Shown in pieces: positions 1-64,000 of a stretch of 64,000 bases of DNA. Each line of letters begins with the position of its first letter. Position 1 is the stretch's first letter. The DNA is from Nonomuraea rubra (GTDB lineage: Bacteria; Actinomycetota; Actinomycetes; Streptosporangiales; Streptosporangiaceae), in contig NZ_JACHMI010000001.1 of assembly GCF_014207985.1 (NCBI RefSeq), positions 8,539,001 to 8,603,000 of the forward strand, given 5' to 3'. The notes under the pieces are model-generated. The model was not told the origin of the DNA, searched no databases, and was given only the letters and a program-made list of their open reading frames with translations. A program made the position numbers and the translations under genes.

Positions 1-187
1 CGTCGTGAAGCGGCCCGTGGTGATCGACACGCCTGAGGGCGAGGTCATCGCGGTGCGGTCGATGGTGTACCTGGCGCTGACGTACGACCACCGCCTGGTG
101 GACGGCGCCGACGCGGCCCGCTTCCTGACGACGATCAAGCGTCGTCTCGAGGAGGGGCGCTTCGAGGCGCAGCTCGGCCTCGCGTAA
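1..187 (+). CDS. sucB: Dihydrolipoamide acyltransferase (2-oxoglutarate dehydrogenase E2), C-terminal fragment
   Basis: The gene enters from the left edge; its reading frame begins at base 2 and only about 61 C-terminal codons are present. The fragment contains [15 protein letters not shown], the conserved active-site signature (DHRxxDG, catalytic His and Asp) of the 2-oxoacid dehydrogenase E2 acyltransferase domain, followed by the usual short tail ending about 28 residues later. E2 transfers the succinyl or acyl group from its lipoyl arm to CoA in the cytoplasmic multienzyme complex. The lipoate genes lipB and lipA just downstream make the lipoyl cofactor, and this neighbourhood is typical of SucB rather than the pyruvate or branched-chain E2. 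The substrate cannot be proved from the fragment. A strong terminator follows at 212-242. Confidence 0.88.
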
Positions 188-211
188 CGCGGCACCTCCG
201 GGCCTGTGATC

Positions 212-242
212 GGCCGGGCGGCCCCCACGGGACCGCCCGGCC
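212..242 (+). terminator. Rho-independent terminator after sucB
   Basis: A perfect 10-bp stem (GGCCGGGCGG at 212-221, CCGCCCGGCC at 233-242) with an 11-nt loop is followed by TTT. It lies 25 bases after the sucB stop and should close that transcript. Confidence 0.8.
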
Positions 243-398
243 TTTCGCTTGCCCCACCCGGCTCCGCCGCCGCCTGGCGCTCTGGAGGGGCGCGCGTCCT
301 GCCGAAGACCTTCCTGACGCGCGCCGGAGTGCGGCGGCGCGCGGAAGCGGAGCACGGTGGGAGATGTCCGGGTGGGGGCCCGGCGTAGTGTGGGATGC

Positions 399-1292
399 AT
401 GGCGATCATCGTGACGGGCGCGTCGGGGCTGCTCGGGACGGCGCTGGCCGGGGCGCTGCGGGCCGAGGGGCGTGAGGTGGTCCGCCTGGTGCGGAGGCGG
501 CCGCAGAGGGACGACGAGGCGTTCTGGGACCCCGTGGAGCAGGTCGTGGACCTGGCCGCCCTCGAAGGCGCCGAGGCCGTCGTGCATCTGGCGGGCGCGT
601 CGATCGGCGGCAGGCGGTGGACGCCCGCGTACAAGCGCGAGCTGGTCACCAGCCGCACCCAGGGCACGCGGGTGCTGGTGGACGCGCTGCGCGAGCTGTC
701 ATCGCCGCCCGAGGTGCTGCTGTCGGCCTCCGGCATGGACTTCTACGGCGACACCGGCGACCTGGTGATCGACGAGGAGCAGGGCAAGGGCCGCGGGTTC
801 CTGTCGGACCTGTGCGAGCGGTGGGAGGCCGAGGCGCGGCGGGCCGGCGAGTCGGGGATCAGGACGGTGCTGGCGCGCTCGTCGCTGGTGCTGAGCAAGC
901 ACGGCGGGGCGCTCGGGCGGATCCTGCCGATCTTCAGGATGGGGCTGGGCGCGCCGCTCGGCACGGGCAGGCAGTACTGGTCGTGGATCAGCGTGGACGA
1001 CTGGGTGGGGGCGGCGCTGCACGTCCTCAGGACCCGGGACCTCGACGGGCCGGTGAACTTCACGGCGCCGTCGCCCGTCACGAACGCCGAATTCACCAGG
1101 ACCCTCGGCAAGGCCCTGCGCCGGGGCACGATGCCGATCCCTGTTCCGGCGTTCGCGCTGGCAGCGGGGCTGGGCGAGTTCGCCCGCGAGGGGTTGCTGG
1201 TCAGCCATAGGCTGGAGCCGGCCAAGCTGACGGCCGGCGGCTATCGCTTCGCGCATACGCGTCTCGACGAGGCGCTACGCGCCGTACTGTAG
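399..1292 (+). CDS. TIGR01777 / SDR39U1-type NAD(P)-dependent epimerase
   Basis: A 297-residue protein of the extended short-chain dehydrogenase superfamily. The N-terminus has the Rossmann nucleotide-binding motif (VTGASGLLGTAL, about residues 5-16). The SDR39U1/YfcH hallmarks follow: HLAGASIGGRRW near residue 66, a YGD motif in SASGMDFYGDTG, and an internal RSSLVL. The C-terminal third matches the DUF1731 region of this family (NFTAPSPVTNAEF, then MPIPVPAFAL). The physiological substrate is unknown; members are thought to act on nucleotide sugars or cell-envelope intermediates. The ATG at 399 is chosen because the Rossmann motif begins four residues in. A TAGTGT hexamer sits 7 nt before the ATG and there is no Shine-Dalgarno, which suggests a leaderless transcript. 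Confidence 0.88.
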   Translation: MAIIVTGASGLLGTALAGALRAEGREVVRLVRRRPQRDDEAFWDPVEQVVDLAALEGAEAVVHLAGASIGGRRWTPAYKRELVTSRTQGTRVLVDALRELSSPPEVLLSASGMDFYGDTGDLVIDEEQGKGRGFLSDLCERWEAEARRAGESGIRTVLARSSLVLSKHGGALGRILPIFRMGLGAPLGTGRQYWSWISVDDWVGAALHVLRTRDLDGPVNFTAPSPVTNAEFTRTLGKALRRGTMPIPVPAFALAAGLGEFAREGLLVSHRLEPAKLTAGGYRFAHTRLDEALRAVL

Positions 1293-1332
1293 GTTGCCGA
1301 TCCATCCTTCTAGCACTTGGGAGAAATCTGAC

Positions 1333-2070
1333 ATGACCCGGTCAGGACAGTCGCACATCCTCGCCGTCGGGGGCGGGTCGTTCCGCCCCAGCAGGCGCCA
1401 CGGCCAGATCGAGGCCAGTGCCCTGCTGCGTTACGGCCTCGACCTGACCGGCCAGGACCGTCCGAAGCTCGGCCTGGTGGCCACGGCGATGGGCGACTCG
1501 GCCGACTGGGTGCTGAAGATGTACGGCGCCTTCGCGAGCTGGGACGTCGAGGTGAGCCATCTGACGGTGTTCCCGATGCCGAACGTGCCGGATCCGCGGG
1601 CGTGGATCCTGGAGCAGGACATGATCTATGTCAGCGGTGGCAGCGTGGCGAACCTGATGGCGTTGTGGCGGCTGCACGGGCTCGACGAGGCGTTCGAGGA
1701 GGCGTGGCGGGCCGGGGTGGTGCTGTCGGGGCAGAGCGCGGGCGCGCTGTGCTGGCACGTCGGCGGCAACACCGACTCCTTCGGCCCCGACCTGCGGGTG
1801 TGGTCCGAGGGGATGGCGCTGCTGCCGTACTCGTGCGGGGTGCACTACAACGCCGAGCCGCAGCGCCGCCCGCTGCTGCAGCGGTCGGTGGCGGAGGGCG
1901 AGCTGCCCGCCGGGTACGCCGCCGACGAGAACGTCGGCCTGCACTACGTGGGCACGGAGTTCATCCAGGCCGTGAGCACGGAGCCGGGCTCGTACGCGTA
2001 CAAGGTGGAGACCGACGGTGCGGGAAAGGTAAAGGAGTTCAGGATCGAGCCGCGTTTGCTGACCCCCTGA
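1333..2070 (+). CDS. Peptidase E (family S51, alpha-aspartyl dipeptidase-like)
   Basis: A 245-residue cytoplasmic protein. The nucleophile elbow GQSAGAL ([14 protein letters not shown]) is the S51 signature, with Ser as nucleophile, as in peptidase E and cyanophycinase. A second family block, [20 protein letters not shown], precedes it. Known S51 peptidase E enzymes cleave dipeptides with N-terminal Asp; cyanophycinases are longer, so peptidase E fits better. The ATG at 1333 is preceded by GGGAG at about 10 nt. The gene lies in the same direction between the epimerase and lipB, with 37 bases to the lipB ATG, so cotranscription is possible. Confidence 0.85.
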
Positions 2071-2107
2071 TTACCCTTCAAGGGTGAGGGAACGGCACAA
2101 TAGGCTC

Positions 2108-2800
2108 ATGCGCCCCATCCCCGGGGACGATCCCCACGCACTCGCCATCGTCCGACTCGGTGTCGACGTCCCCTACGAGCAGGCCTGGTCGTTGCAGCGC
2201 TGGGTGCACGGCAAGCGGGTCGCCGGAGAGCTCACCGACACCGTCCTGATCCTTGAGCACGCGCCCGTCTACACGGCGGGCAAGCGCACCGCCCCGCACG
2301 AGCGCCCCTCCGACGGCACCCCCGTCGTCGACGTCGATCGCGGCGGGCGGCTGACCTGGCACGGGCCCGGGCAGCTGGTGGCCTATCCGATCGTGGCGAT
2401 CACCGACGTGGTGGCGTTCGCCTGCCGCCTGGAGGACGCGATGATCCAGGTGTGCGCCGACTTCGGGGTCACGGCCAGGCGGGTGGCCGGCAGGGCGGGG
2501 GTCTGGGCGCTCGGCGACCCGGCCCTCGGCCTGCCCGACCGCCAGCTCGGCGCGGTCGGCCTGCGGCTGGCGCGCGGCGTGACCATGCACGGCTTCGCGC
2601 TCAACTGCGCCAACGACCCCCGCTGGTACAACCGCATCACGCCGTGCGGCATCCCCGACGTGGGCGTCACCTCCCTGTCGGCCGAGACGGGCCGGCGCAT
2701 CGTGGTCGAGGAGGTCATGCCGATCGCGGAGAAGCGGCTGGCGGAGGCGCTCGGCAAGGAGCCGTTCGACCTGCACGAGGAGGACCTCCTCCGGCGCTGA
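2108..2800 (+). CDS. lipB: Octanoyltransferase LipB with glutamine at the catalytic lysine position
   Basis: A 230-residue LipB homologue, which transfers octanoyl from octanoyl-ACP to lipoyl domains, the first step of lipoate biosynthesis. The family signature [18 protein letters not shown] (about residues 78-95) and the catalytic cysteine block [17 protein letters not shown] (Cys about 180) are present. The other catalytic residue, a lysine 34 residues before the cysteine in the E. coli and M. tuberculosis enzymes (K135/C169 and K142/C176), is here Gln146 in [11 protein letters not shown], at exactly 34 residues. The codon is CAG. The rest of the active site looks normal, so this is probably a functional or specialised enzyme, but activity needs testing. 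Start ATG 2108; no strong Shine-Dalgarno. lipA lies one gene downstream. Confidence 0.9.
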
Positions 2801-2870
2801 CGGAGCGATACCCGGTCGTTGACCGAATCGGCATCTGGTAGGCGCGCTTTTCCGGCTTACCATCGCCTGT

Positions 2871-3860
2871 GTGACGCGTCTTTGCGCTCTGGTGCTCGCG
2901 CTCGTGGTGCACCTGCTGACGGTGGCGTTCGTGGTGCTGGGCGGGTGGATCATCCTGCGTGAGCCGGGATCGGTCCTGTCGTGGATCTTCGGTGGCGTGA
3001 GCCTGGCGGTGGGCTGGGCGCTGCGGCCGCGCCTGGGCCGCCTGCCCGCCGACGCCGAGGTGCTCGACCGCGCCTCGGCCGCGGAGCTGTACGGGGTGGC
3101 GGACCGGGTGGCCGACCAGGTGGGGGTCAAGCGACCCGCCAAGGTGGCGGTGCGCGACCTGGCCACGCGCACCGGGTACGACCGCGTCGGGCTGGCGCGC
3201 ACCCCCGTCCTGATGCTCGGCCTGCCCCTGTGGCTGGCGCTGCCGCCCAAGCAGCGGGTGGCCCTGCTGGCCAGGGCGTACGCGCGGCTGCCCACCGGCG
3301 ACGAGCGGGTGGTGAGCGAGGCGCTGGCCACGCTGGACGCCTGGCGGGACGCCCTGGTGGGCACCGGCTCTGGGCCGTTGAAGGCCAGGTCGGAGGCGGA
3401 GGACAAGATCGCGGCTTCGACGCCGATGGCGCTGGAGGCGATGCACCCCGCGTACGACGTGACAGGCATCCTCGGCCGCCTGGTCGGCCGGGTGCTCGGC
3501 GGCCCGGTGCTGCTCGTGCGGTACGCGCTGGCCCGCCTGTCCCGGGCCGGCGAGAGCCGCGTCCAGGCCAGGCAGCGGGCCCTGGCGCTGCGTGCGGCCA
3601 CCGAGGCGGAGCTGGCCGAGCTGGACGCGCTGGAGGCGCGCGGCGGCTACCTGGCGCCGATGCAGGCGGCGGCGCTGCGCGGCGAGAGCGTCTCGGCGAT
3701 CCGGCGCACGGTGCTGACCAAGTTCCAGCTCACCGCCGACGGCGTGTGGCCCTCGGCGCCGCACTCCGAGCTGCTCGGCACCCACCAGTCCGACCGGATC
3801 GACGAGGAGCTGGCCGCCCACTACGCCCGCGCGATCCGCGGCTTCGGGCTCATCTCCTGA
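2871..3860 (+). CDS. Membrane protein resembling an M48 peptidase but lacking HExxH
   Basis: A 329-residue protein with two N-terminal membrane segments (about residues 3-27 and 32-48). A cytoplasmic or periplasmic region follows that resembles HtpX/M48 metallopeptidases found beside lipoate genes in actinomycetes. In that family the segment PxQRVALLxHExxHxxxGD holds the zinc ligands. Here the equivalent reads PKQRVALLARAYARLPTGD, so both histidines and the glutamate are replaced (Arg135, Ala136 and Arg139). The protein is therefore probably a non-catalytic pseudo-protease. The middle (PVLLVRYALARLSRAGESRVQARQRALAL) resembles the later M48 region. GTG start at 2871, with TACCAT 7 nt upstream and no Shine-Dalgarno. 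The M48 relationship is inferred by motif alignment only. Confidence 0.65.
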   Translation: MTRLCALVLALVVHLLTVAFVVLGGWIILREPGSVLSWIFGGVSLAVGWALRPRLGRLPADAEVLDRASAAELYGVADRVADQVGVKRPAKVAVRDLATRTGYDRVGLARTPVLMLGLPLWLALPPKQRVALLARAYARLPTGDERVVSEALATLDAWRDALVGTGSGPLKARSEAEDKIAASTPMALEAMHPAYDVTGILGRLVGRVLGGPVLLVRYALARLSRAGESRVQARQRALALRAATEAELAELDALEARGGYLAPMQAAALRGESVSAIRRTVLTKFQLTADGVWPSAPHSELLGTHQSDRIDEELAAHYARAIRGFGLIS

Positions 3861-3902
3861 CCCTCGACGAGGTCGCTGCCGCGGCGGACGTAAGCTGAGA
3901 AG

Positions 3903-4832
3903 GTGACCGTTGCTCCTGAAGGCCGAAAGCTCCTCCGCCTGGAGGTGCGTAACGCCGAAACCCCTATCGAGCGCAAGCCCCCGTGGATCAAGACCAAGCT
4001 GAGGACGGGCCCCGAATACACCGAGCTGAAATCGCTCGTGCGCCGGGAGGGCCTGCACACGGTCTGTGAAGAGGCGGGCTGTCCGAATATCTACGAGTGC
4101 TGGGAGGATCGCGAGGCGACCTTCCTCATCGGCGGCGACCAGTGCACCCGGCGCTGCGACTTCTGCCAGATCGACACGGGCAAGCCGAAGGAATACGACC
4201 GCGACGAGCCGCGCAGGGTGGCCGAGTCCGTCCAGCAGATGGGCCTGAAGTACGCGACCGTGACCGGCGTGGCCCGCGACGACCTGCCCGACGGCGGTGC
4301 CTGGCTCTACGCCGAGACCGCGCGCCAGATCCACGCGCTGCTGCCCGACTGCGGCGTCGAGCTGCTGGTGCCCGACTTCAACGGCAACCGCGAGCAGCTG
4401 GAGGAGGTCTTCTCCAGCAAGCCCGAGGTGTTCGCGCACAACGTCGAGACGGTGCCGCGGATCTTCAAGCGCATCCGTCCCGCCTTCCGCTACGAGCGCT
4501 CGCTCGGCGTGATCACGACGGCCCGCGAGGCCGGGCTGGTGACCAAGTCCAACCTGATCCTGGGCATGGGCGAGACGCGCGAGGAGATCGTGGAGGCCAT
4601 GCGCGACCTGCACGCGGCGGGCACCGACCTGCTCACGATCACGCAGTACCTGCGGCCGACGCCGCGCCACCACCCGGTGGAGCGGTGGGTCAAGCCGGAG
4701 GAGTTCGTGGAGCTGCAGGCCGAGGCCGAGGCGATCGGGTTCGCCGGGGTGCTGTCCGGGCCGCTGGTGCGCTCGTCGTACCGGGCGGGCCGGCTCTACA
4801 AGCAGGCCATCGAGGCCCGCCAGACCGCCTGA
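3903..4832 (+). CDS. lipA: Lipoyl synthase LipA
   Basis: A 309-residue radical-SAM enzyme that inserts two sulfurs into protein-bound octanoyl groups to form lipoate. All diagnostic motifs are intact. The auxiliary cluster motif is [12 protein letters not shown] (about residues 55-66), the radical-SAM cluster motif is CTRRCDFC (about 81-88), and the conserved RSSYRAG serves the auxiliary cluster's serine ligand near the C-terminus. Length is normal. The GTG at 3903 is preceded by TAAGCT at 6 nt, suggesting a leaderless message. It acts after LipB on SucB and the other lipoyl proteins. A long perfect hairpin follows directly. Confidence 0.97.
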
Positions 4833-4838
4833 TTCCAG

Positions 4839-4881
4839 ACATGAAGCAGCCCCGGGAGCTCCTCCCGGGGCTGCTTCATGT
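4839..4881. terminator. Long perfect hairpin terminator after lipA
   Basis: A perfect 19-bp stem (4839-4857 paired with 4863-4881) with a 5-nt loop GCTCC begins 7 bases after the lipA stop. The right flank has no long T-run, but the stem is one of the strongest in the window and should stop transcription before the AraC gene. Confidence 0.85.
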
Positions 4882-4957
4882 CCGGTAATGCGGCGTTCCG
4901 CCCGGACGATCGCGGACGGGCTAGCATGGCAGCGCACCCGACGGAGGGGCGACTCAC

Positions 4958-5914
4958 ATGGCCGTGCTGATCCGCACCAGTGACCTGCCCGCGGCGCGCC
5001 GCCACGATGCGTGGCGCGGCATCGTCTGCGACACGCTGGGCCCGCTCGACCTGCGCATCGATCCCGACGCCCCGCTGCGCGGCGAGATCGAGTTCGGCAA
5101 GCTCGGCGCCGTCGGCGTCGGCCGGATCAAGACGTCCACGCCGCACAGCATCCACCGCACGCCGGGCATGATCCACCGCGACAACCCCGAGCTGTACCGC
5201 GTGGTGCTCACGCTGGCGGGCAGCCCGCGCCTGTCCCAGGACGGCCGGAACACGCAGCTCAGCCGCGGCGAGTTCGCGATCTACGACTTCTCGCGGCCGT
5301 ACGAGCTGGCCTACGACTCGGCGGTGCGGCTGGTGGTGTTCAGCTTCCCGCGCGAGCAGCTCGCCGTGCCCGTCGACGCGGTGGCGGAGCTGGCCGCGCT
5401 GCCCATCGGGGCGGAGTCGGGGGCCGCCGCCCTGGCCGTGCCGCTGCTGCGGCGGGTGGCGCTGGATCACGAGACCTACCGGCCGGGCAGCGCGGCCCGG
5501 CTGTCGGGCGTGGTGACGGACCTGGTCAGCGCCGCCGTGGCCGAACGCCTGGACCTGGCGCGGTCGCTGCCCGCCGACGCCCGGCAGCGTACGTTACTGA
5601 TGGAGGTGCACGCGTTCATCGAGCAGCGGCTGGGCGAGATCGACCTCGATCCGGCGACCGTCGCGGCCGCGCACCACATCTCCGTGCGGTACCTGCACCG
5701 GCTCTTCGAGTCGGAGAACACGACGGTGGCCGCCTGGATCCGGCAGCGCCGCCTCGAACGTTGCCGCGCGGACCTGATCTCGGGCGGCGGCCGGTCCGTC
5801 AGCGCGGTCGGCGCCCGGTGGGGGCTGCCCGACGCGGCGCATTTCTCCAGATTGTTCCGGCAGGCGTACGGGATGCCGCCCGCCGAGTACCGCCGCGCCC
5901 ACACCGTGCGCTGA
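4958..5914 (+). CDS. AraC-family transcriptional regulator
   Basis: A 318-residue one-component regulator. The first about 180 residues are an AraC_binding_2-type sensor (cupin-like; HRDNPELYRVVLTLAG, RGEFAIYDFSRPYEL). The last about 105 residues are the two-helix-turn-helix AraC domain, with VAAAHHISVRYLHRLFESENTTVAAWIRQRRLERCRADL and the second motif VSAVGARWGLPDAAHFSRLFRQAYGMPPAEYR. ATG 4958 has GGAGGGG about 9 nt upstream. It stands in front of a VOC protein and an alpha/beta hydrolase in the same direction, which are plausible targets. The effector is unknown. Confidence 0.9.
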   Translation: MAVLIRTSDLPAARRHDAWRGIVCDTLGPLDLRIDPDAPLRGEIEFGKLGAVGVGRIKTSTPHSIHRTPGMIHRDNPELYRVVLTLAGSPRLSQDGRNTQLSRGEFAIYDFSRPYELAYDSAVRLVVFSFPREQLAVPVDAVAELAALPIGAESGAAALAVPLLRRVALDHETYRPGSAARLSGVVTDLVSAAVAERLDLARSLPADARQRTLLMEVHAFIEQRLGEIDLDPATVAAAHHISVRYLHRLFESENTTVAAWIRQRRLERCRADLISGGGRSVSAVGARWGLPDAAHFSRLFRQAYGMPPAEYRRAHTVR

Positions 5915-6003
5915 TCGTCAATCTCCCTGGCGCCCAGATCCAAGACCGGCGGGTCCCTCGCCGAGCAGACTGAGGGCACACGCAAGCGAGAAGGGATCCG
6001 GAG

Positions 6004-6390
6004 ATGCAGCTCTTCGTCAACATGGCGGTCAAGGACCTGGACAGGTCGTCGAAGTTCTTCACCGACCTCGGCTTCAACCTGTTCGGCATGGCCCAGGGCA
6101 TGGCGTCGGTCATCATCAGCGAGCAGACGCAGGTGATGCTGCTGGAGGAGCCGGTGTTCGGCTCGTTCATCACCAAGGAGATCGCCGACTCCGCAAAGAG
6201 CACCGAGGCGATCCTGTGCCTCGGCGTGGAGAACCCGGCCGCGGTCGACGCGTTGGTGGACAAGGCCCTGGCCGCCGGCGCCACCCCGGCGGGTGTCCCG
6301 CTGCAGGGCGGCCCCCGCTACCAGCGCGGCTTCGCCGACCTCGACGGACACCACTGGGAGGTGCTGTGCCTGGTGCCGCCGACGGAGTGA
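6004..6390 (+). CDS. VOC-family (glyoxalase/extradiol dioxygenase fold) protein
   Basis: A 128-residue protein with the paired beta-alpha-beta-beta-beta modules of the vicinal oxygen chelate superfamily. It starts MQLFVNMAVKDLDRSSKFFTDLGF and ends GFADLDGHHWEVLCLVPP, the typical last-strand motif with a metal-ligand glutamate. This subgroup is often annotated as a glyoxalase or bleomycin-resistance-like protein, but the substrate cannot be told. GAAGGGATCCGGAG precedes the ATG as a good ribosome site. The stop codon overlaps a possible GTG start (6387) of the next gene, so the two are likely coexpressed. Confidence 0.85.
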   Translation: MQLFVNMAVKDLDRSSKFFTDLGFNLFGMAQGMASVIISEQTQVMLLEEPVFGSFITKEIADSAKSTEAILCLGVENPAAVDALVDKALAAGATPAGVPLQGGPRYQRGFADLDGHHWEVLCLVPPTE

Positions 6391-6404
6391 ATCAGGACGC
6401 GGTC

Positions 6405-7199
6405 ATGTCCGGCTCGGTGAAGTCGGCCGACGGGACCCTCATCGCCTACGACCGGCTCGGTGAGGGCCCGGCGGTCGTCCTGGTCCAGGGCGCGTTCTCG
6501 GATCGGCGGCATCCGCTGATGACCGCCATCGCCGAAGGACTGGCGCGGTGGTTCACGGTCTACAACTACGACCGCCGCGGGCGCGGCGGCAGCGGTGACA
6601 CCCAGCCGTACGCGGTGGAGCGGGAGATCGAGGATCTGGCCGCCGTCGCCGGGGCGGCGGGCGGGGCGGCCATGGTGTTCGGCGGCTCGTCGGGCGCGGC
6701 GCTGGCGCTGGAGGCGGCGGCGGTGAACCCGTCGATCAGCAAGCTGGCCGTGTGGGAGCCGCCGTACCACGTGGACGACGGCGCGCCCGCTCTCCCCCTC
6801 GACTTCGCCGGGCAGCTCGCCGACCTGGTGGCGATGGGGCAGCGGGGTGAGGCGGTGGAGCGGTTCATGGTCGAGGCGGCCGAGATGCCGCGGGAGGCCG
6901 TCGCCGGGATGCGGGCGCACCCCGCGTGGGCGGAGATGGAGGCAGTGGCGCACACGCTGGCCTACGAGGCGGCCGTGCTCGGCCCCGGGAACGCGCTGCC
7001 CGCGGCGCGGCTGGCCCGCATCGCGCAGCCGACGCTGGTGCTCAACGGGGCCGACAGCGCGGCGTGGATGGCGAACGCGGGGGTGGCGGTGGCGGCGGCC
7101 GTGCCGGGGGCGGTGCGGCGGGTGCTGGAGGACCAGGCGCACAACGTGGCGCCGGAGGCGCTGGTGCCCGAGCTGCTGGAGTTCTTCGTCACGGCCTGA
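6405..7199 (+). CDS. Alpha/beta hydrolase
   Basis: A 264-residue alpha/beta hydrolase. Visible features are the N-terminal strand and oxyanion region (GEGPAVVLVQGAF), the YDRRGRGGSGDT block, the nucleophile elbow FGGSSGAA (Ser in GxSxG), LNGADS as the likely acid loop, and the catalytic His in DQAHNVAPEAL. Esterase, lactonase or other activities are all possible. ATG 6405 is chosen because homologues begin close to SVKSADGT; a GTG at 6387 overlapping the preceding TGA would add six residues and allow coupling. A terminator follows at 7226-7261. Confidence 0.85.
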   Translation: MSGSVKSADGTLIAYDRLGEGPAVVLVQGAFSDRRHPLMTAIAEGLARWFTVYNYDRRGRGGSGDTQPYAVEREIEDLAAVAGAAGGAAMVFGGSSGAALALEAAAVNPSISKLAVWEPPYHVDDGAPALPLDFAGQLADLVAMGQRGEAVERFMVEAAEMPREAVAGMRAHPAWAEMEAVAHTLAYEAAVLGPGNALPAARLARIAQPTLVLNGADSAAWMANAGVAVAAAVPGAVRRVLEDQAHNVAPEALVPELLEFFVTA

Positions 7200-7225
7200 C
7201 GCTGCCAATCTGTATGCGGTGACGC

Positions 7226-7261
7226 CCCCGGGCTGCCGGTCCTCGTATCGGCGGCCCGGGG
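7226..7261 (+). terminator. Terminator after the hydrolase
   Basis: A 13-bp stem with one G-U type mismatch (7226-7238 with 7249-7261) and a 10-nt loop. It begins 27 bases after the hydrolase stop. Confidence 0.75.
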
Positions 7262-7278
7262 CTTTGCGTTACGCAAAG
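7262..7278. promoter_or_regulatory. Perfect palindromic operator before the GH3 gene
   Basis: CTTTGCGTTACGCAAAG is a perfect 17-bp palindrome with a central T. It lies 47 bp before the proposed GTG of the GH3 gene and directly after the preceding terminator. Shape and position fit a repressor site (for example LacI or similar). No regulator gene is adjacent, so the protein that binds is unknown. Confidence 0.6.
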
Positions 7279-7324
7279 GTCACAAACCTATCGGGTGCTC
7301 GGTTTTCTGGTGAACACTGTGCTC

Positions 7325-9667
7325 GTGGACCTGGATGAACTCATCTCCCGTCTCGACCTGCCCGCCAAGATCCGCCTGCTGACGGGCGCCGACATGTGGT
7401 CGCTGCCGCCGCTGCCCGAGATCGGGCTCGACCGGCTCGTGATGAGCGACGGGCCCATCGGCGTACGCGGTGAGCAGTGGAGCGCCGCCGACCCCTCGAT
7501 CGCCCTGCCCAGCCCGACGGCGCTGGCGGCGACCTGGGACGTGGAGCTGGTCAGGCGGGCCGGCAGGCTCCTGGCGCAGGAGGCGCGGCGCAAGGGGGTG
7601 CACGTGCTGCTCGCGCCCACGCTCAACCTGCACCGCTCCCCGCTGGGCGGGCGGCACTTCGAGTGCTTCTCCGAGGACGCGTACCTGACGGGTGAGATCG
7701 GCGCGGCGTACGTGGAGGGTGTGCAGGAGGGCGGGGTCGCGACCACGCCCAAGCACTTCGTCGCCAACGACTTCGAGACCGACCGGTTCACCGTGGACGT
7801 GGTGGTCGGGGAGCAGGCGCTGCGCGAGCTGTACCTGCGGCCGTTCGAGCGGGTGGTGCGGGCGGGGGCCTGGGGAGTGATGACGGCCTACAACTCGGTG
7901 AACGGGACCACCATGACCGAGCACGCCGAGCTGGTGCACGGGGTGCTCAAGGGCGAGTGGGGGTTCGACGGGTTCGTGGTGTCGGACTGGACGGCGGTGC
8001 GTTCGACCGAGGCCGCCGCGCTCGGTGGCACCGACGTGGCCATGCCGGGGCCGTACGGGCCGTGGGGCGCCCGGCTGGAGGCGGCGGTGCGGGAGGGGCG
8101 CGTGCCGGAATCGGCCGTGGACGACCGCGTCCGCCGCATCCTGCGCCTGGCCGAACGCGTCGGCGCCCTCCACCCCACCGGCACGGAACGCGCCGCCGCT
8201 CCTGAGGGCATCGACGGGGTGGCGCTCGTGCGGGAGCTCGCCGCGCGGGCCTGCACCCTGCTCACCAACGACGGCGTCCTGCCCCTCCAGGGCACCCCGA
8301 CGCTGGCCGTCCTCGGGGCGGCGGCCCGCGAGGCGCGGGTGATGGGCGGCGGCAGCGCCCAGGTCTTCCCCGACCGGATCGTCTCCCCGCTCCAGGGCCT
8401 GTCCGAGCGCACCGACGTCCGGTACGCCCTCGGCGCCGACCCCCGCATCCGGCTCTCCCCGCTCCCCGGCCCCGTCACGGCGCAGTTCCTCGGCGAGTCG
8501 GGCGCGGTGCTGCGCGAGGAGCCGCTGGCCACCGGCGAGGCGCGCTGGCTCGGCCAGTTGCCGCCCGGCGTGGACGCCGCCAGGCTCAGGACGGTCCGGC
8601 TGCGGGCCGCGTACACGGCTCGGGAGAGCGGCGTGCACGAGCTGTCGGTGGCCGGGGTGGGCGCGTTCACGCTGACCGTGAACGGCGAGGCCGTGCTCGA
8701 CGAGAGCATCGGCCTGGACGCCGGCGACCCGGCCGTCGCGTTCCTGTCGCCGCCCGAGAAGCGGATCGGGGTGCCGATGGTGGCGGGCGAGACGTACGAG
8801 CTGGGTCTGGCGCACCCGCCGGGCAGGTTCGGCGGCACGGCGATCGTGTCGTTCACGCTCGGCCACGCGGAGCCGGCGCCCGGCGACGCCGGCGAGCTCA
8901 TCGCCGAGGCCGTGCGGTTGGCGCGGGAGTGCGACGTGGCGGTGGTGGTGGCAGGGACGACACCGGAGGTGGAGAGCGAGGGGTTCGACCGGGCGGACCT
9001 GCGGCTGCCCGGCCGCCAGGACGAGCTGATCAGCGCGGTCGCCGCCGCGAACCCGCGTACGGTCGTCGTGGTGAACGCGGGCTCGCCGGTGGAGATGCCG
9101 TGGCTGCGGGAGGTGGCGGCGGTGCTGCTGACCTGGTTCCCCGGGCAGGAGGCGGGGGCGGCGCTGGCCGAGGTGCTGTTCGGGGACACCGAGCCGGGCG
9201 GGCGGCTGCCCACGACGTGGCCGGAGCGGCTGGCGGACGCGCCGGTGGGGGCGGTGACGCCGGTGGACGGGAAGGTGTTCTACGACGAGGGCGTGTTCGC
9301 CGGATATCCGGCGTGGCGGCGCGCCGAGCGGGCGCCGGCGTTCTGGTTCGGGCACGGCCTGGGGTACACGACCTGGTCGTACGACTCGATCGCGGCCGAG
9401 GGCACGACCGTGACCGTGGCGGTCACGAACACCGGCACGCGCCCGGGCCGGGAGGTCGTGCAGGTGTACGCGGGGCCGCGCAGGAGGCTGGCCGCCTTCG
9501 ACATGGTGGAGGCGGAGCCGGGGCAGACGGTGGTCACGACGCTGTTCCTGCCCGAGCGGGCCTTCCAGGTGTGGGAGGACGGCTGGCGTACGGTCGCGGG
9601 CGAGCACACGGTGGAGGTGGGCCGCAGCTCGGCCGACGTCCGGCTGTCGGCTACGGTGAAGATCTAG
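7325..9667 (+). CDS. Glycoside hydrolase family 3 beta-glucosidase with PA14 insert
   Basis: A 780-residue cytoplasmic-looking enzyme (no signal peptide). The order is the GH3 N-terminal TIM barrel with nucleophile Asp221 in VVSDWTAVRSTE and the KHFVANDFE motif, the GH3 C-terminal alpha/beta domain, a PA14-like insert (about residues 385-520, with GVHELSVAGVGAFTLTVNGEAVLDES), and a fibronectin-III-like tail (REVVQVYAGP). This layout is typical of beta-glucosidases acting on beta-1,2- to 1,4-glucooligosaccharides or glycosides. The start is uncertain: GTG codons at 7295, 7310 and 7325 are in frame, and 7325 is preferred because homologues start near DLDELISRLDLPAKI. A palindromic operator lies at 7262-7278. 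Confidence 0.93.
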   Translation: MDLDELISRLDLPAKIRLLTGADMWSLPPLPEIGLDRLVMSDGPIGVRGEQWSAADPSIALPSPTALAATWDVELVRRAGRLLAQEARRKGVHVLLAPTLNLHRSPLGGRHFECFSEDAYLTGEIGAAYVEGVQEGGVATTPKHFVANDFETDRFTVDVVVGEQALRELYLRPFERVVRAGAWGVMTAYNSVNGTTMTEHAELVHGVLKGEWGFDGFVVSDWTAVRSTEAAALGGTDVAMPGPYGPWGARLEAAVREGRVPESAVDDRVRRILRLAERVGALHPTGTERAAAPEGIDGVALVRELAARACTLLTNDGVLPLQGTPTLAVLGAAAREARVMGGGSAQVFPDRIVSPLQGLSERTDVRYALGADPRIRLSPLPGPVTAQFLGESGAVLREEPLATGEARWLGQLPPGVDAARLRTVRLRAAYTARESGVHELSVAGVGAFTLTVNGEAVLDESIGLDAGDPAVAFLSPPEKRIGVPMVAGETYELGLAHPPGRFGGTAIVSFTLGHAEPAPGDAGELIAEAVRLARECDVAVVVAGTTPEVESEGFDRADLRLPGRQDELISAVAAANPRTVVVVNAGSPVEMPWLREVAAVLLTWFPGQEAGAALAEVLFGDTEPGGRLPTTWPERLADAPVGAVTPVDGKVFYDEGVFAGYPAWRRAERAPAFWFGHGLGYTTWSYDSIAAEGTTVTVAVTNTGTRPGREVVQVYAGPRRRLAAFDMVEAEPGQTVVTTLFLPERAFQVWEDGWRTVAGEHTVEVGRSSADVRLSATVKI

Positions 9668-9734
9668 TCACAGCCGGAGAACGGGCGGGGGCGCGTTTTC
9701 CCTCCCGCACCAGTTGGTTTGTATCCTTCTGAGC

Positions 9735-10415
9735 ATGGCAAAGTCCGAGGACGCAGAGAAGCCGGGGCGCATCAAGCAGCTCCGCATGATCGCGCAGATC
9801 ATCAAGCAGGCCAATCCCAAGGGAATGCCGATCGTCTTCCTCTCGGCGGTGGGCACGCTGGCTGTGGTCGTCGTGATCGGTCTGGTCACGGGCTACGTGT
9901 GGTATTCGGTGTTCATCGGCATCCTGGCCGCGCTCACCGTCGGCCTCGTGGTGTTCGGCCAGCTCGCCCAGAGGGCGCAGTACTCGATCCTGCACGGCCA
10001 GACCGGCGCCGCGGCGGCCGTGCTCCAGGGCATGCGCGGCAACTGGCAGGTCACCCCGGCCATCGCGGTCAACCGCGACCAGGACATCGTGCACCTGGTG
10101 GTCGGCTACCCGGGCGTGGTGCTGGTGTCCGAGGGGCCGGGCAACCGGGTGGCGAAGATGCTCAAGGCCGAGAAGCAGCGCATCTCGCGGGTGGTGCTGG
10201 GCGTCGAGATCTACGACATCCAGTGCGGTGACGGCGAGGGGCAGGTGCCGCTCGGCAAGCTGCAGCGGCACCTGATGAAGCTGCCGCGCAACCTGAAGAA
10301 GCCGTCGGTGAACGAGGTGAAGGACCGCCTGCGCTCGCTGCCGCGCAACATGCCGATGCCGAAGGGCCCGATGCCCAAGGGCGCCCGCATGCCGCGCGGC
10401 CCCAAGATGCGCTAG
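9735..10415 (+). CDS. DUF4191 membrane protein
   Basis: A 226-residue conserved actinobacterial membrane protein. A short basic head is followed by two transmembrane segments (about residues 34-55 and 58-78) and a cytoplasmic domain with VVGYPGVVLVSEGP and RVLLGVEIYDI-like strands (here RVVLGVEIYDIQCGDGEGQVPL). The end is a low-complexity Met-Pro-Lys-Arg tail (NMPMPKGPMPKGARMPRGPKMR). The family occurs near lipA and glnA across actinobacteria; its function is unknown. ATG 9735 has TATCCT 7 nt upstream and no clear Shine-Dalgarno. The stop overlaps the next gene's GTG by one base (TAGTG). Confidence 0.85.
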   Translation: MAKSEDAEKPGRIKQLRMIAQIIKQANPKGMPIVFLSAVGTLAVVVVIGLVTGYVWYSVFIGILAALTVGLVVFGQLAQRAQYSILHGQTGAAAAVLQGMRGNWQVTPAIAVNRDQDIVHLVVGYPGVVLVSEGPGNRVAKMLKAEKQRISRVVLGVEIYDIQCGDGEGQVPLGKLQRHLMKLPRNLKKPSVNEVKDRLRSLPRNMPMPKGPMPKGARMPRGPKMR

Positions 10416-11179
10416 TGCTGTCTGCTTCGTCGCGGGCCAACCGCGGCTGGTGGGACGGCAACGCCGACGACTACCAGGTCGAGCACGGCTCGTTCCTGCG
10501 TGACGACGGGTTCGTGTGGGGCCCCGAGGGCCTCGACGAGGCCGAGGCGCGCCTGCTCGGCGAGGTGCGCGGGCGGCGGGTGCTGGAGATCGGCTGCGGC
10601 GCCGCCCAGTGCGCCCGGTGGCTGGCCGGGCAGGGCGCGCGGGTGGCGGCGTTCGACATCTCGCACCGCCAGCTCCGCCACTCCCAGCGCCTCGACCTGG
10701 ACACGGGGGTGCGGGTCCCGGTGGTGCAGGCCGACGCGGAGGTGCTGCCGTTCGCCGGCGGCGCCTTCGACGTGGCCTGCTCCGCGTACGGGGCGCTGCC
10801 GTTCGTGGCCGATCCCGCGGCGGTCTTCTGCGAGGTGCGCAGGGTGCTGCGGCCGGGCGGGCTGTTCGTGTTCTCGGTGAGCCATCCGATCCGGTGGGCC
10901 TTCCCCGACGATCCGGGGCCGCGGGGGCTGACGTCCGACCGGTCGTACTTCGACCGCGGGCCGTACGAGGAGCGGGACGAGCGCGGCGTGCTCACCTACG
11001 TCGAGCACCACCGGACGATGGCCGACTGGGTGAACCTGCTGGCGGCCTCCGGCCTGACGATCACCGGGCTGCTGGAGCCGGAGTGGCCCGAGGGGCACGA
11101 GCGGGTGTGGGGCGGCTGGAGCCCGCTGCGCGGCCGTCACCTGCCCGGCACGGCCATCTTCAGCTGCGCGAGTACCTAG
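10415..11179 (+). CDS. Class I SAM-dependent methyltransferase
   Basis: A 254-residue methyltransferase. Motif I is VLEIGCGAAQCARWLA (about residues 52-67), the acidic motif II follows in AAFDISHRQL, and ADAEVLPFAGGAFDVACSAYGALPFV matches the post-I and post-II blocks of the Methyltransf_11 group. The substrate is unknown. GTG 10415 shares its first base with the upstream TAG, so translation is probably coupled to the DUF4191 gene. The 3' end overlaps the convergent glycosidase-like gene by 20 bp. Confidence 0.9.
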   Translation: MLSASSRANRGWWDGNADDYQVEHGSFLRDDGFVWGPEGLDEAEARLLGEVRGRRVLEIGCGAAQCARWLAGQGARVAAFDISHRQLRHSQRLDLDTGVRVPVVQADAEVLPFAGGAFDVACSAYGALPFVADPAAVFCEVRRVLRPGGLFVFSVSHPIRWAFPDDPGPRGLTSDRSYFDRGPYEERDERGVLTYVEHHRTMADWVNLLAASGLTITGLLEPEWPEGHERVWGGWSPLRGRHLPGTAIFSCAST

Positions 11180-12098
11180 CGGCCATGGCGTGGAACAGCT
11201 CCTTGGGCTGCCAGCGCGTCTCGTCCAGCATCCTGACCACGCCGTACGAGCCGAGGTCGTCCTCGCCGAGGCGGGTGTATCCGGCGAAGGTGAACCAGAG
11301 CGCGGTCTCGACGCCTTCCCGCTCGAAGAGGTCGAGCAGTTCGGTGAAGTAGCGGACCTGCTCCCCCTCGTCGCGCACCGCGCCCTCGGGCACCGACCAG
11401 GCCATGCCGCCCAGCTCCCCCGCGCCCCGGTAGGCGCAGGTGCCGAACTCGGTGACGGCGACCGGCTTGCCGTGCTTGAAATGGGCGCGCAGCTCGTCGG
11501 CGAAGGTGTCCCGGTTGTAGGCCGCGCGGTACGCGTCCGCGCCGACCAGGTCGAACGGGCTCCAGTCGATGAACTCCCACGGCCCGGCGGCGTAGGTGAC
11601 CCGGCCGCCGAAGCGGGACCTGACGGTCCGCGCGGCCTCGGCGAGGAAGGCGTTGAACCGCTCCATGCCGGCGCCCAGCGCGGTCCACTCCTCCATGCCG
11701 GCGGTCGCCATCCACGTCAGGCGGTCCGCGTAGGCGTCGCCGGGGATGTAGCCGGGGCAGAAGGCGCTGGTCTCGCAGCCCGCGACGAACACGACCTCGG
11801 CGCCGCCCTCGCGCAGGGTCTCGGCCCGCCCGGCGCAGTCGGCGTACAGCTCCAGGATCCGCTCCTCCGGGACGTCGACCGGGAACGGCGCGAACCAGAC
11901 CTCCAGCCCCGCCGCGGCGGCCTGCCCGGCGGCCACGCCCAGCCGCCCGGGGTCGCGCCCGGAGACGCGGACGACCTGGCAGTGCAGCTCCTCGGCGATG
12001 ACCCGCATCTCGCGGGCGACGGTGCCGGGGTCGAACGCCCGGCGCGAGATCCCGTCACCCGGCAGGAACCCGGTGTCGTAGTTGATGCCCTTCTTCAA
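11160..12098 (-). CDS. Glycoside hydrolase-like TIM-barrel protein
   Basis: A 312-residue cytoplasmic protein of the group often mislabelled abortive infection protein, but built like a TIM-barrel glycosidase. It contains KKGINYDTGF at the first strand, FIDWSPFDLVGADAYRA in the middle and KPVAVTEFGTCAYRGA, where the Glu in TEFG is the probable catalytic nucleophile. The later WFTFAGYTRL fits the last strand. The start is TTG 12098, whose sequence overlaps the TetR stop (TTGA). GGGAG lies about 9 nt upstream, and an ATG seven bases upstream is out of frame. Coupled to the TetR gene, it is probably autoregulated with it. The substrate is unknown. Confidence 0.7.
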   Translation of the reverse strand: MKKGINYDTGFLPGDGISRRAFDPGTVAREMRVIAEELHCQVVRVSGRDPGRLGVAAGQAAAAGLEVWFAPFPVDVPEERILELYADCAGRAETLREGGAEVVFVAGCETSAFCPGYIPGDAYADRLTWMATAGMEEWTALGAGMERFNAFLAEAARTVRSRFGGRVTYAAGPWEFIDWSPFDLVGADAYRAAYNRDTFADELRAHFKHGKPVAVTEFGTCAYRGAGELGGMAWSVPEGAVRDEGEQVRYFTELLDLFEREGVETALWFTFAGYTRLGEDDLGSYGVVRMLDETRWQPKELFHAMAARYSRS

Positions 12099-12712
12099 GA
12101 TTCATCTCCCTCGATGGATGAGAAGCCGCGTTCCAGGAGGTCGAACGCCAGCTCGACCTCCTCCTCCAGGAGCCGCCCCGCCTCCTCCAGCGGCACCCCC
12201 GTGGAGAGCCGGTGGAAGAACGCCTCCTGCAACGTGGTGACGGCGGCCGTGACCTGCCCGGCCAGGAGCGTCGCCGCACGCCCGGCCCCCGCCTCGGCGA
12301 GCGCGGTGGCCAGCTCGTAGCGCTGGGCCATGTTCGTCTGGTAGACGCCGGCCAGCAGGGCGGGGCTGGCGGAGATCACCCGGATCGTGGTCAGCAGCGG
12401 CTCGACGTCCACCTCGCCGGTGCCCAGCCCGGCCATGCCGCGGTAGTGCGCGCGCAGGGCGCCGAGCGGCGACTGCCCGGCGGGCCGCGCCGCCACGATC
12501 GCGGCCGTGTCCTCCCTGACCGCGTCGAGGACCAGGCAGTCCTTGCTCGGGAAGTAGTTGAACAGGGTGACCTTGGCGACCCCGGCCGCCTCGGCGACCT
12601 CGTTGACCGTCACCGCGTCGTACCCGCGCTCGTCGAACAGCCGCAGCGCCGCCTCGGAGATCCGCCGCCGGGTCTCCTCCTTCTTGCGCTCCCTGAGTCC
12701 CGCCATCATCAT
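12095..12712 (-). CDS. TetR-family repressor
   Basis: A 205-residue regulator. The N-terminal helix-turn-helix is complete (RISEAALRLFDERGYDAVTVNEVAEAAGVAKVTLFNYFPSKDCLV, about residues 14-58), followed by an all-helical ligand domain. Three consecutive Met codons (12712, 12709, 12706) could be the start. A perfect inverted repeat at 12731-12754 lies 18 bp upstream of the first and should be its own operator. The stop codon overlaps the TTG start of the glycosidase-like gene by 4 nt, so the two form one autoregulated operon. Confidence 0.9.
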   Translation of the reverse strand: MMMAGLRERKKEETRRRISEAALRLFDERGYDAVTVNEVAEAAGVAKVTLFNYFPSKDCLVLDAVREDTAAIVAARPAGQSPLGALRAHYRGMAGLGTGEVDVEPLLTTIRVISASPALLAGVYQTNMAQRYELATALAEAGAGRAATLLAGQVTAAVTTLQEAFFHRLSTGVPLEEAGRLLEEEVELAFDLLERGFSSIEGDES

Positions 12713-12730
12713 GCGGACAGCATAAACCAC

Positions 12731-12754
12731 ACCGGGTACAAATTTATACCCGGT
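12731..12754. promoter_or_regulatory. TetR operator overlapping its promoter
   Basis: ACCGGGTA (12731-12738) and TACCCGGT (12747-12754) are perfect inverted arms around an AT-only core apart from one C. The core supplies promoter-like AT bases in an otherwise GC-rich region. It lies 18 bp upstream of the TetR gene on the minus strand and 26 bp beyond the stop of the RDD gene. Confidence 0.75.
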
Positions 12755-12779
12755 ACGGTTTTTTTCGCCAGGGCTCCCG

Positions 12780-13241
12780 CTACATGCGCACGACCATCGT
12801 GTTGGACGCGCGGTCGTGGATCCCGCGGTGGTCGCGGTCCCAGATCACCGCCGGCACGACCAGCGCGAGCAGCGCCGTACGCACCACGACGGGCAGCAGC
12901 CGCGGGTCGCCCCCGTCCATCGCGGCGACCCTGACGCCCATCAGCCGGTGCCCGAACGTCTGGCCCATCCACCCGACCAGCACCAGGTACTGCAGCGCGA
13001 AGACCAGCACGGGCGCCCACGGCGACTCGGCGGGGTTCATCCGGAGCAGCAGCTGCACGACCACCCAGGTGCAGATCATCCAGTCGATGACGAGCGCGCC
13101 GATCCGGCGCCCCCAGCCGGCGATCGACCCGCTGCCCTCCTCGGGCAGGCCCAGGCGCTGACCTGGGAATCCGAGATCGACGCCGGCGGCCCTGACCCCG
13201 CCCAGCCAGGTCTGCGTCCACCGAGGCTCGTTGCTGCTCAT
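12780..13241 (-). CDS. RDD-family membrane protein
   Basis: A 153-residue protein with the RDD domain: GWGRRIGALVIDWMICTWVVVQLLL (Arg and Asp of the first segment) and QTFGHRLMGVRVAAMDGG, then a third membrane segment (ALLALVVPAVIWDRDHRGIHDRASNTMVVR). RDD proteins are small three-helix membrane proteins, some implicated in ion or metabolite transport. An RDD gene next to glnA is a conserved actinobacterial arrangement. It is divergent from the membrane-anchored gene at 13318. Confidence 0.88.
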   Translation of the reverse strand: MSSNEPRWTQTWLGGVRAAGVDLGFPGQRLGLPEEGSGSIAGWGRRIGALVIDWMICTWVVVQLLLRMNPAESPWAPVLVFALQYLVLVGWMGQTFGHRLMGVRVAAMDGGDPRLLPVVVRTALLALVVPAVIWDRDHRGIHDRASNTMVVRM

Positions 13242-13264
13242 ACCTCCACGGTAGCCGCCCGGTG

Positions 13265-13305
13265 GGCCGGTCCGGATTGTGACCCAACCGCGTCACGGAC
13301 CGGCC
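13265..13305. promoter_or_regulatory. Perfect 10-bp inverted repeat between divergent genes
   Basis: GGCCGGTCCG (13265-13274) and CGGACCGGCC (13296-13305) are perfect arms separated by 21 nt. They sit between the RDD start (13241) and the ATG at 13318. They could be an operator for one or both genes or an RNA hairpin in a leader; the sequence does not decide. Confidence 0.45.
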
Positions 13306-13317
13306 ATCATGTACGCC

Positions 13318-14400
13318 ATGCCACACGGGGATGACCTTGACCAGCGGTTCAACGAGCTGGTCGCGCAGATAGACGCCGAGCAGCAGCGCAAGATGCGCGC
13401 GGCGGCGAAGAAGGGGGCCAAGGAGTCGCGGCGGGCCCGGGGCGACGAGCTCGAACGGTTACGCAGGGAAGCCCGCCGTGAGGCCGCCTGGGAGCCCGGG
13501 TGGGAGGCGCCTCCACCCCGGCGCAGGATGCGGCGGGGCTGGCTGGCGGTGGCCGGGATGGCGGCGGTGCTCGCGGCGGCGGGCGCCGTGGTCTCGCTCC
13601 GGCCCGACCTGCTCGCGCCCGCGGGCCCGGTGCCCGAGGAGACGATGCCGGTGGCGGCGGCTCCCCTGCCGTCGCAGACCGGCGCCGATACGGGCCCCGA
13701 GGACACTTCCGGGGGGCCGTTCGCCGGCTCCGAGGCGGAGAGCTGGGCGGAGGGCGCCGCCGGTTTCGTCATGCCGGAGGCCAAGGCGATCGGCGGGCTG
13801 TCAAAAGAGGACGTGGCCGAGGGGATCGCGCGGACCCGTGACCTGCTGGCCGCGGCCCACCTCGACCGCGAGACGCTCATGGGCGGCGAGCCGAAGGCGT
13901 TCATGAAGCTGCTCCCCCCCAAGGAGCGGCCCTGGTTCCGCGAGCACCTCGACCGCGAGGGTCCTGGGGACACCCGCTGGTGGGTGACGAGCTTCGCGCC
14001 CGGGACCGCCGAGCAGGTCGGCGACGTGATCAAGGTGCGCGGCAGGACGAAGCTGACGTCGTTCGAGCTGGACGGGCGCGAGGGCGCCAAGCTGGAGGCC
14101 GACTACATCATCGTGCACGCCGTCCGGCGGCCGGGGCAGCCGGACACGACGATCCGGCTCCTCACGCGAAAGCGCGGGACCTTCCTGGTGTACCGCGAGG
14201 CAGGTGAGCTCGTCGTCTGGGTGCGGCAGTCGGGCGGATACGCGACGCCTGCCCGCTGCGACATGGACGGCGGCTTCATCCACCCCTCCTACGACGACTC
14301 CACCCCCAGCACGAAGAGTCCGGTCGGCGATCCCGTGGACCCGTACGAACTGGACGGACCTCAGCCCAAGTACAACTGCCAGGCCTCCACGGGCACGTGA
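13318..14400 (+). CDS. Membrane-anchored protein of unknown function
   Basis: A 360-residue protein I do not recognise. Residues 1-70 are highly charged and probably coiled-coil (HGDDLDQRFNELVAQIDAEQQRKMRAAAKKG and on). One transmembrane segment follows (about 73-92, WLAVAGMAAVLAAAGAVVSL). Then come a Pro/Ala/Glu-rich linker and an extracellular domain of about 210 residues with paired cysteines (ARCDMDGG and KYNCQAS) and a tail rich in Asp, Ser and Pro. Topology suggests a cytoplasmic coil with an exported C-terminal domain. It lies between the RDD gene and glnA; the glnA GlnR box begins 28 bp after its stop. Confidence 0.65.
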   Translation: MPHGDDLDQRFNELVAQIDAEQQRKMRAAAKKGAKESRRARGDELERLRREARREAAWEPGWEAPPPRRRMRRGWLAVAGMAAVLAAAGAVVSLRPDLLAPAGPVPEETMPVAAAPLPSQTGADTGPEDTSGGPFAGSEAESWAEGAAGFVMPEAKAIGGLSKEDVAEGIARTRDLLAAAHLDRETLMGGEPKAFMKLLPPKERPWFREHLDREGPGDTRWWVTSFAPGTAEQVGDVIKVRGRTKLTSFELDGREGAKLEADYIIVHAVRRPGQPDTTIRLLTRKRGTFLVYREAGELVVWVRQSGGYATPARCDMDGGFIHPSYDDSTPSTKSPVGDPVDPYELDGPQPKYNCQASTGT

Positions 14401-14427
14401 ACCGCCTTTGCCGGACCCTGACCCTGC

Positions 14428-14465
14428 GTAACACGTGCGAAACAATCGAGACACCATACGGAAAC
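14428..14465 (+). promoter_or_regulatory. Tandem GlnR box upstream of glnA
   Basis: The sequence reads GTAAC-N6-GAAAC-N6-GACAC-N6-GAAAC, the two-site a-b/a-b arrangement known for GlnR boxes of Streptomyces and relatives (gTnAC-n6-GaAAC repeated). It ends 50 bp upstream of the glnA start codon. GlnR is the global nitrogen regulator; activation of glnA in nitrogen limitation is the expected effect. Confidence 0.85.
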
Positions 14466-14515
14466 GGCCGCGCCCTAGCGTCGCAATGATGGCCAGTCCC
14501 CAGGGAGGTTCGAGA

Positions 14516-15940
14516 GTGTTCAACTCCGCCGACGACGTCCTGAAGTTCATCAGCGACGAAGGGGTGCAGTTCGTCGATGTCAGGTTCACCGACCTGCCGG
14601 GGACGACGCACCATTTCACCTTCCCGGCAGAGAACTTCGGCGCGAGCGTCTTCACCGACGGACTCATGTTCGACGGCTCGTCGATCCGTGGTTTCCAGCA
14701 GATCCACGAGTCCGACATGCTCCTGCTGCCCGACCCGTCCAGTGCCGTGGTCGACCCGTTCCGCCAGCACAAGACGCTGAACCTGAACTTCTTCGTGCAC
14801 GACCCGCTGACCGGCGAGGCCTACAGCCGCGACCCGCGCAACGTCGCGCGCAAGGCGGAGGAGTACCTCAAGGGCACGGGCATCGCCGACACGGTGTACT
14901 TCGGCCCCGAGGCCGAGTTCTACATCTTCGACGATGTCCGCTTCGAGACGAAGCAGAACGCCGGCTACTACTACATCGACTCCATCGAGGGCGCCTGGAA
15001 CACCGGCAAGGCGACCGAGGGCGGCAACCTGGGCTACAAGCCGCGCTACAAGGGCGGCTACTTCCCCGTCCCGCCGATGGACCACTTCACCGACCTGCGC
15101 TCGGAGATGGTGCGCAACCTCATCGAGGCCGGCATCGAGGTCGAGATGCAGCACCACGAGGTCGGCACCGCCGGTCAGGCGGAGATCGACTTCAAGTTCG
15201 GCACGCTGCTCAAGACCGCCGACAACCTCATGCTCTACAAGTACGTGATCAAGAGCACGGCCCTGGAGTACGGCCACACGGTCACGTTCATGCCCAAGCC
15301 GATCTTCGGTGACAACGGCTCCGGCATGCACTGCCACCAGTCGCTGTGGAAGGACGGCTCGCCGCTCTTCTACGACGAGGTCGGCTACGCGGGCCTGTCC
15401 GACACCGCCCGCTACTACATCGGCGGCCTGCTCAAGCACGCGCCGTCGCTGCTGGCCTTCACCAACCCGACGGTCAACTCCTACCACCGCCTGGTCCCGG
15501 GCTACGAGGCGCCGGTCAACCTGGTCTACTCGCAGCGCAACCGCTCGGCCTGCGTACGCATCCCGATCACGGGCTCCAACCCGAAGGCCAAGCGCATCGA
15601 GTTCCGCGTGCCGGACCCGTCGTGCAACCCGTACTTCGCGTTCTCCGCGATGCTGATGGCGGGCATCGACGGCATCCGCAACAAGATCGAGCCGCCGGAG
15701 CCGGTCGACAAGGACCTCTACGAGCTGCCGCCGGAGGAGGCCCGCAACATCCCGCAGGTGCCCGGCTCGCTCACCGACGTGCTCGCCGCGCTGGAGGCCG
15801 ACCACGACTACCTGCTCGAGGGTGGCGTGTTCACGCCCGACCTGATCGAGACGTGGGTCTCGTACAAGCGGGAGAACGAGGTCGACCCGATCCGGCTGCG
15901 CCCGCACCCGCACGAGTTCGAGCTCTACTACGACGTCTGA
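14516..15940 (+). CDS. glnA: Glutamine synthetase type I (GSI-beta)
   Basis: A 474-residue GlnA, ATP-dependent amidation of glutamate to glutamine, active as a dodecamer. The catalytic signatures are intact: [20 protein letters not shown], the ATP-binding [16 protein letters not shown], and NRSACVRIP. The adenylylation loop [10 protein letters not shown] with Tyr about 402 is present, so GlnE (37786-40734) can regulate it. The GTG at 14516 is chosen because GGGAGG lies 8 nt upstream and the resulting 474 residues equal the usual length; upstream in-frame starts would place the GlnR box inside the gene. A terminator follows. Confidence 0.97.
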
Positions 15941-15958
15941 TCTGACGCGTACCCGACC

Positions 15959-15990
15959 AAGGCCCGGGACCTGGTACGGTTCCGGGCCTT
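15959..15990 (+). terminator. Terminator after glnA
   Basis: AAGGCCCGG (15959-15967) pairs with CCGGGCCTT (15982-15990) around a 14-nt loop, beginning 18 bases after the glnA stop. Confidence 0.75.
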
Positions 15991-16007
15991 GTCGTGTCAC
16001 CAGGTGC

Positions 16008-16150
16008 CTGGACCAACTCCCCGCACTCATCGGTGTCCTGCTCGGCGCGGTAGGAACGTACGGCGTGACCGCGCTCACCGAGCGCAAAGGGTGGAAACGG
16101 CAGCTCACCAAGGCGGACCTGCCTTGGGATCTCGCCATCAAGGCGACGAG
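16008..16150 (+). pseudogene. Remnant of a short membrane-anchored actinobacterial protein
   Basis: In the frame of base 16008 the translation runs LDQLPALIGVLLGAVGTYG and continues VTALTERKGWKRQL. This is the characteristic N-terminus (hydrophobic anchor followed by a TERxxWxRxx block) of a common actinobacterial family of about 150-200 residues. There is no plausible ATG or GTG before it, and after about 35 residues the similarity is lost at the terminator of the neighbouring operon. It looks like a leftover 5' piece of a gene cut during insertion of the sugar operon. The family match is from memory of the motif. The 15941-16256 interval holds only this remnant and two terminators. Confidence 0.45.
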
Positions 16151-16159
16151 CCGGGCCCT

Positions 16160-16188
16160 TCGGCCGCCGGGAGCCTCCCGGCGGCCGA
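16160..16188 (-). terminator. Terminator of the oligosaccharide operon
   Basis: A perfect 13-bp stem (16160-16172 with 16176-16188) and a GCC loop lie 68 bases downstream of the last permease gene, read on the minus strand. Confidence 0.8.
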
Positions 16189-16256
16189 GCTCCGTCCCGA
16201 GCTGGATCGTCCGGGAGACGCGTAGCCCCGCACCGCGAGGCCGGGCCGTCGCGGGC

Positions 16257-17072
16257 TCAGCCCTTGGAGCCGGTGAAGGCGATGCCGGCGATGAGCTGCT
16301 TCTGCATGATCACGAAGAGCACGATCACGGGGAGCGTGGCCACGACCGAGCCGGCGAACAACATCGGGAAGTTGGTCTGGAACTGCCCTCGGAGCGAGGC
16401 GAGCCCCGCCGAGAGGGTCATCATCTCGGGGTCGGTGTTGACCACCAGCGGCCACAGCAGGCTGCTCCACGACCACATGACGGTCAGCATGCCCAGCGCG
16501 AGCAGCCCCGGCCGCACCAGCGGCAGCATGATGTGCCAGTAGATCTGCAGCGGGTTGGCCCCTTCCAACTGCGCGGCCTCGTCCAGCTCCCTGGGCAGGG
16601 TCAGGAAGAACTGCCGGAGCAGGAACGTGCCGAACGCCCCGAAGACGCCCGGCGCGATGAGCGCCTGCAGCGTGTTCAGCCAGCCGAGACCCACCATGAT
16701 CTCGTAGCGCGGGATGAGGAAGAGCTCTCCCGGCACCATGAGCACGGCCAGGAACAGCATGAAGATGGCGCCCCTGCCGGGAAAGCGCAGCCGGGCGAAG
16801 GCGAAGGCGGCCAGCGAGCACAGCAGCAGCTGCCCGGCGGTGACGGCCGCGGTCACCACGACCGTGTTGAGGAACTGCCTGCCCAGCGGGACCGTCTGGA
16901 AGATCTCGGGGAAGTTCGACCACTGCCACGAGGGCGTGAACTTCGGCGGCACCCGCAGCGACTCGGGCAGCGTCTGCAACGACACCACGAGCTGCCAGGC
17001 GAAGGGCGCGACCATCACCAGCGCGCCCCCGGCCAGCACCACGTGGGCGGGCCACGTCCTGGGCCTACTCAT
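16257..17072 (-). CDS. Carbohydrate ABC transporter permease (MalG/CUT1 type)
   Basis: A 271-residue inner-membrane protein with six predicted transmembrane helices. The EAA motif ELDEAAQLEGANPLQIYWHIMLPLVRPGL (about residues 160-190) contacts the ATPase subunit. Length and sequence fit the MalG-like partner of CUT1 importers. Its start overlaps the MalF-type gene by 8 bp. No ATP-binding subunit is encoded in the operon, as is usual for actinomycete systems that share the MsiK ATPase. Confidence 0.93.
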   Translation of the reverse strand: MSRPRTWPAHVVLAGGALVMVAPFAWQLVVSLQTLPESLRVPPKFTPSWQWSNFPEIFQTVPLGRQFLNTVVVTAAVTAGQLLLCSLAAFAFARLRFPGRGAIFMLFLAVLMVPGELFLIPRYEIMVGLGWLNTLQALIAPGVFGAFGTFLLRQFFLTLPRELDEAAQLEGANPLQIYWHIMLPLVRPGLLALGMLTVMWSWSSLLWPLVVNTDPEMMTLSAGLASLRGQFQTNFPMLFAGSVVATLPVIVLFVIMQKQLIAGIAFTGSKG

Positions 17073-17943
17073 AGTGCACCCACTTCTTCTGCAGCCTGAA
17101 CTGGATGGCGGTCAGCACGAGGATCAGCCCCAGCAGCAGCACGGCGATCGCCGCGGCCAGTCCTCGCTGGTTGTGCACGAACGCCTTCTCGAAGAAGAAG
17201 TAGACGATCGTGCGGCTGCCCCTCAGCGCGGGGCTCGTCGTGTCGATCATGAGGTAGACCAGGTCGAAGACCTGCAACGCGTTGATCATCGTGATCACGA
17301 CGACGAAGAACGTCGTCGGCGTGAGCAGCGGGAGCGTGATGCGGAAGAACTGCCGCAGCCGTCCCGCGCCGTCGATCGAGGCCGCCTCGTAGTAGTGCCG
17401 CGGGATGCCCTGCAGCCCCGCCAGGAACAGCACCGCGTTGTAGCCGATCGAGCTCCAGACGCCGACGATCGCGATCGCGTAGATGGCGACGTCGGGATCG
17501 CCCATCCAGTACGGCCCGTCGATCCCCACCAGGCCCAGCAGGTGGTTGATCGCCCCGAAGTCCCCGTTGAACAGGTACCTCCAGGTCAGGCCGACGGCGG
17601 CGGGCATGGTGACGACCGGCAGGAAGTAGAGCGTCCGGTAGACGCTCAGGCCGCGCAGCCCCGGCACGTTCAGCAGGGCCGCGACGACGATCGACAGCGG
17701 CACGCCCGCCAGCACGAGGACGGCGTAGAGCAGGGTGTTGCCGAGCGCGCCGGCCATGTCCTCGTCGCCGAGCAGGTCGGCGTAGTTGGCCGTGCCCACC
17801 CAGGTGTATCCGCCGAAGACGCCCGACTCGGTGAAGCTGAGGTACAGGGTCTGGAAGATGGGCCACAGGTAGAAGACGGCCAGGCCCAGCGCCATCGGGG
17901 CGATGAGGAGGTAACCCCACGCCCACTCGCGCTTGGAGAGCAT
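17065..17943 (-). CDS. Carbohydrate ABC transporter permease (MalF/CUT1 type)
   Basis: A 292-residue six-helix permease. The N-terminus has a cytoplasmic head (MLSKREWAWGYLLIAPMALGLAVFYLWPIF). The EAA loop is YYEAASIDGAGRLRQFFRITLPLLTPTTFF (about residues 200-230). It pairs with the MalG-type permease, whose gene overlaps its 3' end, and with the lipoprotein encoded 3 bases upstream. Confidence 0.93.
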   Translation of the reverse strand: MLSKREWAWGYLLIAPMALGLAVFYLWPIFQTLYLSFTESGVFGGYTWVGTANYADLLGDEDMAGALGNTLLYAVLVLAGVPLSIVVAALLNVPGLRGLSVYRTLYFLPVVTMPAAVGLTWRYLFNGDFGAINHLLGLVGIDGPYWMGDPDVAIYAIAIVGVWSSIGYNAVLFLAGLQGIPRHYYEAASIDGAGRLRQFFRITLPLLTPTTFFVVVITMINALQVFDLVYLMIDTTSPALRGSRTIVYFFFEKAFVHNQRGLAAAIAVLLLGLILVLTAIQFRLQKKWVHYE

Positions 17944-17946
17944 CCG

Positions 17947-19191
17947 TTACTCCTTGGCGAGGATCTCGTTCATCTGCACCGCGATCTCCTTGGCGGCGTC
18001 GGCCACCGGCCGCTTGCCCGCCCAGGCGTCGGCGAGCAGCCTGGTCTCCGCCTCCTGCCACTGCGCGGTGTTCAGCGACACCGGGTACGGCACGCCGTGC
18101 GGCATCGAGGCGTCGTAGGTCTCCTTCAGGTGGAAGGAGGGGAACGCCTTGAACCAGCCGTCCTGGGTGCCCGGGCGCAGCGAGAGGGCGCCGCCGGCGC
18201 TGTCGCTGATGATCTTCTGGGCCTGCTCGGACGCGATGAACTCGGCGAACGCCGCCGCCTCCTTCGGGTGCGCGGTCTTGGCCGAGACGGCGTTGGCCAG
18301 GCCGAGCAGGATGACGGCCTCCTTCGCGGGCCCCTTGGGCAGCGGGGCGACGTCGATCCGCTCGCGGAACTGGGGATCGGCCCAGTAGGTGGAGGCGAAC
18401 CAGATGCCGCCGTAGAACATGCCGTACTTGCCGGACTGGAAGAGCTGGATGGGGTCGGTGTCGCCGTAGACCTCCGCGGCGGGCGCGCTCTTCTCCTCGA
18501 TCAGGCCGGTCCAGAACTCCAGGCCCTGGACGGAGGCGGGGTCGCCGAAGCCGCTCTGCTTCCCATCAGGCGAGATCACCTGGCCGCCGGCCTGGAGCAT
18601 CGTGTTGTAGTAGCCGACCTGGTTGAGCATCGGCGCCAGGATGCCGAACTGCTGCTTGCCCGGGTCGGTCAGCTTCTTGGCGGCGGCCTTGACGTCGTCC
18701 CAGGTCCAGTCCGCGGTCGGCGGCTCCACGCCGGCCTCCTCGAAGAGCTGCTTGTTGTACCAGAGCGCCGGGATGCTCACGTGGTGGGGCAGGGCGTACA
18801 GCTTGCCGTCGTAGCGGTAGCCGTCGACGACCGCGCCGGGCAGCCCGGTGGCCTTGGACTCCTCGACCGGGGCGATGATGCCGCCCTTGGCGTACATGCG
18901 GACGTTGAGGCTGTTCATCCAGAAGACGTCGGGGGTGGCGCCACCGGAGGCGGCGGTCTGGAGCTTGGTCCAGTACTGCTCCCACGGGGTGATCTCCAGC
19001 TTCACCTTGACCTTCGGGTTCGCCTGCTGGAAGGCGGCGATGATCTTCTCGGAGCTGGGCTGGTCGTTCTTGTCCCAGATGGCGTAGCTGATGGTGACCT
19101 CGCCGCCGGCGGCGGACCCGCCGGACGAGCCGCATCCGGCGGCGAGAACGGTGAGGCCGAGCAGCCCGGCCAGGGGCAGGCGGAAACGCAT
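17947..19191 (-). CDS. Sugar-binding lipoprotein of ABC transporter (CUT1)
   Basis: A 414-residue extracytoplasmic solute-binding protein (SBP_bac_1 fold). It has a lipoprotein signal peptide (MRFRLPLAGLLGLTVLAAGC) with the lipobox LAAGC, Cys about 20. Internal blocks typical of oligosaccharide binders include GGATPDVFWMNSLNVRMYAKGG, ALWYNKQLFEEAGV and GKYGMFYGGIW. The ATG at 19191 is preceded by GGAGG. It probably delivers N-acetylhexosamine oligosaccharides, inferred from the GH20 gene next to it; the ligand is not proven. Confidence 0.9.
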   Translation of the reverse strand: MRFRLPLAGLLGLTVLAAGCGSSGGSAAGGEVTISYAIWDKNDQPSSEKIIAAFQQANPKVKVKLEITPWEQYWTKLQTAASGGATPDVFWMNSLNVRMYAKGGIIAPVEESKATGLPGAVVDGYRYDGKLYALPHHVSIPALWYNKQLFEEAGVEPPTADWTWDDVKAAAKKLTDPGKQQFGILAPMLNQVGYYNTMLQAGGQVISPDGKQSGFGDPASVQGLEFWTGLIEEKSAPAAEVYGDTDPIQLFQSGKYGMFYGGIWFASTYWADPQFRERIDVAPLPKGPAKEAVILLGLANAVSAKTAHPKEAAAFAEFIASEQAQKIISDSAGGALSLRPGTQDGWFKAFPSFHLKETYDASMPHGVPYPVSLNTAQWQEAETRLLADAWAGKRPVADAAKEIAVQMNEILAKE

Positions 19192-19211
19192 GGGGTCCTC
19201 CAGGGGGTGTC

Positions 19212-20816
19212 TCAGGGCCGCAGGTTGGCGGTCCAGGCGGCGAGCTTGTCGTCGATCGCGGCTCTGCTGACGGGGTGGCCGGGGGCGTCGGGGCGTCGCT
19301 GCCACGGATGCGGGCCGCCGGCCGGGCGGTACTCCACCCCGAGGGCGTCGAGCCGCTTCTCGTGGGTGGCGAGCCTGGTGAGGAAGTCCTCGAAGTCGCG
19401 CCTGCCGCTCCAGACGGCCTCGGCGAAGGCGGCCAGGCGCGGGAAGGCCATGTAGTCGAGCAGCCGTGGCGAGTCGATGTGCTCGGTCCACAGCGCCGCC
19501 TGGGCGCCCAGGATCCTGCCCCGCTCGTTCTCGGTGAGGCCGGCGGGGACCGGGTCGAAGGCGTGCACCGCGCCGAGCGAGGTCACGCTGCCGATCGGCA
19601 CGGGCTCCTGGTCGCCGTCGGCCTGCCGGAAGTCCAGATAGGTCTCGGCGAACGGCGAGACGACCACGTCGTGGCCGGCCCGCGCGGCCAGCGCCGCGCA
19701 CCTGTCACCGCGCCAGGCGGCCACGGTGACTCCCGCGGGCAGGCCGCCCTCCAGGAGCTCGTCCCAGCCGAGCGGCTTGCGGCCCCGGGCCAGCAGGTAG
19801 TCGGTGAAGTGCCGCATGAGCCAGCTCTGCAGCTCCTCGGCGTCGCGCAGGCCGAGCTCCCGCATGCGTTCCTTGGCGGGCAGGCTGTCGTTCCACTGGG
19901 TCTTGGGCACCTCGTCGCCGCCGACGCAGACGTACTCGCCGGGGAAGAGCTCCAGCACCTCCTCGAGCACGTCGAGGAAGAAGGCGATGGTCTCGTCGGA
20001 GACGTTGATCACGTTCTCGCCGACACCCCATTCGGTGCGTACGTCCAGCGGCGTGCCGAGGTTGCCCAGCTCCGGGTAGGCGGCGATGGCGGCCTGGGTG
20101 TGGCCGGGCAGGTCGATCTCCGGGACCACCGTGACGAACCGGTCCGCCGCGTAGGAGACGATCTCCCTGATGTCGTCCTGGCTGTAGAAGCCGCCGTGCG
20201 GGCGGCCGTCGAGCAGGCCGTGCCGGACGTGGCCGCGGGGCGACTCGCGCCGCCACGCCCCGACCTCGGTCAGCTTCGGGTACTTCCTGATCTCCAGCCG
20301 CCAGCCCTGGTCGTCGGTCAGGTGCAGGTGCAGGACGTTCAGCTTGTGGGCGGCCAGCAGGTCGATGTAGCGCAGCAGGTCGTTCTTGGCCAGGAAGTGG
20401 CGGGCCACGTCGATGAGGCAGCCCCGCCAGGCGTACCGGGGCGCGTCGGCGATCCTGACGGCCGGGACGCTCCAGGTCCTGTCTCCCGTACGGCCGGCGC
20501 GGAACGCGGCCGGATCGAGGAGCTGGCGCAGCGTCTGGGCGCCGTAGAAGGCACCGGCCGGGGCGGCGGCCTCGATCAGCACCGACTCCGTGGTGACCGT
20601 GAGCCGGTACTCCTCGGGCCCGAGTCCCTCGCCGAGCCGGAGCTCGATCCCGCCCGGGCCTTCGGGCAGCGGCAGGCCGGTGGCGGGGCCGAGGGCCTCG
20701 CGCAGCCACGCCGCGGCCCTGCCGAGCCGCGCGTCGGCGGTCAGCCGGGTCGCCGCGGTGAGGACGAAGTGGCCGCCGGCCGGGACGAGGCGGGAGGGTG
20801 CCGGGATCGTCGTCAC
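19212..20816 (-). CDS. Beta-N-acetylhexosaminidase (GH20), cytoplasmic
   Basis: A 534-residue family 20 glycosidase removing terminal beta-GlcNAc or GalNAc. A GH20b-like N-terminal domain (about residues 1-120) is followed by the catalytic barrel. The barrel contains RGCLIDVARHFL, HLHLTDDQGWRLEI and the catalytic Asp-Glu pair in YVCVGGDEVPKTQW, plus the C-terminal WTEHID and AEAVWS. No signal peptide is seen, so it should act on oligosaccharides after import. GTG 20816 overlaps the upstream oxidoreductase stop by 4 nt (GTGA). Substrate-assisted hydrolysis via the 2-acetamido group is the family mechanism. Confidence 0.92.
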   Translation of the reverse strand: MTTIPAPSRLVPAGGHFVLTAATRLTADARLGRAAAWLREALGPATGLPLPEGPGGIELRLGEGLGPEEYRLTVTTESVLIEAAAPAGAFYGAQTLRQLLDPAAFRAGRTGDRTWSVPAVRIADAPRYAWRGCLIDVARHFLAKNDLLRYIDLLAAHKLNVLHLHLTDDQGWRLEIRKYPKLTEVGAWRRESPRGHVRHGLLDGRPHGGFYSQDDIREIVSYAADRFVTVVPEIDLPGHTQAAIAAYPELGNLGTPLDVRTEWGVGENVINVSDETIAFFLDVLEEVLELFPGEYVCVGGDEVPKTQWNDSLPAKERMRELGLRDAEELQSWLMRHFTDYLLARGRKPLGWDELLEGGLPAGVTVAAWRGDRCAALAARAGHDVVVSPFAETYLDFRQADGDQEPVPIGSVTSLGAVHAFDPVPAGLTENERGRILGAQAALWTEHIDSPRLLDYMAFPRLAAFAEAVWSGRRDFEDFLTRLATHEKRLDALGVEYRPAGGPHPWQRRPDAPGHPVSRAAIDDKLAAWTANLRP

Positions 20817-22057
20817 AGAGCCTCCACCGTCCGGCGCTCGCGGGCACGCTCGGCGGCCCAGACGACGAGATGCCCGGCCAGCGCGTCGGCCGCGCCGGCC
20901 CCGAGGGGCGCCTGGTCTCCGGCCTCCACGGCGTCGATGAAGGCCCTGATGAGGCCCACGTCGCCGCCCCCGTGACCGTCCGCGAGCGAGGCGCCCGCCA
21001 TCGTCCCGGTGTCGATGCTCTCCTCGGCGCCTGTCGTGAAGTCGACGACCCTGATGGTCCGGCCGTCGCCCTCGGCGAAGCCGTGCGTGCCGAAGACCCT
21101 GGTCTTGCGGTGTTCCAGCGGGGTGAAGGCGGTCATCGTGAACGACACGGTGGTGCCCCGCGCGAACTCCAGCATCACGACCTGCTGGTCCACCACGTCG
21201 TTGTCGCAGTCGTAGACGCAGCGGCCGTACGGGCCGGTCTCCAGGGCGTGGATGACGCCCGCCACCGTGGCGTCGGAGGTGACAGGGCCGAGAGGCCAGA
21301 ACTCCCGGTCCGGGTCGCCGAGGCAGCCCAGGTAGAGCCGCTGGGCGGAGTAGGGGCAGGTGGGCTCGACGGCGCAGCCGACGCAGCGCCCGCCCGCTCC
21401 CGGCGGCCGGTTCTCCGGCCGGAAGTGGGTCAGCGAGCCGAAGGAGGCCACGCTGACGGGCTCGTCCTGGACGAGGTGCAGCAACCAGTCGAGGTCGTGG
21501 CAGGACTTGGTCAGGAGCATCGGCCCCGACCCGGCGGCGTTGCGCCAGGAGCCGCGGACGAAGGAGTGGGCCATGTGCCACCAGCCGACCGGTTCCAGGT
21601 GCTGGACGCTGGAGATCGTGCCCAGCCGCCCGCCGCCGACGAGCTCCTTGAACGCCCTGGTGTAGGCGGTGTAGCGAAGCACGTGGCAGACGGCGAGGAC
21701 GACGCCGCTGCGCTCGACGGCCTCGACGATCCGGCGGGCCTCCCGTTCGGTGGGCGCCATGGGCTTCTCCAGGAGGATGGCGTAGCCCAGCTCGGCGAAG
21801 GCCACGGCCGGCTCGGCGTGCATGCGGTCCTGCGTGGCGATGACCACGGCGTCGGCGCGCTTCGGCGCGGCGGCCAGCTCGGCCCAGCCCGCGAAGCGGG
21901 CGTCCTCCGGCAGGCCGTGCTCGTCGGCCAGGGCGTTCCGCCTGGCCGGGTCGGGATCGGCCACGGCGACGATCCTGGCGCGGCCGTCGGCGGCGGCCGC
22001 CCTGGCGTAGATCTGGCCGCGGGCTCCTGCCCCGACGATGGCTAAGGTCACGCTCAT
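20813..22057 (-). CDS. Gfo/Idh/MocA oxidoreductase with a cysteine-rich insert
   Basis: A 414-residue NAD(P)-dependent dehydrogenase-like protein. The Rossmann motif is LAIVGAGARGQIYA and the conserved EKP motif is LLEKPMAP (about residue 90). The second domain has HDLDWLLHL. A cysteine cluster of the form CVGC-N5-C-N10-C around residues 213-232 (GRCVGCAVEPTCPY) is unusual for the superfamily. First gene of the sugar operon, it may oxidise or rearrange a released sugar. The ATG at 22057 is chosen because the Rossmann motif begins four residues later. Divergent from the ROK regulator gene. Confidence 0.88.
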   Translation of the reverse strand: MSVTLAIVGAGARGQIYARAAAADGRARIVAVADPDPARRNALADEHGLPEDARFAGWAELAAAPKRADAVVIATQDRMHAEPAVAFAELGYAILLEKPMAPTEREARRIVEAVERSGVVLAVCHVLRYTAYTRAFKELVGGGRLGTISSVQHLEPVGWWHMAHSFVRGSWRNAAGSGPMLLTKSCHDLDWLLHLVQDEPVSVASFGSLTHFRPENRPPGAGGRCVGCAVEPTCPYSAQRLYLGCLGDPDREFWPLGPVTSDATVAGVIHALETGPYGRCVYDCDNDVVDQQVVMLEFARGTTVSFTMTAFTPLEHRKTRVFGTHGFAEGDGRTIRVVDFTTGAEESIDTGTMAGASLADGHGGGDVGLIRAFIDAVEAGDQAPLGAGAADALAGHLVVWAAERARERRTVEAL

Positions 22058-22062
22058 GTGCC

Positions 22063-22120
22063 GGACTCCCCGATTTATTGCGGAGTCCATAGATAGTCAC
22101 GGATTCGGTCTTGCAGTCAA
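22063..22120 (-). promoter_or_regulatory. Promoter and operator of the oligosaccharide operon
   Basis: On the minus strand a TTGACT -35-like hexamer (22120-22115) is followed about 18-19 nt later by CTATCT/TATCTA. Downstream lie the perfect inverted arms GGACTCC (22063-22069) and GGAGTCC (22082-22088) with a 12-nt AT-rich spacer, between promoter and start codon. That is a good position for repression by the divergent ROK regulator, which is inferred, not shown. Confidence 0.55.
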
Positions 22121-22206
22121 GCCCTTCCCTGTCGGATGATCCAGCTAGCAAAGGATCGGCCCTTGCTCACATAATCCGGAAACCGCAACAATGTGGAGGA
22201 GAGCCT

Positions 22207-23373
22207 GTGCAGGTCAGCGGTGGGGACCTTCAGCGGCTGCGTCAGCTGAACTCGCTGAACAGCATCCGGGCCCTGCGCGAGGCGCCGGGCCCGCTGACCC
22301 TCACCGAGCTGGCCACGCTGACAGGGCTGTCACGCAACTCCGTCATCGACGTCATCACCGACCTGTGCGAACGCGGCTGGATCGCCGAGGTCGAACCCGC
22401 CTCCGGCGGCATGGGCCGGCCCGCGAAGCGGTACCGCTTCCGCGCCGACGCCGGTCGCGTGCTCGGCCTCGACATAGGGGTCCACAAGGTCCTCGCCGTG
22501 GTCACCGACCTGGCCGGACGCACCCTGTCCAGCGGCCGGGTCGCCGTGGACGCGCACACCACCCAGCGGGAACGGCTGCAGGCCATGTGGCGGGCCGTGG
22601 ACGCCGCCCTCGTCGCGTCCGGCCTGGACGCCTCCGACCTGTGGGGCGTCGCCGTCGGCAGCATCGGCGTCGTCAACAGGGAAGGCATGGTCGCCCGGGT
22701 CAAGGCGCTGCCCGACTGGGAGGGAGTCGACCTCGCCGGTCACCTCGCGCAGCGGCTGTCCTGCCCGACCACCGTCGAGAACGACAGCAAGCTCGCCGCC
22801 CTCGCCGAGCAGCGGCTGGGCGTCGCGGCGGGCGTCCGCGACCTCGTCTACCTGCACGCCGGACGCCGGCCCGGCGCCGCGCTCATCCTCAACGGCCGCC
22901 TGCACCACGGCTTCAGCGGCGCGACCGGCGAGGTCGGGCTCATGGAGATGACCGGCTGGCGCACCATGGCCTCTCACCTGGAGGACGCGCCCGCCGCCGA
23001 GGGCAGCACGCCCGAGGACGCCGCCGGGCGCGTCTTCACGGCCGCTCGCGCCGGCGACCCCGGCGCGCTCGCGGCCGTCGACGCCTACGCCCACCACCTC
23101 GCACTCGGCACCGCCGCCATGGTCCTGACCCTGGACCCGGAGCTGGTCGTGCTGGGCGGCGGATTCTCCCGCTCGGCCGACGTCCTGCTGCCCGCGCTCC
23201 GCCGGGCGCTCGAACCTCACTGCCTGCGCGTTCCCGACATCAGGCCCTCGACGCTCGGCGAGGAATGCGTCGCACTCGGCGCAGCCTGCCTGGCGCTGGA
23301 CCACGTGGACGAGCACTTCTTCTCACCCGACGGCTCGATCTCCCGCCCCGCCGCCCCCCGCCGGCTCGCCTGA
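22207..23373 (+). CDS. ROK-family transcriptional regulator
   Basis: A 388-residue regulator. A winged helix-turn-helix spans about residues 12-65 (LNSIRALREAPGPLTLTELATLTGLSRNSVIDVITDLCERGWI). A ROK sugar-kinase-like domain follows, with LDIGVHKVLAVVTDLAG as the phosphate loop and TVENDSKLAALAE with the catalytic-type Asp. The usual CxCGxxGC zinc motif after GATGEVGL is absent, so it probably binds sugar without normal kinase chemistry. GTG 22207 is preceded by GGAGGAG. Divergent to the hexosaminidase/ABC operon, it is its likely repressor. Confidence 0.9.
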   Translation: MQVSGGDLQRLRQLNSLNSIRALREAPGPLTLTELATLTGLSRNSVIDVITDLCERGWIAEVEPASGGMGRPAKRYRFRADAGRVLGLDIGVHKVLAVVTDLAGRTLSSGRVAVDAHTTQRERLQAMWRAVDAALVASGLDASDLWGVAVGSIGVVNREGMVARVKALPDWEGVDLAGHLAQRLSCPTTVENDSKLAALAEQRLGVAAGVRDLVYLHAGRRPGAALILNGRLHHGFSGATGEVGLMEMTGWRTMASHLEDAPAAEGSTPEDAAGRVFTAARAGDPGALAAVDAYAHHLALGTAAMVLTLDPELVVLGGGFSRSADVLLPALRRALEPHCLRVPDIRPSTLGEECVALGAACLALDHVDEHFFSPDGSISRPAAPRRLA

Positions 23374-23466
23374 CCCGTCCGGCCTCTCCCGAATCGGCCT
23401 GGCCGGGCCGCTGACACCGGCGCCCGCTTCCCCTTCCGAACCACACCCCCTCACGAAGGACAGCTC

Positions 23467-25287
23467 ATGCGCAGATCCGTCCCGTCCATGGCCGCCGCCC
23501 TGGTCCTCGCCGGGTTACTGGCCCCGGCGCCCGCCGCCGCCGATCCCGTGCCGGGGCGAATCGCCTACCGGCCCGCCGTGCCGGTCCCCGCCACGTACCG
23601 GCTGGACTGCGACGGCGACCGGCCCGGCAGCACCTGCACGGTGGTGACGACCGCCAGGCATCGCCTGGGCCACGTGGAGGAGTTCAGCACCACCGTCAGG
23701 AGCGGTGACCAGGTCTGGGCCCGTGACACCGTCTACAGCCGTGAGGGGCAGGTGCGCAGCCGGCCCTTCGTCCTGCCCGAGCAGGACGTGACGGTGGACG
23801 TCAAGGTCAGCTCCATGCCGGAGAAGTTCGTGGGCACGCCGCTGCGGCTGATGGCGTGGAACCTGTTCGTCGGCGGCACGATCAACCGCCAGGAGACGAC
23901 GGGCGAGAACCTGACGCAGCTGATCGAGTACCTCAACGAGGTCGACCCCGACGTCTTCTTCGTGGTCGAGGCGTACGGATCCGGCCAGAAGATCCTGGAC
24001 GGGCTCAACGCCGGGCGGGCGGCGGACGACCGTTTCTCCGCGGTCCAGCTCACCACGCCGGAGGACTACAGCGTCAACGGCGACAACCTGTGGCTGTACA
24101 CCAAGCTCGAGATCGAGAAGGTCTACCCGCGCTACGCCGACGCCGACATCTCCTCCTTCAACCTGGGCGGCGCCCGGCTGGGCCTGCCGAACGGGCAGCA
24201 CGTCCACGCGTTCAGCCTCTGGACCTGGCACGACGGCCCGGCTCGCCACGACAGTCACGACGCGGCCATACAGAACCTGTTCGGCCTGCCCCGGACGAAG
24301 ACGACCGAGCAGATCCTCGACAACGACCGTCAGCGCCGCATGGCTATGGGCAAGGCCATCCTGGAGAAGGCCATCCCGTCCTTCATCGGCGACGACGACG
24401 CCCCGGTGCTCATGGGCGGGGATCTCAACGCCCTGCCGCATGAGGACTGGACCGCGCAGTTCGCGAACGCGCGCGGGCACGGGGGCCTGGTGCTGCCGTG
24501 GCCGTACACCAAGCTGTACAACGACGCGGGCTTCGTCGACACCTTCCGCTACGCCAACCCCGACGCCGGGCGCTACCCGGGCAGCACCTTCAGCCCGCTG
24601 AGCGGCTACCTGGCCACGCCCGGCCGCATCGACTACGTCTGGGCGCGCGGCAGGGACGTGCGCGTCCTCGGCTCCCGCACCGACGTGCGGCGCCTGCCCC
24701 GGCACCAGGACAGCCGGCTCGACCAGCCCTACCCGTTCTACTCCGACCACGGCTCGGTCATCACCGACGTGCTGATCCGCGGCAAGGGGACCGGCCCCGA
24801 CCGGCCCGCCGTGAACGAGCGGCCCGCGGACCCGCGCGAGGTCTGGCATGCGACCCCGGACGGCGTCCGCGTGCCCCCGTCCGAGCTCAGCGCGACCGCG
24901 ACCACCTTCAAGCCCGGCATCGGGGACCCGGGGAACGCCGTGGACGGGAACCCGCTCACCGACTACCACTCCTACTACCCGGAGGTCGCGCCGCAGCCCC
25001 ACTACATCACGGTCGACCTGGGGAAGGTCAGGACGCTGTCCGCGGTGCGGTTCCAGCCCAAGCTGCGCTCCAACATGAACGGCACCGTCCTCGAGGGCAT
25101 GGTGCAGGTCAGCACCGACGGCACGACGTTCACCGACGTCGAGCGGGTCGAGTGGCGGCGCGTCACGGAACCGAACGACGTGGACCTGAAAGGCGTCTCC
25201 GCCCGGTTCCTGAGACTGCGCGTGGACTACGGCATCGGCGGGGCCTCCGCCCTGTCGGAGATCATTCCGTACGAGGCGCGCAGCTAG
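23467..25287 (+). CDS. Secreted endonuclease/exonuclease/phosphatase with discoidin domain
   Basis: A 606-residue exported protein. The signal peptide spans about residues 1-26 (hydrophobic core AAALVLAGLLAPAPAAA, cut before DPVPG). An N-terminal beta region (about 27-120) leads to an EEP-fold catalytic domain (about 122-430) with LRLMAWNLFVGG, VVEAYGSG, MGGDLNALPHEDW, RIDYVWARG and SDHGSVITDV. These supply the metal and catalytic Asn, Glu, Asp and His of DNase I-like phosphodiesterases and phosphatases. The C-terminus (about 470-606) is an F5/8 type C (discoidin) carbohydrate-binding domain. It could degrade extracellular nucleic acid, a phospholipid head group or a polyphosphate sugar. ATG 23467 has GAAGGA upstream. 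Confidence 0.88.
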   Translation: MRRSVPSMAAALVLAGLLAPAPAAADPVPGRIAYRPAVPVPATYRLDCDGDRPGSTCTVVTTARHRLGHVEEFSTTVRSGDQVWARDTVYSREGQVRSRPFVLPEQDVTVDVKVSSMPEKFVGTPLRLMAWNLFVGGTINRQETTGENLTQLIEYLNEVDPDVFFVVEAYGSGQKILDGLNAGRAADDRFSAVQLTTPEDYSVNGDNLWLYTKLEIEKVYPRYADADISSFNLGGARLGLPNGQHVHAFSLWTWHDGPARHDSHDAAIQNLFGLPRTKTTEQILDNDRQRRMAMGKAILEKAIPSFIGDDDAPVLMGGDLNALPHEDWTAQFANARGHGGLVLPWPYTKLYNDAGFVDTFRYANPDAGRYPGSTFSPLSGYLATPGRIDYVWARGRDVRVLGSRTDVRRLPRHQDSRLDQPYPFYSDHGSVITDVLIRGKGTGPDRPAVNERPADPREVWHATPDGVRVPPSELSATATTFKPGIGDPGNAVDGNPLTDYHSYYPEVAPQPHYITVDLGKVRTLSAVRFQPKLRSNMNGTVLEGMVQVSTDGTTFTDVERVEWRRVTEPNDVDLKGVSARFLRLRVDYGIGGASALSEIIPYEARS

Positions 25288-25358
25288 CCGCGAAATACCG
25301 CAGAGCACACCTGGTTCCTGGATTAAGACGCGGATCGCCGAAGAACCTCCTGCTTCAC

Positions 25359-25383
25359 TTCACGGCGTACGAAATTCCGTGAA
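25359..25383. promoter_or_regulatory. Inverted repeat before the RTX-like gene
   Basis: TTCACGG (25359-25365) and CCGTGAA (25377-25383) are perfect arms around an 11-nt AT-rich core, ending 20 bp before the start codon. It could be a repressor site or a leader hairpin. Confidence 0.4.
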
Positions 25384-25403
25384 CAAGATTCAGGAGAAAT
25401 CCC

Positions 25404-25919
25404 ATGTTCCGTGTTCGCCGGCAGTTCGCCGCGCTCGCGCTGACCACCGCCGCCCTCGGCGCCACGGCCGCCCTGGCGGCCCCCGCACACGCGGCCGGGG
25501 CCACGGCCCGGGTCGTCGGCGGGATCGTGATCATCCAGGGCACGACCGGCAACGACAGCATCGATGTCGTGCAATCGGGGAACAGCGTGCGGATCAGCTC
25601 GGTCCTGCACGCTGTCACCTCCGGCGGCGCCCCCTGCGTCCAGCTGGGGGCCGTCGTGTCCTGCCCGGCCACGCAGCTGTCGGTCCAGGCCAGGATGGGG
25701 TCGGGTGACGACGTCGTACGCGTCAGCGCCTCCACCATCGACACGACCCTGATCGGCAACGCCGGGGTCGACAGACTCTCCGGCGGGTCCGACAGGGACT
25801 TCCTCGACGGCGGCCCCGGGAACGACTTCCTGTCCGGCAACGCCGGCGTGGACAGCGCCCAGGGCGGTGACGGCGTCGACTCGTGCTCGGCCGAGACCGA
25901 GGTCAACTGCGAGAGCTAG
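25404..25919 (+). CDS. Secreted RTX-like calcium-binding protein
   Basis: A 171-residue exported protein with a signal peptide (about 1-30, cut after AHA). The C-terminal half contains hemolysin-type nonapeptide repeats of GGxGxDxhx form: GNAGVDRLSG, GGSDRDFLDG, GGPGNDFLSG, GNAGVDSAQG, GGDGVDS. These form a calcium-binding parallel beta-roll. A disulfide is possible from the Cys pairs. AGGAGAAATCCC precedes the ATG. The role is unknown; small RTX proteins of this type are widespread in actinomycetes. Confidence 0.85.
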   Translation: MFRVRRQFAALALTTAALGATAALAAPAHAAGATARVVGGIVIIQGTTGNDSIDVVQSGNSVRISSVLHAVTSGGAPCVQLGAVVSCPATQLSVQARMGSGDDVVRVSASTIDTTLIGNAGVDRLSGGSDRDFLDGGPGNDFLSGNAGVDSAQGGDGVDSCSAETEVNCES

Positions 25920-25926
25920 GCAGTCA

Positions 25927-25959
25927 GCGGCCCTCCCCGTCCCGGGCGGGGAGGGCCGC
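25927..25959. terminator. Terminator after the RTX-like gene
   Basis: A perfect 13-bp stem (25927-25939 with 25947-25959) and a 7-nt loop begin 8 bases after the stop codon. Confidence 0.8.
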
Positions 25960-26901
25960 TCCGCGCTGACCGCCCCGTCCAGGCCGGGAACGGCCCGGAC
26001 GCGGCCGGCGAGTCGCCGAACTTCCCGGAGCCGGAGGGCGAGCTCGCGGTGCAGGGTGGCGCCGTGGGCGGTGCCGGGGTTCGACGCGTCGGAGCCTGCC
26101 AGCAGGGTGACGCCCGCGTCGCGGAGCTCGGCGACCGTGCGGTAGGCCACCCTCAGGTCGTGGCGCGCCCCGCCGGGCAGCGGGAACGGGCCCATGGTGA
26201 GCATGCGGCGCGAGTGCTCCGTCAGGCGCGGGGCCACCCGCGGGTCCGCCGCCAGCAACCTGCCTCCGGCCAATGGGCCCGCGACCTGCGGATCCCCGGC
26301 CTGCGGAGCCCCGGCCTGCGGAGCCCCGGCCTGCGGGGGTGCGGCCTGCGGGCGTGCGGCCTCTGATCCGCTCGCGCCGAACAGTTCCTCCAGGACGGCC
26401 AGGGTCGGCACCACCGCGGTCCCGCCCAGCTCGTACGCGAGCGCCGGGTCCCGGCGGTCCACGAACACGTGGCCGAGCACGTCCACGCCCGCCCGTACCG
26501 CCTGGCGGGCCGTTTCCGCGGTGAGCGCGTGGGCGATGGCGAGCCAGCCGCGATCGTGGGCCGCCGAGACCAGCGCGGCGGCCGTCTCCACGGCCATGGA
26601 CGGGGTGGGCATGCCCGTCGTGGCACCGTCGTCCAGCAGGATCTTGAGGTGGTCGGAGCCCTCGGCGAGCCGGGCGGCCACGAAGGCGTCCGCCTCGTCC
26701 GGGCCGGTGAGGGCGGGGAAGGGCGGCAGGTGGCCCTGGTCCACCAGGTACCAGCCGTAGCCGCCGGGGACGGTGGCGGCGGTTCCCGCCGTGCGCAGCT
26801 CGGCGCCGGCCGGGTTCGGCGCGCGCAGGGGCGCGATTCCGGCGGGGTCCGACATCATGTCTCAGCCCGGGCAGGAGCGTGCGGCCCCGCCCGTCGATCA
26901 C
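25960..26901 (-). pseudogene. Decayed metal-dependent amidohydrolase
   Basis: Read on the minus strand, pieces of an imidazolonepropionase-like amidohydrolase are visible. VIDGRGRTLLPGL (near 26901) is the segment that normally precedes the HxH metal site. A change of frame and a gap follow. Then comes MMSDPAGIAPLRAPNPAGAEL with AAATVPGGYGWYLVDQGHL-like sequence, and HLKILLDDGATTG, AIAHALTAE, VDVLGHVF and LLAGSDASN with the later His and Asp ligands. The HxH region is missing and the C-terminal third after LREVRRLAG no longer matches the family and runs into the terminator. A 15-bp tandem repeat has expanded inside it (26281-26370). No intact reading frame covers it, so it should be inactive. 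Confidence 0.75.
26281..26370. repeat. Six tandem 15-bp repeats inside the amidohydrolase pseudogene
   Basis: Six copies of a 15-bp unit (consensus CCGGCCTGCGGAGCC) run from 26281 to 26370; the second and third copies are identical and the outer ones diverge. In the old frame they encode PQAGA-type pentapeptides. Probably slippage or unequal exchange in a gene no longer under selection. Confidence 0.85.
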
Positions 26902-26962
26902 CTCTCCCGCCCGTCGGCCACGTCTCCCCGTCCGCCGGCCGCCACAGCATGGGCCGGCACTA

Positions 26963-26986
26963 TACATACACACATGTATGTATGTA
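26963..26986. promoter_or_regulatory. AcrR-like operator upstream of the truncated TetR gene
   Basis: The 24-bp site has outer half-sites TACATACA (26963-26970) and TGTATGTA (26979-26986). This is the same half-site sequence and outer spacing as the E. coli AcrR operator as I recall it. A second, shorter pairing (ATACATACA with TGTATGTAT, 4-nt spacer) also exists. It is a striking AT-rich patch between the pseudogene and the TetR gene. Confidence 0.65.
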
Positions 26987-27015
26987 AGGGTCGCGGACCG
27001 TGAGAGGGCGCTGGC

Positions 27016-27432
27016 ATGCGACGTACGGCTGAAGAGGCGGCCAGGACCCGGCAGGCGCTGCTACGCGCCGCCCTGCCCGTGTTCGCCGAGCGCGGGTACG
27101 CCGCCGCCACCCTGGCGGGGATCGCCGAGCGGGCCGGGGTGACCAGGGGCGCGGCCTACCACCACTTCCACGACAAGGCCGCCCTCTACCTCGCCACGAT
27201 CAGCGAGCTGTGGGCCGAGGCCGCCGCGCCGGCGATCATGATGTCGGTGAACGGCCCCGCGGCCACCTGGCCGGCCTGCCCCGAGCTCTTCTCCCCCGCC
27301 GATCAGGCCGAGGCCCTCGCCGACGCCGTGCTGTACGGCCTCACCGACCGGACACTCGCCGGCGCGGAGCTTACTGACCCGGGAACTCGAAGCGGGGAGC
27401 CGCGGGGGTCAGGATTGCCGACTTCGGGGTGA
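27016..27432 (+). CDS. TetR/AcrR-family regulator, C-terminally truncated
   Basis: The first about 55 residues are a clean AcrR-type helix-turn-helix (RQALLRAALPVFAERGYAAATLAGIAERAGVTRGAAYHHFHDKAALY). The ligand-binding domain is much shorter than the usual 190-210 residues. After about residue 118 the frame simply reads through the 3' end of the convergent B3/4 gene (62-bp overlap) before a stop, giving 138 residues. An internal deletion is likely. The dimer interface is therefore probably damaged, although the DNA-binding domain and its operator survive. It may be a pseudogene. Confidence 0.6.
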   Translation: MRRTAEEAARTRQALLRAALPVFAERGYAAATLAGIAERAGVTRGAAYHHFHDKAALYLATISELWAEAAAPAIMMSVNGPAATWPACPELFSPADQAEALADAVLYGLTDRTLAGAELTDPGTRSGEPRGSGLPTSG

Positions 27433-28078
27433 CGGGCCACAGGCCGTTGAGCTCGTCGGTGAGCGTGGCCAGCAGCGACTCCACGTCCCTGGCCGCAGTG
27501 TCGTGCAGGGCCTCGGCGACGATCAGCACGTTCGCCGTCGTGTCGCGCACGGCCGAGTGGCCGCTCTGGCGGTTGGTCCAGCGGCGGGCGTGTGCCCTGC
27601 CCTCCGCGTCGGCGAAGATCACCTCGCCCGCCGGCGGGTGCTCCGTCTCGCCGCCGAAGGTCAGGTACGTCTCGTCGCCCGCGGCGTGCCGCACCTCCAC
27701 GTACGAGGTGATCCGCGAGACGTCGAAGACGGCGATGGGGATCGCGTAGCCGATGGAGACCGCGTTGCACAGGTCGATCAGGGGGTGGAGGCGCGGCAGC
27801 GAGCCCTCCTTCCTGAAGCGGCGCAGCAGGGCCTCGGAGGCGCACCTGTACTGCGTCGGCTTCAGCCCCATCCTGGTGAAGGTGCGCCGCCACGCCTGGA
27901 CCTCCGGCAGCTCGCCCTCGGAGGCGCCGGCCAGCCGGGCGGTGGCCCGCTCGGCGTGCGCGGCGATGCGGGCGCCGGGGACGGCGTCGGCGGTGATGCC
28001 CTCGGCGTAGAGCGCCCCCGGGACGAGCTCGGGGAAATCCCGCCAGATGTCGCTCGAATGCTGGAAGAACACGTGCAC
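27371..28078 (-). CDS. B3/B4 domain protein (phenylalanyl-tRNA synthetase beta-like)
   Basis: A 235-residue stand-alone B3/4 domain, the fold found in the editing region of the phenylalanyl-tRNA synthetase beta subunit. Recognisable blocks are VQAWRRTFTRMGLKPTQYRCASEALLRRF and LHPLIDLCNAVSIGYAIPIAVFDVSRI, then RRWTNRQSGHSAVRDTTANVLIVAEAL. Free-standing members may clear mischarged tRNA or bind nucleic acid; this is not established. The GTG at 28078 is the only reasonable start. Convergent with the truncated TetR gene. Confidence 0.85.
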   Translation of the reverse strand: MHVFFQHSSDIWRDFPELVPGALYAEGITADAVPGARIAAHAERATARLAGASEGELPEVQAWRRTFTRMGLKPTQYRCASEALLRRFRKEGSLPRLHPLIDLCNAVSIGYAIPIAVFDVSRITSYVEVRHAAGDETYLTFGGETEHPPAGEVIFADAEGRAHARRWTNRQSGHSAVRDTTANVLIVAEALHDTAARDVESLLATLTDELNGLWPVTPKSAILTPAAPRFEFPGQ

Positions 28079-28123
28079 CCCATCGTCGTGGCCGCTCCCG
28101 CCGGACCTCTCACCTTACTCCGG

Positions 28124-29368
28124 TCACCCCGTCAGGCGGTGGCGGGCACGGCGCGCGGCCAGGGCGTAGCCCGCGCAGGTCAGCGCCGCCAGGACGGCCG
28201 CCACCAGCAGGGGCCGCCCGATGACGCCCATGACCGCCACCCCGAGGGTCGCGCCGACCTGGCGGAAGGCGTTGAGCACGCCGCCGGCGGTGCCGGCCGT
28301 GCCGGGCGGGGCGCTGTTGATCATCCCGGCCATCAGGGCGGGCAGCACGAACGACAGGCCGAAGCCCAGCACCACCAGCCAGGGCGTCAGCACGCCGGTG
28401 AGCGCCGTCCCGGCCAGGCCCGCCGCGATGAGGGCCAGGCCGCCGAGTATCGGCGGGCGCGGGCCGTAGCGGGCCACCAGGCGGCCGGTGAGCAGCGGGT
28501 TCACCGTCATGGGCAGCGTGAGCGGGAGGAACGCCAGCCCGGTGGCCATCGGGCTCAGGTGGCGGGTGTCCTGGAGGAGCAGCGTCAGCACGAACAGGGC
28601 GCCGGAGAAGGCGAAGTTCGCCGCCGTGCCCGCCAGCAGCTCCGGCCAGGTGGCGGCGAGCAGGCCGCCGGGGAGGGCGGGAGCGTGGCTGCGCCGCTCG
28701 GCCAGCACCAGGCCGGCGAGGAGGGCCAGGGACAGCAGGGCGGCCACGGGCGCGGAGCCGATCAGCGCCTCGGCGACCAGGCCGAGGAAGGCGCAGGCCA
28801 GGATCTGGACCCACCAGTCGATCACCCGGCTGCCGCGCGGCGAGACCACCTTGCGCATGGCCAGCAGGCTGATCAGGGCGATGGGCGGGTTGAGCAGGAA
28901 GACGGCGCGCCAGCCGTACAGGTCGACCAGGAGGCCGCCGATCAGGGGGCCGGCCGCGAGCGCGCTGCCGGTGATGGCCGCCCACAGGCCGGTGGCGCGG
29001 GCCCGCGCGGCGGGCTCGGGGAACAGCTCGGCCAGCAGGCCGAGCGAGCCGCCCGTGCAGAGCGCGCCCGCCACGCCCAGCAGGGCGCGCAGGCCGATCA
29101 GCACGCCCAGGTCCGGCGCGGCGGCGCTCAGCAGCGAGATCACGCCGAAGGACGCCACGCCGAGCTTGAAGATCCGCGCCGCGCCGTACCTGTCGGCGAC
29201 CGCTCCCCCGGTGAGGAGGCAGGCGGCGAAGGCGACCGTGTACGCGTTCACCGCCCACTGCTGGCCGGCCAGCGATCCGCCGAGCGAGGCCCGCAGGTCG
29301 GGCAGCGCGATCGTCAGGACCGTGGTGTCGAGGATCACCAGGAAGTAGGCGAGGGAGAAACCGAACAT
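28124..29368 (-). CDS. MFS drug/metabolite efflux transporter (DHA2-like)
   Basis: A 414-residue major facilitator with about 12-14 membrane helices. The N-terminus LAYFLVILDTTVLTIALPDL carries the DHA family motif D1 (LDxTVxNxALP-like). GGAVADRYGAARIFKLG is the cytoplasmic loop motif A. It is divergently transcribed from a LysR gene, a common efflux-regulator pairing. The substrate is unknown; antiseptics, dyes or a self-made product are possibilities for the family. Confidence 0.9.
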   Translation of the reverse strand: MFGFSLAYFLVILDTTVLTIALPDLRASLGGSLAGQQWAVNAYTVAFAACLLTGGAVADRYGAARIFKLGVASFGVISLLSAAAPDLGVLIGLRALLGVAGALCTGGSLGLLAELFPEPAARARATGLWAAITGSALAAGPLIGGLLVDLYGWRAVFLLNPPIALISLLAMRKVVSPRGSRVIDWWVQILACAFLGLVAEALIGSAPVAALLSLALLAGLVLAERRSHAPALPGGLLAATWPELLAGTAANFAFSGALFVLTLLLQDTRHLSPMATGLAFLPLTLPMTVNPLLTGRLVARYGPRPPILGGLALIAAGLAGTALTGVLTPWLVVLGFGLSFVLPALMAGMINSAPPGTAGTAGGVLNAFRQVGATLGVAVMGVIGRPLLVAAVLAALTCAGYALAARRARHRLTG

Positions 29369-29374
29369 GCGCCC

Positions 29375-29412
29375 CAGCCTGCTGAAACGCGGCCCTGCCG
29401 CTCAACAGGCTG
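29375..29412. promoter_or_regulatory. LysR-type operator between MFS and LysR genes
   Basis: Imperfect 11-bp arms CAGCCTGCTGA (29375-29385) and TCAACAGGCTG (29402-29412), 10 of 11 paired, with a 16-nt spacer, in the 84-bp divergent intergenic region. Placement fits a recognition site shared by both promoters. Confidence 0.5.
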
Positions 29413-29452
29413 AGCCGCGGGGAGCGTTCGGGAAAGCCGTATGCTGGCATGT

Positions 29453-30283
29453 GTGGAGTTGCGGCAGTTGAGGGGGTTCGTGGCGGTGGCGGCGTCGGGC
29501 TCCGTCACGGCGGCCGCCGACCGCCTGGGCCTGGCCCCCGCCTCGGTGTCGGAGCAGGTGCGCAGGCTGGAGGCCGGCCTCGGTGTCGTGCTCTTCGAAC
29601 GGACGCCGCGGGGCATGCGCCTGACCGAGCCGGGCAGCGCGCTGCTGGCCCGGGCGCAGGGCCTGCTGGACCACGCTGACGAGGTGCGGCGCGCCGTGAC
29701 GGGCGCGCGCCGCCGCGTGCGGATAGGGGCGCTGGAGATGCTGGCCGCGGCCAGGCTCCCCGCCGTGGTCCGCCGCCTGGCGGAGCGCCGCCCCGACCTG
29801 GACGTGAGCGTCGAGTCGCTCACCAGGCGGCCGCTGCTGGAGGCGGTGGCGGGCGGCCGGCTCGACGCGGCGCTGTTGCTGGACCTGGGTGACCGGGTCG
29901 GCGGGCTGGGGTTCGACCGGCCTGCGGGGATGGACCACCTGGATCTGGGCGAGGTCCGGCTGTCGCTGGTCGCGGCGCCCGGCGGCGACCGGGAGCCGCT
30001 GCTCGTCAGCCCGGCCGGTTGCTCGATCCGGTTGGCGGCCGATCAGGTGTTCGGGGTGGAGGTGCCGCGCAGGGAGCTGACCAGCATCGCCACCGCGCGC
30101 GAGTGGTCCAGGCAGGGGCTGGGGGCGGCGCTGCTGCCGGACTTCGCGCTCGGGACGGATCTGAACTCGGGGGCGCTGGTGGAGCTGGATCTCCAGGCGC
30201 CGCCGCTCGCGCTGCGGCTGGTCTGGATGCGCGCCCGCGAGGCGTCCCTCCGCGACGTCCTGTACGCCCTCAGCACCGCGTGA
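29453..30283 (+). CDS. LysR-family transcriptional regulator
   Basis: A 276-residue LTTR. The winged helix-turn-helix is at the N-terminus (ELRQLRGFVAVAASGSVTAAADRLGLAPASVSEQVRRLEAGLGVVLFERTPRGMRLTEPG), followed by a substrate-binding domain. GTG 29453 is preferred because LTTRs typically begin M/V-ELRQLR; an ATG four codons upstream is possible. It likely controls the divergent MFS gene. Confidence 0.9.
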   Translation: MELRQLRGFVAVAASGSVTAAADRLGLAPASVSEQVRRLEAGLGVVLFERTPRGMRLTEPGSALLARAQGLLDHADEVRRAVTGARRRVRIGALEMLAAARLPAVVRRLAERRPDLDVSVESLTRRPLLEAVAGGRLDAALLLDLGDRVGGLGFDRPAGMDHLDLGEVRLSLVAAPGGDREPLLVSPAGCSIRLAADQVFGVEVPRRELTSIATAREWSRQGLGAALLPDFALGTDLNSGALVELDLQAPPLALRLVWMRAREASLRDVLYALSTA

Positions 30284-30297
30284 CGGCGGCCGGCCTG

Positions 30298-30342
30298 CTA
30301 CGGCCGGGTGAGTCCGTACGACGCCGGCTACGGCCGGGTGAG
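30298..30342. repeat. 15-bp direct repeat at the GNAT 3' end
   Basis: CTACGGCCGGGTGAG occurs at 30298-30312 and again at 30328-30342. The second copy is the last codons and stop of the GNAT gene (minus strand), so the first looks like a short duplication of its 3' end. Confidence 0.6.
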
Positions 30343-30855
30343 CCGGTAGAGCACGTGGCGGCGCAGCGGGCTGGCCTTGGGCACGCGCGGATGGTCGAAG
30401 TCCTCGGCCGGATCCCTGGTCATGCCCAGGCGCCGCATCACCGCCTGGGAGCGCAGGTTCCGTTCGGCGGTCATCGAGATGAGGCCGTCGAGCCCCGCCT
30501 CCTCGAAGGCGTACCTGGCCGCCCGCCTGGCGGCCTCGATCGCGTACCCGTGGCCCCAGGCCGGGCGCGCCAGCCGCCACCCGATCTCCACCGCGGGCAG
30601 GAACGGCGCCTCGAACGTCTGCAGCGCCAGCCCCGTGAAGCCGATGAACTCCCCGCTCTCCCGCACCTCCAGCGCCCACAGCGAGTAGCCCAGCCGGTCG
30701 AACTGCTCCTCGATCCTGTCGATCAGCTCGTCGCTCTCCACCCGCGTGAGCCGTGCGGGGAAGTGCTCCATCACCTCGGGGTCGGCGTTCATGGCGGCGA
30801 AGGGCGCCCGGTCCTCCTCGCGCCATCTGCGCATGATGAGCCGTTCGGTCTCCAT
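30328..30855 (-). CDS. GNAT acetyltransferase (RimJ/RimL-like)
   Basis: A 175-residue Acetyltransf_3 protein. It starts METERLIMRRWREEDRAPFAAMNADPEVMEHF. The acetyl-CoA region is EIGWRLARPAWGHGYAIEAARRAARYAFEEAGLDGLIS and the tail motif is NLRSQAVMRRLGM. Family members acetylate protein N-termini or small amines. The 3' end lies 45 bases beyond the LysR gene, and its ATG is 5 bases from the ATPase gene's stop on the same strand, so it may belong to that operon's downstream end. Confidence 0.9.
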   Translation of the reverse strand: METERLIMRRWREEDRAPFAAMNADPEVMEHFPARLTRVESDELIDRIEEQFDRLGYSLWALEVRESGEFIGFTGLALQTFEAPFLPAVEIGWRLARPAWGHGYAIEAARRAARYAFEEAGLDGLISMTAERNLRSQAVMRRLGMTRDPAEDFDHPRVPKASPLRRHVLYRLTRP

Positions 30856-30860
30856 CCGGC

Positions 30861-31625
30861 CTAGAGTACGCGGCTGAGGAACGCCTTCGTCCGCGGGCTG
30901 CTCGGGTCGTCCAGCACCTCGGCCGGCGTGCCGGACTCGACGACCACGCCCTCGTCCATGAACACGACGCGGTCGGCCACCTCCCGCGCGAACCCGATCT
31001 CGTGGGTCACCACGATCATGGTGAGCCCGTCCTCGGCCAGGCCCTTCATGGTGGCCAGCACCTCACCGACCAGCTCGGGGTCGAGCGCGCTGGTCGGCTC
31101 GTCGAACAGCATGAGCTTGGGCCGCATGGCCAGGGCCCTGGCGATGGCGACGCGCTGCTGCTGCCCGCCGGAGAGCTGCCGGGGGTAGTTGCCCGCCTTG
31201 TCCTCCAGGCCGACGCGGCGCAGCAGGGCGTGCGCGCGTTCCCTGGCCTGGTCGCGGGGCTCGCCCCGGACGCCGACGGGCGCCTCGACGACGTTCTGCA
31301 GCACGGTCATGTGCGGGAACAGGTTGAACTGCTGGAAGACCATGCCGATCTCCCTGCGCTGCCGGGTGATCTCCTTCTTGCGCAGGTGCCGCACCTTCCC
31401 GCCGGACGCCTCGAACCCGATCAGCTCGCCGTCCACGTGGATGGAGCCGCCGTCGATGGTCTCCAGGTGGTTCACGCAGCGCAGGAACGTGGACTTGCCG
31501 GAGCCGGACGGGCCGAGGACGACCACCACCTCCTGGGGCCGCACGTCCAGGTCGATGCCCTTGAGCACCTCCAGGTGGCCGAAGTGCTTGCGTACGGCGC
31601 GGGCGCGCACCATGGGGACGCTCAC
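30861..31625 (-). CDS. Polar amino acid-type ABC transporter ATP-binding protein
   Basis: A 254-residue ATPase of the GlnQ/HisP type. Walker A is [18 protein letters not shown], the Q-loop is [12 protein letters not shown], the signature [16 protein letters not shown], Walker [14 protein letters not shown], and the switch His is [11 protein letters not shown] 31625 overlaps the permease stop by 4 nt (GTGA); ATG 31613 is an alternative. Last transporter gene of the five-gene operon. Confidence 0.95.
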
Positions 31626-32533
31626 GGGGTCACCTCCGAGGGACGGCGGCGGCGGAAGGTCGCGAAGGCCCAGAAGCTCCGCGGGGCGTTCCTGGTGGCG
31701 CCGCGCGCGTAGTGCCGCTCGATGAACGACTGGCCGACGTACAGGATCGAAGTGATCACCAGGTACCAGACGCACGCGACGATCAGCAGCGGGATGGTCT
31801 GGAAGGTGCGGTTGTAGATGGACTGCACCGTGTAGAGCAGGTCGGCCAGCGCGATCACGCTGACCAGGGAGGTGGCCTTCAGCATGCTGATGACCTGGCT
31901 GCCGGTGGGCGGGATGATGAAGCGCATGGCCTGGGGCAGCACGATGCGGCGGAACGCGCGGGCGTTGCTCATGCCGAGCGCGGAGGCGGCCTCGGTCTGG
32001 CCGGGGTCCACGGACATCAGGCCGCCGCGGATGATCTCCGCCATGTACGCGCCCTCGTTCAGCCCGAGCCCCAGGATGGCGGCCAGCAGCGGCGTGATGA
32101 GCTGGTTGGTGTCGGCGCTGACGAACTCGGGCCCGAACGGGATGCCGAAGGAGATCTCCGGCAGCAGGTACGACAGGTTGTACCAGAGCACGAGCTGCAC
32201 CAGCACCGGCGTGCCCCGGAAGAACCAGACGTAGAGGCCGCAGGCGGCCCGCGCCACCGGGTTCTCCGACAGCCGTCCGACGGCCAGCAGCACGCCCAGC
32301 GCGACGCCCGCGGCCATGGCGATCACCGTGAGCAGCAGCGTGGTGAAGATGCCCTGGCCGATGAGCTGCGCGTTGACGTACCGGCCGACGACGTCCCACT
32401 GGAAGTTGGGGTTGGTGACGAGCAGGCTGACGAGCTGGGCGGCCAGCACGAGCAGCACGGCCGAGGCGACCCAGCGCAGGGGGTGGCGGGTGCGGGCGGC
32501 GCCCGCGACGTCGATCTCGGGAGGTTCGCTCAT
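31622..32533 (-). CDS. Polar amino acid-type ABC transporter permease
   Basis: A 303-residue HisM/GlnP-type permease. After a cytoplasmic N-terminal tail and one helix come the core helices and the family motif [33 protein letters not shown], the ATPase-contact loop. The start ATG overlaps the binding-protein stop (ATGA). A single permease gene suggests a homodimeric channel. Confidence 0.94.
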
Positions 32534-33450
32534 GATTTCGCCAGGTTGATTCCGGCCTGGTCCAGCTTGTTGTCGGAGGTCTTCCACTTGGCCATGATCC
32601 GGTCGTAGGTGCCGTTGTCCATGAGCTTCTGGATGCCGTCCCTGAGCACGTCGCGCAGCGGCGAGTCCTTGGCCACGACGGCCCCCTGGTAGAGGTCGTC
32701 GAAGCCGTTCGGCCGGCCCTTGCCGGCGAGTTCGAGCTTGCCGCCGGCCTGGTCGACGAAGTAGGTGAGCGGTGCCTGGGAGGAGAAGAACGCGTCCGCC
32801 CGCCCCGAGCTGACCGCCAGCACCGAGGTGGGCTGGTCCTTGTACGACTGCACGGTGATCTTCTGCTTGCCCTCCTTGACGCAGGCCGCGGACTGGCCCT
32901 TGATCACCGCCTCCGCGGAGCCGCCGGCCATGACCGAGATCTTCAGCCCGCACGTGTCGGCCACCGAGCCGATCCGGTCCGGGTTGCCCTTCGGGACCGC
33001 GAACACGACGTACTCCTTGACCCAGTCCACGAAGTCGTTGTTCTTCTGCCGGTCGGGGAAGTCGCCCACGGGGCCGATGGCGAAGTCGTAGCGGCCGGAG
33101 GCGATGCCGGTCAACGAGCTGGGCAGGCCGTCCACGGTGACGTGCTCGATCTTCACGCCGAGGACCTGGCCGAGCGCCTCGGTCATGTCGGCGGCGGCGC
33201 CGGTCAGCGACCTGCCGTCGGCGCCGGCGATCTCGTACGGCGGGAACGAGCCGTTGTTGACCGAGATCAGCCTGCCGGCCTGCTTGACCTTGTCGGGCAG
33301 GCGGTCGTACAGGGCCTGGTCCTTGGCCTGGGCGGCGGCGGAGGGCTGCCCCGCCGGCTCCAGCACGCCCTCGGCCTCCGGCGGGTTGGCGCCGCAACCG
33401 GCCATGAGCAGAACGGCGGCGGCGAGCAACGCGGTCACGGGCTTAGACAT
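32530..33450 (-). CDS. Solute-binding lipoprotein (family 3)
   Basis: A 306-residue SBP_bac_3 lipoprotein. The signal ends in the lipobox LMAGC (Cys about 19), followed by a low-complexity linker and the binding domain: [38 protein letters not shown], then [16 protein letters not shown]. Such proteins bind amino acids or related cations. Its ATG overlaps the nitrilase stop by 8 nt. Confidence 0.92.
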
Positions 33451-34327
33451 GCGGCTCCAATCGCGGGTCCAGTCGCGAGTCCGGCCGCTGGTCCGGCCGC
33501 GGGTCCGGCCGCGGGTCCGGCCGCTGGTCCGGTCGCGGGTCCAGTCGCGGGTCCACCGCGAAGCGCCGGTTCTCCAGGACGGGCAGGGTACGGCGGGCGG
33601 CGGCGAGCTCGCCGGCGGAGGCGTCGGCCCACAGCAGCCCGGGCGCCTCGCCGAGGCGGGCCCTGGTGATGCCGAGCGGGTCGACGACCATGCTGGCCCC
33701 GATGTTGCGCCTGCCGCACTCGCCGGAGGCGGCCACGTAGCAGGTGTTCTCCAGGGCTCGGGCGGTGACCATGACCTCCCAGTGCCACTCCTTGGCCGGG
33801 CCGCGCACCCAGGCGGCGGGCAGCGCGAGCACCTGGGCGCCCTGGTCGGCCAGGAGCCTGGCCAGCTCGGGGAAGCGCACGTCGTAGCAGGTCATCAGGC
33901 CGACCTTCCAGCCGGCGCAGTCGAAGACGACGGGCGCGTTCGCGCCGGGGACGACGTTGTCGGACTCGCGGCGCCCGAACGCGTCGTACAGGTGCAGCTT
34001 CACGTACGTGGCGACGATCTCGCCGTCCCTGGCCGCCACCAGCACGTTCGACACGCGGCCGTCCGGCTCGGGCACGTGCACGCCGGCGACGACGGTGGTG
34101 CCGCTGCCCCGCGTGTGCTCGACCAGGCCGCTGACGAAGGGGCCGTCCAGCGGCTGGGCGGCCTCGCGGATGCGTACGGGCTCGTCCACGAAGAGGGCGA
34201 GCGCTCCTTCGGGCAGGACCAGCAGGTCCGCCCGGCCCGCCACGGCTCCGTCGATGAGCTCCTGGCAGGTCTTGAGGTTGACGGCCCAGTCCTCCGCGGA
34301 GGCGAACTGTCCTACGGCGATCCTCAT
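33443..34327 (-). CDS. Carbon-nitrogen hydrolase (nitrilase superfamily) with repeat tail
   Basis: A 294-residue amidase-like enzyme. The Glu-Lys-Cys triad is visible in LVLPEGALALF, YVKLHLYDAFGRRES and GLMTCYDVRFPELARLL. It resembles omega-amidase or carbamoylase-type members. After about residue 255 the protein continues as eight tetrapeptide repeats of D(P/Q/S)R(P/L), an Arg/Asp/Pro tail that is not part of the family fold. Start ATG 34327 overlaps the preceding gene by 4 nt. The tail ends just 8 bp inside the next gene. Confidence 0.88.
   Translation of the reverse strand: MRIAVGQFASAEDWAVNLKTCQELIDGAVAGRADLLVLPEGALALFVDEPVRIREAAQPLDGPFVSGLVEHTRGSGTTVVAGVHVPEPDGRVSNVLVAARDGEIVATYVKLHLYDAFGRRESDNVVPGANAPVVFDCAGWKVGLMTCYDVRFPELARLLADQGAQVLALPAAWVRGPAKEWHWEVMVTARALENTCYVAASGECGRRNIGASMVVDPLGITRARLGEAPGLLWADASAGELAAARRTLPVLENRRFAVDPRLDPRPDQRPDPRPDPRPDQRPDSRLDPRLEPHV
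33462..33557. repeat. Eight 12-bp tandem repeats in the nitrilase 3' end
   Basis: Eight copies of a 12-bp unit (plus-strand consensus CGCGGGTCCGGC) are in frame and encode tetrapeptides DPRP, DPRL, DQRP and DSRL. They start 11 bp inside the nitrilase from the next gene's start, so copy-number changes alter only the tail and the spacing to the binding-protein start. Confidence 0.9.
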
Positions 34328-35259
34328 GCGGGGAAAACCTCCTCGGGGGCGATGGGGCGGCCCGAGATGCCCTGCGCGTGCAGCTCCTCGCAGAACGCGG
34401 CCACCATCGGGGCGTTGGGCGCGGCGCCGTACGGCATCCAGTCCTGGCCGAAGGTGCGGGCCGTCTCGGTCAGGTCGGCGAGCAGCCACGGCGTGGTGTC
34501 GGTGAGCAGCCGCCGCCGGGCCAGCCAGTGCCGCTTGGAGCGTTCGAACAGGTCCAGCACGGCGCCGGGCAGCTCCGGGTGGCGCTCGGCGGTCTCCCGC
34601 TTGAGCGTGATCAGGTGGATGCCGGGCACGAAGCCGGTCTGCTGGTAGTAGGCCAGCTCGGCGGCGCGGTGGTCGGGCAGCAGGTGGCGGAGGCGGCTGC
34701 CGGGGGTGAAGAACTCCGGCGGCATGAACGGCGTCATGATCGCGTCGTACCGGCCGTCCGCGAGCCCTTCGGCCAGGCCGTCGCCGGTCAGCGAGACGTT
34801 GCCGGGGAGCGGCACGGGCCCGGTCCGGTCCTTGCCGGTCTCGCCGGCCACCAGCGGGCCGACCGTCCACTCGATGCCCTCGATGTCCACCCCGGCGTCC
34901 CGCAGCAGCGCGCGGGTCCAGGTGTTGCCGGAGTCGGGCCAGCCGGTCAGGCCGATGCGGGCGCCCTTGAGCTCGTCCAGCGAGGTCAGGTCGCTGTCGC
35001 GGCGGACGAGCACGCAGCGGTGCCGGAAGCCGCGCATCACGAACACGGGCAGCCCCACGAGCCGGTCGTCGCCGGCGGCGCGGCCGAGCACGTACCGGCT
35101 GAAGGAGGTCTCCCCTCCGTCGAGGCCGGGCTCGCCGAGCACGTCGGGCGTGACGGCACGGGACTCGATCTCCAGCTCGAACCCCTCGGGCCGGACGACC
35201 CCTGTCACGACCGGCACGAGGTGGTCCCAATCCCGCACGGCAAGGCGGATATTTGCCAT
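34324..35259 (-). CDS. Cytoplasmic solute-binding-fold protein (dihydroxyphthalate decarboxylase-like)
   Basis: A 311-residue protein with the periplasmic-binding fold but no signal peptide. The start MANIRLAVRDWDHLVPVVTGVVRPEGFEL and the blocks LPVFVMRGFRHRCVLV and DELKGARIGLTGWPDSGNTWTRALL match the family annotated as 4,5-dihydroxyphthalate decarboxylase or ABC-type binding protein. Enzymatic function is not proven. ATG 35259 is used because the family motif begins directly after it. It is the first gene of the five-gene operon divergent from MocR. Confidence 0.75.
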   Translation of the reverse strand: MANIRLAVRDWDHLVPVVTGVVRPEGFELEIESRAVTPDVLGEPGLDGGETSFSRYVLGRAAGDDRLVGLPVFVMRGFRHRCVLVRRDSDLTSLDELKGARIGLTGWPDSGNTWTRALLRDAGVDIEGIEWTVGPLVAGETGKDRTGPVPLPGNVSLTGDGLAEGLADGRYDAIMTPFMPPEFFTPGSRLRHLLPDHRAAELAYYQQTGFVPGIHLITLKRETAERHPELPGAVLDLFERSKRHWLARRRLLTDTTPWLLADLTETARTFGQDWMPYGAAPNAPMVAAFCEELHAQGISGRPIAPEEVFPA

Positions 35260-35274
35260 AAAGCACCCCAAACG

Positions 35275-35297
35275 GGCAATAGTTGCCGTTAATTGCC
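35275..35297. promoter_or_regulatory. GGCAA/TTGCC half-site array (MocR operator candidate)
   Basis: GGCAA (35275-35279), TTGCC (35283-35287) and TTGCC (35293-35297). The first two form an inverted repeat with 3-nt spacer; the last two a direct repeat at 10-bp period, the kind of arrangement MocR/GntR regulators use. 16 bp upstream of the operon's first gene. Confidence 0.5.
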
Positions 35298-35335
35298 AGA
35301 AACCATATGTTCAGCCATGCAAGCCACACAAGAAG

Positions 35336-35357
35336 ATCTTTGTTGCTGAACAAAGAT
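35336..35357. promoter_or_regulatory. 22-bp palindrome before the MocR gene
   Basis: ATCTTTGTT (35336-35344) and AACAAAGAT (35349-35357) are perfect 9-bp arms with a 4-nt spacer, 15 bp before the GTG start. AT-rich against the local background; likely operator for autoregulation, although an RNA hairpin is possible. Confidence 0.6.
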
Positions 35358-35372
35358 TTACAGGGGGACAAA

Positions 35373-36728
35373 GTGGACACCGCATGGCTGGCGCAGCGCA
35401 TCGCCGATCCGAGCGCGCGCGGGATCGCCGCCGCCCTGACCGACCTGATCAGGGAGGGCACGGTCACGGCGCAGACGCGCCTGCCGACGGTCCGCGGCCT
35501 GGCCAGGGAGCTGGGCGTCAGCTCGGGAACGGTCGCGGACGCCTGGGCCGAGCTGCGCAAACACGGGATGATCAGGACCGAGCGGCGCCGCGGCACCGTG
35601 GTGCTCGGCCCGCCGGAGGTGCCCCGCCCGATCCGGTACGAACGCCTCGGCCACTGGGGCGACCGCCTGGCCATCGACCTGACCATCGCCTCCCCCGACA
35701 CGGCCCTGCTCCCGCCCCTGGAGGCGGCGCTGGCCGCGGCGGCCCGCGCGGACGGGCTCAACGACTACGCCCGCGCGACGATCACGCCGCGGCTGCGGGC
35801 CGCCGTCGAGCCGGACTGGCCGTTCCATGCGGAGGGCTGGCTGGCGGTCGGCGGCGGGTACGAGGCCGTCCAGCTCCTCTGCCAGACCGCGGCCCTGCCG
35901 GGCGACAGGATCGCGATCGAGGAGCCGACCGGGGCGCGGCTGCTGGACATCCTGGAGCGGGTCGGCGTGCAGATCGTCCCGGTGGCCTGCGACGAGCACG
36001 GCCCCATCCCGGGTGCGCTGGAGAAGGCGCTGCGGGCCAGGCCCGTGGCCTTCGTCTACCAGCCGCGGGGCCAGTCGCCGTGCGGCCACGCCGTCACCCC
36101 CGCGCGCTCGGCCGAGCTGGCGGAGCTGCTGGAGCCCGCCAAGACGCTCATCGTCGAGGACGACGGGATCGGCGAGCTGTCGGTCTCGCCGATGGTCAGC
36201 ATGGGGGCCCGGTTTCCGGGCCGTACGGTGCTGGTGCGCTCGTACTCCAAGTCGCACGGCCCCGACCTGCGCATCGCCGTCATCGGCGGGGCGGCGGACG
36301 CGGTGGAGCGGGTGCGCGTGCTGCGCAGCTTCGGCACCGGCTGGACCAGCCGGATCCTCCAGGACACGCTCGCCCACCTGCTGGGCGACGCGGGCGTGCG
36401 CGAGCGCGTCGCGCACGCCCGCGAGGTGTATGCGCGGCGCCGCGCGCGGCTGGCCGCGGAGCTGGCGGCGCGCGGCGTGCGTACGGGCGGCGGCGACGGC
36501 CTGGTGCTCTGGGTGCCGGTGCACGACGAGCCGGCCGCCCTGGTCACGCTGGCCGCGCACGGCATCTCGGTCGCGCCGGGCAGCCGCTACGTGGTCGAGC
36601 CCGCCGCCGCCCACCACCTGCGGCTGGCCACGGCCCGGCTCACCGACGACCCGGACGAGCTGTCCGCCCTGGCCGACGTGATCGCCCTGGCGGCCACGGG
36701 CGGCAGGCGGCTCAGCGCCGCGACCTGA
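35373..36728 (+). CDS. MocR/GntR-family regulator with aminotransferase-like domain
   Basis: A 451-residue MocR regulator. The GntR winged helix spans about residues 15-75 (TRLPTVRGLARELGVSSGTVADAWAELRKHGMIRTERRRGTVV). A fold-type I aminotransferase domain fills the rest, with the PLP-lysine motif RSYSKSHGPDLRIAVIGG. Such proteins sense PLP and amino compounds. GTG 35373 has AGGGGG about 5 nt upstream. Divergent from the ABC/nitrilase operon, which is its probable target. Its 3' end overlaps the convergent membrane-protein gene by 17 bp. Confidence 0.93.
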   Translation: MDTAWLAQRIADPSARGIAAALTDLIREGTVTAQTRLPTVRGLARELGVSSGTVADAWAELRKHGMIRTERRRGTVVLGPPEVPRPIRYERLGHWGDRLAIDLTIASPDTALLPPLEAALAAAARADGLNDYARATITPRLRAAVEPDWPFHAEGWLAVGGGYEAVQLLCQTAALPGDRIAIEEPTGARLLDILERVGVQIVPVACDEHGPIPGALEKALRARPVAFVYQPRGQSPCGHAVTPARSAELAELLEPAKTLIVEDDGIGELSVSPMVSMGARFPGRTVLVRSYSKSHGPDLRIAVIGGAADAVERVRVLRSFGTGWTSRILQDTLAHLLGDAGVRERVAHAREVYARRRARLAAELAARGVRTGGGDGLVLWVPVHDEPAALVTLAAHGISVAPGSRYVVEPAAAHHLRLATARLTDDPDELSALADVIALAATGGRRLSAAT

Positions 36729-37740
36729 TCCCGGTGATGCGGCGGAACACGTCCCACCAGAACGGCGCGCCGAACAGCAGCGCCACGTACGTCAGCAGGA
36801 AGCCCGGCCAGTGGCTCGGCGTGCTGATCCGGTCCCACCACATGGGAAGGTTCCCCTGCACGCTCGGCTCGCCCTGCGCAGGGATCGACACGCTGACCAT
36901 CGCCTGCCCCATCATCTTGACCAGGGCGGGCTCGCTGAGCAGCTCGGTCACGCAGGGCACCGGGGCCTCGCCCGTGCACTGCCGCCTCAGCTCCTCGTAC
37001 GCGTCCGGCCCCGCCTCCGCCACGGCCGTGACCGAGGAGCGGAAGGCGTTGTCGCGCAGCAGCGTCTTGGCGTACTCGAAGCCGTCCATCGAGAACAGCA
37101 GCGTCACCACGACGCCCAGCACGGCCAGCACCCACTTGACGTAGCGCCTGTACAGCATGGACAGGCGCTGCATCTCCCCGTCGAACCAGGTCTCGACGCC
37201 CTTCCTGAACCGGTCGAGGTCGCCCTGCGCGCTCTCCCACACGCCCTTGAGATGGCCGTACAGAGGGCTGCCGATCTTGTGCAGCTTCCTCAGGAACTCC
37301 GGGATGTCACCGTTCTCCATCGCGGCCAGCTCCATCACCGCGACCGCGAAGCGCTCGGGCGGCAGGTTGGCGATGCTGGTCCTGCCGCGCTTGGCGTGGT
37401 CGATCTCGCGTACCCGCTCGTAGAGCAGGTTCATGATCGACTCGCCGGTCCTCGCCTCGGGCAGCCGGCCGGGGTCGGCGGGGGCGGGCCTGTCGCTGTG
37501 CCTCGGCCGGGGATCGCGCCCGAACGGCAGGGCCAGCAGCACGTCCCGGACGCTGGCGGGCAGCCACGACGGCGATGTGTCCCCGACGCCGTCCAGGGTG
37601 TCCCTGAGGTAGGCCCACAGGAACTTGCTGCGGATGGACAGCACCCGGACGAACAGCTCGTTGAGGCCGCTCACCAGCAGCGACAGCAGCAGGAACGCCA
37701 CGACCAGGCCGAGGGCCAAATCCACGTAAACGGATAACAC
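36712..37740 (-). CDS. Membrane protein of unknown function
   Basis: A 342-residue protein I do not recognise as a named family. One N-terminal transmembrane segment (about residues 4-26, YVDLALGLVVAFLLLSLLVSGLNELF), a long cytoplasmic region with helical, charged sequence, a second transmembrane segment (about 204-220, WVLAVLGVVVTLLFSMDGF) and a third near the C-terminus (WPGFLLTYVALLFGAPFWWDVFRRI). The tail FGAPFWWDVFRRI is a recurrent end of bacterial membrane proteins with this topology. GTG start 37740. It stands between the MocR gene and glnE; I find no link to either. Confidence 0.75.
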   Translation of the reverse strand: MLSVYVDLALGLVVAFLLLSLLVSGLNELFVRVLSIRSKFLWAYLRDTLDGVGDTSPSWLPASVRDVLLALPFGRDPRPRHSDRPAPADPGRLPEARTGESIMNLLYERVREIDHAKRGRTSIANLPPERFAVAVMELAAMENGDIPEFLRKLHKIGSPLYGHLKGVWESAQGDLDRFRKGVETWFDGEMQRLSMLYRRYVKWVLAVLGVVVTLLFSMDGFEYAKTLLRDNAFRSSVTAVAEAGPDAYEELRRQCTGEAPVPCVTELLSEPALVKMMGQAMVSVSIPAQGEPSVQGNLPMWWDRISTPSHWPGFLLTYVALLFGAPFWWDVFRRITGIRSRR

Positions 37741-37785
37741 GGCGCATTGATACCACCACGCGGTGTGGCCCCGCAATGCCGGTGA

Positions 37786-40734
37786 TCAGGCGCCGTAGAA
37801 CACCCGGTCCACGACTTTGCGGGCCCGCCGCGTGACGCGGCGGTAGTCGTCGAGGAAGTCCTCCGAGCCGTCCGGCGGGTAGCCGAGCGTCTGGGCGAGC
37901 ATCCTGCGCTCCCCCGCGTCGCGCGGCACGCTGTCTCCCGGCCGGCCCTTCACCAGCATGATCGCGTCGCGCACCCGAGACGCGAACCGCCACGCCTCCG
38001 CCAGCACCGCCTCGTCGGCCGGCGCCAGCAGCTCCTCCCCCACGGCCGCCCGCAGCGCCTCCAGCGTGCGGGTGGTGCGCAGCGACGGGTGCGTGCCGGC
38101 GTACCGGAGCTGCAGGAGCTGGGCCACCCATTCCACGTCCGACAGCCCGCCGGGGCCGAGCTTGGTGTGCAGGGCGGGGTCGGCGCCGCGCGGCAGGCGT
38201 TCGGCCTCCATGCGGGCCTTGAGCCGCCTGATCTCCCTGACCGTGTCCTCCCGCAGGCCGTGGCGCGGGTGGCGCAGCTCGTCGATCATCGCGATGAACG
38301 CCGCCCCCAGCTCGGCGTCCCCGGCCGAGAAGCGGGCCCGCAGCAGGGCCTGCGACTCCCACGGCGACGACCAGCGGGAGTAGTAGGCCCGGTACGACGC
38401 CAGCGTGCGCACCAGCGGCCCCTGGCGCCCCTCCGGGCGCAGGTCGGGGTCGATGGGCAGGGGCGGGTCGGGGGCGGGCAGCGACAGGAGCCTGCGCAGC
38501 TCGTTGGCGACGGCGAAGGCGGCGTCGGTGGCCTCGCGCTCGGCCACGCCGGGCAGCGGCGAGTGCACGAACATGACGTCGGCGTCGCTGGCGTACGAGC
38601 ACTCCATGCCGCCCAGCCGGCCCATGGCGATGATCGCGAAGGAGGTGACGCCGGCGGCCCTGCCGAGTGCGGCGTCGAGCGCGGCCTGGAGGGTCACGTC
38701 GTTGAGCCGCGACAGCGCGGTGCCGACGGTCTCGATGTCGATCAGGCCGGACAGGTCGGCCACGGCCGTGCGGAACAGCTCCTTGCGCCGCAGCGCCCGC
38801 ACCGCCGTGACGGCGGTCTCGGGGTCGCCGGTATACCGGGCGACCGCGGCGGACGCCTCGCCGAGCAGCGCCTCCGGCGGGCGTACGGCCAGCTCCTCGT
38901 CGGAGCCCAGCATGGCCACCGCGTCGGGGGCGTGCATGAGCAGGGTGGTGGCGTAGCGGCTGGTGCCGAGCACCCTGGCCATCCTGGCGGCCACGGCGGT
39001 CTCGTCGCGCAGCAGCCGGAGGTACCACGGCGTGCTGCCCAGCTTGTCGCTGACCTGCCGGAACCCGAGCAGCGCCGCGTCGGGGTCGGGCGTGTCGGCG
39101 AACCAGCCGAGCATGACCGGCAGCAGCGTGCGCTGGATGGCGGCCCGCCTGGACACGCCGGTGGACAGGTTCGCGATGTGGCGCAGCGCGCCCCTGGGGT
39201 CGACGTAGCCGAGCGCCTCCAGCCGGGCCGCCGCCGCGGCGGTGGACAGCCGCGCCTCCGACTCCGGCAGCCGCGCCACGGCCTGCAGCAGCGGCCGGTA
39301 GAACAGCTTCTCGTGCAGCCGCCGCGCCTCCATGGCGTGCCGCCGCCACCGCGCCGTGAACTCCCCCACCGGGTCGGCCTGCATACCCAGCGCCCGGCCC
39401 AGCCTGCGCAGGTCGGCCTCGCCGGTGGGCACGACGTGCGTGCGCCGCAGGCGGTGGAGCTGCAGCAGGTGCTCGACCCGCCGCAGGAACGAGTACGCCT
39501 CCGCCAGCCCGCGCGAGTCGTCACGGGCGACGTAGCCGCCCCTGGAGAGCGCCGCCAGCGCCGGGAGCGTCCCCCTGCGGCGCAGCAGCGGGTCGAGCCT
39601 GCCGTGCACGAGCTGCAGGAGCTGCACCGCGAACTCGATGTCGCGCAGCCCGCCCGGCCCGAGCTTGAGCTGCCGCTCGCCCTCGGCGCGCACGTGGGCC
39701 TCGACGCGGCGGCGCATCGCCTGCACGTCCTCGACGAAGTGCTCGCGGGTGGCGGCCGTCCAGACCATCTCGTTGACGGCCTCGACGTAGGCGGCGCCCA
39801 GCTCCAGGTCGCCCGCCACGGGCCTGGCCTTGAGCAGCGCCTGGAACTCCCAGGTCTTGGCCCAGCGGCGGTAGTAGGCGAGGTGGCTGGCGAGCGTGCG
39901 GACCAGCGGCCCCGAGCGGCCCTCGGGGCGCAGCCCGGCGTCCACCTCCCACAACGAGCCCTCGGGGGTGGTCGCGGAGCAGGCCCGCATCATGGCCTGG
40001 GCCAGGCGGGTGGCGGCCCGTAGCGCCTTGGCCTCGTCGGCGCCCTCCCTCGGCTCCGCCACGAAGATCACGTCGACGTCGCTGATGTAGTTCAGCTCCC
40101 TGGCGCCGCACTTGCCCATGCCGATGACCGCGAAGCGGACCTCCTCGGCCTCGACCTCGGTGCGGGCGATGGCGAGCGCGGCCTCCAGCGCGGCGCCCGC
40201 CAGGTCGGACAGCTCGGCGGTGACCTCGCTGAGCGTCGCCTGGCCGTTGAGGTCGCGGGCGGCCAGGTGCGCCAGGCGGCCCCGGTAGGCCACGCGCAGC
40301 GCCGTCAGCGCGCCGTTGCCGCCCTCGGCCGCGCGCGGCTCGCTCTCGCCCGGCTCGGCGCCGACCGCCCGCAGCAGCTCGGCCCTGGCCTCGCCGAGGG
40401 CGGGCTCGGCCAGCCGGGCCACCTGCCCGGGATGGCGCACGAGGTGCTCGCCGAGCGCGGCACTGACGCCCAGCACGGCCAGCAGCCTGCCCTTGAGCCC
40501 TTCGTCGGAGCGCAGCGCGTCGAGCACGGCCGGCTCGCGCTCGATCAGGCGGGTCAGCGAGACCAGGGCCTGGTCCGGGTCGGCCACGTCGACCAGGGAC
40601 TCCAGGATGTCGTCCAGGTCGGCCTCCGACTGGCCGACGAGCTGCGCCGCCCTGGCTCCGTCGGCGAAGCCGAGCTTCGCGAGCCTCGCGGCGGTGGATT
40701 CGATCCTGGGCACCCCTCCATCTTGACAGCTCAT
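37786..40734 (-). CDS. glnE: Bifunctional glutamine synthetase adenylyltransferase/deadenylyltransferase GlnE
   Basis: A 982-residue GlnE that adenylylates and deadenylylates the GlnA dodecamer in response to nitrogen status. Both nucleotidyltransferase domains keep their GxG-N10-DxD cores: GMGKCGARELNYISDVDVIFV in the N-terminal half and AMGRLGGMECSYASDADVMFV in the C-terminal half. Each is followed by the family motif EVDAGLRPEGRSGPLVRTLASHLAYY or its counterpart DPDLRPEGRQGPLVRTLASYRAYY. Length is normal. ATG 40734 (MSCQDGGV) and GTG 40713 are both possible; GGAGG is too close to the GTG, so the ATG is used here. TACGAC lies 9 nt before it. Target: Tyr about 402 of GlnA. Confidence 0.95.
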   Translation of the reverse strand: MSCQDGGVPRIESTAARLAKLGFADGARAAQLVGQSEADLDDILESLVDVADPDQALVSLTRLIEREPAVLDALRSDEGLKGRLLAVLGVSAALGEHLVRHPGQVARLAEPALGEARAELLRAVGAEPGESEPRAAEGGNGALTALRVAYRGRLAHLAARDLNGQATLSEVTAELSDLAGAALEAALAIARTEVEAEEVRFAVIGMGKCGARELNYISDVDVIFVAEPREGADEAKALRAATRLAQAMMRACSATTPEGSLWEVDAGLRPEGRSGPLVRTLASHLAYYRRWAKTWEFQALLKARPVAGDLELGAAYVEAVNEMVWTAATREHFVEDVQAMRRRVEAHVRAEGERQLKLGPGGLRDIEFAVQLLQLVHGRLDPLLRRRGTLPALAALSRGGYVARDDSRGLAEAYSFLRRVEHLLQLHRLRRTHVVPTGEADLRRLGRALGMQADPVGEFTARWRRHAMEARRLHEKLFYRPLLQAVARLPESEARLSTAAAAARLEALGYVDPRGALRHIANLSTGVSRRAAIQRTLLPVMLGWFADTPDPDAALLGFRQVSDKLGSTPWYLRLLRDETAVAARMARVLGTSRYATTLLMHAPDAVAMLGSDEELAVRPPEALLGEASAAVARYTGDPETAVTAVRALRRKELFRTAVADLSGLIDIETVGTALSRLNDVTLQAALDAALGRAAGVTSFAIIAMGRLGGMECSYASDADVMFVHSPLPGVAEREATDAAFAVANELRRLLSLPAPDPPLPIDPDLRPEGRQGPLVRTLASYRAYYSRWSSPWESQALLRARFSAGDAELGAAFIAMIDELRHPRHGLREDTVREIRRLKARMEAERLPRGADPALHTKLGPGGLSDVEWVAQLLQLRYAGTHPSLRTTRTLEALRAAVGEELLAPADEAVLAEAWRFASRVRDAIMLVKGRPGDSVPRDAGERRMLAQTLGYPPDGSEDFLDDYRRVTRRARKVVDRVFYGA

Positions 40735-40756
40735 GCCCGTTTCGTCGTAGCATGCG

Positions 40757-40772
40757 AACGCAACGTTGCGTT
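40757..40772. promoter_or_regulatory. Perfect 16-bp palindrome between glnE and the HXXEE gene
   Basis: AACGCAACGTTGCGTT is a perfect 16-bp palindrome in the 59-bp gap between two divergent genes, 21 bp before the HXXEE ATG and 22 bp before the glnE ATG; a further TTGCGTTTTGCG lies at its right. TetR-type operators have this form, but no TetR gene is adjacent. Confidence 0.55.
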
Positions 40773-40793
40773 GCGTTTTGCGAGGAGGGCAGG

Positions 40794-41342
40794 ATGGGAC
40801 GGGTTCCCGCAGGGGTGGCGTGGGGGTTGCTGGCCGCCTGGGTGGTGCACGACGCCGAGGAACTGGCCACCATGGCGCGGTGGACGCGGGCGGCGCGGCC
40901 CCGGCTGGAGGAGCGCCTGCCGGGGATGCCGTGGGAGCGGCTGGAGGTGTCGCAGGCGCACGCGAACGCGGCCATCGGGCTGATGGGCGGGGTGATGGCC
41001 GTGGCCTCGGGACTGGGGGCGCGTACGGGCGGGCGGAGCGCGGTGTTCCAGGCGGCGCTGGCCGGGTTCGGAGTGCACGGGGTGGTGCATCTCGCCCAGG
41101 CGGCGCTGTTCCGGGGGTACACGCCGGGGGTGGTGACGGCGCCGGTCGTGGTGATCCCGTACTCGGTGTGGGCGTGGCGGCGGCTGCGGCGGGCCGGGGT
41201 GCCGTCACGCGGCCCCAGGGCGGCCGTGGCGGCGTTCCCGCTGGTCCTGGCGGGCGTGCACGCCCTCGCGCACGCCCTCACCGGCAGGTACGGCCGCACC
41301 GGCCGGCAGGGCGCGCGGCGGGTGGGGCTCAGCCGTTCCTGA
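40794..41342 (+). CDS. HXXEE domain membrane protein
   Basis: A 182-residue protein. The HDAEE motif in LAAWVVHDAEELATMARW defines the HXXEE family. The rest has three or four hydrophobic segments with further histidines (GVHGVVHLAQAALFRG, AGVHALAHAL), so metal binding in the membrane is suggested but not shown. ATG 40794 has GAGGAGGG upstream. Regulation by the palindrome at 40757-40772 is likely. Its 3' end overlaps the convergent amidotransferase by 14 bp. Confidence 0.8.
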   Translation: MGRVPAGVAWGLLAAWVVHDAEELATMARWTRAARPRLEERLPGMPWERLEVSQAHANAAIGLMGGVMAVASGLGARTGGRSAVFQAALAGFGVHGVVHLAQAALFRGYTPGVVTAPVVVIPYSVWAWRRLRRAGVPSRGPRAAVAAFPLVLAGVHALAHALTGRYGRTGRQGARRVGLSRS

Positions 41343-42015
41343 CCACGCCGGCGAACGCCCGCGCCACCGGGCGCCAGGTGGCCACGAGCGCCCTCTCGGC
41401 GGCCTTGACCTCGGCGTTGAGGTCCTCGGCCGCGTCCAGGTCCGAGTCCGCCGTCCACGAGGCGAAGATCTCCGGCGTGGCCTCGGGGTGGAACTGCACC
41501 GCCCACGCCGCCTCGCCGAGCCGGTAGGCCTGGTTCGGGTACTGGGAGCCGGTCATCAGCGGCACCGCCCCGTCGGGCAGCCGCGTCATGGCGTCCTGGT
41601 GGTACTGCACCGCCACGGCCGTGCTGCCCGGGCTCCCGATGCCCGACAGCAGCCGGTCGGAGGCGGCGGCCGGCAGCGCGACCACCTCGCGGGCGCCGAC
41701 CTCCAGGCCGTTCGCGCCGCGCTCGACGGTGCCGCCGCAGGCCATGGTGAGCAGTTGCGCGCCCAGGCAGACGGCCAGGGTGGGGGTGGCGTCATCGACG
41801 GCCCGGCGGAGCAGGTCGCGGGTGGCGGGCTGCCAGGGGCTGCGCTCGTCCTCCCAGGCGGCCGCCGCGCCGCCGAGCACGATCAGCCCGTCCCGCGCCC
41901 GCGCGGGGACGTCCTCTCCCAGGTACGGCCGCACGACCTCGCAGTCCAGCCCCAGCCACTGCGCGAGGTAGCCGAGCCCGGCCTCGGCCTCGTGTTCGAT
42001 GACGGTGATTCGCAT
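41329..42015 (-). CDS. Class I glutamine amidotransferase
   Basis: A 228-residue GATase1 protein like GMP synthase/GuaA-related hydrolases. The nucleophile Cys is in TPTLAVCLGAQLLTMACGG, and the His-Glu pair in VQFHPEATPE. Start ATG 42015, adjacent to the divergent hydrolase region. The synthase partner is not encoded nearby; members of this group include gamma-glutamyl hydrolases for polyamines. The substrate is unknown. Confidence 0.88.
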   Translation of the reverse strand: MRITVIEHEAEAGLGYLAQWLGLDCEVVRPYLGEDVPARARDGLIVLGGAAAAWEDERSPWQPATRDLLRRAVDDATPTLAVCLGAQLLTMACGGTVERGANGLEVGAREVVALPAAASDRLLSGIGSPGSTAVAVQYHQDAMTRLPDGAVPLMTGSQYPNQAYRLGEAAWAVQFHPEATPEIFASWTADSDLDAAEDLNAEVKAAERALVATWRPVARAFAGVVRNG

Positions 42016-42036
42016 ATGCGTAATTATGTGGTGTTT

Positions 42037-42891
42037 ATGAGGATTGATGAGGTCGACGGGCTGCGCATCGCCACGTTCGGCACCGGACCGCGCACGATCA
42101 TCGCCGTCCACGGCATCACGGCGTCGCTGATGGCCTGGGCCGCGGTGGGACGGCGGCTCCCTGACGGCTGGTCACTGGTGGCCGTGGACCTGCGCGGGCG
42201 CGGGCACAGCGCGTCCCTGCCCGGCCCGTACGGGCTGCCCAGGCACGCCGAGGACGTGCTGCGCGTGGCCGACCACGTCGGAGCGGGACCGGACGCGGTG
42301 CTCACGGGGCACTCCATGGGCGCGTACGTCGCGGCGCTGGCCGCCGCGCGGCGCGAGTTCGCCAGGGTGGTGCTGGTGGACGGCGGGATCCCGCTGCCGC
42401 CGATCCCCGAGGGCATGGACCCGGACGCGGCACTGGAGGCCGTGCTGGGGCCGGCCCTGGCACGGCTGCGGCAGACGTTCCCCTCGGCGCAGGCGTACGT
42501 GGAGTTCTTCCAGGCGCACCCCGCCTTCGCCGGGCGCTGGAACGCCGACGTGGAGGCGTACGTACGTTACGACCTGACGGGGCCCGAGGGCGCGCTGCGG
42601 TCGCGGGCGGCGGGCGAGGCGGTGCTGGAGGACGGACGGTGGCTGCATCTGGAGCGGGAGGCCATCGGTGCGGCGCTGAGGGCGATCACCTCGCCGCTGT
42701 ACCTGCTCAGGGCGCCACGCGGGCTACTCGACCAGCCGACGGGGATGCTGCCCGACGAGCTGGCACGGCCGTGGACGGACCTGCTGCCGGGGTTGCGGGA
42801 CGAGGTGGTGCCGGACTGCAACCACTACACGATCCTGTTCGACGAGCGCTGCGTGGCCACGGTGGTGGACCGCCTCACCTCCCCCGGCTGA
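42037..42891 (+). CDS. Alpha/beta hydrolase
   Basis: A 284-residue hydrolase. The HG motif AVHGITASLMAW, DLRGRGHSASLPG, the nucleophile elbow LTGHSMGAYVAALAA and the C-terminal catalytic His in DCNHYTILF are all present. ATG 42037 is used; another in-frame ATG at 42016 directly abuts the divergent amidotransferase start (42015), leaving no room for a leader. A terminator follows at 42954-42984. Confidence 0.88.
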   Translation: MRIDEVDGLRIATFGTGPRTIIAVHGITASLMAWAAVGRRLPDGWSLVAVDLRGRGHSASLPGPYGLPRHAEDVLRVADHVGAGPDAVLTGHSMGAYVAALAAARREFARVVLVDGGIPLPPIPEGMDPDAALEAVLGPALARLRQTFPSAQAYVEFFQAHPAFAGRWNADVEAYVRYDLTGPEGALRSRAAGEAVLEDGRWLHLEREAIGAALRAITSPLYLLRAPRGLLDQPTGMLPDELARPWTDLLPGLRDEVVPDCNHYTILFDERCVATVVDRLTSPG

Positions 42892-42953
42892 GGCCGCCGG
42901 CCACCGTAACGGGCCCGCGCATCTCCGCCTGAGCAGGTCACTCGGCGCACGAA

Positions 42954-42984
42954 GAAGGCCCCCGAGGATGGTTCGGGGGCCTTC
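42954..42984. terminator. Terminator between convergent hydrolase and thioesterase genes
   Basis: A perfect 12-bp stem (GAAGGCCCCCGA at 42954-42965, TCGGGGGCCTTC at 42973-42984) with a 7-nt loop. Usable from both sides, it closes the hydrolase and the minus-strand thioesterase transcripts. Confidence 0.8.
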
Positions 42985-43009
42985 GCGCACGTGCTCGCCG
43001 GGGAACGTT

Positions 43010-43723
43010 CTAGCGTGGAGCGATCCACGTGGCGCGGGCGGCGGCGACCAGCGTGCCGTCCGCCTCGTAGATGGCGCTCTGGCCGAACATCTTGCGGCCG
43101 TCGCGCCCGGTCGGGCGGGCCACCACCGAGTAGCGGCCGCCGGGCAGCACCGGGCGGTGGATCTGCACGGCCAGCCGGCCGAGCAGGGCGCTCTCACCGG
43201 GGCCGAAGTGCGCCCAGCCGGTGATGCAGTCGAGCACCGCGCCCACGATCGAGGCGGGCACGCCGTCCTCGCCGGTCACGGTGAACGGCACCCGCCAGCC
43301 GGCCGCCACGAGGTCGGTGCCCTCCACCGGGCCGGGGAAGATGCGCAGGCCGTCGCCGGGCTCGCGCAGACCGCAGGCGAAGCACTCCGCGAACGGGTGC
43401 GCCGTCAGCCCCGCGAACCCGGCCTCGGCGCGGGCGGCGTCGTTGAACGGCACGAACCCCGGGCCCTGCAGTTCCTCGGCCACGGGGATCGCCTCGACCA
43501 GCAGCTTGTCGCCGTGCGAGAGGGAGACCGTGTTGGCGACGTGCTCCAGCCTCAGCTCCGTCTCCAGCGGCGTGGGGGCGTGCAGCGTGACCTCGACGGC
43601 TGATCGGCCACCGTTCACGGCCTCGGCCATGGTGCCGGCGATCCAGCCGCCGTTGGCGACGCCGACGGGACCACGGAAGCGCTCGGGAACGGTCAACACG
43701 GTCTGCAGGGCAGCCGTCGTCAT
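43010..43723 (-). CDS. Hotdog-fold thioesterase-like protein
   Basis: A 237-residue acyl-CoA thioesterase-like protein with two hotdog halves. VGVANGGWIAGTMAEAV at the start carries the HGG/NGG helix motif, and HPFAECFACGLREPGDGLRIFPGPV is the conserved middle block of this actinobacterial group. The substrate acyl chain is unknown. ATG 43723 is preceded by AGGAGGG. A candidate structured RNA lies about 225 bp upstream of the start on the same strand. Confidence 0.8.
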   Translation of the reverse strand: MTTAALQTVLTVPERFRGPVGVANGGWIAGTMAEAVNGGRSAVEVTLHAPTPLETELRLEHVANTVSLSHGDKLLVEAIPVAEELQGPGFVPFNDAARAEAGFAGLTAHPFAECFACGLREPGDGLRIFPGPVEGTDLVAAGWRVPFTVTGEDGVPASIVGAVLDCITGWAHFGPGESALLGRLAVQIHRPVLPGGRYSVVARPTGRDGRKMFGQSAIYEADGTLVAAARATWIAPR

Positions 43724-43947
43724 GCCACACCCTCCTATATCGCCACGCCAGGCGAAAAGTCCGGAAATATCATAAAGAGCAGGCCGATTTTACTGGACAC
43801 CCGGTTTACCTAGGATGCGGGGGTCCGGTGGCCGCTCGGTACGTCTCCATAACGCCTTGAACGGGCCCGAAACTTCCCCCACCGGGTAACGAGACGCTAG
43901 GCGCCGCACATCGCTCGGATGTGACTCGGGGGTCAGAAGCAACGAAA

Positions 43948-43986
43948 ATCGGCCTCACTCCGAACCGCTCCGGGAGTGAGGCCGAT
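43948..43986 (-). terminator. Intrinsic terminator read on the minus strand
   Basis: A perfect 14-bp stem (43948-43961 with 43973-43986) with an 11-nt loop, followed on the minus strand by ATTTTCG, a U-run. No protein gene ends here, so it should terminate a non-coding minus-strand transcript or act as an attenuator in the thioesterase leader. Confidence 0.75.
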
Positions 43987-44060
43987 CAAGGCGTCGGCAG
44001 TACCTTAACGAGGTTTCCCGCCTGCCGCGACCAAACGGCGGATTCTCCTCGATCAAGGAG
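43948..44060 (-). ncRNA. Candidate structured RNA or attenuator
   Basis: The 431-bp gap between 43724 and 44155 holds no credible gene. Read on the minus strand it contains nested perfect helices: CGAGG (44051-44047) with CCTCG (44013-44009), and inside it CCGCC (44041-44037) with GGCGG (44022-44018). These are followed by a strong terminator with U-run at 43986-43948. The motif CTCCT-N6-AGGAG at 44060-44045 can pair instead and excludes the outer helix. This could be a small RNA or the leader of the thioesterase gene. I cannot match it to a known RNA family. The rest of the gap shows only a 10-bp inverted repeat at 44106-44139. Confidence 0.4.
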
Positions 44061-44105
44061 TGTCGTGCGCGTCCCGGCCCATCCTCGGAGAGGCTGGTAT
44101 CAGAC

Positions 44106-44139
44106 GCCCTATGCTGGCGCGGCAGAGGTAGCGTAGGGC
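44106..44139. promoter_or_regulatory. 10-bp inverted repeat before the P-loop gene
   Basis: GCCCTATGCT (44106-44115) and AGCGTAGGGC (44130-44139) pair with one mismatch. The arms contain TATGCT (plus) and TACGCT (minus), which could be -10 elements of divergent promoters for the P-loop gene and the candidate RNA. Confidence 0.4.
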
Positions 44140-44155
44140 GGACCGGGCCGGGAGG

Positions 44156-44779
44156 GTGTTGCGCGTGGTGGGGGCGAGGCTGCGATATCCGCCGGGTGCC
44201 CTGGTCATCCTGACGGGGCTGCCGGGGGCGGGCAAGACCACGCTGCTGCGGCGCCTGTACGACCTGCACGGCACCGAGAGCCTGCCCGTCACCTCAGGCA
44301 CGGTCGTGGTGATCGACTCCTCGCAGTCCAGGCGGCACTGGGACGGCAGGATCACCTGGGCGCCCTATCCGGTGCGCCGCGCCGTGGTGTTCGTCACCCA
44401 CCTGACCCGCATCCGCCAGGCCCTGACCCAGGGCCACTCGGTGGTCGCGCACAACCGGGGCTGCGGGCCGTACGTGCTGCGCGGTTTCGCCTGGCTGGCG
44501 CGCCGGCACGGCGCGGACTTCCACCTGCTCCTGCTGGACGCGCCGCCCGGCGAGGCGCTGGCGGGGCAGCGGGCCAGGGGCAGGGTGGTGGCGCCCAGGA
44601 CGTTCGCCCGGCACCAGCGCAGGTGGGACTGCCTGCTCGCGCGGGTCAAGGGCGGTGACCCGGCTCCGGCGGCAGGGGCGTACATCGTGAACCGGGCGGA
44701 GGCGGGGCTGCTGGAGGCGATCGTGTTCGATCCGCCGCCGGGTGTCGATCCGAGCCCGCGCCGTTCGTACAAGGGCTGA
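44156..44779 (+). CDS. P-loop NTPase of small-kinase type
   Basis: A 207-residue ATPase or kinase of the AAA_33/zeta-like kind. Walker A is ILTGLPGAGKTTLLRRLY (about residues 18-35), and a Walker B-like DFHLLLLDAPPGEAL is later; RARGRVVAPRTFARHQRRW forms a lid-like Arg-rich region. The substrate is unknown. GTG 44156 is the first start; GTG 44165 lies better relative to GGGAGGG and is equally likely. Sixteen bases separate it from the YCII gene, so the two form an operon. Confidence 0.75.
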   Translation: MLRVVGARLRYPPGALVILTGLPGAGKTTLLRRLYDLHGTESLPVTSGTVVVIDSSQSRRHWDGRITWAPYPVRRAVVFVTHLTRIRQALTQGHSVVAHNRGCGPYVLRGFAWLARRHGADFHLLLLDAPPGEALAGQRARGRVVAPRTFARHQRRWDCLLARVKGGDPAPAAGAYIVNRAEAGLLEAIVFDPPPGVDPSPRRSYKG

Positions 44780-44795
44780 AGGGAAGGAGCGAACC

Positions 44796-45140
44796 ATGCA
44801 GCGATACGTGCTCACCATCTACCAGCCCGACGGCGAGCCGCCCGGCCCCGAGGTGCTCGAACCGATCATGCGTGACCTCGACGCGCTGGGTGATGAGATG
44901 AGGGCCGCCGGCGCCTGGCTCTTCTCCGGCGGCCTGCGTCCGCCCGGAGAGGCGGTCGTGCTGGACCCGCGCGGCGGCGGCGAGGTGCTCACCACGGACG
45001 GCCCGTACACCGAGGGCAAGGAGCACATCGGCGGTTTCACCGTGATCCAGGCGCCCGACAGGGACGCGGCGCTCGCCTGGGGGCGCAAGATGGCCGCGGC
45101 GAGCACGCTCCCGATCGAGGTGCGGGAGTTCTGGGGCTGA
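44796..45140 (+). CDS. YCII-related (DGPF) domain protein
   Basis: A 114-residue ferredoxin-like-fold protein. It begins MQRYVLTIYQPDGEPP and contains the motif LTTDGPYTEGKEHIGGFTVIQAPDRDAALAW, the DGPF-type signature. Such proteins often accompany ECF sigma factors, but here the partner is a P-loop protein. The ATG has GGAAGGAG upstream. A small hairpin at 45152-45170 follows. Confidence 0.85.
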   Translation: MQRYVLTIYQPDGEPPGPEVLEPIMRDLDALGDEMRAAGAWLFSGGLRPPGEAVVLDPRGGGEVLTTDGPYTEGKEHIGGFTVIQAPDRDAALAWGRKMAAASTLPIEVREFWG

Positions 45141-45151
45141 CCCCCGACGGT

Positions 45152-45170
45152 CCCCGCCGCCACGGCGGGG
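45152..45170. terminator. Hairpin between convergent YCII gene and glnA2
   Basis: An 8-bp stem (CCCCGCCG at 45152-45159, CGGCGGGG at 45163-45170) with a 3-nt loop, between two genes that end tail to tail. Confidence 0.6.
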
Positions 45171-45197
45171 CCCACTGTCAGGGCAGGTCGGAGCAGG

Positions 45198-46559
45198 TCA
45201 GAGCACGGGCAGGTAGCGGCCGAGCTCGAACTCGGTGACGTGGCGCCGGTACTCGCGCCACTCGCTGCGCTTGTTGCGCAGGAAGAAGTCGAAGACGTGC
45301 TCGCCCAGCGTCTCGGCCACCAGCTCGCTGCGCTCCATGACCTCGATGGCGTCGTTGAGCGAGCCGGGCAGCGGCTGGATGCCCAGGGCACGCCGCTCGG
45401 CGCTGGTCAGCGTCCAGACGTTGTCCTCGGCGGCGGGCGGCAGCTCGTAGCTCTCCTCGATGCCCTTCAGCCCGGCGGCCAGGATCAGCGCGAAGGCCAG
45501 GTAGGGGTTGCAGGCCGAGTCGAGCGAGCGGAACTCGATGCGGGTCGAGCCGCCCTTGTGCGGCTTGTACATCGGCACCCGGACCAGGGCCGAGCGGTTG
45601 TTGTGGCCCCAGCACACGTAGGAGGGGGCCTCGCCGCCCTGCCCGGCGATGGCCTCGGCGCCGCCCCAGAGCCGCTTGTAGGAGTTGACCCACTGGTTGG
45701 TGATGGCGGTGATCTCGGCGGCGTGCCGCAGCAGCCCCGCGATGAACGAGCGCCCGATCTTGGACAGCCGGTAGTCGGAGCCGGCCTCGTAGAAGGCGTT
45801 GCGGTCGCCCTCGAACAGCGACATGTGGGTGTGCATGCCGGAGCCGGGGTGCTCGGTGAACGGCTTGGGCATGAACGAGGCCCAGATGCCCTGCTCCAGC
45901 GCGACCTCCTTCATGACCAGGCGGAAGGTCATGATGTTGTCGGCCGTGGTGAGCGCGTCGGCGTAGCGCAGGTCGATCTCCTGCTGGCCGGGCGCGCCCT
46001 CGTGGTGGCTGAACTCGACGGAGATGCCCATCGACTCCAGCATCATGATCGCCTGGCGGCGGAAGTCGTGGCCCGAGCTGTGGGGCGTGTGGTCGAAGTA
46101 GCCGCCGGAGTCGATCGGCTCGGGCCGCTGGCCGGGCTCGGGACGGTTCTTCAGCAGGAAGAACTCGATCTCGGGGTGGGTGTAGAAGGTGAAGCCCATG
46201 TCGGCGCACTTGGCGAGCGTGCGCTTGAGCACCCAGCGCGGGTCGGCGTGCGACGGCGTGCCGTCGGGCATGAGGATGTCGCAGAAGATGCGGGCCGCGC
46301 CCGGCGTCTCGCTGCGCCACGGCAGGATCTGGAACGTGGCCGGATCGGGCTTGGCGAGCATGTCGGACTCGTAGACGCGGGCGAAGCCCTCGATGGCCGA
46401 GCCGTCGAACCCGATGCCCTCGGCGAAGGCCCCCTCCAGCTCGGCGGGCGCGATCGCGACGGACTTGAGGAAGCCGAGCACGTCTGTGAACCACAGCCGG
46501 ATGAACCGGATGTCGCGTTCCTCGAGCGTGCGGAGCACGAACTCCTGCTGGCGGTCCAC
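45198..46559 (-). CDS. glnA2: Glutamine synthetase GlnA2 (GSI type)
   Basis: A 453-residue glutamine synthetase. It closely follows M. tuberculosis GlnA2: start MDRQQEFVLRTLEERDIRFIRLWFTDVLGFLKSVAIAPAELEGAF, FDGSAIEGFARVYESD, EIEFFLLKNRPEPG, the ATP loop KPFTEHPGSGMHTHMSLFEGD, and the end DFFLRNKRSEWREYRRHVTEFELGRYLPVL. The adenylylation-type tyrosine loop of GlnA is not preserved (PPAAEDNVWTLTSAERRAL), so it is probably not a GlnE target. GTG 46559 has GAGGGG 6 nt upstream. A GlnR site lies 58 bp upstream of the start. It sits near glnE, as in mycobacteria. Confidence 0.93.
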   Translation of the reverse strand: MDRQQEFVLRTLEERDIRFIRLWFTDVLGFLKSVAIAPAELEGAFAEGIGFDGSAIEGFARVYESDMLAKPDPATFQILPWRSETPGAARIFCDILMPDGTPSHADPRWVLKRTLAKCADMGFTFYTHPEIEFFLLKNRPEPGQRPEPIDSGGYFDHTPHSSGHDFRRQAIMMLESMGISVEFSHHEGAPGQQEIDLRYADALTTADNIMTFRLVMKEVALEQGIWASFMPKPFTEHPGSGMHTHMSLFEGDRNAFYEAGSDYRLSKIGRSFIAGLLRHAAEITAITNQWVNSYKRLWGGAEAIAGQGGEAPSYVCWGHNNRSALVRVPMYKPHKGGSTRIEFRSLDSACNPYLAFALILAAGLKGIEESYELPPAAEDNVWTLTSAERRALGIQPLPGSLNDAIEVMERSELVAETLGEHVFDFFLRNKRSEWREYRRHVTEFELGRYLPVL

Positions 46560-46616
46560 GGCATCCCCTCGTTCGTACGGACAGTACAGGCGTACACACC
46601 AGCATGCCGTGTCCGT

Positions 46617-46632
46617 GTTTCGCACACGTTAC
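46617..46632 (-). promoter_or_regulatory. GlnR half-box upstream of glnA2
   Basis: On the minus strand GTAAC-N6-GAAAC, the same a-b site as the first half of the glnA box (here the six spacer bases are GTGTGC against ACGTGC). Only one pair is seen; the second pair is not conserved. About 58 bp before the glnA2 start. Confidence 0.65.
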
Positions 46633-46715
46633 GGGGGGTGCCGGTGCGAGCCTCGCTGACAAAGGGCCCGCCCCGACTTACTGTGATCACGCAGTCAGTC
46701 TCGGGGGAGGCATTG

Positions 46716-47261
46716 GTGGCTATCGACCTGCTCAATCACAAGCTCGATCGGGCGTTCGACCACATCGACGCGAGCGGCAACGGCGTCGTCGAGCGCGAGG
46801 ACCTGCTGGGGCTGGGCGCCCGTATCCTGGTGGGCTTCGGGGAGTCCCCCACCTCGGTCGCCGGGGCGAGTCTCGTGGACGGCTTCGACCGCATCTGGTC
46901 CACCCTGTCGGAGACGCTGGAGCGCGACGGCGACTCCGGCATCGCGCGCCCGGACTTCCTGCGGGGGATGACGGCGGCGTTCGTCACGGGCGACCAGTAC
47001 GACCCGGTGTTCAGGCCGGCCACGGTCGCGGTGGCCGAGCTGTGCGACGGCGACGACGACGGGGAGATCGGGCCGGGCGAGTTCCGCACGATGTTGTGCG
47101 CGTTCGGGGTGGCCTACGACGACGTGGACGAGGCGTTCGACCGCCTGGACCGGTCGGGCAGGGGCACGCTCACCGTGGACGAGCTGGTCGTGGCCGCGGC
47201 CGACTACTACCGCGGCGACGACCCCAACGCCGCCGGCAACTGGCTTTTCGGGCCCCTGTGA
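46716..47261 (+). CDS. EF-hand calcium-binding protein (calerythrin-like)
   Basis: A 181-residue cytoplasmic protein with four EF-hands. The loops are DHIDASGNGVVERED, ERDGDSGIARPDF, DGDDDGEIGPGEF and DRSGRGTLTVDEL. The third has the full Asp/Asp/Asp/Glu ligand set; the second is degenerate, as in calerythrins. GTG 46716 follows GGGAGG by 5 nt (TTG 46713 is an alternative). The stop overlaps the GTG start of a terpene synthase gene (GTGA), so the two proteins are made from one message. A role as calcium sensor or chaperone for the enzyme is conceivable but unproven. Confidence 0.88.
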   Translation: MAIDLLNHKLDRAFDHIDASGNGVVEREDLLGLGARILVGFGESPTSVAGASLVDGFDRIWSTLSETLERDGDSGIARPDFLRGMTAAFVTGDQYDPVFRPATVAVAELCDGDDDGEIGPGEFRTMLCAFGVAYDDVDEAFDRLDRSGRGTLTVDELVVAAADYYRGDDPNAAGNWLFGPL

Positions 47262-48295
47262 ACAGCACGGTGAAGAACACTCCAGTGAAGAGCGCCTCCA
47301 AGGACGGCGTGAGCACCGCCGCCACCACGACCGTGTTCGCCACGGTCCGCACCGCCCTGCGCTCGGCCCTGTCGTCCCTGCTGCCGCTGCCGCGCAGGGG
47401 CGGCTCGGCCGCGATGGCGCTGCTGCCGCTCACCGAGCGGGTGCCCGCGATGGCGGCGCCGTGCAGGATGCACCCGGCCGTGTACGCGATCGAGGCCGCG
47501 GTCATCGACTGGGCCAGGCGTTCCGGCCTGCGTGCCGACCCGGGCGTCGGCTACCACCGGATGGCGGGCCGGGCGTTCGCCGAGTTCGACGCGGCCGCGG
47601 CGGCGCTGTTCGCGCAGTGGCTGACGTGGCTGTTCCACCTGGACGACGAGCTGGACGAGCGGTCGGGCCCGCTGGAGATCTTCCACGGCATGCTCAAGGG
47701 CACGTCCTGCCATCCGCTGGAGGCGGCCTTCGCCGACCTGTGGCGCGTGACGAGCGTGCGGATGAGCGACCAGTGGCGGGCCAGGTTCGCGGTGGGGCTG
47801 CAGCGCCAGTACGACGCCTGCCGGGCCGAGGCGGAGAACCGGGCGGCGGGGCGGATGCCGACGCTGGAGGAGTACCCGGCGCTGCGCAGGGGCACGGTCG
47901 GCCCTTACCTGTACGACCTGGTGGAGCCGTGCCTGCGGGTGGAGGTGCCGGTCTGGGTGCACGAGTCGGACCCGTGGCGGCAGCTCGTGGACGCCTGCAG
48001 CGACGTCACCGCCTGGTGCAACGACGTGGCCTCGCGGCCGAAGGAGCGGGGCGACGTGCACAACTTCGTGGTGCTGGCGATGCGGCAGCTCGGCCTGGGC
48101 GAGCGGGAGGCGACGGCCTGGGTGCTGGACCGGATCGCCGCGCGCTGCCAGGACATGCGCAAGGCGGCCAGGCGGCTGCCGCTGGACGACCTGGCGCCGA
48201 AGGCGGCCAGGGACGTCAGCAAGGTCGCCTGCGCCTACCTGGCCGCGCCGCGCGCGCACCTGGACTGGCTCCTGGAGTCCCAGCGCTACGCGTGA
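47258..48295 (+). CDS. Class I terpene synthase
   Basis: A 345-residue terpene cyclase. The metal motif LFHLDDELDER (Asp129, Asp130) is DDxxD-type. The pyrophosphate-sensor block is EYPALRRGTVG, the NSE motif is WCNDVASRPKERGD (Asn255, Ser259, Glu263), and the C-terminal RY pair is in QRYA at the end. The N-terminal about 60 residues are low-complexity and may be dispensable; an in-frame ATG at 47414 also exists. GTG 47258 is coupled to the upstream EF-hand gene. The product (sesqui- or monoterpene) cannot be told. No tailoring enzymes or prenyl synthase are adjacent. Confidence 0.85.
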   Translation: MNSTVKNTPVKSASKDGVSTAATTTVFATVRTALRSALSSLLPLPRRGGSAAMALLPLTERVPAMAAPCRMHPAVYAIEAAVIDWARRSGLRADPGVGYHRMAGRAFAEFDAAAAALFAQWLTWLFHLDDELDERSGPLEIFHGMLKGTSCHPLEAAFADLWRVTSVRMSDQWRARFAVGLQRQYDACRAEAENRAAGRMPTLEEYPALRRGTVGPYLYDLVEPCLRVEVPVWVHESDPWRQLVDACSDVTAWCNDVASRPKERGDVHNFVVLAMRQLGLGEREATAWVLDRIAARCQDMRKAARRLPLDDLAPKAARDVSKVACAYLAAPRAHLDWLLESQRYA

Positions 48296-48339
48296 CCTCC
48301 GGACCGGCCAGGCGTGGGCCCTTGGGACCGGCGGCGGCG

Positions 48340-49314
48340 TCAGGCGTGGGCCTTGGGGCCGGCGGCGAGCATGTCGCCGGCCAGGGTGCGGCGGTAGACG
48401 ACCTGCTTGCCGAGCCGCATGCCGACCGCCAGCCCGCCGCCGCTGAGCACGCCGAGGTGCTGGCTGACCGCGCCGGGCGTGAGCGCCATGCGGGCGGCCA
48501 GCGCCGAGGTGGTGGCGGGCTCGGCGAGCGCGAGCAGGATCGCGGCCCTGCTCCGCCCGATCAGCGCGGCGAGCGCGCCGGGCGCGGGCGGCGGACCCTG
48601 CTCCCACAGCGTGCCGACGCCCTGCACGGGGTAGACCAGCATCGACTGGTACGGCGCCGTCATCACGGCCACGGCCGGCCAGTAGAACGCGCTGGGCACC
48701 AGCACCAGCCCGTCCCCGTGCAACCCGCCCGACGCGCACCAGGGCCGGTCGATGAGCAGCAGCTCCCCCGTCCACACCACGGCCGGGTCGAGCCCGGCGA
48801 ACAGCTCGCGCGCCCCGCCCTGGGCGAGCTGGCGCGAGCGGCGCAGCACGTCCCGCTCCAGCAGCGCGTACACGCGGGGCCAGAACTCGGCGAAGCACCC
48901 CTCCCAGTACGCCTCCAGCGCGTCCGCGACCCTGGACACCCCGGCCTCGGGGTCGGCGGCGAAGCGTGCGATGACGGCCGGGTCCGTGCCGCGCACCTTC
49001 AGCGCCTCCTGGCGGGCCAGCGCGGGGTCGGTGCGCCTGACGCGGTCGAGCTCGGCGGCGAAGTCGGGCATCGGCGTGTCGGGCGGCGGGGTGATGAAGT
49101 CGGCCAGGTAGCCGCCCGGCGGCACGAGCGCGAACAGCTCGGACAGGTCGAGCCCGGCCAGCCGGGGCCGCACGGCCTTGAGCCAGGGCAGGTGGATCGA
49201 CTGCCTGGCGGGCTGCTGGAGGGTGCGCAGGCTGGCCACGAGCTCCCACATCGGGGAGAAGGCGAACCGGATGCGCGCCACGTCCTCGGGCCTCAGCGCC
49301 CAGGTGATGGACAT
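48340..49314 (-). CDS. ArsR-type regulator (DUF5937 + winged helix)
   Basis: A 324-residue regulator. An N-terminal DUF5937 region (about residues 1-235, RFAFSPMWELVASLRTLQQP) is joined to a C-terminal ArsR winged helix (RAAILLALAEPATTSALAARMALTPGAVSQHLGVLSGGGLA). The ATG is 3 bp from a palindrome at 49318-49333. It is divergent to the MFS gene, which it likely controls. The ligand is unknown. Confidence 0.88.
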   Translation of the reverse strand: MSITWALRPEDVARIRFAFSPMWELVASLRTLQQPARQSIHLPWLKAVRPRLAGLDLSELFALVPPGGYLADFITPPPDTPMPDFAAELDRVRRTDPALARQEALKVRGTDPAVIARFAADPEAGVSRVADALEAYWEGCFAEFWPRVYALLERDVLRRSRQLAQGGARELFAGLDPAVVWTGELLLIDRPWCASGGLHGDGLVLVPSAFYWPAVAVMTAPYQSMLVYPVQGVGTLWEQGPPPAPGALAALIGRSRAAILLALAEPATTSALAARMALTPGAVSQHLGVLSGGGLAVGMRLGKQVVYRRTLAGDMLAAGPKAHA

Positions 49315-49317
49315 GCT

Positions 49318-49333
49318 TTTAGTGTGCGCTAAA
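49318..49333. promoter_or_regulatory. Operator between the ArsR and MFS genes
   Basis: TTTAGTGTGCGCTAAA, a 16-bp inverted repeat with two mismatched pairs, between the ArsR start (49314) and the MFS start (49374). Probably the ArsR binding site controlling both genes. Confidence 0.55.
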
Positions 49334-49373
49334 TCGTTCGCACCGCGAAACCGGAAATCTCAGTCTTTGAGGC

Positions 49374-50567
49374 GTGTCAAGCACTACTGCCCAGAGACCG
49401 TCCTTCCTCAAGTCGCAGATCGGCGGGCTCCCCCGCCCGTTCTGGGCGCTGTGGGGAGGCACGCTGGTGAACCGCCTGGGCACCATGGTCATGCCCTTCA
49501 CCGGCGTCTACCTGACCCAGAGCCGCGGCCTGTCCGTGGCCGCGGCGGGCCTGGTCATGGGCGTGTTCGGCGTGGGCTCGCTGCTGTCGCAGCTCGTCGC
49601 GGGCGTGCTGGCGGACCGGATCGGGCGCCGGGCCACGCTGTCGGGCGGCATGCTGGCCACGGCCGCCTGCATGCTGGCGCTGGGGTACAGCACCTCGCTG
49701 CCCGCGATCCTGGCCTCGATGTTCGCGCTCGGGCTGGTGATCGACGTCTACCGGCCGGCCTCGAGCGCGCTGGTCGCCGACCTCGTCTCGGCCGAGGAGC
49801 GGCCCCGGGCGTACGGGCTGCTGTTCTGGGCGATCAACCTCGGTTACTCGGTGGGCATGACGGCCGGCGGATGGCTGGCCGGGCTCGGGTTCGTCTGGCT
49901 GTTCTGGATCGACGCGGTGTCGAGCGTGGTCTTCGCCGTGCTGGTGTGGCGGGCGGTGCCCGAGACCAGGCCGGAGAGCAGGCAGGCGACAGGCGGGTTC
50001 GGGGTGGTGCTGCGCGACCGGGTGATGGTCGGGTTCACGCTGGTCGCGCTGGGCAACGCGCTGGTCTACTCGCAGACGATGACCATGCTTCCGGTGGCGA
50101 TGACGAGCGTGGTGAAGCTGTCGCCCCACGAGTTCGGGCTGGCCATGGCGCTGAACGGCATCCTGATCGTCGTCGTGCAGCCGCTGGTGTCGGGGTGGCT
50201 GGGGCGCAGGGACCCGGCGCGCACGTTCGCGCTGGGGCTGGCGGTGATGGGCGTCGGGTTCGCGCTGACGGCGTACGTGAGCAGCGTGCTCGGGCTGGCG
50301 GTGACGATCGCGATCTGGACGGCCGGGGAGATCGTCACGGCCGGGATCCCCGGCGCGATCGTGGCCGCGCTGGCGCCGGCGGAGCTGCGCGGGCGGTACT
50401 CGGGGCTGTTCGGGTTCGCGTGGTCGCTGTCGGCGGTGCTGGCGCCGCTGCTCGGCGGGCCGCTGCTGGAGCTGGGCTCCGGGGCGCTGTGGTTCACGAT
50501 CGGCGGCGTCGGCCTGGCGTCGGCGGCCGGCATGCTGCTGCTCGGCCCGGCGATCCGGCGCCGCTGA
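49374..50567 (+). CDS. MFS transporter
   Basis: A 397-residue MFS_1 transporter with 12 predicted helices; after a polar head comes LPRPFWALWGGTLVNRLGTMVMPFTGVYLTQSRGLS, then GVLADRIGRRATLSGG as the loop motif A. Subgroup unclear; efflux is likely in view of the divergent ArsR regulator. GTG 49374 is the start. Confidence 0.9.
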   Translation: MSSTTAQRPSFLKSQIGGLPRPFWALWGGTLVNRLGTMVMPFTGVYLTQSRGLSVAAAGLVMGVFGVGSLLSQLVAGVLADRIGRRATLSGGMLATAACMLALGYSTSLPAILASMFALGLVIDVYRPASSALVADLVSAEERPRAYGLLFWAINLGYSVGMTAGGWLAGLGFVWLFWIDAVSSVVFAVLVWRAVPETRPESRQATGGFGVVLRDRVMVGFTLVALGNALVYSQTMTMLPVAMTSVVKLSPHEFGLAMALNGILIVVVQPLVSGWLGRRDPARTFALGLAVMGVGFALTAYVSSVLGLAVTIAIWTAGEIVTAGIPGAIVAALAPAELRGRYSGLFGFAWSLSAVLAPLLGGPLLELGSGALWFTIGGVGLASAAGMLLLGPAIRRR

Positions 50568-50695
50568 CCGCGCCCGCACCGGCCCGCTATCGTTGCTCCG
50601 GCCAGGTGCGGAGCGCGTTGAGAAAATTTTGATCGGACGTTGGCAGCCCACCGGTAATTTTCACCCTCGATCATGGGGTGGGAAGGGCGGGCGGG

Positions 50696-52558
50696 ATGCG
50701 CAGCGTGGCAACCGGCACGGCCATGCGCGGCACGGCGATCGGCATGGCCACGCTCGCCGTCGTGTTCGAGCTCGCCGACATCTGGGTGACGGCACAACTG
50801 CCGCAGCCCTCCTGGACCCCGCTGCCGCTCGCCCCCGAGGACATGGCGGGCACGGCGTTCTCCGTCTTCGGCGCGATCCTGGTGCACAGCAGGCCGCGGC
50901 TGGTGATCGGCTGGCTGCTGTGCGTCGGCGGGCTGAGCGCCGCGGCCAACATCCTGTCGGCGAACACCTTCCACCTGCTGTACGGGCACGCCGCGGTGGG
51001 CTGGCCGCTGATCAACCTCACCTGGCATGTGCTGCAGCTCACGCTGGGCGTGCTGCTCCCCCTGCTCTTCCCGGTCGGCACGCTGCTGTCGAGGCGCTGG
51101 CGCTGGGTGGTCGTGCTGGCCGTCATGGGCGTGGCGCTCGACTGGGCCGGCGCGCTGAGCGGGCAGAAAACGTTTCGGGAGCCCGCGCACTGGATGGTGT
51201 CGGCGGCCATGGCGCTGGCGTTCGTCTCGCTGGTGGTGCGGTTCAAGCGCGGGGACGCGGCCGAGCGGCGCCAGCTCCTGTGGCTGGTGGTGGCGCTGCC
51301 GGGGCTGCTGGTGCCGTGGATGCTGGGCGATCCGTTCTGGTGGCTGGCGACGCTGACCATCCCGCTGATCCCGGCGGCCATCGCGATCGCGGTGCTGCGT
51401 TACCGGCTGTTCGGCATCGACACGCTGATCACCCGGGCGCTCATCGGCACCGGGCTGATCATCGTGACGACCGGCGTGTACGTGGCGGTCAGCGCCGCGA
51501 GCAGCCTGTTCCTCGCCGAGGTGGACCAGGTGGCCGGGATCGCGGCGGCGGTGTTCGCCGGGGCGTCCTTCCAGCCGATGCGCCGCGGCATGCAGCGCGG
51601 CGTGGACCGGCTGCTGTACGGCAGCACCGGCGTGCCCGGCACGCTGGCCAGGCGGCTGCGGCACCGGCTGCAGCACGCCGACCCGGTGCACGGGCTGCTG
51701 GCCACGCTGGACACGCTGCGCGAGGGCCTGTCGGTGACGGGCGTGGCGGTCGAGCTGGACGGCATGACCACCACCTCCGGCTCGCTCGGCCCGCCCGCGC
51801 GGGTGATCTCCCTGGTGTGGCACGGCGAGCCGGTCGGGCTGCTGCTGGTCGGGCCGACCGACAGGCGCAGGTTCCCGGCGGCGCACGACGAGCGGGTGCT
51901 GGCCACGCTCACGCCGTACATCGCCGACGCGGCGCACGCGGTGCGGCTGACGGCCGCGTTGCAGCGCTCGCGCGAGCGCATCCTGACCGCGCGCGAGGAG
52001 GAGCGGCGGCGGCTGCGCCGCGACCTGCACGACGGGCTCGGCCAGTCGCTCACCGGCATGGCCATGTCGATCAACGCCGCCCGCCTGTCCGTACGCAGCT
52101 CGCCCGAGCGCGCGGACCTGCTGCTGGCCGAGTTGCGCGCCGGCATGGACGCGGTGAGCGGCGACATCAGGCAGCTCGTGTACGGCCTGCGCCCGCCGGC
52201 GCTCGACGAGCTGGGCCTGGCGGGGGCCGTGGCGGAGCTGGCCGGCACGCCGGTCGAGGTCTCCGGCGGCCTCGACGGGCTGCCCGCGGCCGTGGAGGTG
52301 GCCGCGTACCGGATCGTGCAGGAGGCGCTCACCAACGCGCGCAAGCACTCCGGCGCCGCCACGATCGCGGTCGCGCTGCGGCGCGCGGAGACGTTGCGGA
52401 TCACCGTCACCGACGACGGGTGCGGGATCCCGCCGGACGCGCGGGCGGGCGTCGGGCTGGGCTCGATGCGCGAGCGGGCCGCCGAGCTGGGAGGCACCTG
52501 CGTCGTACGGGAGGCGGAGGGAGGCGGCACCGTTGTCGACGCCGAACTACCTCTCTGA
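50696..52558 (+). CDS. Sensor histidine kinase (NarL type)
   Basis: A 620-residue kinase. The N-terminal half is membrane-embedded with about six to eight helices (sensing within or near the membrane). A GAF-like region follows (about 330-430), then the HisKA_3 dimerisation and phosphorylation box EEERRRLRRDLHDGLGQSLTGMAMS (His about 445), and HATPase_c with VQEALTNARKHSGA and DDGCGIPPDARAGVGLGSMRERA. ATG 50696 has GGGCGGG upstream; GTG 50678 is an alternative. The next gene, 49 bp downstream, encodes its fused response regulator. Confidence 0.93.
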   Translation: MRSVATGTAMRGTAIGMATLAVVFELADIWVTAQLPQPSWTPLPLAPEDMAGTAFSVFGAILVHSRPRLVIGWLLCVGGLSAAANILSANTFHLLYGHAAVGWPLINLTWHVLQLTLGVLLPLLFPVGTLLSRRWRWVVVLAVMGVALDWAGALSGQKTFREPAHWMVSAAMALAFVSLVVRFKRGDAAERRQLLWLVVALPGLLVPWMLGDPFWWLATLTIPLIPAAIAIAVLRYRLFGIDTLITRALIGTGLIIVTTGVYVAVSAASSLFLAEVDQVAGIAAAVFAGASFQPMRRGMQRGVDRLLYGSTGVPGTLARRLRHRLQHADPVHGLLATLDTLREGLSVTGVAVELDGMTTTSGSLGPPARVISLVWHGEPVGLLLVGPTDRRRFPAAHDERVLATLTPYIADAAHAVRLTAALQRSRERILTAREEERRRLRRDLHDGLGQSLTGMAMSINAARLSVRSSPERADLLLAELRAGMDAVSGDIRQLVYGLRPPALDELGLAGAVAELAGTPVEVSGGLDGLPAAVEVAAYRIVQEALTNARKHSGAATIAVALRRAETLRITVTDDGCGIPPDARAGVGLGSMRERAAELGGTCVVREAEGGGTVVDAELPL

Positions 52559-52607
52559 AATTTCCCCATATACCCAGACTCGTTCTGCCTCTACAGTTAC
52601 GCCTGAC

Positions 52608-54047
52608 ATGCTGACCTTCACCGCTCTCGGACCGTTCCAGGCCTGGGCCGACGGCGCGCCCCTCGACCTCGGCGGACAGCGGCAGCGGGCGGTGCTCGCG
52701 CGCCTGCTCGTCGCCGCTGGCCGCGCCGTGCCCGTGCACACCCTCATCGACGAGCTCTGGCCGGGCGACCCGCCCGCGCAGGCCCTGTCCACGATCCAGG
52801 GCTATGTCTCGCGGCTGCGCCGCGCCCTGGAGCCCGGCCGGGCACCCCGCGAGGAGGCCGGGGTGCTGGTGTCCGCGCCGCCCGGGTACGCGTTGCGCGC
52901 CCGTACCGAGCAGGTGGACGCCTGGCACTTCGAGGGCCTGGTCAAGTCCGACGGCACGCCCGCGCAGGTGTGGGCGGCCATGGACACCGCGCTGGGGCTG
53001 TGGCGGGGGCCGGCGCTGGCCGAGTTCGCGGAGCTGAGCTGGGCCGCGACCGAGGCCGGGCGGCTGGAGGAGCTGCGGCTGATCGCCGTGGAGCGGCGGG
53101 CGGACGCCGGGCTGGCGCTGGGCCGGGCGACGTCGCTGGTGGCGGACCTGGAGGCGCACGCGACGGCGTACCCGCTGCGGGAGGAGGCGTGGCGGCTGCT
53201 GGCCGTGGCGCTCTACCGGATGGGGCGCCAGGGCGACGCGCTGGCGGCGCTGCGCAGGGCGCGCGCCGTGTGGCGGGACGAGCTGGGGCTGGACCTGTCG
53301 GCCGGGCTGAAGCGGCTGGAGGCCGACATGCTGGCCCAGCGCCTGGAGGAGCCCGCCGCCGATCCGGTCCCCGGGCCCGTGCCGGATGGCGGGGTGCTGC
53401 GCGTGCTGGTGGCCGATGACCAGGCGCTGGTGCGTACCGGGCTGAAGGCCATGCTGGACAGCGAGCCCGGGTTCGCGCACGCGGGCGAGGCGGCCAACGG
53501 CGAGGAGGCGATCGCGGCCGTCCGCGAGGCGCGTCCCGACGTGGTGCTGCTCGACATCCAGATGCCGCGCCTGGACGGCCTGGCCGCCGCCCGCCGGATC
53601 CTGGCCGGGGAGCGGCCGCCTAAGGTCGTCATGATGACCACGTTCGGCAGCGACGAGAACCTGTACGCGGCGCTGCGGGCCGGGGTGAGCGGGTTCCTGC
53701 TGAAGACCTCGCCGCCCGAGCAGATCCTGGCCGCGCTCAGGGCCGCCGCGGCCGGTGACGCGCTCATCGACCCGGCGGTGACCACGCGGCTGATCTCGGC
53801 GTTCGCCGGGCGCACCGACCCGGCCTCGCCGCCGGCGCTGGCCGGGCTCGCCGACGACCGGCTGGACGTGCTCAAGCTCGTCGCCCGCGGGCTGACCAAC
53901 CGGCAGATCGGGCAGACGCTCGCGCTGCCGGAGGAGGAGGTGGGCGTGGTGGTGAAGTCGCTGCTGGAGCACCTCGGGCTGTTCGACAGGGCACAGCTCG
54001 TGATGGCCGCGTACGAGTCGGGCCTGGTCACCCCAGGCGCGAAATGA
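52608..54047 (+). CDS. SARP/BTAD - REC - LuxR fusion regulator
   Basis: A 479-residue protein joining two kinds of regulator. Residues about 1-90 are an OmpR-type winged helix of SARP proteins (FTALGPFQAWADGAPLDLGGQRQRAVLARLL). Residues about 95-245 are the BTAD domain (DELGLDLSAGLKRLEADM ends it). After a Pro-rich linker (PVPGPVPDGG), residues about 260-380 are a receiver domain with the acidic pair VADDQ (about 270), the phospho-acceptor Asp in VLLDIQMP (about 315) and Lys in FLLKTSP (about 366). Residues 414-475 resemble a LuxR/NarL helix-turn-helix, but TPRE is gone and the recognition helix reads EEEVGVVVKSLL instead of a normal VKTHV, so the SARP domain probably does the DNA binding. 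ATG 52608 is the first plausible start. Confidence 0.85.
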   Translation: MLTFTALGPFQAWADGAPLDLGGQRQRAVLARLLVAAGRAVPVHTLIDELWPGDPPAQALSTIQGYVSRLRRALEPGRAPREEAGVLVSAPPGYALRARTEQVDAWHFEGLVKSDGTPAQVWAAMDTALGLWRGPALAEFAELSWAATEAGRLEELRLIAVERRADAGLALGRATSLVADLEAHATAYPLREEAWRLLAVALYRMGRQGDALAALRRARAVWRDELGLDLSAGLKRLEADMLAQRLEEPAADPVPGPVPDGGVLRVLVADDQALVRTGLKAMLDSEPGFAHAGEAANGEEAIAAVREARPDVVLLDIQMPRLDGLAAARRILAGERPPKVVMMTTFGSDENLYAALRAGVSGFLLKTSPPEQILAALRAAAAGDALIDPAVTTRLISAFAGRTDPASPPALAGLADDRLDVLKLVARGLTNRQIGQTLALPEEEVGVVVKSLLEHLGLFDRAQLVMAAYESGLVTPGAK

Positions 54048-54100
54048 CCGGCTTTTCGTCGCTTTGACGATAAAAATCGGGGCGTACTAGGCTGTTCAAC

Positions 54101-55876
54101 GTGGCACAACTGCGCATTGCCCTGGCACAGACGAACCCGACCGTCGGCGACCTGAACGCCAACGCCGACAAACTGATCGCGTGGACCCGCGACGCGGCGG
54201 AGCGCGAGGTCCATCTCGTGGTCTTCACCGAGATGTTCCTCACCGGCTATCCGGTGGAGGACCTCGTGCTGCGCACCTCCTTCGTGGACGCCAGCATCCG
54301 GACGCTGGAGGAGGTGGCGCGCAGGCTGCGGCAGGAGGGCCTGGGCGACCTGCCGGTGGTCGTCGGCTACGTGGACCGCGCCGGCCTGGCCCCCCGCGTC
54401 GGGCAGCCGAAGGGCGCCCCGCTCGACGCCGCCGCGCTGCTGTACAGGGGCGAGGTGGTCACCCGCACGGCCAAGCACCACCTGCCGAACTACGGGGTGT
54501 TCGACGAGTACCGGTACTTCGTGCGCGGCGACCGGCTGCCGATCTTCCGGCTGCACGGCGTGGACGTGGCCATCGCGGTGTGCGAGGACCTCTGGCAGGA
54601 GGGCGGCCCCGTGTCCGTCGTCGGGCAGGCCGGCGCCGGGCTGCTGGTGGCGCCGAACGCCTCGCCGTACGAGAAGGAGAAGGACGACGTACGGCTGGAG
54701 CTGTGCGCGCGCCGCGCCCGCGAGGCCGGGTGCGGGCTCGTCTACGTCAACCAGGTCGGCGGGCAGGACGAGCTGGTCTTCGACGGCGACTCGATCGTGG
54801 TGGACGCCTCGGGCGAGCTGGTCACGCGGGGCCGGCAGTTCGAGGAGGAGCTGCTGATCGTGGACCTCGACGGGCTGCCGGTCTCCGACGCCGAGCCGGG
54901 CACGTACCCGTACGACGCGGGCGACGGCTCCACGATCACGGTCGAGCGGCTGGTGCTGTCCGCCGAGCCCGTCGCGCCGTACGAGGTCGAGCCCTCCGCC
55001 GTCCCCGAGCGGCTGGACCTGCACGCCGAGGTCTACTCGGCGCTCGTCCTGGCGGTACGCGACTACGTGGCCAAGAACGGCTTCCAGTCGGTCATCCTGG
55101 GCCTGTCGGGCGGCATCGACTCCGCGCTGACCGCCACCATCGCCTCCGACGCCATCGGCCCCTCGCGCGTCAACGTGGTGCTCATGCCCTCCCGCTACTC
55201 CTCCGACCACTCGCTGGCCGACGCCGAGGACCTGGTGCGCAGGCAGGGCGTCAGCGCGCAGGTGGTGCCGATCGCGGACATCGTCAACGGGTTCGAGAAG
55301 GAGATCGAGCTGTCGGGCCTGGCCGCCGAGAACCTCCAGGCCCGGGTCCGCGGCATGATCCTCATGGGCCTGTCGAACGAGCACGGCCACCTGGTGCTGA
55401 CCACCGGCAACAAGAGCGAGCTGGCCACCGGCTACTCCACCCTCTACGGCGACTCCGCCGGCGGCTTCGCGCCGATCAAGGACGTGCCGAAGACGATGGT
55501 GTGGGAGCTGTCCAGGTGGCGCAACGCCAACTCCTGCCCCGGCTTCCTGCTCCAGGCCGAGCAGCCGATCCCGGAGAACTCGATCAGCAAGGAGCCGAGC
55601 GCGGAGCTCCGTCCCGACCAGCGCGACACCGACTCGCTGCCGCCGTACGAGGTGCTGGACCGGCTGCTGGACGACTACGTCGAGAAGGACATGGGCTCGC
55701 AGGAGCTCATCGCGGCCGGGCACGACCCGGCGCTGGTGACGCGGGTGATCCGGCTCGTGGACCTGGCCGAGTACAAGCGGCGCCAGTACCCGCCGGGCCC
55801 CAAGATCACGCCCAAGAACTTCGGGCGTGACCGCCGCCTGCCCATCACCAACCGCTGGCGGGAGACCACGGGCTAG
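54101..55876 (+). CDS. nadE: Glutamine-dependent NAD+ synthetase
   Basis: A 591-residue enzyme making NAD+ from deamido-NAD+, with an N-terminal amidase/glutaminase and a C-terminal synthetase. The glutaminase triad is visible: Glu in FTEMFLTGYP, Lys in KHHLPNYGVFDEYRYF and Cys in AVCEDLW. The synthetase P-loop is ILGLSGGIDSALTATIAS, with the later TTGNKSELATGYSTLYGD. Length is normal for the actinobacterial two-domain type. GTG 54101 has TAGGCT 7 nt upstream, suggesting a leaderless transcript. Confidence 0.97.
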   Translation: MAQLRIALAQTNPTVGDLNANADKLIAWTRDAAEREVHLVVFTEMFLTGYPVEDLVLRTSFVDASIRTLEEVARRLRQEGLGDLPVVVGYVDRAGLAPRVGQPKGAPLDAAALLYRGEVVTRTAKHHLPNYGVFDEYRYFVRGDRLPIFRLHGVDVAIAVCEDLWQEGGPVSVVGQAGAGLLVAPNASPYEKEKDDVRLELCARRAREAGCGLVYVNQVGGQDELVFDGDSIVVDASGELVTRGRQFEEELLIVDLDGLPVSDAEPGTYPYDAGDGSTITVERLVLSAEPVAPYEVEPSAVPERLDLHAEVYSALVLAVRDYVAKNGFQSVILGLSGGIDSALTATIASDAIGPSRVNVVLMPSRYSSDHSLADAEDLVRRQGVSAQVVPIADIVNGFEKEIELSGLAAENLQARVRGMILMGLSNEHGHLVLTTGNKSELATGYSTLYGDSAGGFAPIKDVPKTMVWELSRWRNANSCPGFLLQAEQPIPENSISKEPSAELRPDQRDTDSLPPYEVLDRLLDDYVEKDMGSQELIAAGHDPALVTRVIRLVDLAEYKRRQYPPGPKITPKNFGRDRRLPITNRWRETTG

Positions 55877-56226
55877 GCCGTCGCCGCTCCCAGCCCGAGC
55901 GACCCCGCGGCCAGGGCCAGGAAGGCCGCCGGATAGGCGAAGTTGTGGAACACGCGGGCGCGGACGTGCACGACCACCGCGCCCGCGAAGAAGACGACCA
56001 GCCCGGCCGCCGCCGCGAGCCCGAGGAAGCGCACGCCCAGGAGCCCGAGGACCAGCCCCGCCGCCCCCGCGGCCTTCAACGCGGCCAGCAGCGGGAGCCA
56101 GGACTCCGCGATCCCCAGCTCGCTGGAGTTGGCCAGGACGAACCTGGCACGCACGACGTCCGCCCAGACGGCCCAGGCGTTGACCGCGATCGTCGCGAGG
56201 GTCACGGCCAGATAGGCGCTGTACAT
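55873..56226 (-). CDS. DoxX-like membrane protein
   Basis: A 117-residue membrane protein with four predicted helices (MYSAYLAVTLATIAVNAWAVWADV; LLAALKAAGAAGLVLGLLGV; LGLAAAAGLVVFFAGAVVVHV; FAYPAAFLALAAGSLGLG). Size and helix pattern fit the DoxX/DoxX-like group. The ATG has GGAGG upstream. Its stop and the nadE stop share the palindrome CTAG, a 4-bp tail overlap. Divergent from a LysR gene. Confidence 0.8.
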   Translation of the reverse strand: MYSAYLAVTLATIAVNAWAVWADVVRARFVLANSSELGIAESWLPLLAALKAAGAAGLVLGLLGVRFLGLAAAAGLVVFFAGAVVVHVRARVFHNFAYPAAFLALAAGSLGLGAATA

Positions 56227-56305
56227 CGCTCGAACACCTCCTTCTCCTCCACCCTCGCCCCGCCCCGCTCCGGGCGTCCAATACACGCATCCATAACCTG
56301 ATGGC

Positions 56306-57193
56306 ATGGATGTGGACACGCGCCTGCTGCGTTACTTCGCCGCCGTGGCGGAGGAGGGCGGCCTCACCCGCGCGGCCCAGCGGCTGTACGTGTCGCAGCC
56401 CGCGCTGACCAAGCAGATCAAGCAGCTGGAGGAACGGCTCGGGGTGCGGCTGTTCACCCGGTCCAAGTCCGGGATGGCGCTCACCGGGCCGGGCAGGGCC
56501 CTGGCGGAGCGGGTGCCCGAGCTGCTGGCCACCTGGGACCGGGCGCTGCGCGAGACCCGGCGGGCGGCCGGCAGGGCGGCCCGCGTGCTGCGGGTCGGCT
56601 TCCTGGCCAGCGCCGCGAACGAGGCGACCCAGGAGATCGTGGCGGAGTTCGCGCGCCGGCGGCCGGGCTGGCGGGCCGACATGCGGCAGGCCTCGTGGGC
56701 CAACCCGACCGCCGGGCTCGCCGACGGGGACGTCGACGTCGCCCTGCTGCGCCTGCCGTTGCCCGGGCAGGACGAGTTGCGGGTGGAGGTGCTCTTCAGC
56801 GAGCCCCGCTGCGTCGCGCTGCCGTCCTCGCACCCGCTCGCCTCGCGGGAGGTGATCGCGTTCAGCGAGCTGTGGGACGAGGCGTTCGTGGCGGCCCCCG
56901 AGGAGACCGGGGCCTGGCGGGACTACTGGGTGGGCGCCGGGGAGCGCGACGGGCGGCCGGTGCGGATCGGCGCCGTCACCGACCAGCCGGACGAGTGGCT
57001 GAGCGCGATCGCCAACGGGTACGGCGTCGCCCTGGCGCCCGAGTCGGCGGCTCGCTATTACGCGCGGCCCGGGGTCACGTACCGGCCCGTCACGGGCGTC
57101 AGCGCCAGCCAGGTCGCCGTCGCCTGGGCGCCCGCGGACGACGACAACCCCGTCGTGCGGGACTTCGTGCTGTGCTGCCTTGAGTATACGTAA
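56306..57193 (+). CDS. LysR-family transcriptional regulator
   Basis: A 295-residue LTTR with the winged helix DVDTRLLRYFAAVAEEGGLTRAAQRLYVSQPALTKQIKQLEERLGVRLFTRSKSG and a normal co-inducer domain. Divergent from the DoxX-like gene, its probable target. The last codons overlap the ArsR operator at 57189-57206. Confidence 0.92.
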   Translation: MDVDTRLLRYFAAVAEEGGLTRAAQRLYVSQPALTKQIKQLEERLGVRLFTRSKSGMALTGPGRALAERVPELLATWDRALRETRRAAGRAARVLRVGFLASAANEATQEIVAEFARRRPGWRADMRQASWANPTAGLADGDVDVALLRLPLPGQDELRVEVLFSEPRCVALPSSHPLASREVIAFSELWDEAFVAAPEETGAWRDYWVGAGERDGRPVRIGAVTDQPDEWLSAIANGYGVALAPESAARYYARPGVTYRPVTGVSASQVAVAWAPADDDNPVVRDFVLCCLEYT

Positions 57194-57206
57194 CCAGTAG
57201 GTTACG
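57189..57206. promoter_or_regulatory. ArsR operator
   Basis: CGTAACC (57189-57195) and GGTTACG (57200-57206) are perfect arms with a 4-nt spacer, ending 9 bp before the ArsR gene's GTG. TAACC-N4-GGTTA is a common form of ArsR-family site. The left arm overlaps the LysR 3' end. Confidence 0.7.
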
Positions 57207-57215
57207 CTTTCTGCT

Positions 57216-57611
57216 GTGACCGAGGCGGCGGAGGAACGACTGGACGAGGTGGCGGGGGCTGTCGCGGATCCCGTGCGGCGGCGGATCCTCGTGCTGCTGC
57301 GCGACGGGCCGCTGCCGGCCGGCGAGGTCGCCGAGCGCTTCGCGATCAGCCGGCCCGCCGTCAGCCGCCACCTGCGGGTGCTCCGGCGCAGCGGGCTGGT
57401 CCGCGCCGAGCTGGTCGGCAGGCAGCGCCTCTACACGCTCGATCCAGGGCCGTTCGGGGAGCTGGTCGCGTGGCTGGGGCCGTTCGTGCGGCCCTCCGGG
57501 TGGGAGCACCGCCTCGACGCGCTGGAGACCGAGGTGTACCGCACGCGCCGCGAACGCCGTACCACCACCGACGCCGCCCCAGGCGTCCCCGGAGAGGAGA
57601 GCACCGGATGA
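57216..57611 (+). CDS. ArsR-family transcriptional regulator
   Basis: A 131-residue winged-helix repressor: VADPVRRRILVLLRDGPLPAGEVAERFAISRPAVSRHLRVLRRSGLVRAELVGRQRLYTLDP. It lacks the metal-site cysteines of the arsenic type. Its stop overlaps the AHSA1 gene's ATG (ATGA), a typical regulator-AHSA1 pair. Autoregulation through 57189-57206 is likely. Confidence 0.92.
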   Translation: MTEAAEERLDEVAGAVADPVRRRILVLLRDGPLPAGEVAERFAISRPAVSRHLRVLRRSGLVRAELVGRQRLYTLDPGPFGELVAWLGPFVRPSGWEHRLDALETEVYRTRRERRTTTDAAPGVPGEESTG

Positions 57612-58111
57612 GCCCCATCCCCACAGGACGGCTGTTCAGCACCGATGACGGCACCGACCTGGTCCTCACGCGCACCTTCCGCGCGCCCGCCGCCGACGTC
57701 TGGGCCAGCGTCACCGAGCCCGAGCGCACGGCCCGCTGGTTCGGGCCGTGGGAGGGCGACGCGGCGCCCGGGCGCACGGTCAAGGTTCAGCTCCTCTTCG
57801 AGGAGCAGCAGCCCTGGTACGACCTGCGCATCGACGCCTGCGAGCCGCCCCGCCGCCTGGCCGTCTCGTCGCTGGACGAGCACGGGGCCTGGCATCTCGA
57901 GCTGCTGCTGGCGGAGTCGGACGGGGTGACGGAGCTGCGGTTCGTCCAGCACCTCGACACGCTGGACGGCGTCGGGGACATCGGACCTGGCTGGGAGTAC
58001 TACCTGGACCTGCTCGTCGCCTCGCGCGACGGCTCGCCCGCGCCCGGCTTCGACGCGTACTACCCGTCGATGCAGGCGTACTACGCCGGTCTCACCCCGT
58101 CAGGCGGCTGA
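57608..58111 (+). CDS. SRPBCC/AHSA1-family protein
   Basis: A 167-residue START-fold protein: VLTRTFRAPAADVWASVTEPERTARWFGPWEGDAAPGRTVKV and DGVTELRFVQHLDTLDGVGDIGPGWEYYLDLL. Members bind hydrophobic ligands or act as co-chaperone-like proteins; the ligand is not known. Coupled to the ArsR gene. Confidence 0.9.
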   Translation: MSPIPTGRLFSTDDGTDLVLTRTFRAPAADVWASVTEPERTARWFGPWEGDAAPGRTVKVQLLFEEQQPWYDLRIDACEPPRRLAVSSLDEHGAWHLELLLAESDGVTELRFVQHLDTLDGVGDIGPGWEYYLDLLVASRDGSPAPGFDAYYPSMQAYYAGLTPSGG

Positions 58112-58147
58112 ACAGGAATTGTCGGTGGCTCCTGGCACAGTGGCCGC

Positions 58148-59212
58148 GTGGCTCAACCCCTGAAAGACATGATCAACACCCGATCGGTGTCGGTGCTCGC
58201 CGACGGGCTGGCCGCCGCCTGGCCGGCGTTCCCGCGGGCCCGCTTCACCGAGCGGGCCCTGACCGGCCTCGACGGCCTGGAGCTCAAGGCCCGCGTCACG
58301 CACGTCGCCGCGGCGCTGCACGACGCCCTGCCCCTGCCGTACCCGCAGGCCGCCCCGCTCGTGCGCGAGTGCGCCGCCACGCTCGACATGTGGAGCGGCT
58401 GGCCCGCCACCGAGCACACCGCCGCCCAGGGGCTCGACCACCTGGAGGCGGCGATGGAGACGCTGGCCGCGCTCACGCCGTACGCCACGGGCGAGTTCGC
58501 CGTGCGCCCCTACCTGGAGCGCTACCGCGACGACGCCATCAAGATCATGTACGGGTGGGCGGAGTCACCCGACGAGCACCTGCGCCGGCTGGCCTCCGAG
58601 GGTTCGCGCCCCCGCCTGCCCTGGGCGACCCGGGTCGGCTGGCTGATGACGCCCGGCCCGACCCTGCCCCTGCTCGACCGCCTCCGCGACGATCCCAGCG
58701 AGTACGTCCGCCGCTCTGTCGCCAACCACGTCAACGACCTGGCCAAGGACCATCCGCAGGTGGCGCTGGAGCTGCTGGCGGGCTGGCGCGCGGGCGGCGG
58801 CTCGCACGTCGAACGGGTGCTGCGCCACGCGGTCCGCGGGCTGCTCAGAGCCGGCCATCCCGAGGCCCTCGCCCTGGTGGGCGCCACGCCGGGCAGCGGC
58901 GCGGTGGACGAGCTGGCCCTCGGCTCGCCCACCGTGGCCGTGGGCGGCAAGCTGGCCTTCACGGTCACGGTGACGGCGGAAGCGGCGGGGCCCGTGCTGC
59001 TGAAGTACGCCGTGCGGCGGCCGGGCTCGCGCCGCGTGTTCCACCTCGGGCAGCGGGAGGCGGGCGGGGCCGGGGAGACGTTCACCGTACGCAAGAGCCA
59101 CTCGTTCCGCCCGGTCACCACGCGCGACGAGCCGCCGGGCCCGCGCGAGCTCGACGTGATCGTCAACGGTAGGGTGGCCGCCACCGTCCCGTTCACGCTG
59201 ACCGGGGCATGA
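58148..59212 (+). CDS. AlkC-like DNA glycosylase with an Ig-like tail
   Basis: A 354-residue protein. The start MAQPLKDMINTRSVSVLADGLAAAWPAF and the strongly conserved ASEGSRPRLPWA match the AlkC family of HEAT-repeat alkylpurine DNA glycosylases (excision of 3-methyladenine-type lesions). Repeats such as DPSEYVRRSVANHVNDLAKDHPQVALELLAGWRAGG are visible. Residues about 250-354 are a beta-rich, Ig-like domain (VAVGGKLAFTVTVTAEAAGPVLLKYAVRR and on). Such a tail is known in some AlkC proteins. GTG 58148. Confirmation of the catalytic acid would need an alignment. Confidence 0.8.
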   Translation: MAQPLKDMINTRSVSVLADGLAAAWPAFPRARFTERALTGLDGLELKARVTHVAAALHDALPLPYPQAAPLVRECAATLDMWSGWPATEHTAAQGLDHLEAAMETLAALTPYATGEFAVRPYLERYRDDAIKIMYGWAESPDEHLRRLASEGSRPRLPWATRVGWLMTPGPTLPLLDRLRDDPSEYVRRSVANHVNDLAKDHPQVALELLAGWRAGGGSHVERVLRHAVRGLLRAGHPEALALVGATPGSGAVDELALGSPTVAVGGKLAFTVTVTAEAAGPVLLKYAVRRPGSRRVFHLGQREAGGAGETFTVRKSHSFRPVTTRDEPPGPRELDVIVNGRVAATVPFTLTGA

Positions 59213-59234
59213 GGCACCGGCCGGGAGGGGTCCT

Positions 59235-59948
59235 GTGACGGATGAGGCGCGCGACATCGACCTGCTCCGGATCGAGCTGGGCGTCATCTGGCGGCTGGAC
59301 GAGCGCGGGCGCCTGCCGGGGCCGGAGGACATGGTGATCGGCGTGGCGGCCGGTGGCCTGACGGCGGCCGTCGCCCGCGACGTCCCCGACGACCTGGCCG
59401 AGCGCCTGCTCTCCCTGATCACCCCGGCCACCCCCGCCCCACCGGACCTCGCCACCCCGCCGTCCGTCCTGGCGGACTGCCGGGCGCTGCTGGGCGGCGA
59501 GCGCGTGACGATCTCGGGCGGCCCCAGCTACCTCGTGACCCCGCCCGTCCCCGCCCTCGTCGCGGTGGACGTGCTCAGGTCGGATTCCGCCTCGCACGTG
59601 CACCTCGTACGCTCCTTACCGCGTCCCGACTCCTGGGAGCCCGACGAGTGGGCCAAGCTCACCGGCCTCAGCGCGGGAGCCCCGTGGGCGATGGTCGCCG
59701 AGGACGGGCGGGTGGTCTCGATCTGCCACAGCGCCCGCCTCACCCCGCTGGGCGCCGAGGCCGGCACCTGGACCTCCCCGCCCTACCGTGGTCGTGGCTA
59801 CGCCGCCGCGACCACCTCCGCCTGGGCCGACCAGTTGCCCGGGATCCACCTGTTCTACAGCACCAGCGCGGACAACCACTCGTCGCAGCGGGTAGCTCGG
59901 CGCCTGGCCCTCCGGCCTCTCGGCCGGCTCTGGCACCTCACCGCCTGA
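59235..59948 (+). CDS. GNAT acetyltransferase (FR47-like)
   Basis: A 237-residue protein. The C-terminal half has the GNAT core: AMVAEDGRVVSICHSARLTPLGAEAGTWTSPPYRGRGYAAATTSAWADQL, with GRGYAA as the acetyl-CoA loop. The first about 120 residues are a less-conserved lead domain. GTG 59235 has GGGAGGGG. The substrate is unknown. The 190 bases after it show no gene. Confidence 0.85.
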   Translation: MTDEARDIDLLRIELGVIWRLDERGRLPGPEDMVIGVAAGGLTAAVARDVPDDLAERLLSLITPATPAPPDLATPPSVLADCRALLGGERVTISGGPSYLVTPPVPALVAVDVLRSDSASHVHLVRSLPRPDSWEPDEWAKLTGLSAGAPWAMVAEDGRVVSICHSARLTPLGAEAGTWTSPPYRGRGYAAATTSAWADQLPGIHLFYSTSADNHSSQRVARRLALRPLGRLWHLTA

Positions 59949-60138
59949 CACGCCACCGCTCACGGTGCGGCCCGCCCGGCAACCCGCCGCCGCCCAAACC
60001 GCAGCCCCCGCCACCATCCAGCGCCGGTGCGGCGAGGCGTTGTGCGGCGGTGAACGGCGCAACACGCACGGCGCCCAGCCGACAGGCGCACGACCGGCAG
60101 GCACCCAGCCGGCGCGCCCGGCAAGCCTCGGCCGGGTT

Positions 60139-60771
60139 TCACCCGCGGGTGCCCGTGTGGACGACCTCCCGTTTCCAGGCCTCGGGCGGCTGGGTGTGCA
60201 GCCGCCAGTAGTGCTCGGCGATGTCGTCCGGATCGAAGGCCGTGCCCGGCGCCACCGCCCCGGCAACCGTCACGCCGGCCACGTGCACCCCCGACGCCCC
60301 GTACTCCTCGTCCAGCATCGCCACCAGCGTCCGCAGCCCCGCCTTGCCCAGGGAGAGGCTGACGTACGCGGGCTTGGGTTCGGGCATCCCGCCGGTGACG
60401 ATGAACGTGCCGCCGCCGCGCCGCGCCATCGCGGGCACCACGTGCGCGGCCGTGATGAGCGCCCCCACCACGTTCACCGCCCATGCGTCGAGCTGCACCC
60501 GCGCGTTCGCCTCGGCGAGCGTGTCAGGGCGGATGATCGCGGCGTTGTACACCACGACGTCCGGCGTGCCGAGCGCTCCCGTCGCCGCGTCGAGCGCCGC
60601 GCGCAGTTCCCCCTCGTCCCCGCAGTCCGCCCGGTACGTGAGCACCCCGTCCAGCCCGAGCGAGCTACCGCTGCGCGAGACGAGCCCCACCGCCAGCCCC
60701 TCCTTGGCGAACCGGCGGGCCACCGACCGCCCGATCCCCGGCCCCGACCCGACGATCACCGCTCCAGGCAT
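60139..60771 (-). CDS. Short-chain dehydrogenase/reductase with atypical active site
   Basis: A 210-residue SDR. The nucleotide motif is VIVGSGPGIGRSVARRF and the NAA-type block is VVVYNAAII. The usual catalytic YxxxK is missing: the segment PKPAYVSLSLGKAGLR has leucine where the tyrosine should be, four residues before the Lys. This variant occurs as a subfamily, so a different chemistry is possible. Divergent from a MerR gene. Confidence 0.85.
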   Translation of the reverse strand: MPGAVIVGSGPGIGRSVARRFAKEGLAVGLVSRSGSSLGLDGVLTYRADCGDEGELRAALDAATGALGTPDVVVYNAAIIRPDTLAEANARVQLDAWAVNVVGALITAAHVVPAMARRGGGTFIVTGGMPEPKPAYVSLSLGKAGLRTLVAMLDEEYGASGVHVAGVTVAGAVAPGTAFDPDDIAEHYWRLHTQPPEAWKREVVHTGTRG

Positions 60772-60815
60772 CGATCCGCTCCTTCACGTTGTTCTCGCAT
60801 GCATGACGCTCGCGA

Positions 60816-60846
60816 CGTTAAGGCGTCACATCGATGTGAAGGTCAA
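60816..60846 (-). promoter_or_regulatory. MerR-type promoter with stretched spacer
   Basis: Read toward the SDR gene on the minus strand: -35 TTGACC (60846-60841), a 19-nt spacer containing the perfect 14-bp palindrome TCACATCGATGTGA (60839-60826), then TTAACG (60821-60816). The palindrome inside an over-long spacer is the classical MerR-family promoter design. Confidence 0.75.
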
Positions 60847-60854
60847 GGAAGCTC

Positions 60855-61220
60855 ATGAGGATCGGTGACCTGGCCCGCGAGACCGGGGTCAGCAGGCGGC
60901 TGCTGCGCTACTACGAGGAGCAGGGCCTGCTGCGTCCGCTGCGGCTGCCGAACGGCTACCGCGAATACGGCCAAGCGGACGTGGCCGCCGTGCGCCACAT
61001 CCGCACGATGCTCGCCGCCGGCCTGCCCACGGCCGTCATCGCGCGGCTGCTGGACTGCGTCCACGACGACGGCGACCGGATGGTGCCGACCGCCTGCCCC
61101 GGCATGGTCGCCAACCTCCAGCGCGAACGCCGCCGCATCGCCGAGACCATCGAACGGCTCCAGACGTCCCAGCAGGCCCTCGACACCATGCTCGCGACCG
61201 TCCAGGAGCAGCCCCGCTGA
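60855..61220 (+). CDS. MerR-family regulator
   Basis: A 121-residue MerR protein: MRIGDLARETGVSRRLLRYYEEQGLLRPLRLPNGYREYGQADVAAVRHIRTMLAAGL, then a dimerisation helix and a short effector region without the cysteine cluster of metal sensors. It probably activates the divergent SDR gene through the promoter described. Confidence 0.93.
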   Translation: MRIGDLARETGVSRRLLRYYEEQGLLRPLRLPNGYREYGQADVAAVRHIRTMLAAGLPTAVIARLLDCVHDDGDRMVPTACPGMVANLQRERRRIAETIERLQTSQQALDTMLATVQEQPR

Positions 61221-61232
61221 CCGCCCGCTCGT

Positions 61233-61347
61233 CCCGAGACACGGCCGCTCAACCCGAGTCACGGCCGCTCGACACCCGCGCAACCCGAAACACGGGCGCT
61301 GGTCAGCCTCGCGCCCCGGAACACGCCGCCCATCCCGGAACACGCCC
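61233..61347. repeat. Five degenerate direct repeats after the MerR gene
   Basis: Five copies near CCCGRRACACGSSCGCT start at 61233, 61253, 61284, 61315 and 61334, spaced 20, 31, 31 and 19 bp apart. The interval between the MerR gene and the next gene is 196 bp and holds nothing else I can identify. Confidence 0.5.
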
Positions 61348-61416
61348 TCAGCCCAGGAGCGGCCCCGGCGGACAGCCGGGACCTGGACCGCCTCCCTCAT
61401 GTGAGGGCCGGGAGGC

Positions 61417-61776
61417 TCAGTCGTCCGAAGGGTCGCGGAGTGCCAGGGCTTCCGCCTCGGTCAGCCCCCTGCGGGCCGCCACCCTCCGCCGGGCCCGTAC
61501 CTGCGCACTCGTCCGAGGCCGGTACTCGGGCTGCCGCCCGCACCCGCAGGGCTCGAACCCCTCGTACCGCAACCCTGACTCCAGCACCGCCGCGACCGCC
61601 CGCCACCTCCGCTCGTCCGCCCGCCGCGGCGCGGCGAAGTCGTGACCGCCGTCCAGCATCGGCCTCCGGCAGCGGGCGCAGCGGTGCTCCCCGCCGTGCC
61701 AGGGCTGCTTGTGGCTGCGCCGGCACGGCAGGCAGACGTAGTGGACCTTGTAGTGGACCATCGCGTAGGTGCACAT
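61417..61776 (-). CDS. Small zinc-ribbon protein
   Basis: A 119-residue protein. CLPCRRSHKQPWHGGEHRCARC (CxxC-N15-CxxC) makes a zinc ribbon, followed by a second CGCG-containing stretch (FEPCGCGRQPEYRPRTSAQVRARR). Related proteins are sometimes misannotated as deoxyxylulose-phosphate synthase. Basic tail; nucleic-acid binding is possible. The gene is divergent to nothing close. Confidence 0.7.
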   Translation of the reverse strand: MCTYAMVHYKVHYVCLPCRRSHKQPWHGGEHRCARCRRPMLDGGHDFAAPRRADERRWRAVAAVLESGLRYEGFEPCGCGRQPEYRPRTSAQVRARRRVAARRGLTEAEALALRDPSDD

Positions 61777-61800
61777 GCCCGCCAGGCTAACGGCCGCCGA

Positions 61801-62598
61801 TCATGGCCGCAGGCCGGTTTTCGCCTCTCCGGTCGCCGGGTCGTACGGAACGGACAGGTGCTGGTGCACCATCACCCACTCGCCGCCGCGCCGCTCGAAC
61901 ACCCGGGTCCCGCGAGACCAGCTCTCACCCGACTCGCCCACCCGTACCAGGTCGAGCCCCCACGACACCGCAAGATCCTCCCTGACCAGCACCTTCAACT
62001 CGGGAACGGCCAGAGTGACCCGGGCGTCACCGGCCAGGTCGAGGCCCCGCGCGCACACCTCGCGCACCGCGTCCACGCCGACGTGCTGGAGGGGCGCCTC
62101 CTGCTCGTACGACACCACGTCATCAGCGATGGCGGCCATCATGCCGTCGAGGTCCCTGGCGGCGGTGCCCGCGTACCACCGCTCGTGCACCCGCCGCACC
62201 TCCGCCTCCCCCGCCGCCTGGTCGGCGATGGGGAACGAGTGGTGCTCATGCGCGACGACCCACCGCCCGCCCTCCTTCCGCAGCCCGAACGTGATCCGCA
62301 GCCGCCTGTCCGGCTCTTCGGCGGCGGGCCCGCAGCGGAGCAGGGTGTGCGCGAAGGCGACGTCGGCGCCGGCCGTGACCTCCAGCGACTCGATGTCGAA
62401 CGGGACGCCCATGGCCAGCCACTCGAAGAACGGCGGCCAGGCCTTGCGGTACGCCTCGATGCCGCGCAGGTTCTCCGGCACGTCGTGCATGACGATGTCG
62501 TCGGCGTGACCGGCGACGACCGCGTCCAGGTCCCCGGCGCGCACGGCGGCGGCCCAGCTCTCGATCAGCGTGCGAACGCTCTGCTCGTCGGTGGTCAT
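61801..62598 (-). CDS. Double SnoaL/NTF2-like domain protein
   Basis: A 265-residue protein made of two NTF2-fold domains in tandem. The first begins SVRTLIESWAAAVRAGDLDAVVAGHADDIVMHDVP, the second VRRVHERWYAGTAARDLDGMMAAIADDVVSYEQEAPLQHVG. Each half has the length of a single SnoaL protein. Function unknown; such proteins can be cyclases, isomerases or regulatory binders. ATG 62598 has GGAGGAGAA upstream. Next to the ECF sigma factor, which itself ends in a SnoaL-like domain. Confidence 0.85.
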   Translation of the reverse strand: MTTDEQSVRTLIESWAAAVRAGDLDAVVAGHADDIVMHDVPENLRGIEAYRKAWPPFFEWLAMGVPFDIESLEVTAGADVAFAHTLLRCGPAAEEPDRRLRITFGLRKEGGRWVVAHEHHSFPIADQAAGEAEVRRVHERWYAGTAARDLDGMMAAIADDVVSYEQEAPLQHVGVDAVREVCARGLDLAGDARVTLAVPELKVLVREDLAVSWGLDLVRVGESGESWSRGTRVFERRGGEWVMVHQHLSVPYDPATGEAKTGLRP

Positions 62599-62705
62599 GA
62601 GGTTCTCCTCCTGAGGGTTGCTTCCGCGGTTACAACCCGCGCCACGCCGCGAACTCATCGCCGCCCGCGGAAGTCATCGCAACCAGGAGTCCTCGCCCGC
62701 AGAAG

Positions 62706-63821
62706 TCAGCACCCGCCGCCGAAGTCAGCTCCGGCCGCCGAACCGAGCTCGTCACCGTCCGGCAGGCCGAACGAGGCGAAGTCCGTCTCCAGGAACGACA
62801 CGACCTCGGCGACCCGCGTGCCCCGTACCACGAGCAGGTCCAGCCCGGCCGGGACGTAACGGCCTCGCTCCCCGTCCCACATGTACGTCCCGAACGCCAG
62901 CTGCCCGTTCGCCCGCGCCGCCACGAACCGCCACCTCCGCCTCAGCGCCCCCTCCTCCAGGAACGCGCGGATGCCCGCGTGCCCCTGGTACCAGGCGGTC
63001 AGCGGCGGCATCGAGTACCTGGCGTCCTCGGTCAGCATGGCCACGACGGCCTCGACGTCCCCGGCCTCCCAGGCGTCCGCGTACCGCTGGGCCAGCTCGC
63101 GCCGGCCCTCCTCGCCCAGCTCGCGCAGGGTCTGCTGCTGGGTGGCGCCGGGGAGCAGGTCCCGCAGCGTGCCGCGGGCCCGTTGCAGGGCGCTGTTCAC
63201 GGCCGCGACCGTCGTGCCGAGGAGGTCGGCGACCTCGCGGGCGGCGTACCCGAGCACGTCGCGCAGCAGCAGGACGGCCCGCTGGAGGGCCGGCAGGTGC
63301 TGCAGCGCCGCCACGAACGCCAGCTCCACGCTCTCGCGCGCCAGCACCCGCGCCTCGGGGTCCAGCCCGTCCGTCCAGCTCATCAGCCGGTCCGGGTACG
63401 GCTCCAGCCACGCCACCTCGCTCGCGCCGCCGGGGCCGAGGTCGGCGGGCAGCTCGCGGCGGGTCCGGCGTTCGATGAGGGTCAGGGCCCGGTTCGTCGC
63501 GATCTTGTACAGCCAGGGTCTGATCGAGCCCCTGTCCTCGTACCGTCCCAGGCTTCGCCACGCCCGGTCCAGGGTCTCCTGCACGGCGTCCTCGGCGTCG
63601 TGCAGGGAGCCCAGCATCCGGTAGCAGTGCGCCCGCAGCTCGTCCCGCAGCGGCCCCACCAGCCGCCCGAACGCCTCCTCGTCCCCGCCCCGGGCCGCCG
63701 CCACCAGCTCGCGCTCCTCCCCGCCCCGGGCCGCCGCCGGCTCGCGGTCTTCTCCGCCCCGCAACGGGGGCGGCGGCTCTCCCGCCTCGCCGTCGGGCTC
63801 CTCGATCCAGGTCCGCGCCAT
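62706..63821 (-). CDS. ECF sigma factor with C-terminal SnoaL-like domain
   Basis: A 371-residue sigma factor of the TIGR02960 (SigX5-like) kind. Region 2 is [64 protein letters not shown], and region 4 is [48 protein letters not shown]. The last about 130 residues form an NTF2/SnoaL-type domain ([35 protein letters not shown]). In SnoaL-bearing ECFs this tail modulates activity, in place of an anti-sigma factor. The ATG 63821 is used, giving a Pro/Gly/Glu-rich N-terminal extension encoded by 36-bp repeats. Confidence 0.9.
63683..63738. repeat. 36-bp direct repeat in the sigma-factor N-terminal extension
   Basis: CCCCGCCCCGGGCCGCCGCC occurs at 63683-63702 and 63719-63738, 36 bp apart, inside a longer imperfect repeat. 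In frame it gives GGExRE-AAAR-type dodecapeptides. Probably slippage expansion. Confidence 0.65.
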
Positions 63822-63893
63822 CCGCCGGTCCACCCCACTCGTGTCGCGTCCTGCCACGCTACCGCCGCCGGAATCTGGGACGATCGTGAGGCC

Positions 63894-64000
63894 ATGACGG
63901 AAATGACACGCTGTGTCTCGTGCGGCGGCGGCACCGTGGCCCCCGACGGCCACTGCTGGGATTGCGGGACGGCGCAGCCGGCGTTCCGTTCCCACGTCGA
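63894..64000 (+). CDS. N-terminus of a zinc-ribbon protein, probably a PP2C phosphatase
   Basis: The first 35 codons only. [21 protein letters not shown] continues [14 protein letters not shown]: CxxC-N10-CxxC zinc ribbon at the extreme N-terminus. In actinomycetes this kind of ribbon with DGHCW and FRSHV often fronts a PP2C serine/threonine phosphatase, but the rest lies outside the window, so the identity is a guess. It is divergent from the ECF sigma factor. Confidence 0.5.

Follow-up and report, generated by a model that had tools for sequence, protein, structure and literature searches.

Described regulators and the locus in Nonomuraea

SARPs are well-known activators of antibiotic clusters in actinomycetes; what signal switches them is often unclear. 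EmbR, a mycobacterial SARP, carries an FHA domain that reads phosphothreonine. In REC-BTAD regulators the receiver comes first and shares one chain with the BTAD. NarL-type receivers usually pair with HisKA_3 kinases, and the last helix of NarL-type regulators has a role in dimerisation. According to the available part of the work on AfsR, the large SARP of S. coelicolor, the C-terminal domains autoinhibit the SARP, and the isolated SARP is monomeric in solution and dimeric on DNA (PMC10936776). SARP-LAL regulators, as described in the available text, carry a SARP before a LuxR-related part that has no LuxR HTH motif (PMC10972967). In a gene-cluster survey that defined response regulators by a neighbouring kinase, BTAD proteins made up 0.6% of them; no individual BTAD response regulator is described in the part of that survey available (PMC10663231).

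We identified a sensor kinase gene and a regulator gene encoding a SARP-BTAD-REC-LuxR-like protein (Table 1) in a window of 64,000 nucleotides from Nonomuraea rubra (the whole stretch of DNA that was analysed). AfsR has NOD and TPR domains and, in the text available, is activated by ATP and is a substrate of Ser/Thr kinases; this regulator has a receiver and an HTH module instead, and, unlike in EmbR, a His kinase is expected to phosphorylate an Asp. Its domain order is the reverse of that in REC-BTAD regulators, which are without a NarL HTH. As in the SARP-LAL proteins, the SARP stands ahead of a part related to LuxR regulators without a working LuxR helix, whereas in the SARP-LAL proteins, as far as the available description goes, the LuxR HTH motif is absent, the partner is an ATP-binding domain and there is no receiver. 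With NarL/LiaR/VraR-type regulators it shares a receiver and a four-helix HTH (matches over residues 263-473), but the canonical HTH residues are missing and a SARP is fused in front. We consider it probable that the two genes form a two-component system with a SARP output, in which the receiver and a DNA-blind LuxR-like tail would act as a phosphorylation switch.

Domain layout and distribution of the regulator

Re-reading of the sequence bore out the earlier note on the single unbroken frame of the regulator, the coordinates and the 49 bp that separate its ATG from the kinase stop codon. PFAM searches agreed with the proposed order of SARP, BTAD, complete receiver and LuxR-like tail: Trans_reg_C (residues 24-94, 31.3 bits), BTAD (103-241), Response_reg (266-377) and, weakly, GerE (419-468, 25.3 bits against a cut-off of 23.5). 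Chance domain matches were excluded by the PFAM scores, the alignment and VIA-align. The linker between BTAD and receiver is variable, with none of its 18 positions invariant in an alignment of 146 sequences, a dN/dS of 0.86 and a pLDDT below 50 at residues 249-261 of the structure model; in the full-length model (pTM 0.54) the linkers are unstructured.

Table 1. Features of the kinase-regulator locus (positions in the window).
Feature	Position	Strand	Basis
Sensor histidine kinase, HisKA_3 class, 620 aa (ATG 50696, stop 52558)	50696..52558	+	Pfam, hydropathy, motifs
CCATAT element upstream of the -10-like hexamer	52566..52571	+	CCNT(A/G)T conservation
-10-like hexamer TACAGT, 10 nt before the start codon	52592..52597	+	TANNNT conservation
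SARP-BTAD-REC-LuxR-like response regulator, 479 aa (ATG 52608, stop 54047)	52608..54047	+	Pfam, alignment
OmpR/SARP winged-helix DNA-binding domain, residues 1-94; recognition helix about 60-74	52608..52889	+	
BTAD, residues 103-245	52914..53342	+	Pfam 117.6 bits
Variable linker, Pro/Ala-rich, residues 246-263	53343..53396	+	
NarL-type receiver, residues 264-380, phospho-acceptor D316	53397..53747	+	Response_reg 92.3 bits
LuxR/NarL-like HTH without canonical DNA-reading residues, residues 414-472	53847..54023	+	alignment, dN/dS, model

Of 35 congeners, 29 have the fusion; across the Streptosporangiaceae it is present in 61 of 200 genomes. The identical order in these congeners and in other genera excludes a frameshift or annotation artefact. 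Besides Nonomuraea, eight genera are represented by name (Streptosporangium, Acrocarpospora, Microbispora, Spongiactinospora, Microtetraspora, Herbidospora, Sphaerisporangium and Planomonospora). Three wider genome samples, searched with 4-6 candidates per genome at E cut-offs of 1e-80, 1e-65 and 1e-52, so that remoter fusions may escape, gave no full-length match outside the Streptosporangiaceae. The matches listed in the genome of N. rubra itself numbered 56 for BTAD and 145 for the receiver (each search scored 150 first-look candidates), and by eye no second SARP-receiver gene was seen among them.

The earlier note knew of no described system with this order. Titles and abstract openings of the open-licence literature searched gave no description of a SARP-receiver protein, but the SARP-BTAD-receiver order itself occurs in the SARP-CheY proteins (P0123, P0124) and is thus not unique to this family. 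Among co-linear matches in other genomes that extend beyond residue 262, 11 loci were inspected, with a PFAM receiver in P0123 and P0124; at the other nine, known from BLAST only, the matches end at residues 244-314. Among the 120 P0124 homologues listed, 119 have Trans_reg_C, BTAD and Response_reg; names among P0123, P0124 and their relatives include Pseudonocardia, Kineosporiaceae, Sporichthyaceae and Pseudofrankia, and one SARP-CheY gene adjoins a hybrid kinase with REC and Hpt. SARP-CheY proteins have no LuxR domain, whereas our regulator has the tail and falls outside that family. In trees with 17 sequences of each type, hand-picked from 146 and 122, the SARP-CheY receivers form a separate clade (100/100) and their SARPs are separate too. 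A single origin of both types is rejected by the receiver tree and the SARP tree alike; judged from these trees, the SARP-CheY family appears to be an independent fusion, and the combination of SARP and receiver to have arisen at least twice. The receivers of the family described here group as one clade (99/97) nested within NarL-type regulators (17 fused and 17 NarL-type sequences), and the sister of this clade is a NarL-type orphan regulator of N. rubra itself (100/94).

Predicted phosphorylation site and SARP reading face

The switch residues of the receiver are intact. After removal of 13 duplicates from 159 sequences, the acidic pair D270 and D271, the phospho-acceptor D316, T344 and K366 are invariant in all 146 distinct sequences, that of the window included; the five residues are also intact at seven loci without an adjoining kinase. 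The receiver could instead be an unphosphorylated switch that binds a ligand or a protein, as in atypical regulators of the JadR1 type, and the repeated absence of a neighbouring kinase would fit this. Since atypical response regulators, in the part of the literature source available, are without residues required for phosphorylation (PMC8910723), the invariance of all five makes that alternative very unlikely.

The DNA-reading face of the SARP, an N-terminal OmpR-type winged helix followed by BTAD, is likewise intact. Using the AfsR DNA contacts given in the available part of PMC10936776, 11 of 12 equivalent positions in and around the recognition helix are invariant in a 55-sequence alignment, and six contact positions are identical to AfsR (W51, P56, Q58, S68, R69 and R71). 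S68, R69, R71 and R72 correspond to AfsR S91, R92, R94 and K95, with R72 replacing Lys, and the base-reading T88 of AfsR is Gly65 in our regulator. All six identical residues and R72 are invariant in the 55 sequences. Among 22 Nonomuraea, dN/dS was 0.01 in the SARP recognition helix and 0.27 in the receiver.

The LuxR-like tail

The earlier note described a LuxR helix without the usual TPRE and VKTHV residues, and this holds across the entire aligned set. Ten HTH positions conserved in stand-alone regulators were defined from 39 controls, namely the 42 loci L069-L110 minus L074 (a full-length member), L093 (a SARP match) and L092 (cut short). None of the ten canonical residues is kept in 118 of the 146 sequences, one in 22 and two in six; homologues with a normal LuxR helix, which would have counted against the earlier note, were thus not found in this set. 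Lys/Arg446, H448, K455 and R459 are kept in none, Arg/Lys451 in seven. The mean net charge of the recognition helix is -2.76 in the fused proteins, and never above zero, versus +3.05 in the ordinary regulators.

Because VIA-align matches are mostly driven by the receiver, the fold of the tail rests on PFAM, on the structure model, which predicts four HTH helices (416-426, 431-438, 442-456 and 461-470), and on full-length VIA-align matches to LiaR, VraR, spr1814, ChrA and EvgA, whose rmsd is high (6-13 A). A protein with two DNA-binding heads, one for a SARP site and one for a LuxR site of new specificity, would be in keeping with this predicted four-helix HTH and its selected core. The loss of the basic residues, the negative recognition helix and the neutral drift of the ten positions even among congeneric species, where a fixed new target would give a different pattern, leave such a protein scarcely credible.

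The earlier note took the tail to be vestigial, and the neutral evolution of the reading positions (dN/dS 1.41 among the 22 Nonomuraea; none of 300 random ten-position HTH sets reached their pN) agrees with this, as does the absence of a PFAM GerE call in 38 of the 120 homologues listed (hand count). A functionless vestige is nevertheless improbable: the tail is present in all 146 sequences with 16 of 56 positions (residues 415-470) invariant, and dN/dS is 0.14 in the remaining HTH and 0.05 in the conserved last helix (about 460-472). Such purifying selection on the core argues that the tail still has some function. From these patterns it appears to be a retained domain that has lost its reading face and kept its core. 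As a clear-cut example of an HTH with a decayed reading face and a core still under selection, it raises the matter of non-DNA-binding roles of HTH domains.

The kinase and possible sources of phosphate

As the earlier note had it, a HisKA_3 kinase adjoins the regulator gene. PFAM detected HisKA_3 (residues 436-503, 57.9 bits) and HATPase_c (534-620, 58.6 bits); eight TM-like segments lie N-terminal of residue 267 (hydropathy), and the H-box LHDG (444), N-box (547) and G-boxes (573 and 587) are present. A same-strand kinase lies at most 400 nt upstream of the regulator in 28 of 38 loci. The sequenced flanks examined held no kinase at seven loci; at one a kinase is about 2 kb away and at two it is downstream only, so the pairing is loose. 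In only 19 of 30 fusion-bearing Nonomuraea genomes (hand count) does a kinase match (E 1e-60) lie beside the gene.

The phosphate may come from elsewhere. If an orphan paralogue kinase or small phosphodonors fed the receiver, the neighbouring kinase would be dispensable, which would change only the phosphate source and is compatible with the main reading. The absence of the adjoining kinase by seven changes on the regulator tree, three of them forced by well-supported branches, points this way, as does an orphan kinase in the N. rubra genome (G000:C1:504167) that is identical in 54 of 68 HisKA_3 residues (79%) and has no convincing receiver within the 8 kb examined. A second kinase, 57-62% identical, also tracks the fusion, occurring in 26 of 30 fusion-bearing genomes versus one of six congeners without it (hand count; one-sided hypergeometric 0.0018 by hand, for matches by identity only, with a post hoc threshold and ignoring kinship). 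The retention of an upstream kinase at 28 loci, and two kinase-less genomes without a paralogue at the 57-62% threshold, G005 and the incomplete G019, make a dispensable neighbour rather doubtful.

Proposed mechanism

The suggestion in the earlier note of a phosphorylation-controlled SARP stands in part: control by the receiver is the best reading, given the SARP-first order, the complete receiver and the neighbouring kinase, but a vestigial LuxR part is not supported. Most likely, receiver and tail together control the SARP by inhibition or dimerisation that depends on phosphorylation; they derive, it would seem, from a captured NarL-type response regulator that stopped reading DNA. D316 would be phosphorylated by the membrane HisKA_3 kinase or by a relative encoded elsewhere in the genome, and the phosphorylated receiver and tail would relieve SARP autoinhibition or dimerise the SARP, most likely via the conserved last helix. 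DNA would then be read by the SARP winged helix, with the BTAD helping to recruit RNA polymerase, as in AfsR. The sequences themselves establish the order of the domains, the intact receiver residues and SARP reading face, the decay of the LuxR reading face around a preserved core, and the single clade of the fused receivers; we infer the phosphotransfer, the identity of the inhibiting domain, dimerisation through the tail and the target genes. More tentatively, the captured regulator may have become a phospho-clamp whose tail pairing sets two SARP heads on tandem sites; if true, a DNA-binding domain has been kept across many genera of one family purely for dimerisation. Wiring to a receiver would give a SARP a signal input that is direct and can be tested, and might open a way to silent clusters of Nonomuraea, whose members produce antibiotics.

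Putative promoter region of the regulator gene

The regulator gene has conserved promoter-like sequence of its own. SARPs bind direct repeats around the -35 region of the promoters they control; no clear repeats of this sort (heptamer or 11-bp direct repeat) were recognised by eye in this promoter, so there is no sign of autoregulation. A TANNNT hexamer precedes the start codon by 9-10 nt at 38 of 39 loci, and TACAGT may therefore be a leaderless promoter of the SARP gene. Further upstream, 18 of 22 Nonomuraea loci and five of 17 others have CCNT(A/G)T at 25-52 nt from the start codon, against shuffle means of 1.39 and 0.91.

Organization of the SARP regulator locus

The coordinates given by the earlier note for the two-component pair proved correct, both frames and the gap between them being found again (Table). 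The genome measures 12.9 Mb, and the window covers its 8.54-8.60 Mb interval. The GerE match in the SARP regulator is weak, and the nearest named relatives belong to Nonomuraea. The pair is preceded by genes for a terpene synthase, a DUF5937-HTH_20 regulator and an MFS transporter and followed by a NAD synthase gene. Among 21 Nonomuraea loci, the transporter was found in 20 and the DUF5937-HTH_20 regulator in 17. An inverted-repeat-like element of the T(T/A)TCGTC..TTGACGA type, a pattern found in 27 of 38 relatives' loci, is a possible operator.

Table. Features of the window and of related loci
Feature	Position	Strand	Length	Remarks
Terpene synthase	47207-48295			Terpene_syn_C_2; close to MFS transporter and SARP system
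DUF5937-HTH_20 regulator	48340-49314			Divergent from MFS transporter gene
Sensor histidine kinase	50696-52558	+	620 aa	49 bp gap before SARP regulator
SARP regulator (fusion)	52608-54047	+	479 aa	Trans_reg_C, BTAD, Response_reg, GerE
Inverted-repeat-like element	54048-54100			Directly 5' of NAD synthase
NarL-type regulator	L118:4127-4783			
Orphan HisKA_3 kinase	L119:3638-5677	-		
SARP-BTAD-receiver (CheY-type)	L120:2891-4306	-		Hybrid kinase with REC and Hpt adjoins
SARP-BTAD-receiver (CheY-type)	L121:2609-3958	+		
NAD synthase-like fragment	L039:4795-4989		65 residues	Directly 5' of SARP gene (N. basaltis)

Distribution and origin of the fusion

Precomputed Pfam assignments placed BTAD, Trans_reg_C and Response_reg in all 120 homologues among the matches listed (1553 above threshold), and GerE in addition in 82 of them (hand count). 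The fusion gene occurs in 29 of 35 congeners, as two matched pieces in four of these, and is absent in six (G011, G012, G013, G021, G026 and G035). With an E cut-off of 1e-80, matches in the family sample came from 61 of 200 genomes, spread over 19 of 68 genera; the match was in one piece in 51 genomes and in two in 10. All 87 matching genomes of the order sample (n = 249) fall inside the family of the window, full-length matches in the class sample (394 genomes, E 1e-52) were listed for this family only, and the phylum sample (396 genomes, E 1e-65) held no full-length match except the window's own.

In a tree of 51 rows, the 17 sampled fused receivers form a single clade (support 99/97). Their nearest neighbour (support 100/94) is a NarL-type regulator of the same genome, encoded at a distance of about 60 kb, which is 56% identical over residues 249-478 and retains a full GerE domain (66.2 bits). 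One fused clade beside such an ordinary regulator argues for what was probably a single fusion event, joining a NarL-type regulator to a SARP.

The order of SARP followed by receiver is not unique to this fusion. In two proteins from other actinomycete families, SARP and BTAD are combined with a receiver of the CheY type, and LuxR is absent. Among the matches listed for one of them, 119 of 120 homologues carry all three Pfam domains, a count of domain presence and not of domain order per protein; the remaining one is without a Trans_reg_C call. Names in this family include Pseudonocardia, Kineosporiaceae, Sporichthyaceae and Pseudofrankia. The receivers and the SARP parts of these CheY-type fusions form fully supported clades apart from the fusion of the window, and the SARP-CheY family is independent.

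No paper on the SARP-CheY family or on any SARP-receiver protein was found among titles and abstract starts of the open-licence literature. The accessible parts of a 2024 review (PMC10972967) divide SARPs into small, medium, large and SARP-LAL types and do not contain the word 'receiver'. A 2023 survey of gene clusters (PMC10663231), in its accessible part, puts the share of BTAD proteins among response regulators at 0.6%; kinase-linked BTAD proteins have therefore been counted previously.

Retention of the LuxR-like tail

Ten canonical DNA-reading positions (415, 417, 418, 444, 446, 447, 448, 451, 455 and 459) were picked for their conservation in a control set drawn from other loci, 39 NarL-type regulators that stand alone. 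These controls keep nine of the residues in 9 sequences and all ten in 30, largely as a result of the choice of positions, and the telling side of the comparison is the fused sequences: among 146, none is kept in 118, one in 22 and two in 6. The mean charge of the recognition helix (441-459) is -2.76 (range -5 to 0) in the fused sequences and +3.05 (2 to 4) in the controls. Invariant in all 146 tails are D420, L424, R427, G428, I434, L438, L453, L456, L458, R461, A462, Q463, V465, A468, Y469 and E470.

At the canonical positions, dN/dS (NG86) was 1.41 in 22 Nonomuraea sequences and 0.78 in 17 sequences from other genera. The corresponding values were 0.14 and 0.24 for the rest of the HTH, 0.05 and 0.08 for residues 460-472, 0.27 and 0.18 for the receiver, and 0.01 in both sets for the SARP recognition helix. 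None of 300 random ten-position HTH draws matched the pN of the canonical set in Nonomuraea. We read the value of 1.41 as absence of constraint rather than positive selection; judged by these substitution patterns, the domain is retained and its reading face is drifting. SARP-LALs, said in the accessible parts of the 2024 review to be wholly without a LuxR helix (PMC10972967), offer an instructive parallel.

Kinase pairing and proposed mechanism

A kinase lies no more than 400 nt upstream of the fusion in 28 of 38 loci; one of these, L051, has another downstream. In L062 the upstream kinase is about 2 kb distant, and two loci, both Spongiactinospora, have a kinase downstream only. The fetched flanks of seven loci, all Nonomuraea (L035, L038, L039, L041, L043, L045 and L050), contained no kinase. 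By hand count, a kinase stands beside the fusion in 19 of 30 fusion-bearing congener genomes, the species partly overlapping the 38-locus set. Two kinase types occur, that of the window and that of Acrocarpospora, about 49% identical to it. The seven kinase-less loci are scattered over the regulator's own tree, on which kinase absence takes seven changes, at least three of them forced by well-supported branches; we read these absences as losses. All five receiver residues (D270, D271, D316, T344 and K366) are intact in the seven kinase-less regulators. The window's own genome encodes an orphan kinase whose HisKA_3 domain shares 79% identity with that of the window kinase; the 8 kb fetched around it held no convincing receiver. 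A second kinase of such similarity (57-62% identity), present in 26 of 30 fusion-bearing genomes vs one of six fusion-less ones (hand count), is a plausible additional phosphate donor for the receiver.

Sequence comparison establishes the anatomy and conservation of the fusion, the loss of the reading face and the single clade of fused receivers. In the proposed mechanism, phosphate on D316 would relieve inhibition of the SARP part or pair two SARP heads, and the LuxR-like tail would act as a pairing or locking surface. By the example of AfsR, such control is workable for a SARP: its C-terminal domains inhibit its SARP part and the isolated SARP part is a monomer until DNA-bound, as described in the accessible parts of PMC10936776. 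According to the same parts, AfsR itself is activated through ATP binding and phosphorylation has little effect on activation (PMC10936776). The MFS transporter and the terpene synthase are target candidates by position only.

Putative promoter of the SARP gene

All but one of 39 loci have a TANNNT hexamer 9-10 nt 5' of the start codon, a count inflated by kinship; these 38 include six of the seven kinase-less loci. Shuffling gave an expectation of 1.68 of 22 and 0.64 of 17 loci. The position of the hexamer is compatible with leaderless transcription and suggests that expression of the SARP gene need not rely on the kinase transcript. The sole locus without the hexamer, L039 of N. basaltis, is missing both kinase and promoter. 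At this locus a fragment matches the start of NAD synthase (Table), which may reflect a rearrangement or an assembly fault. Farther 5' than the hexamer, a CCATAT-type box occurs in 18 of 22 Nonomuraea loci vs 5 of 17 elsewhere.
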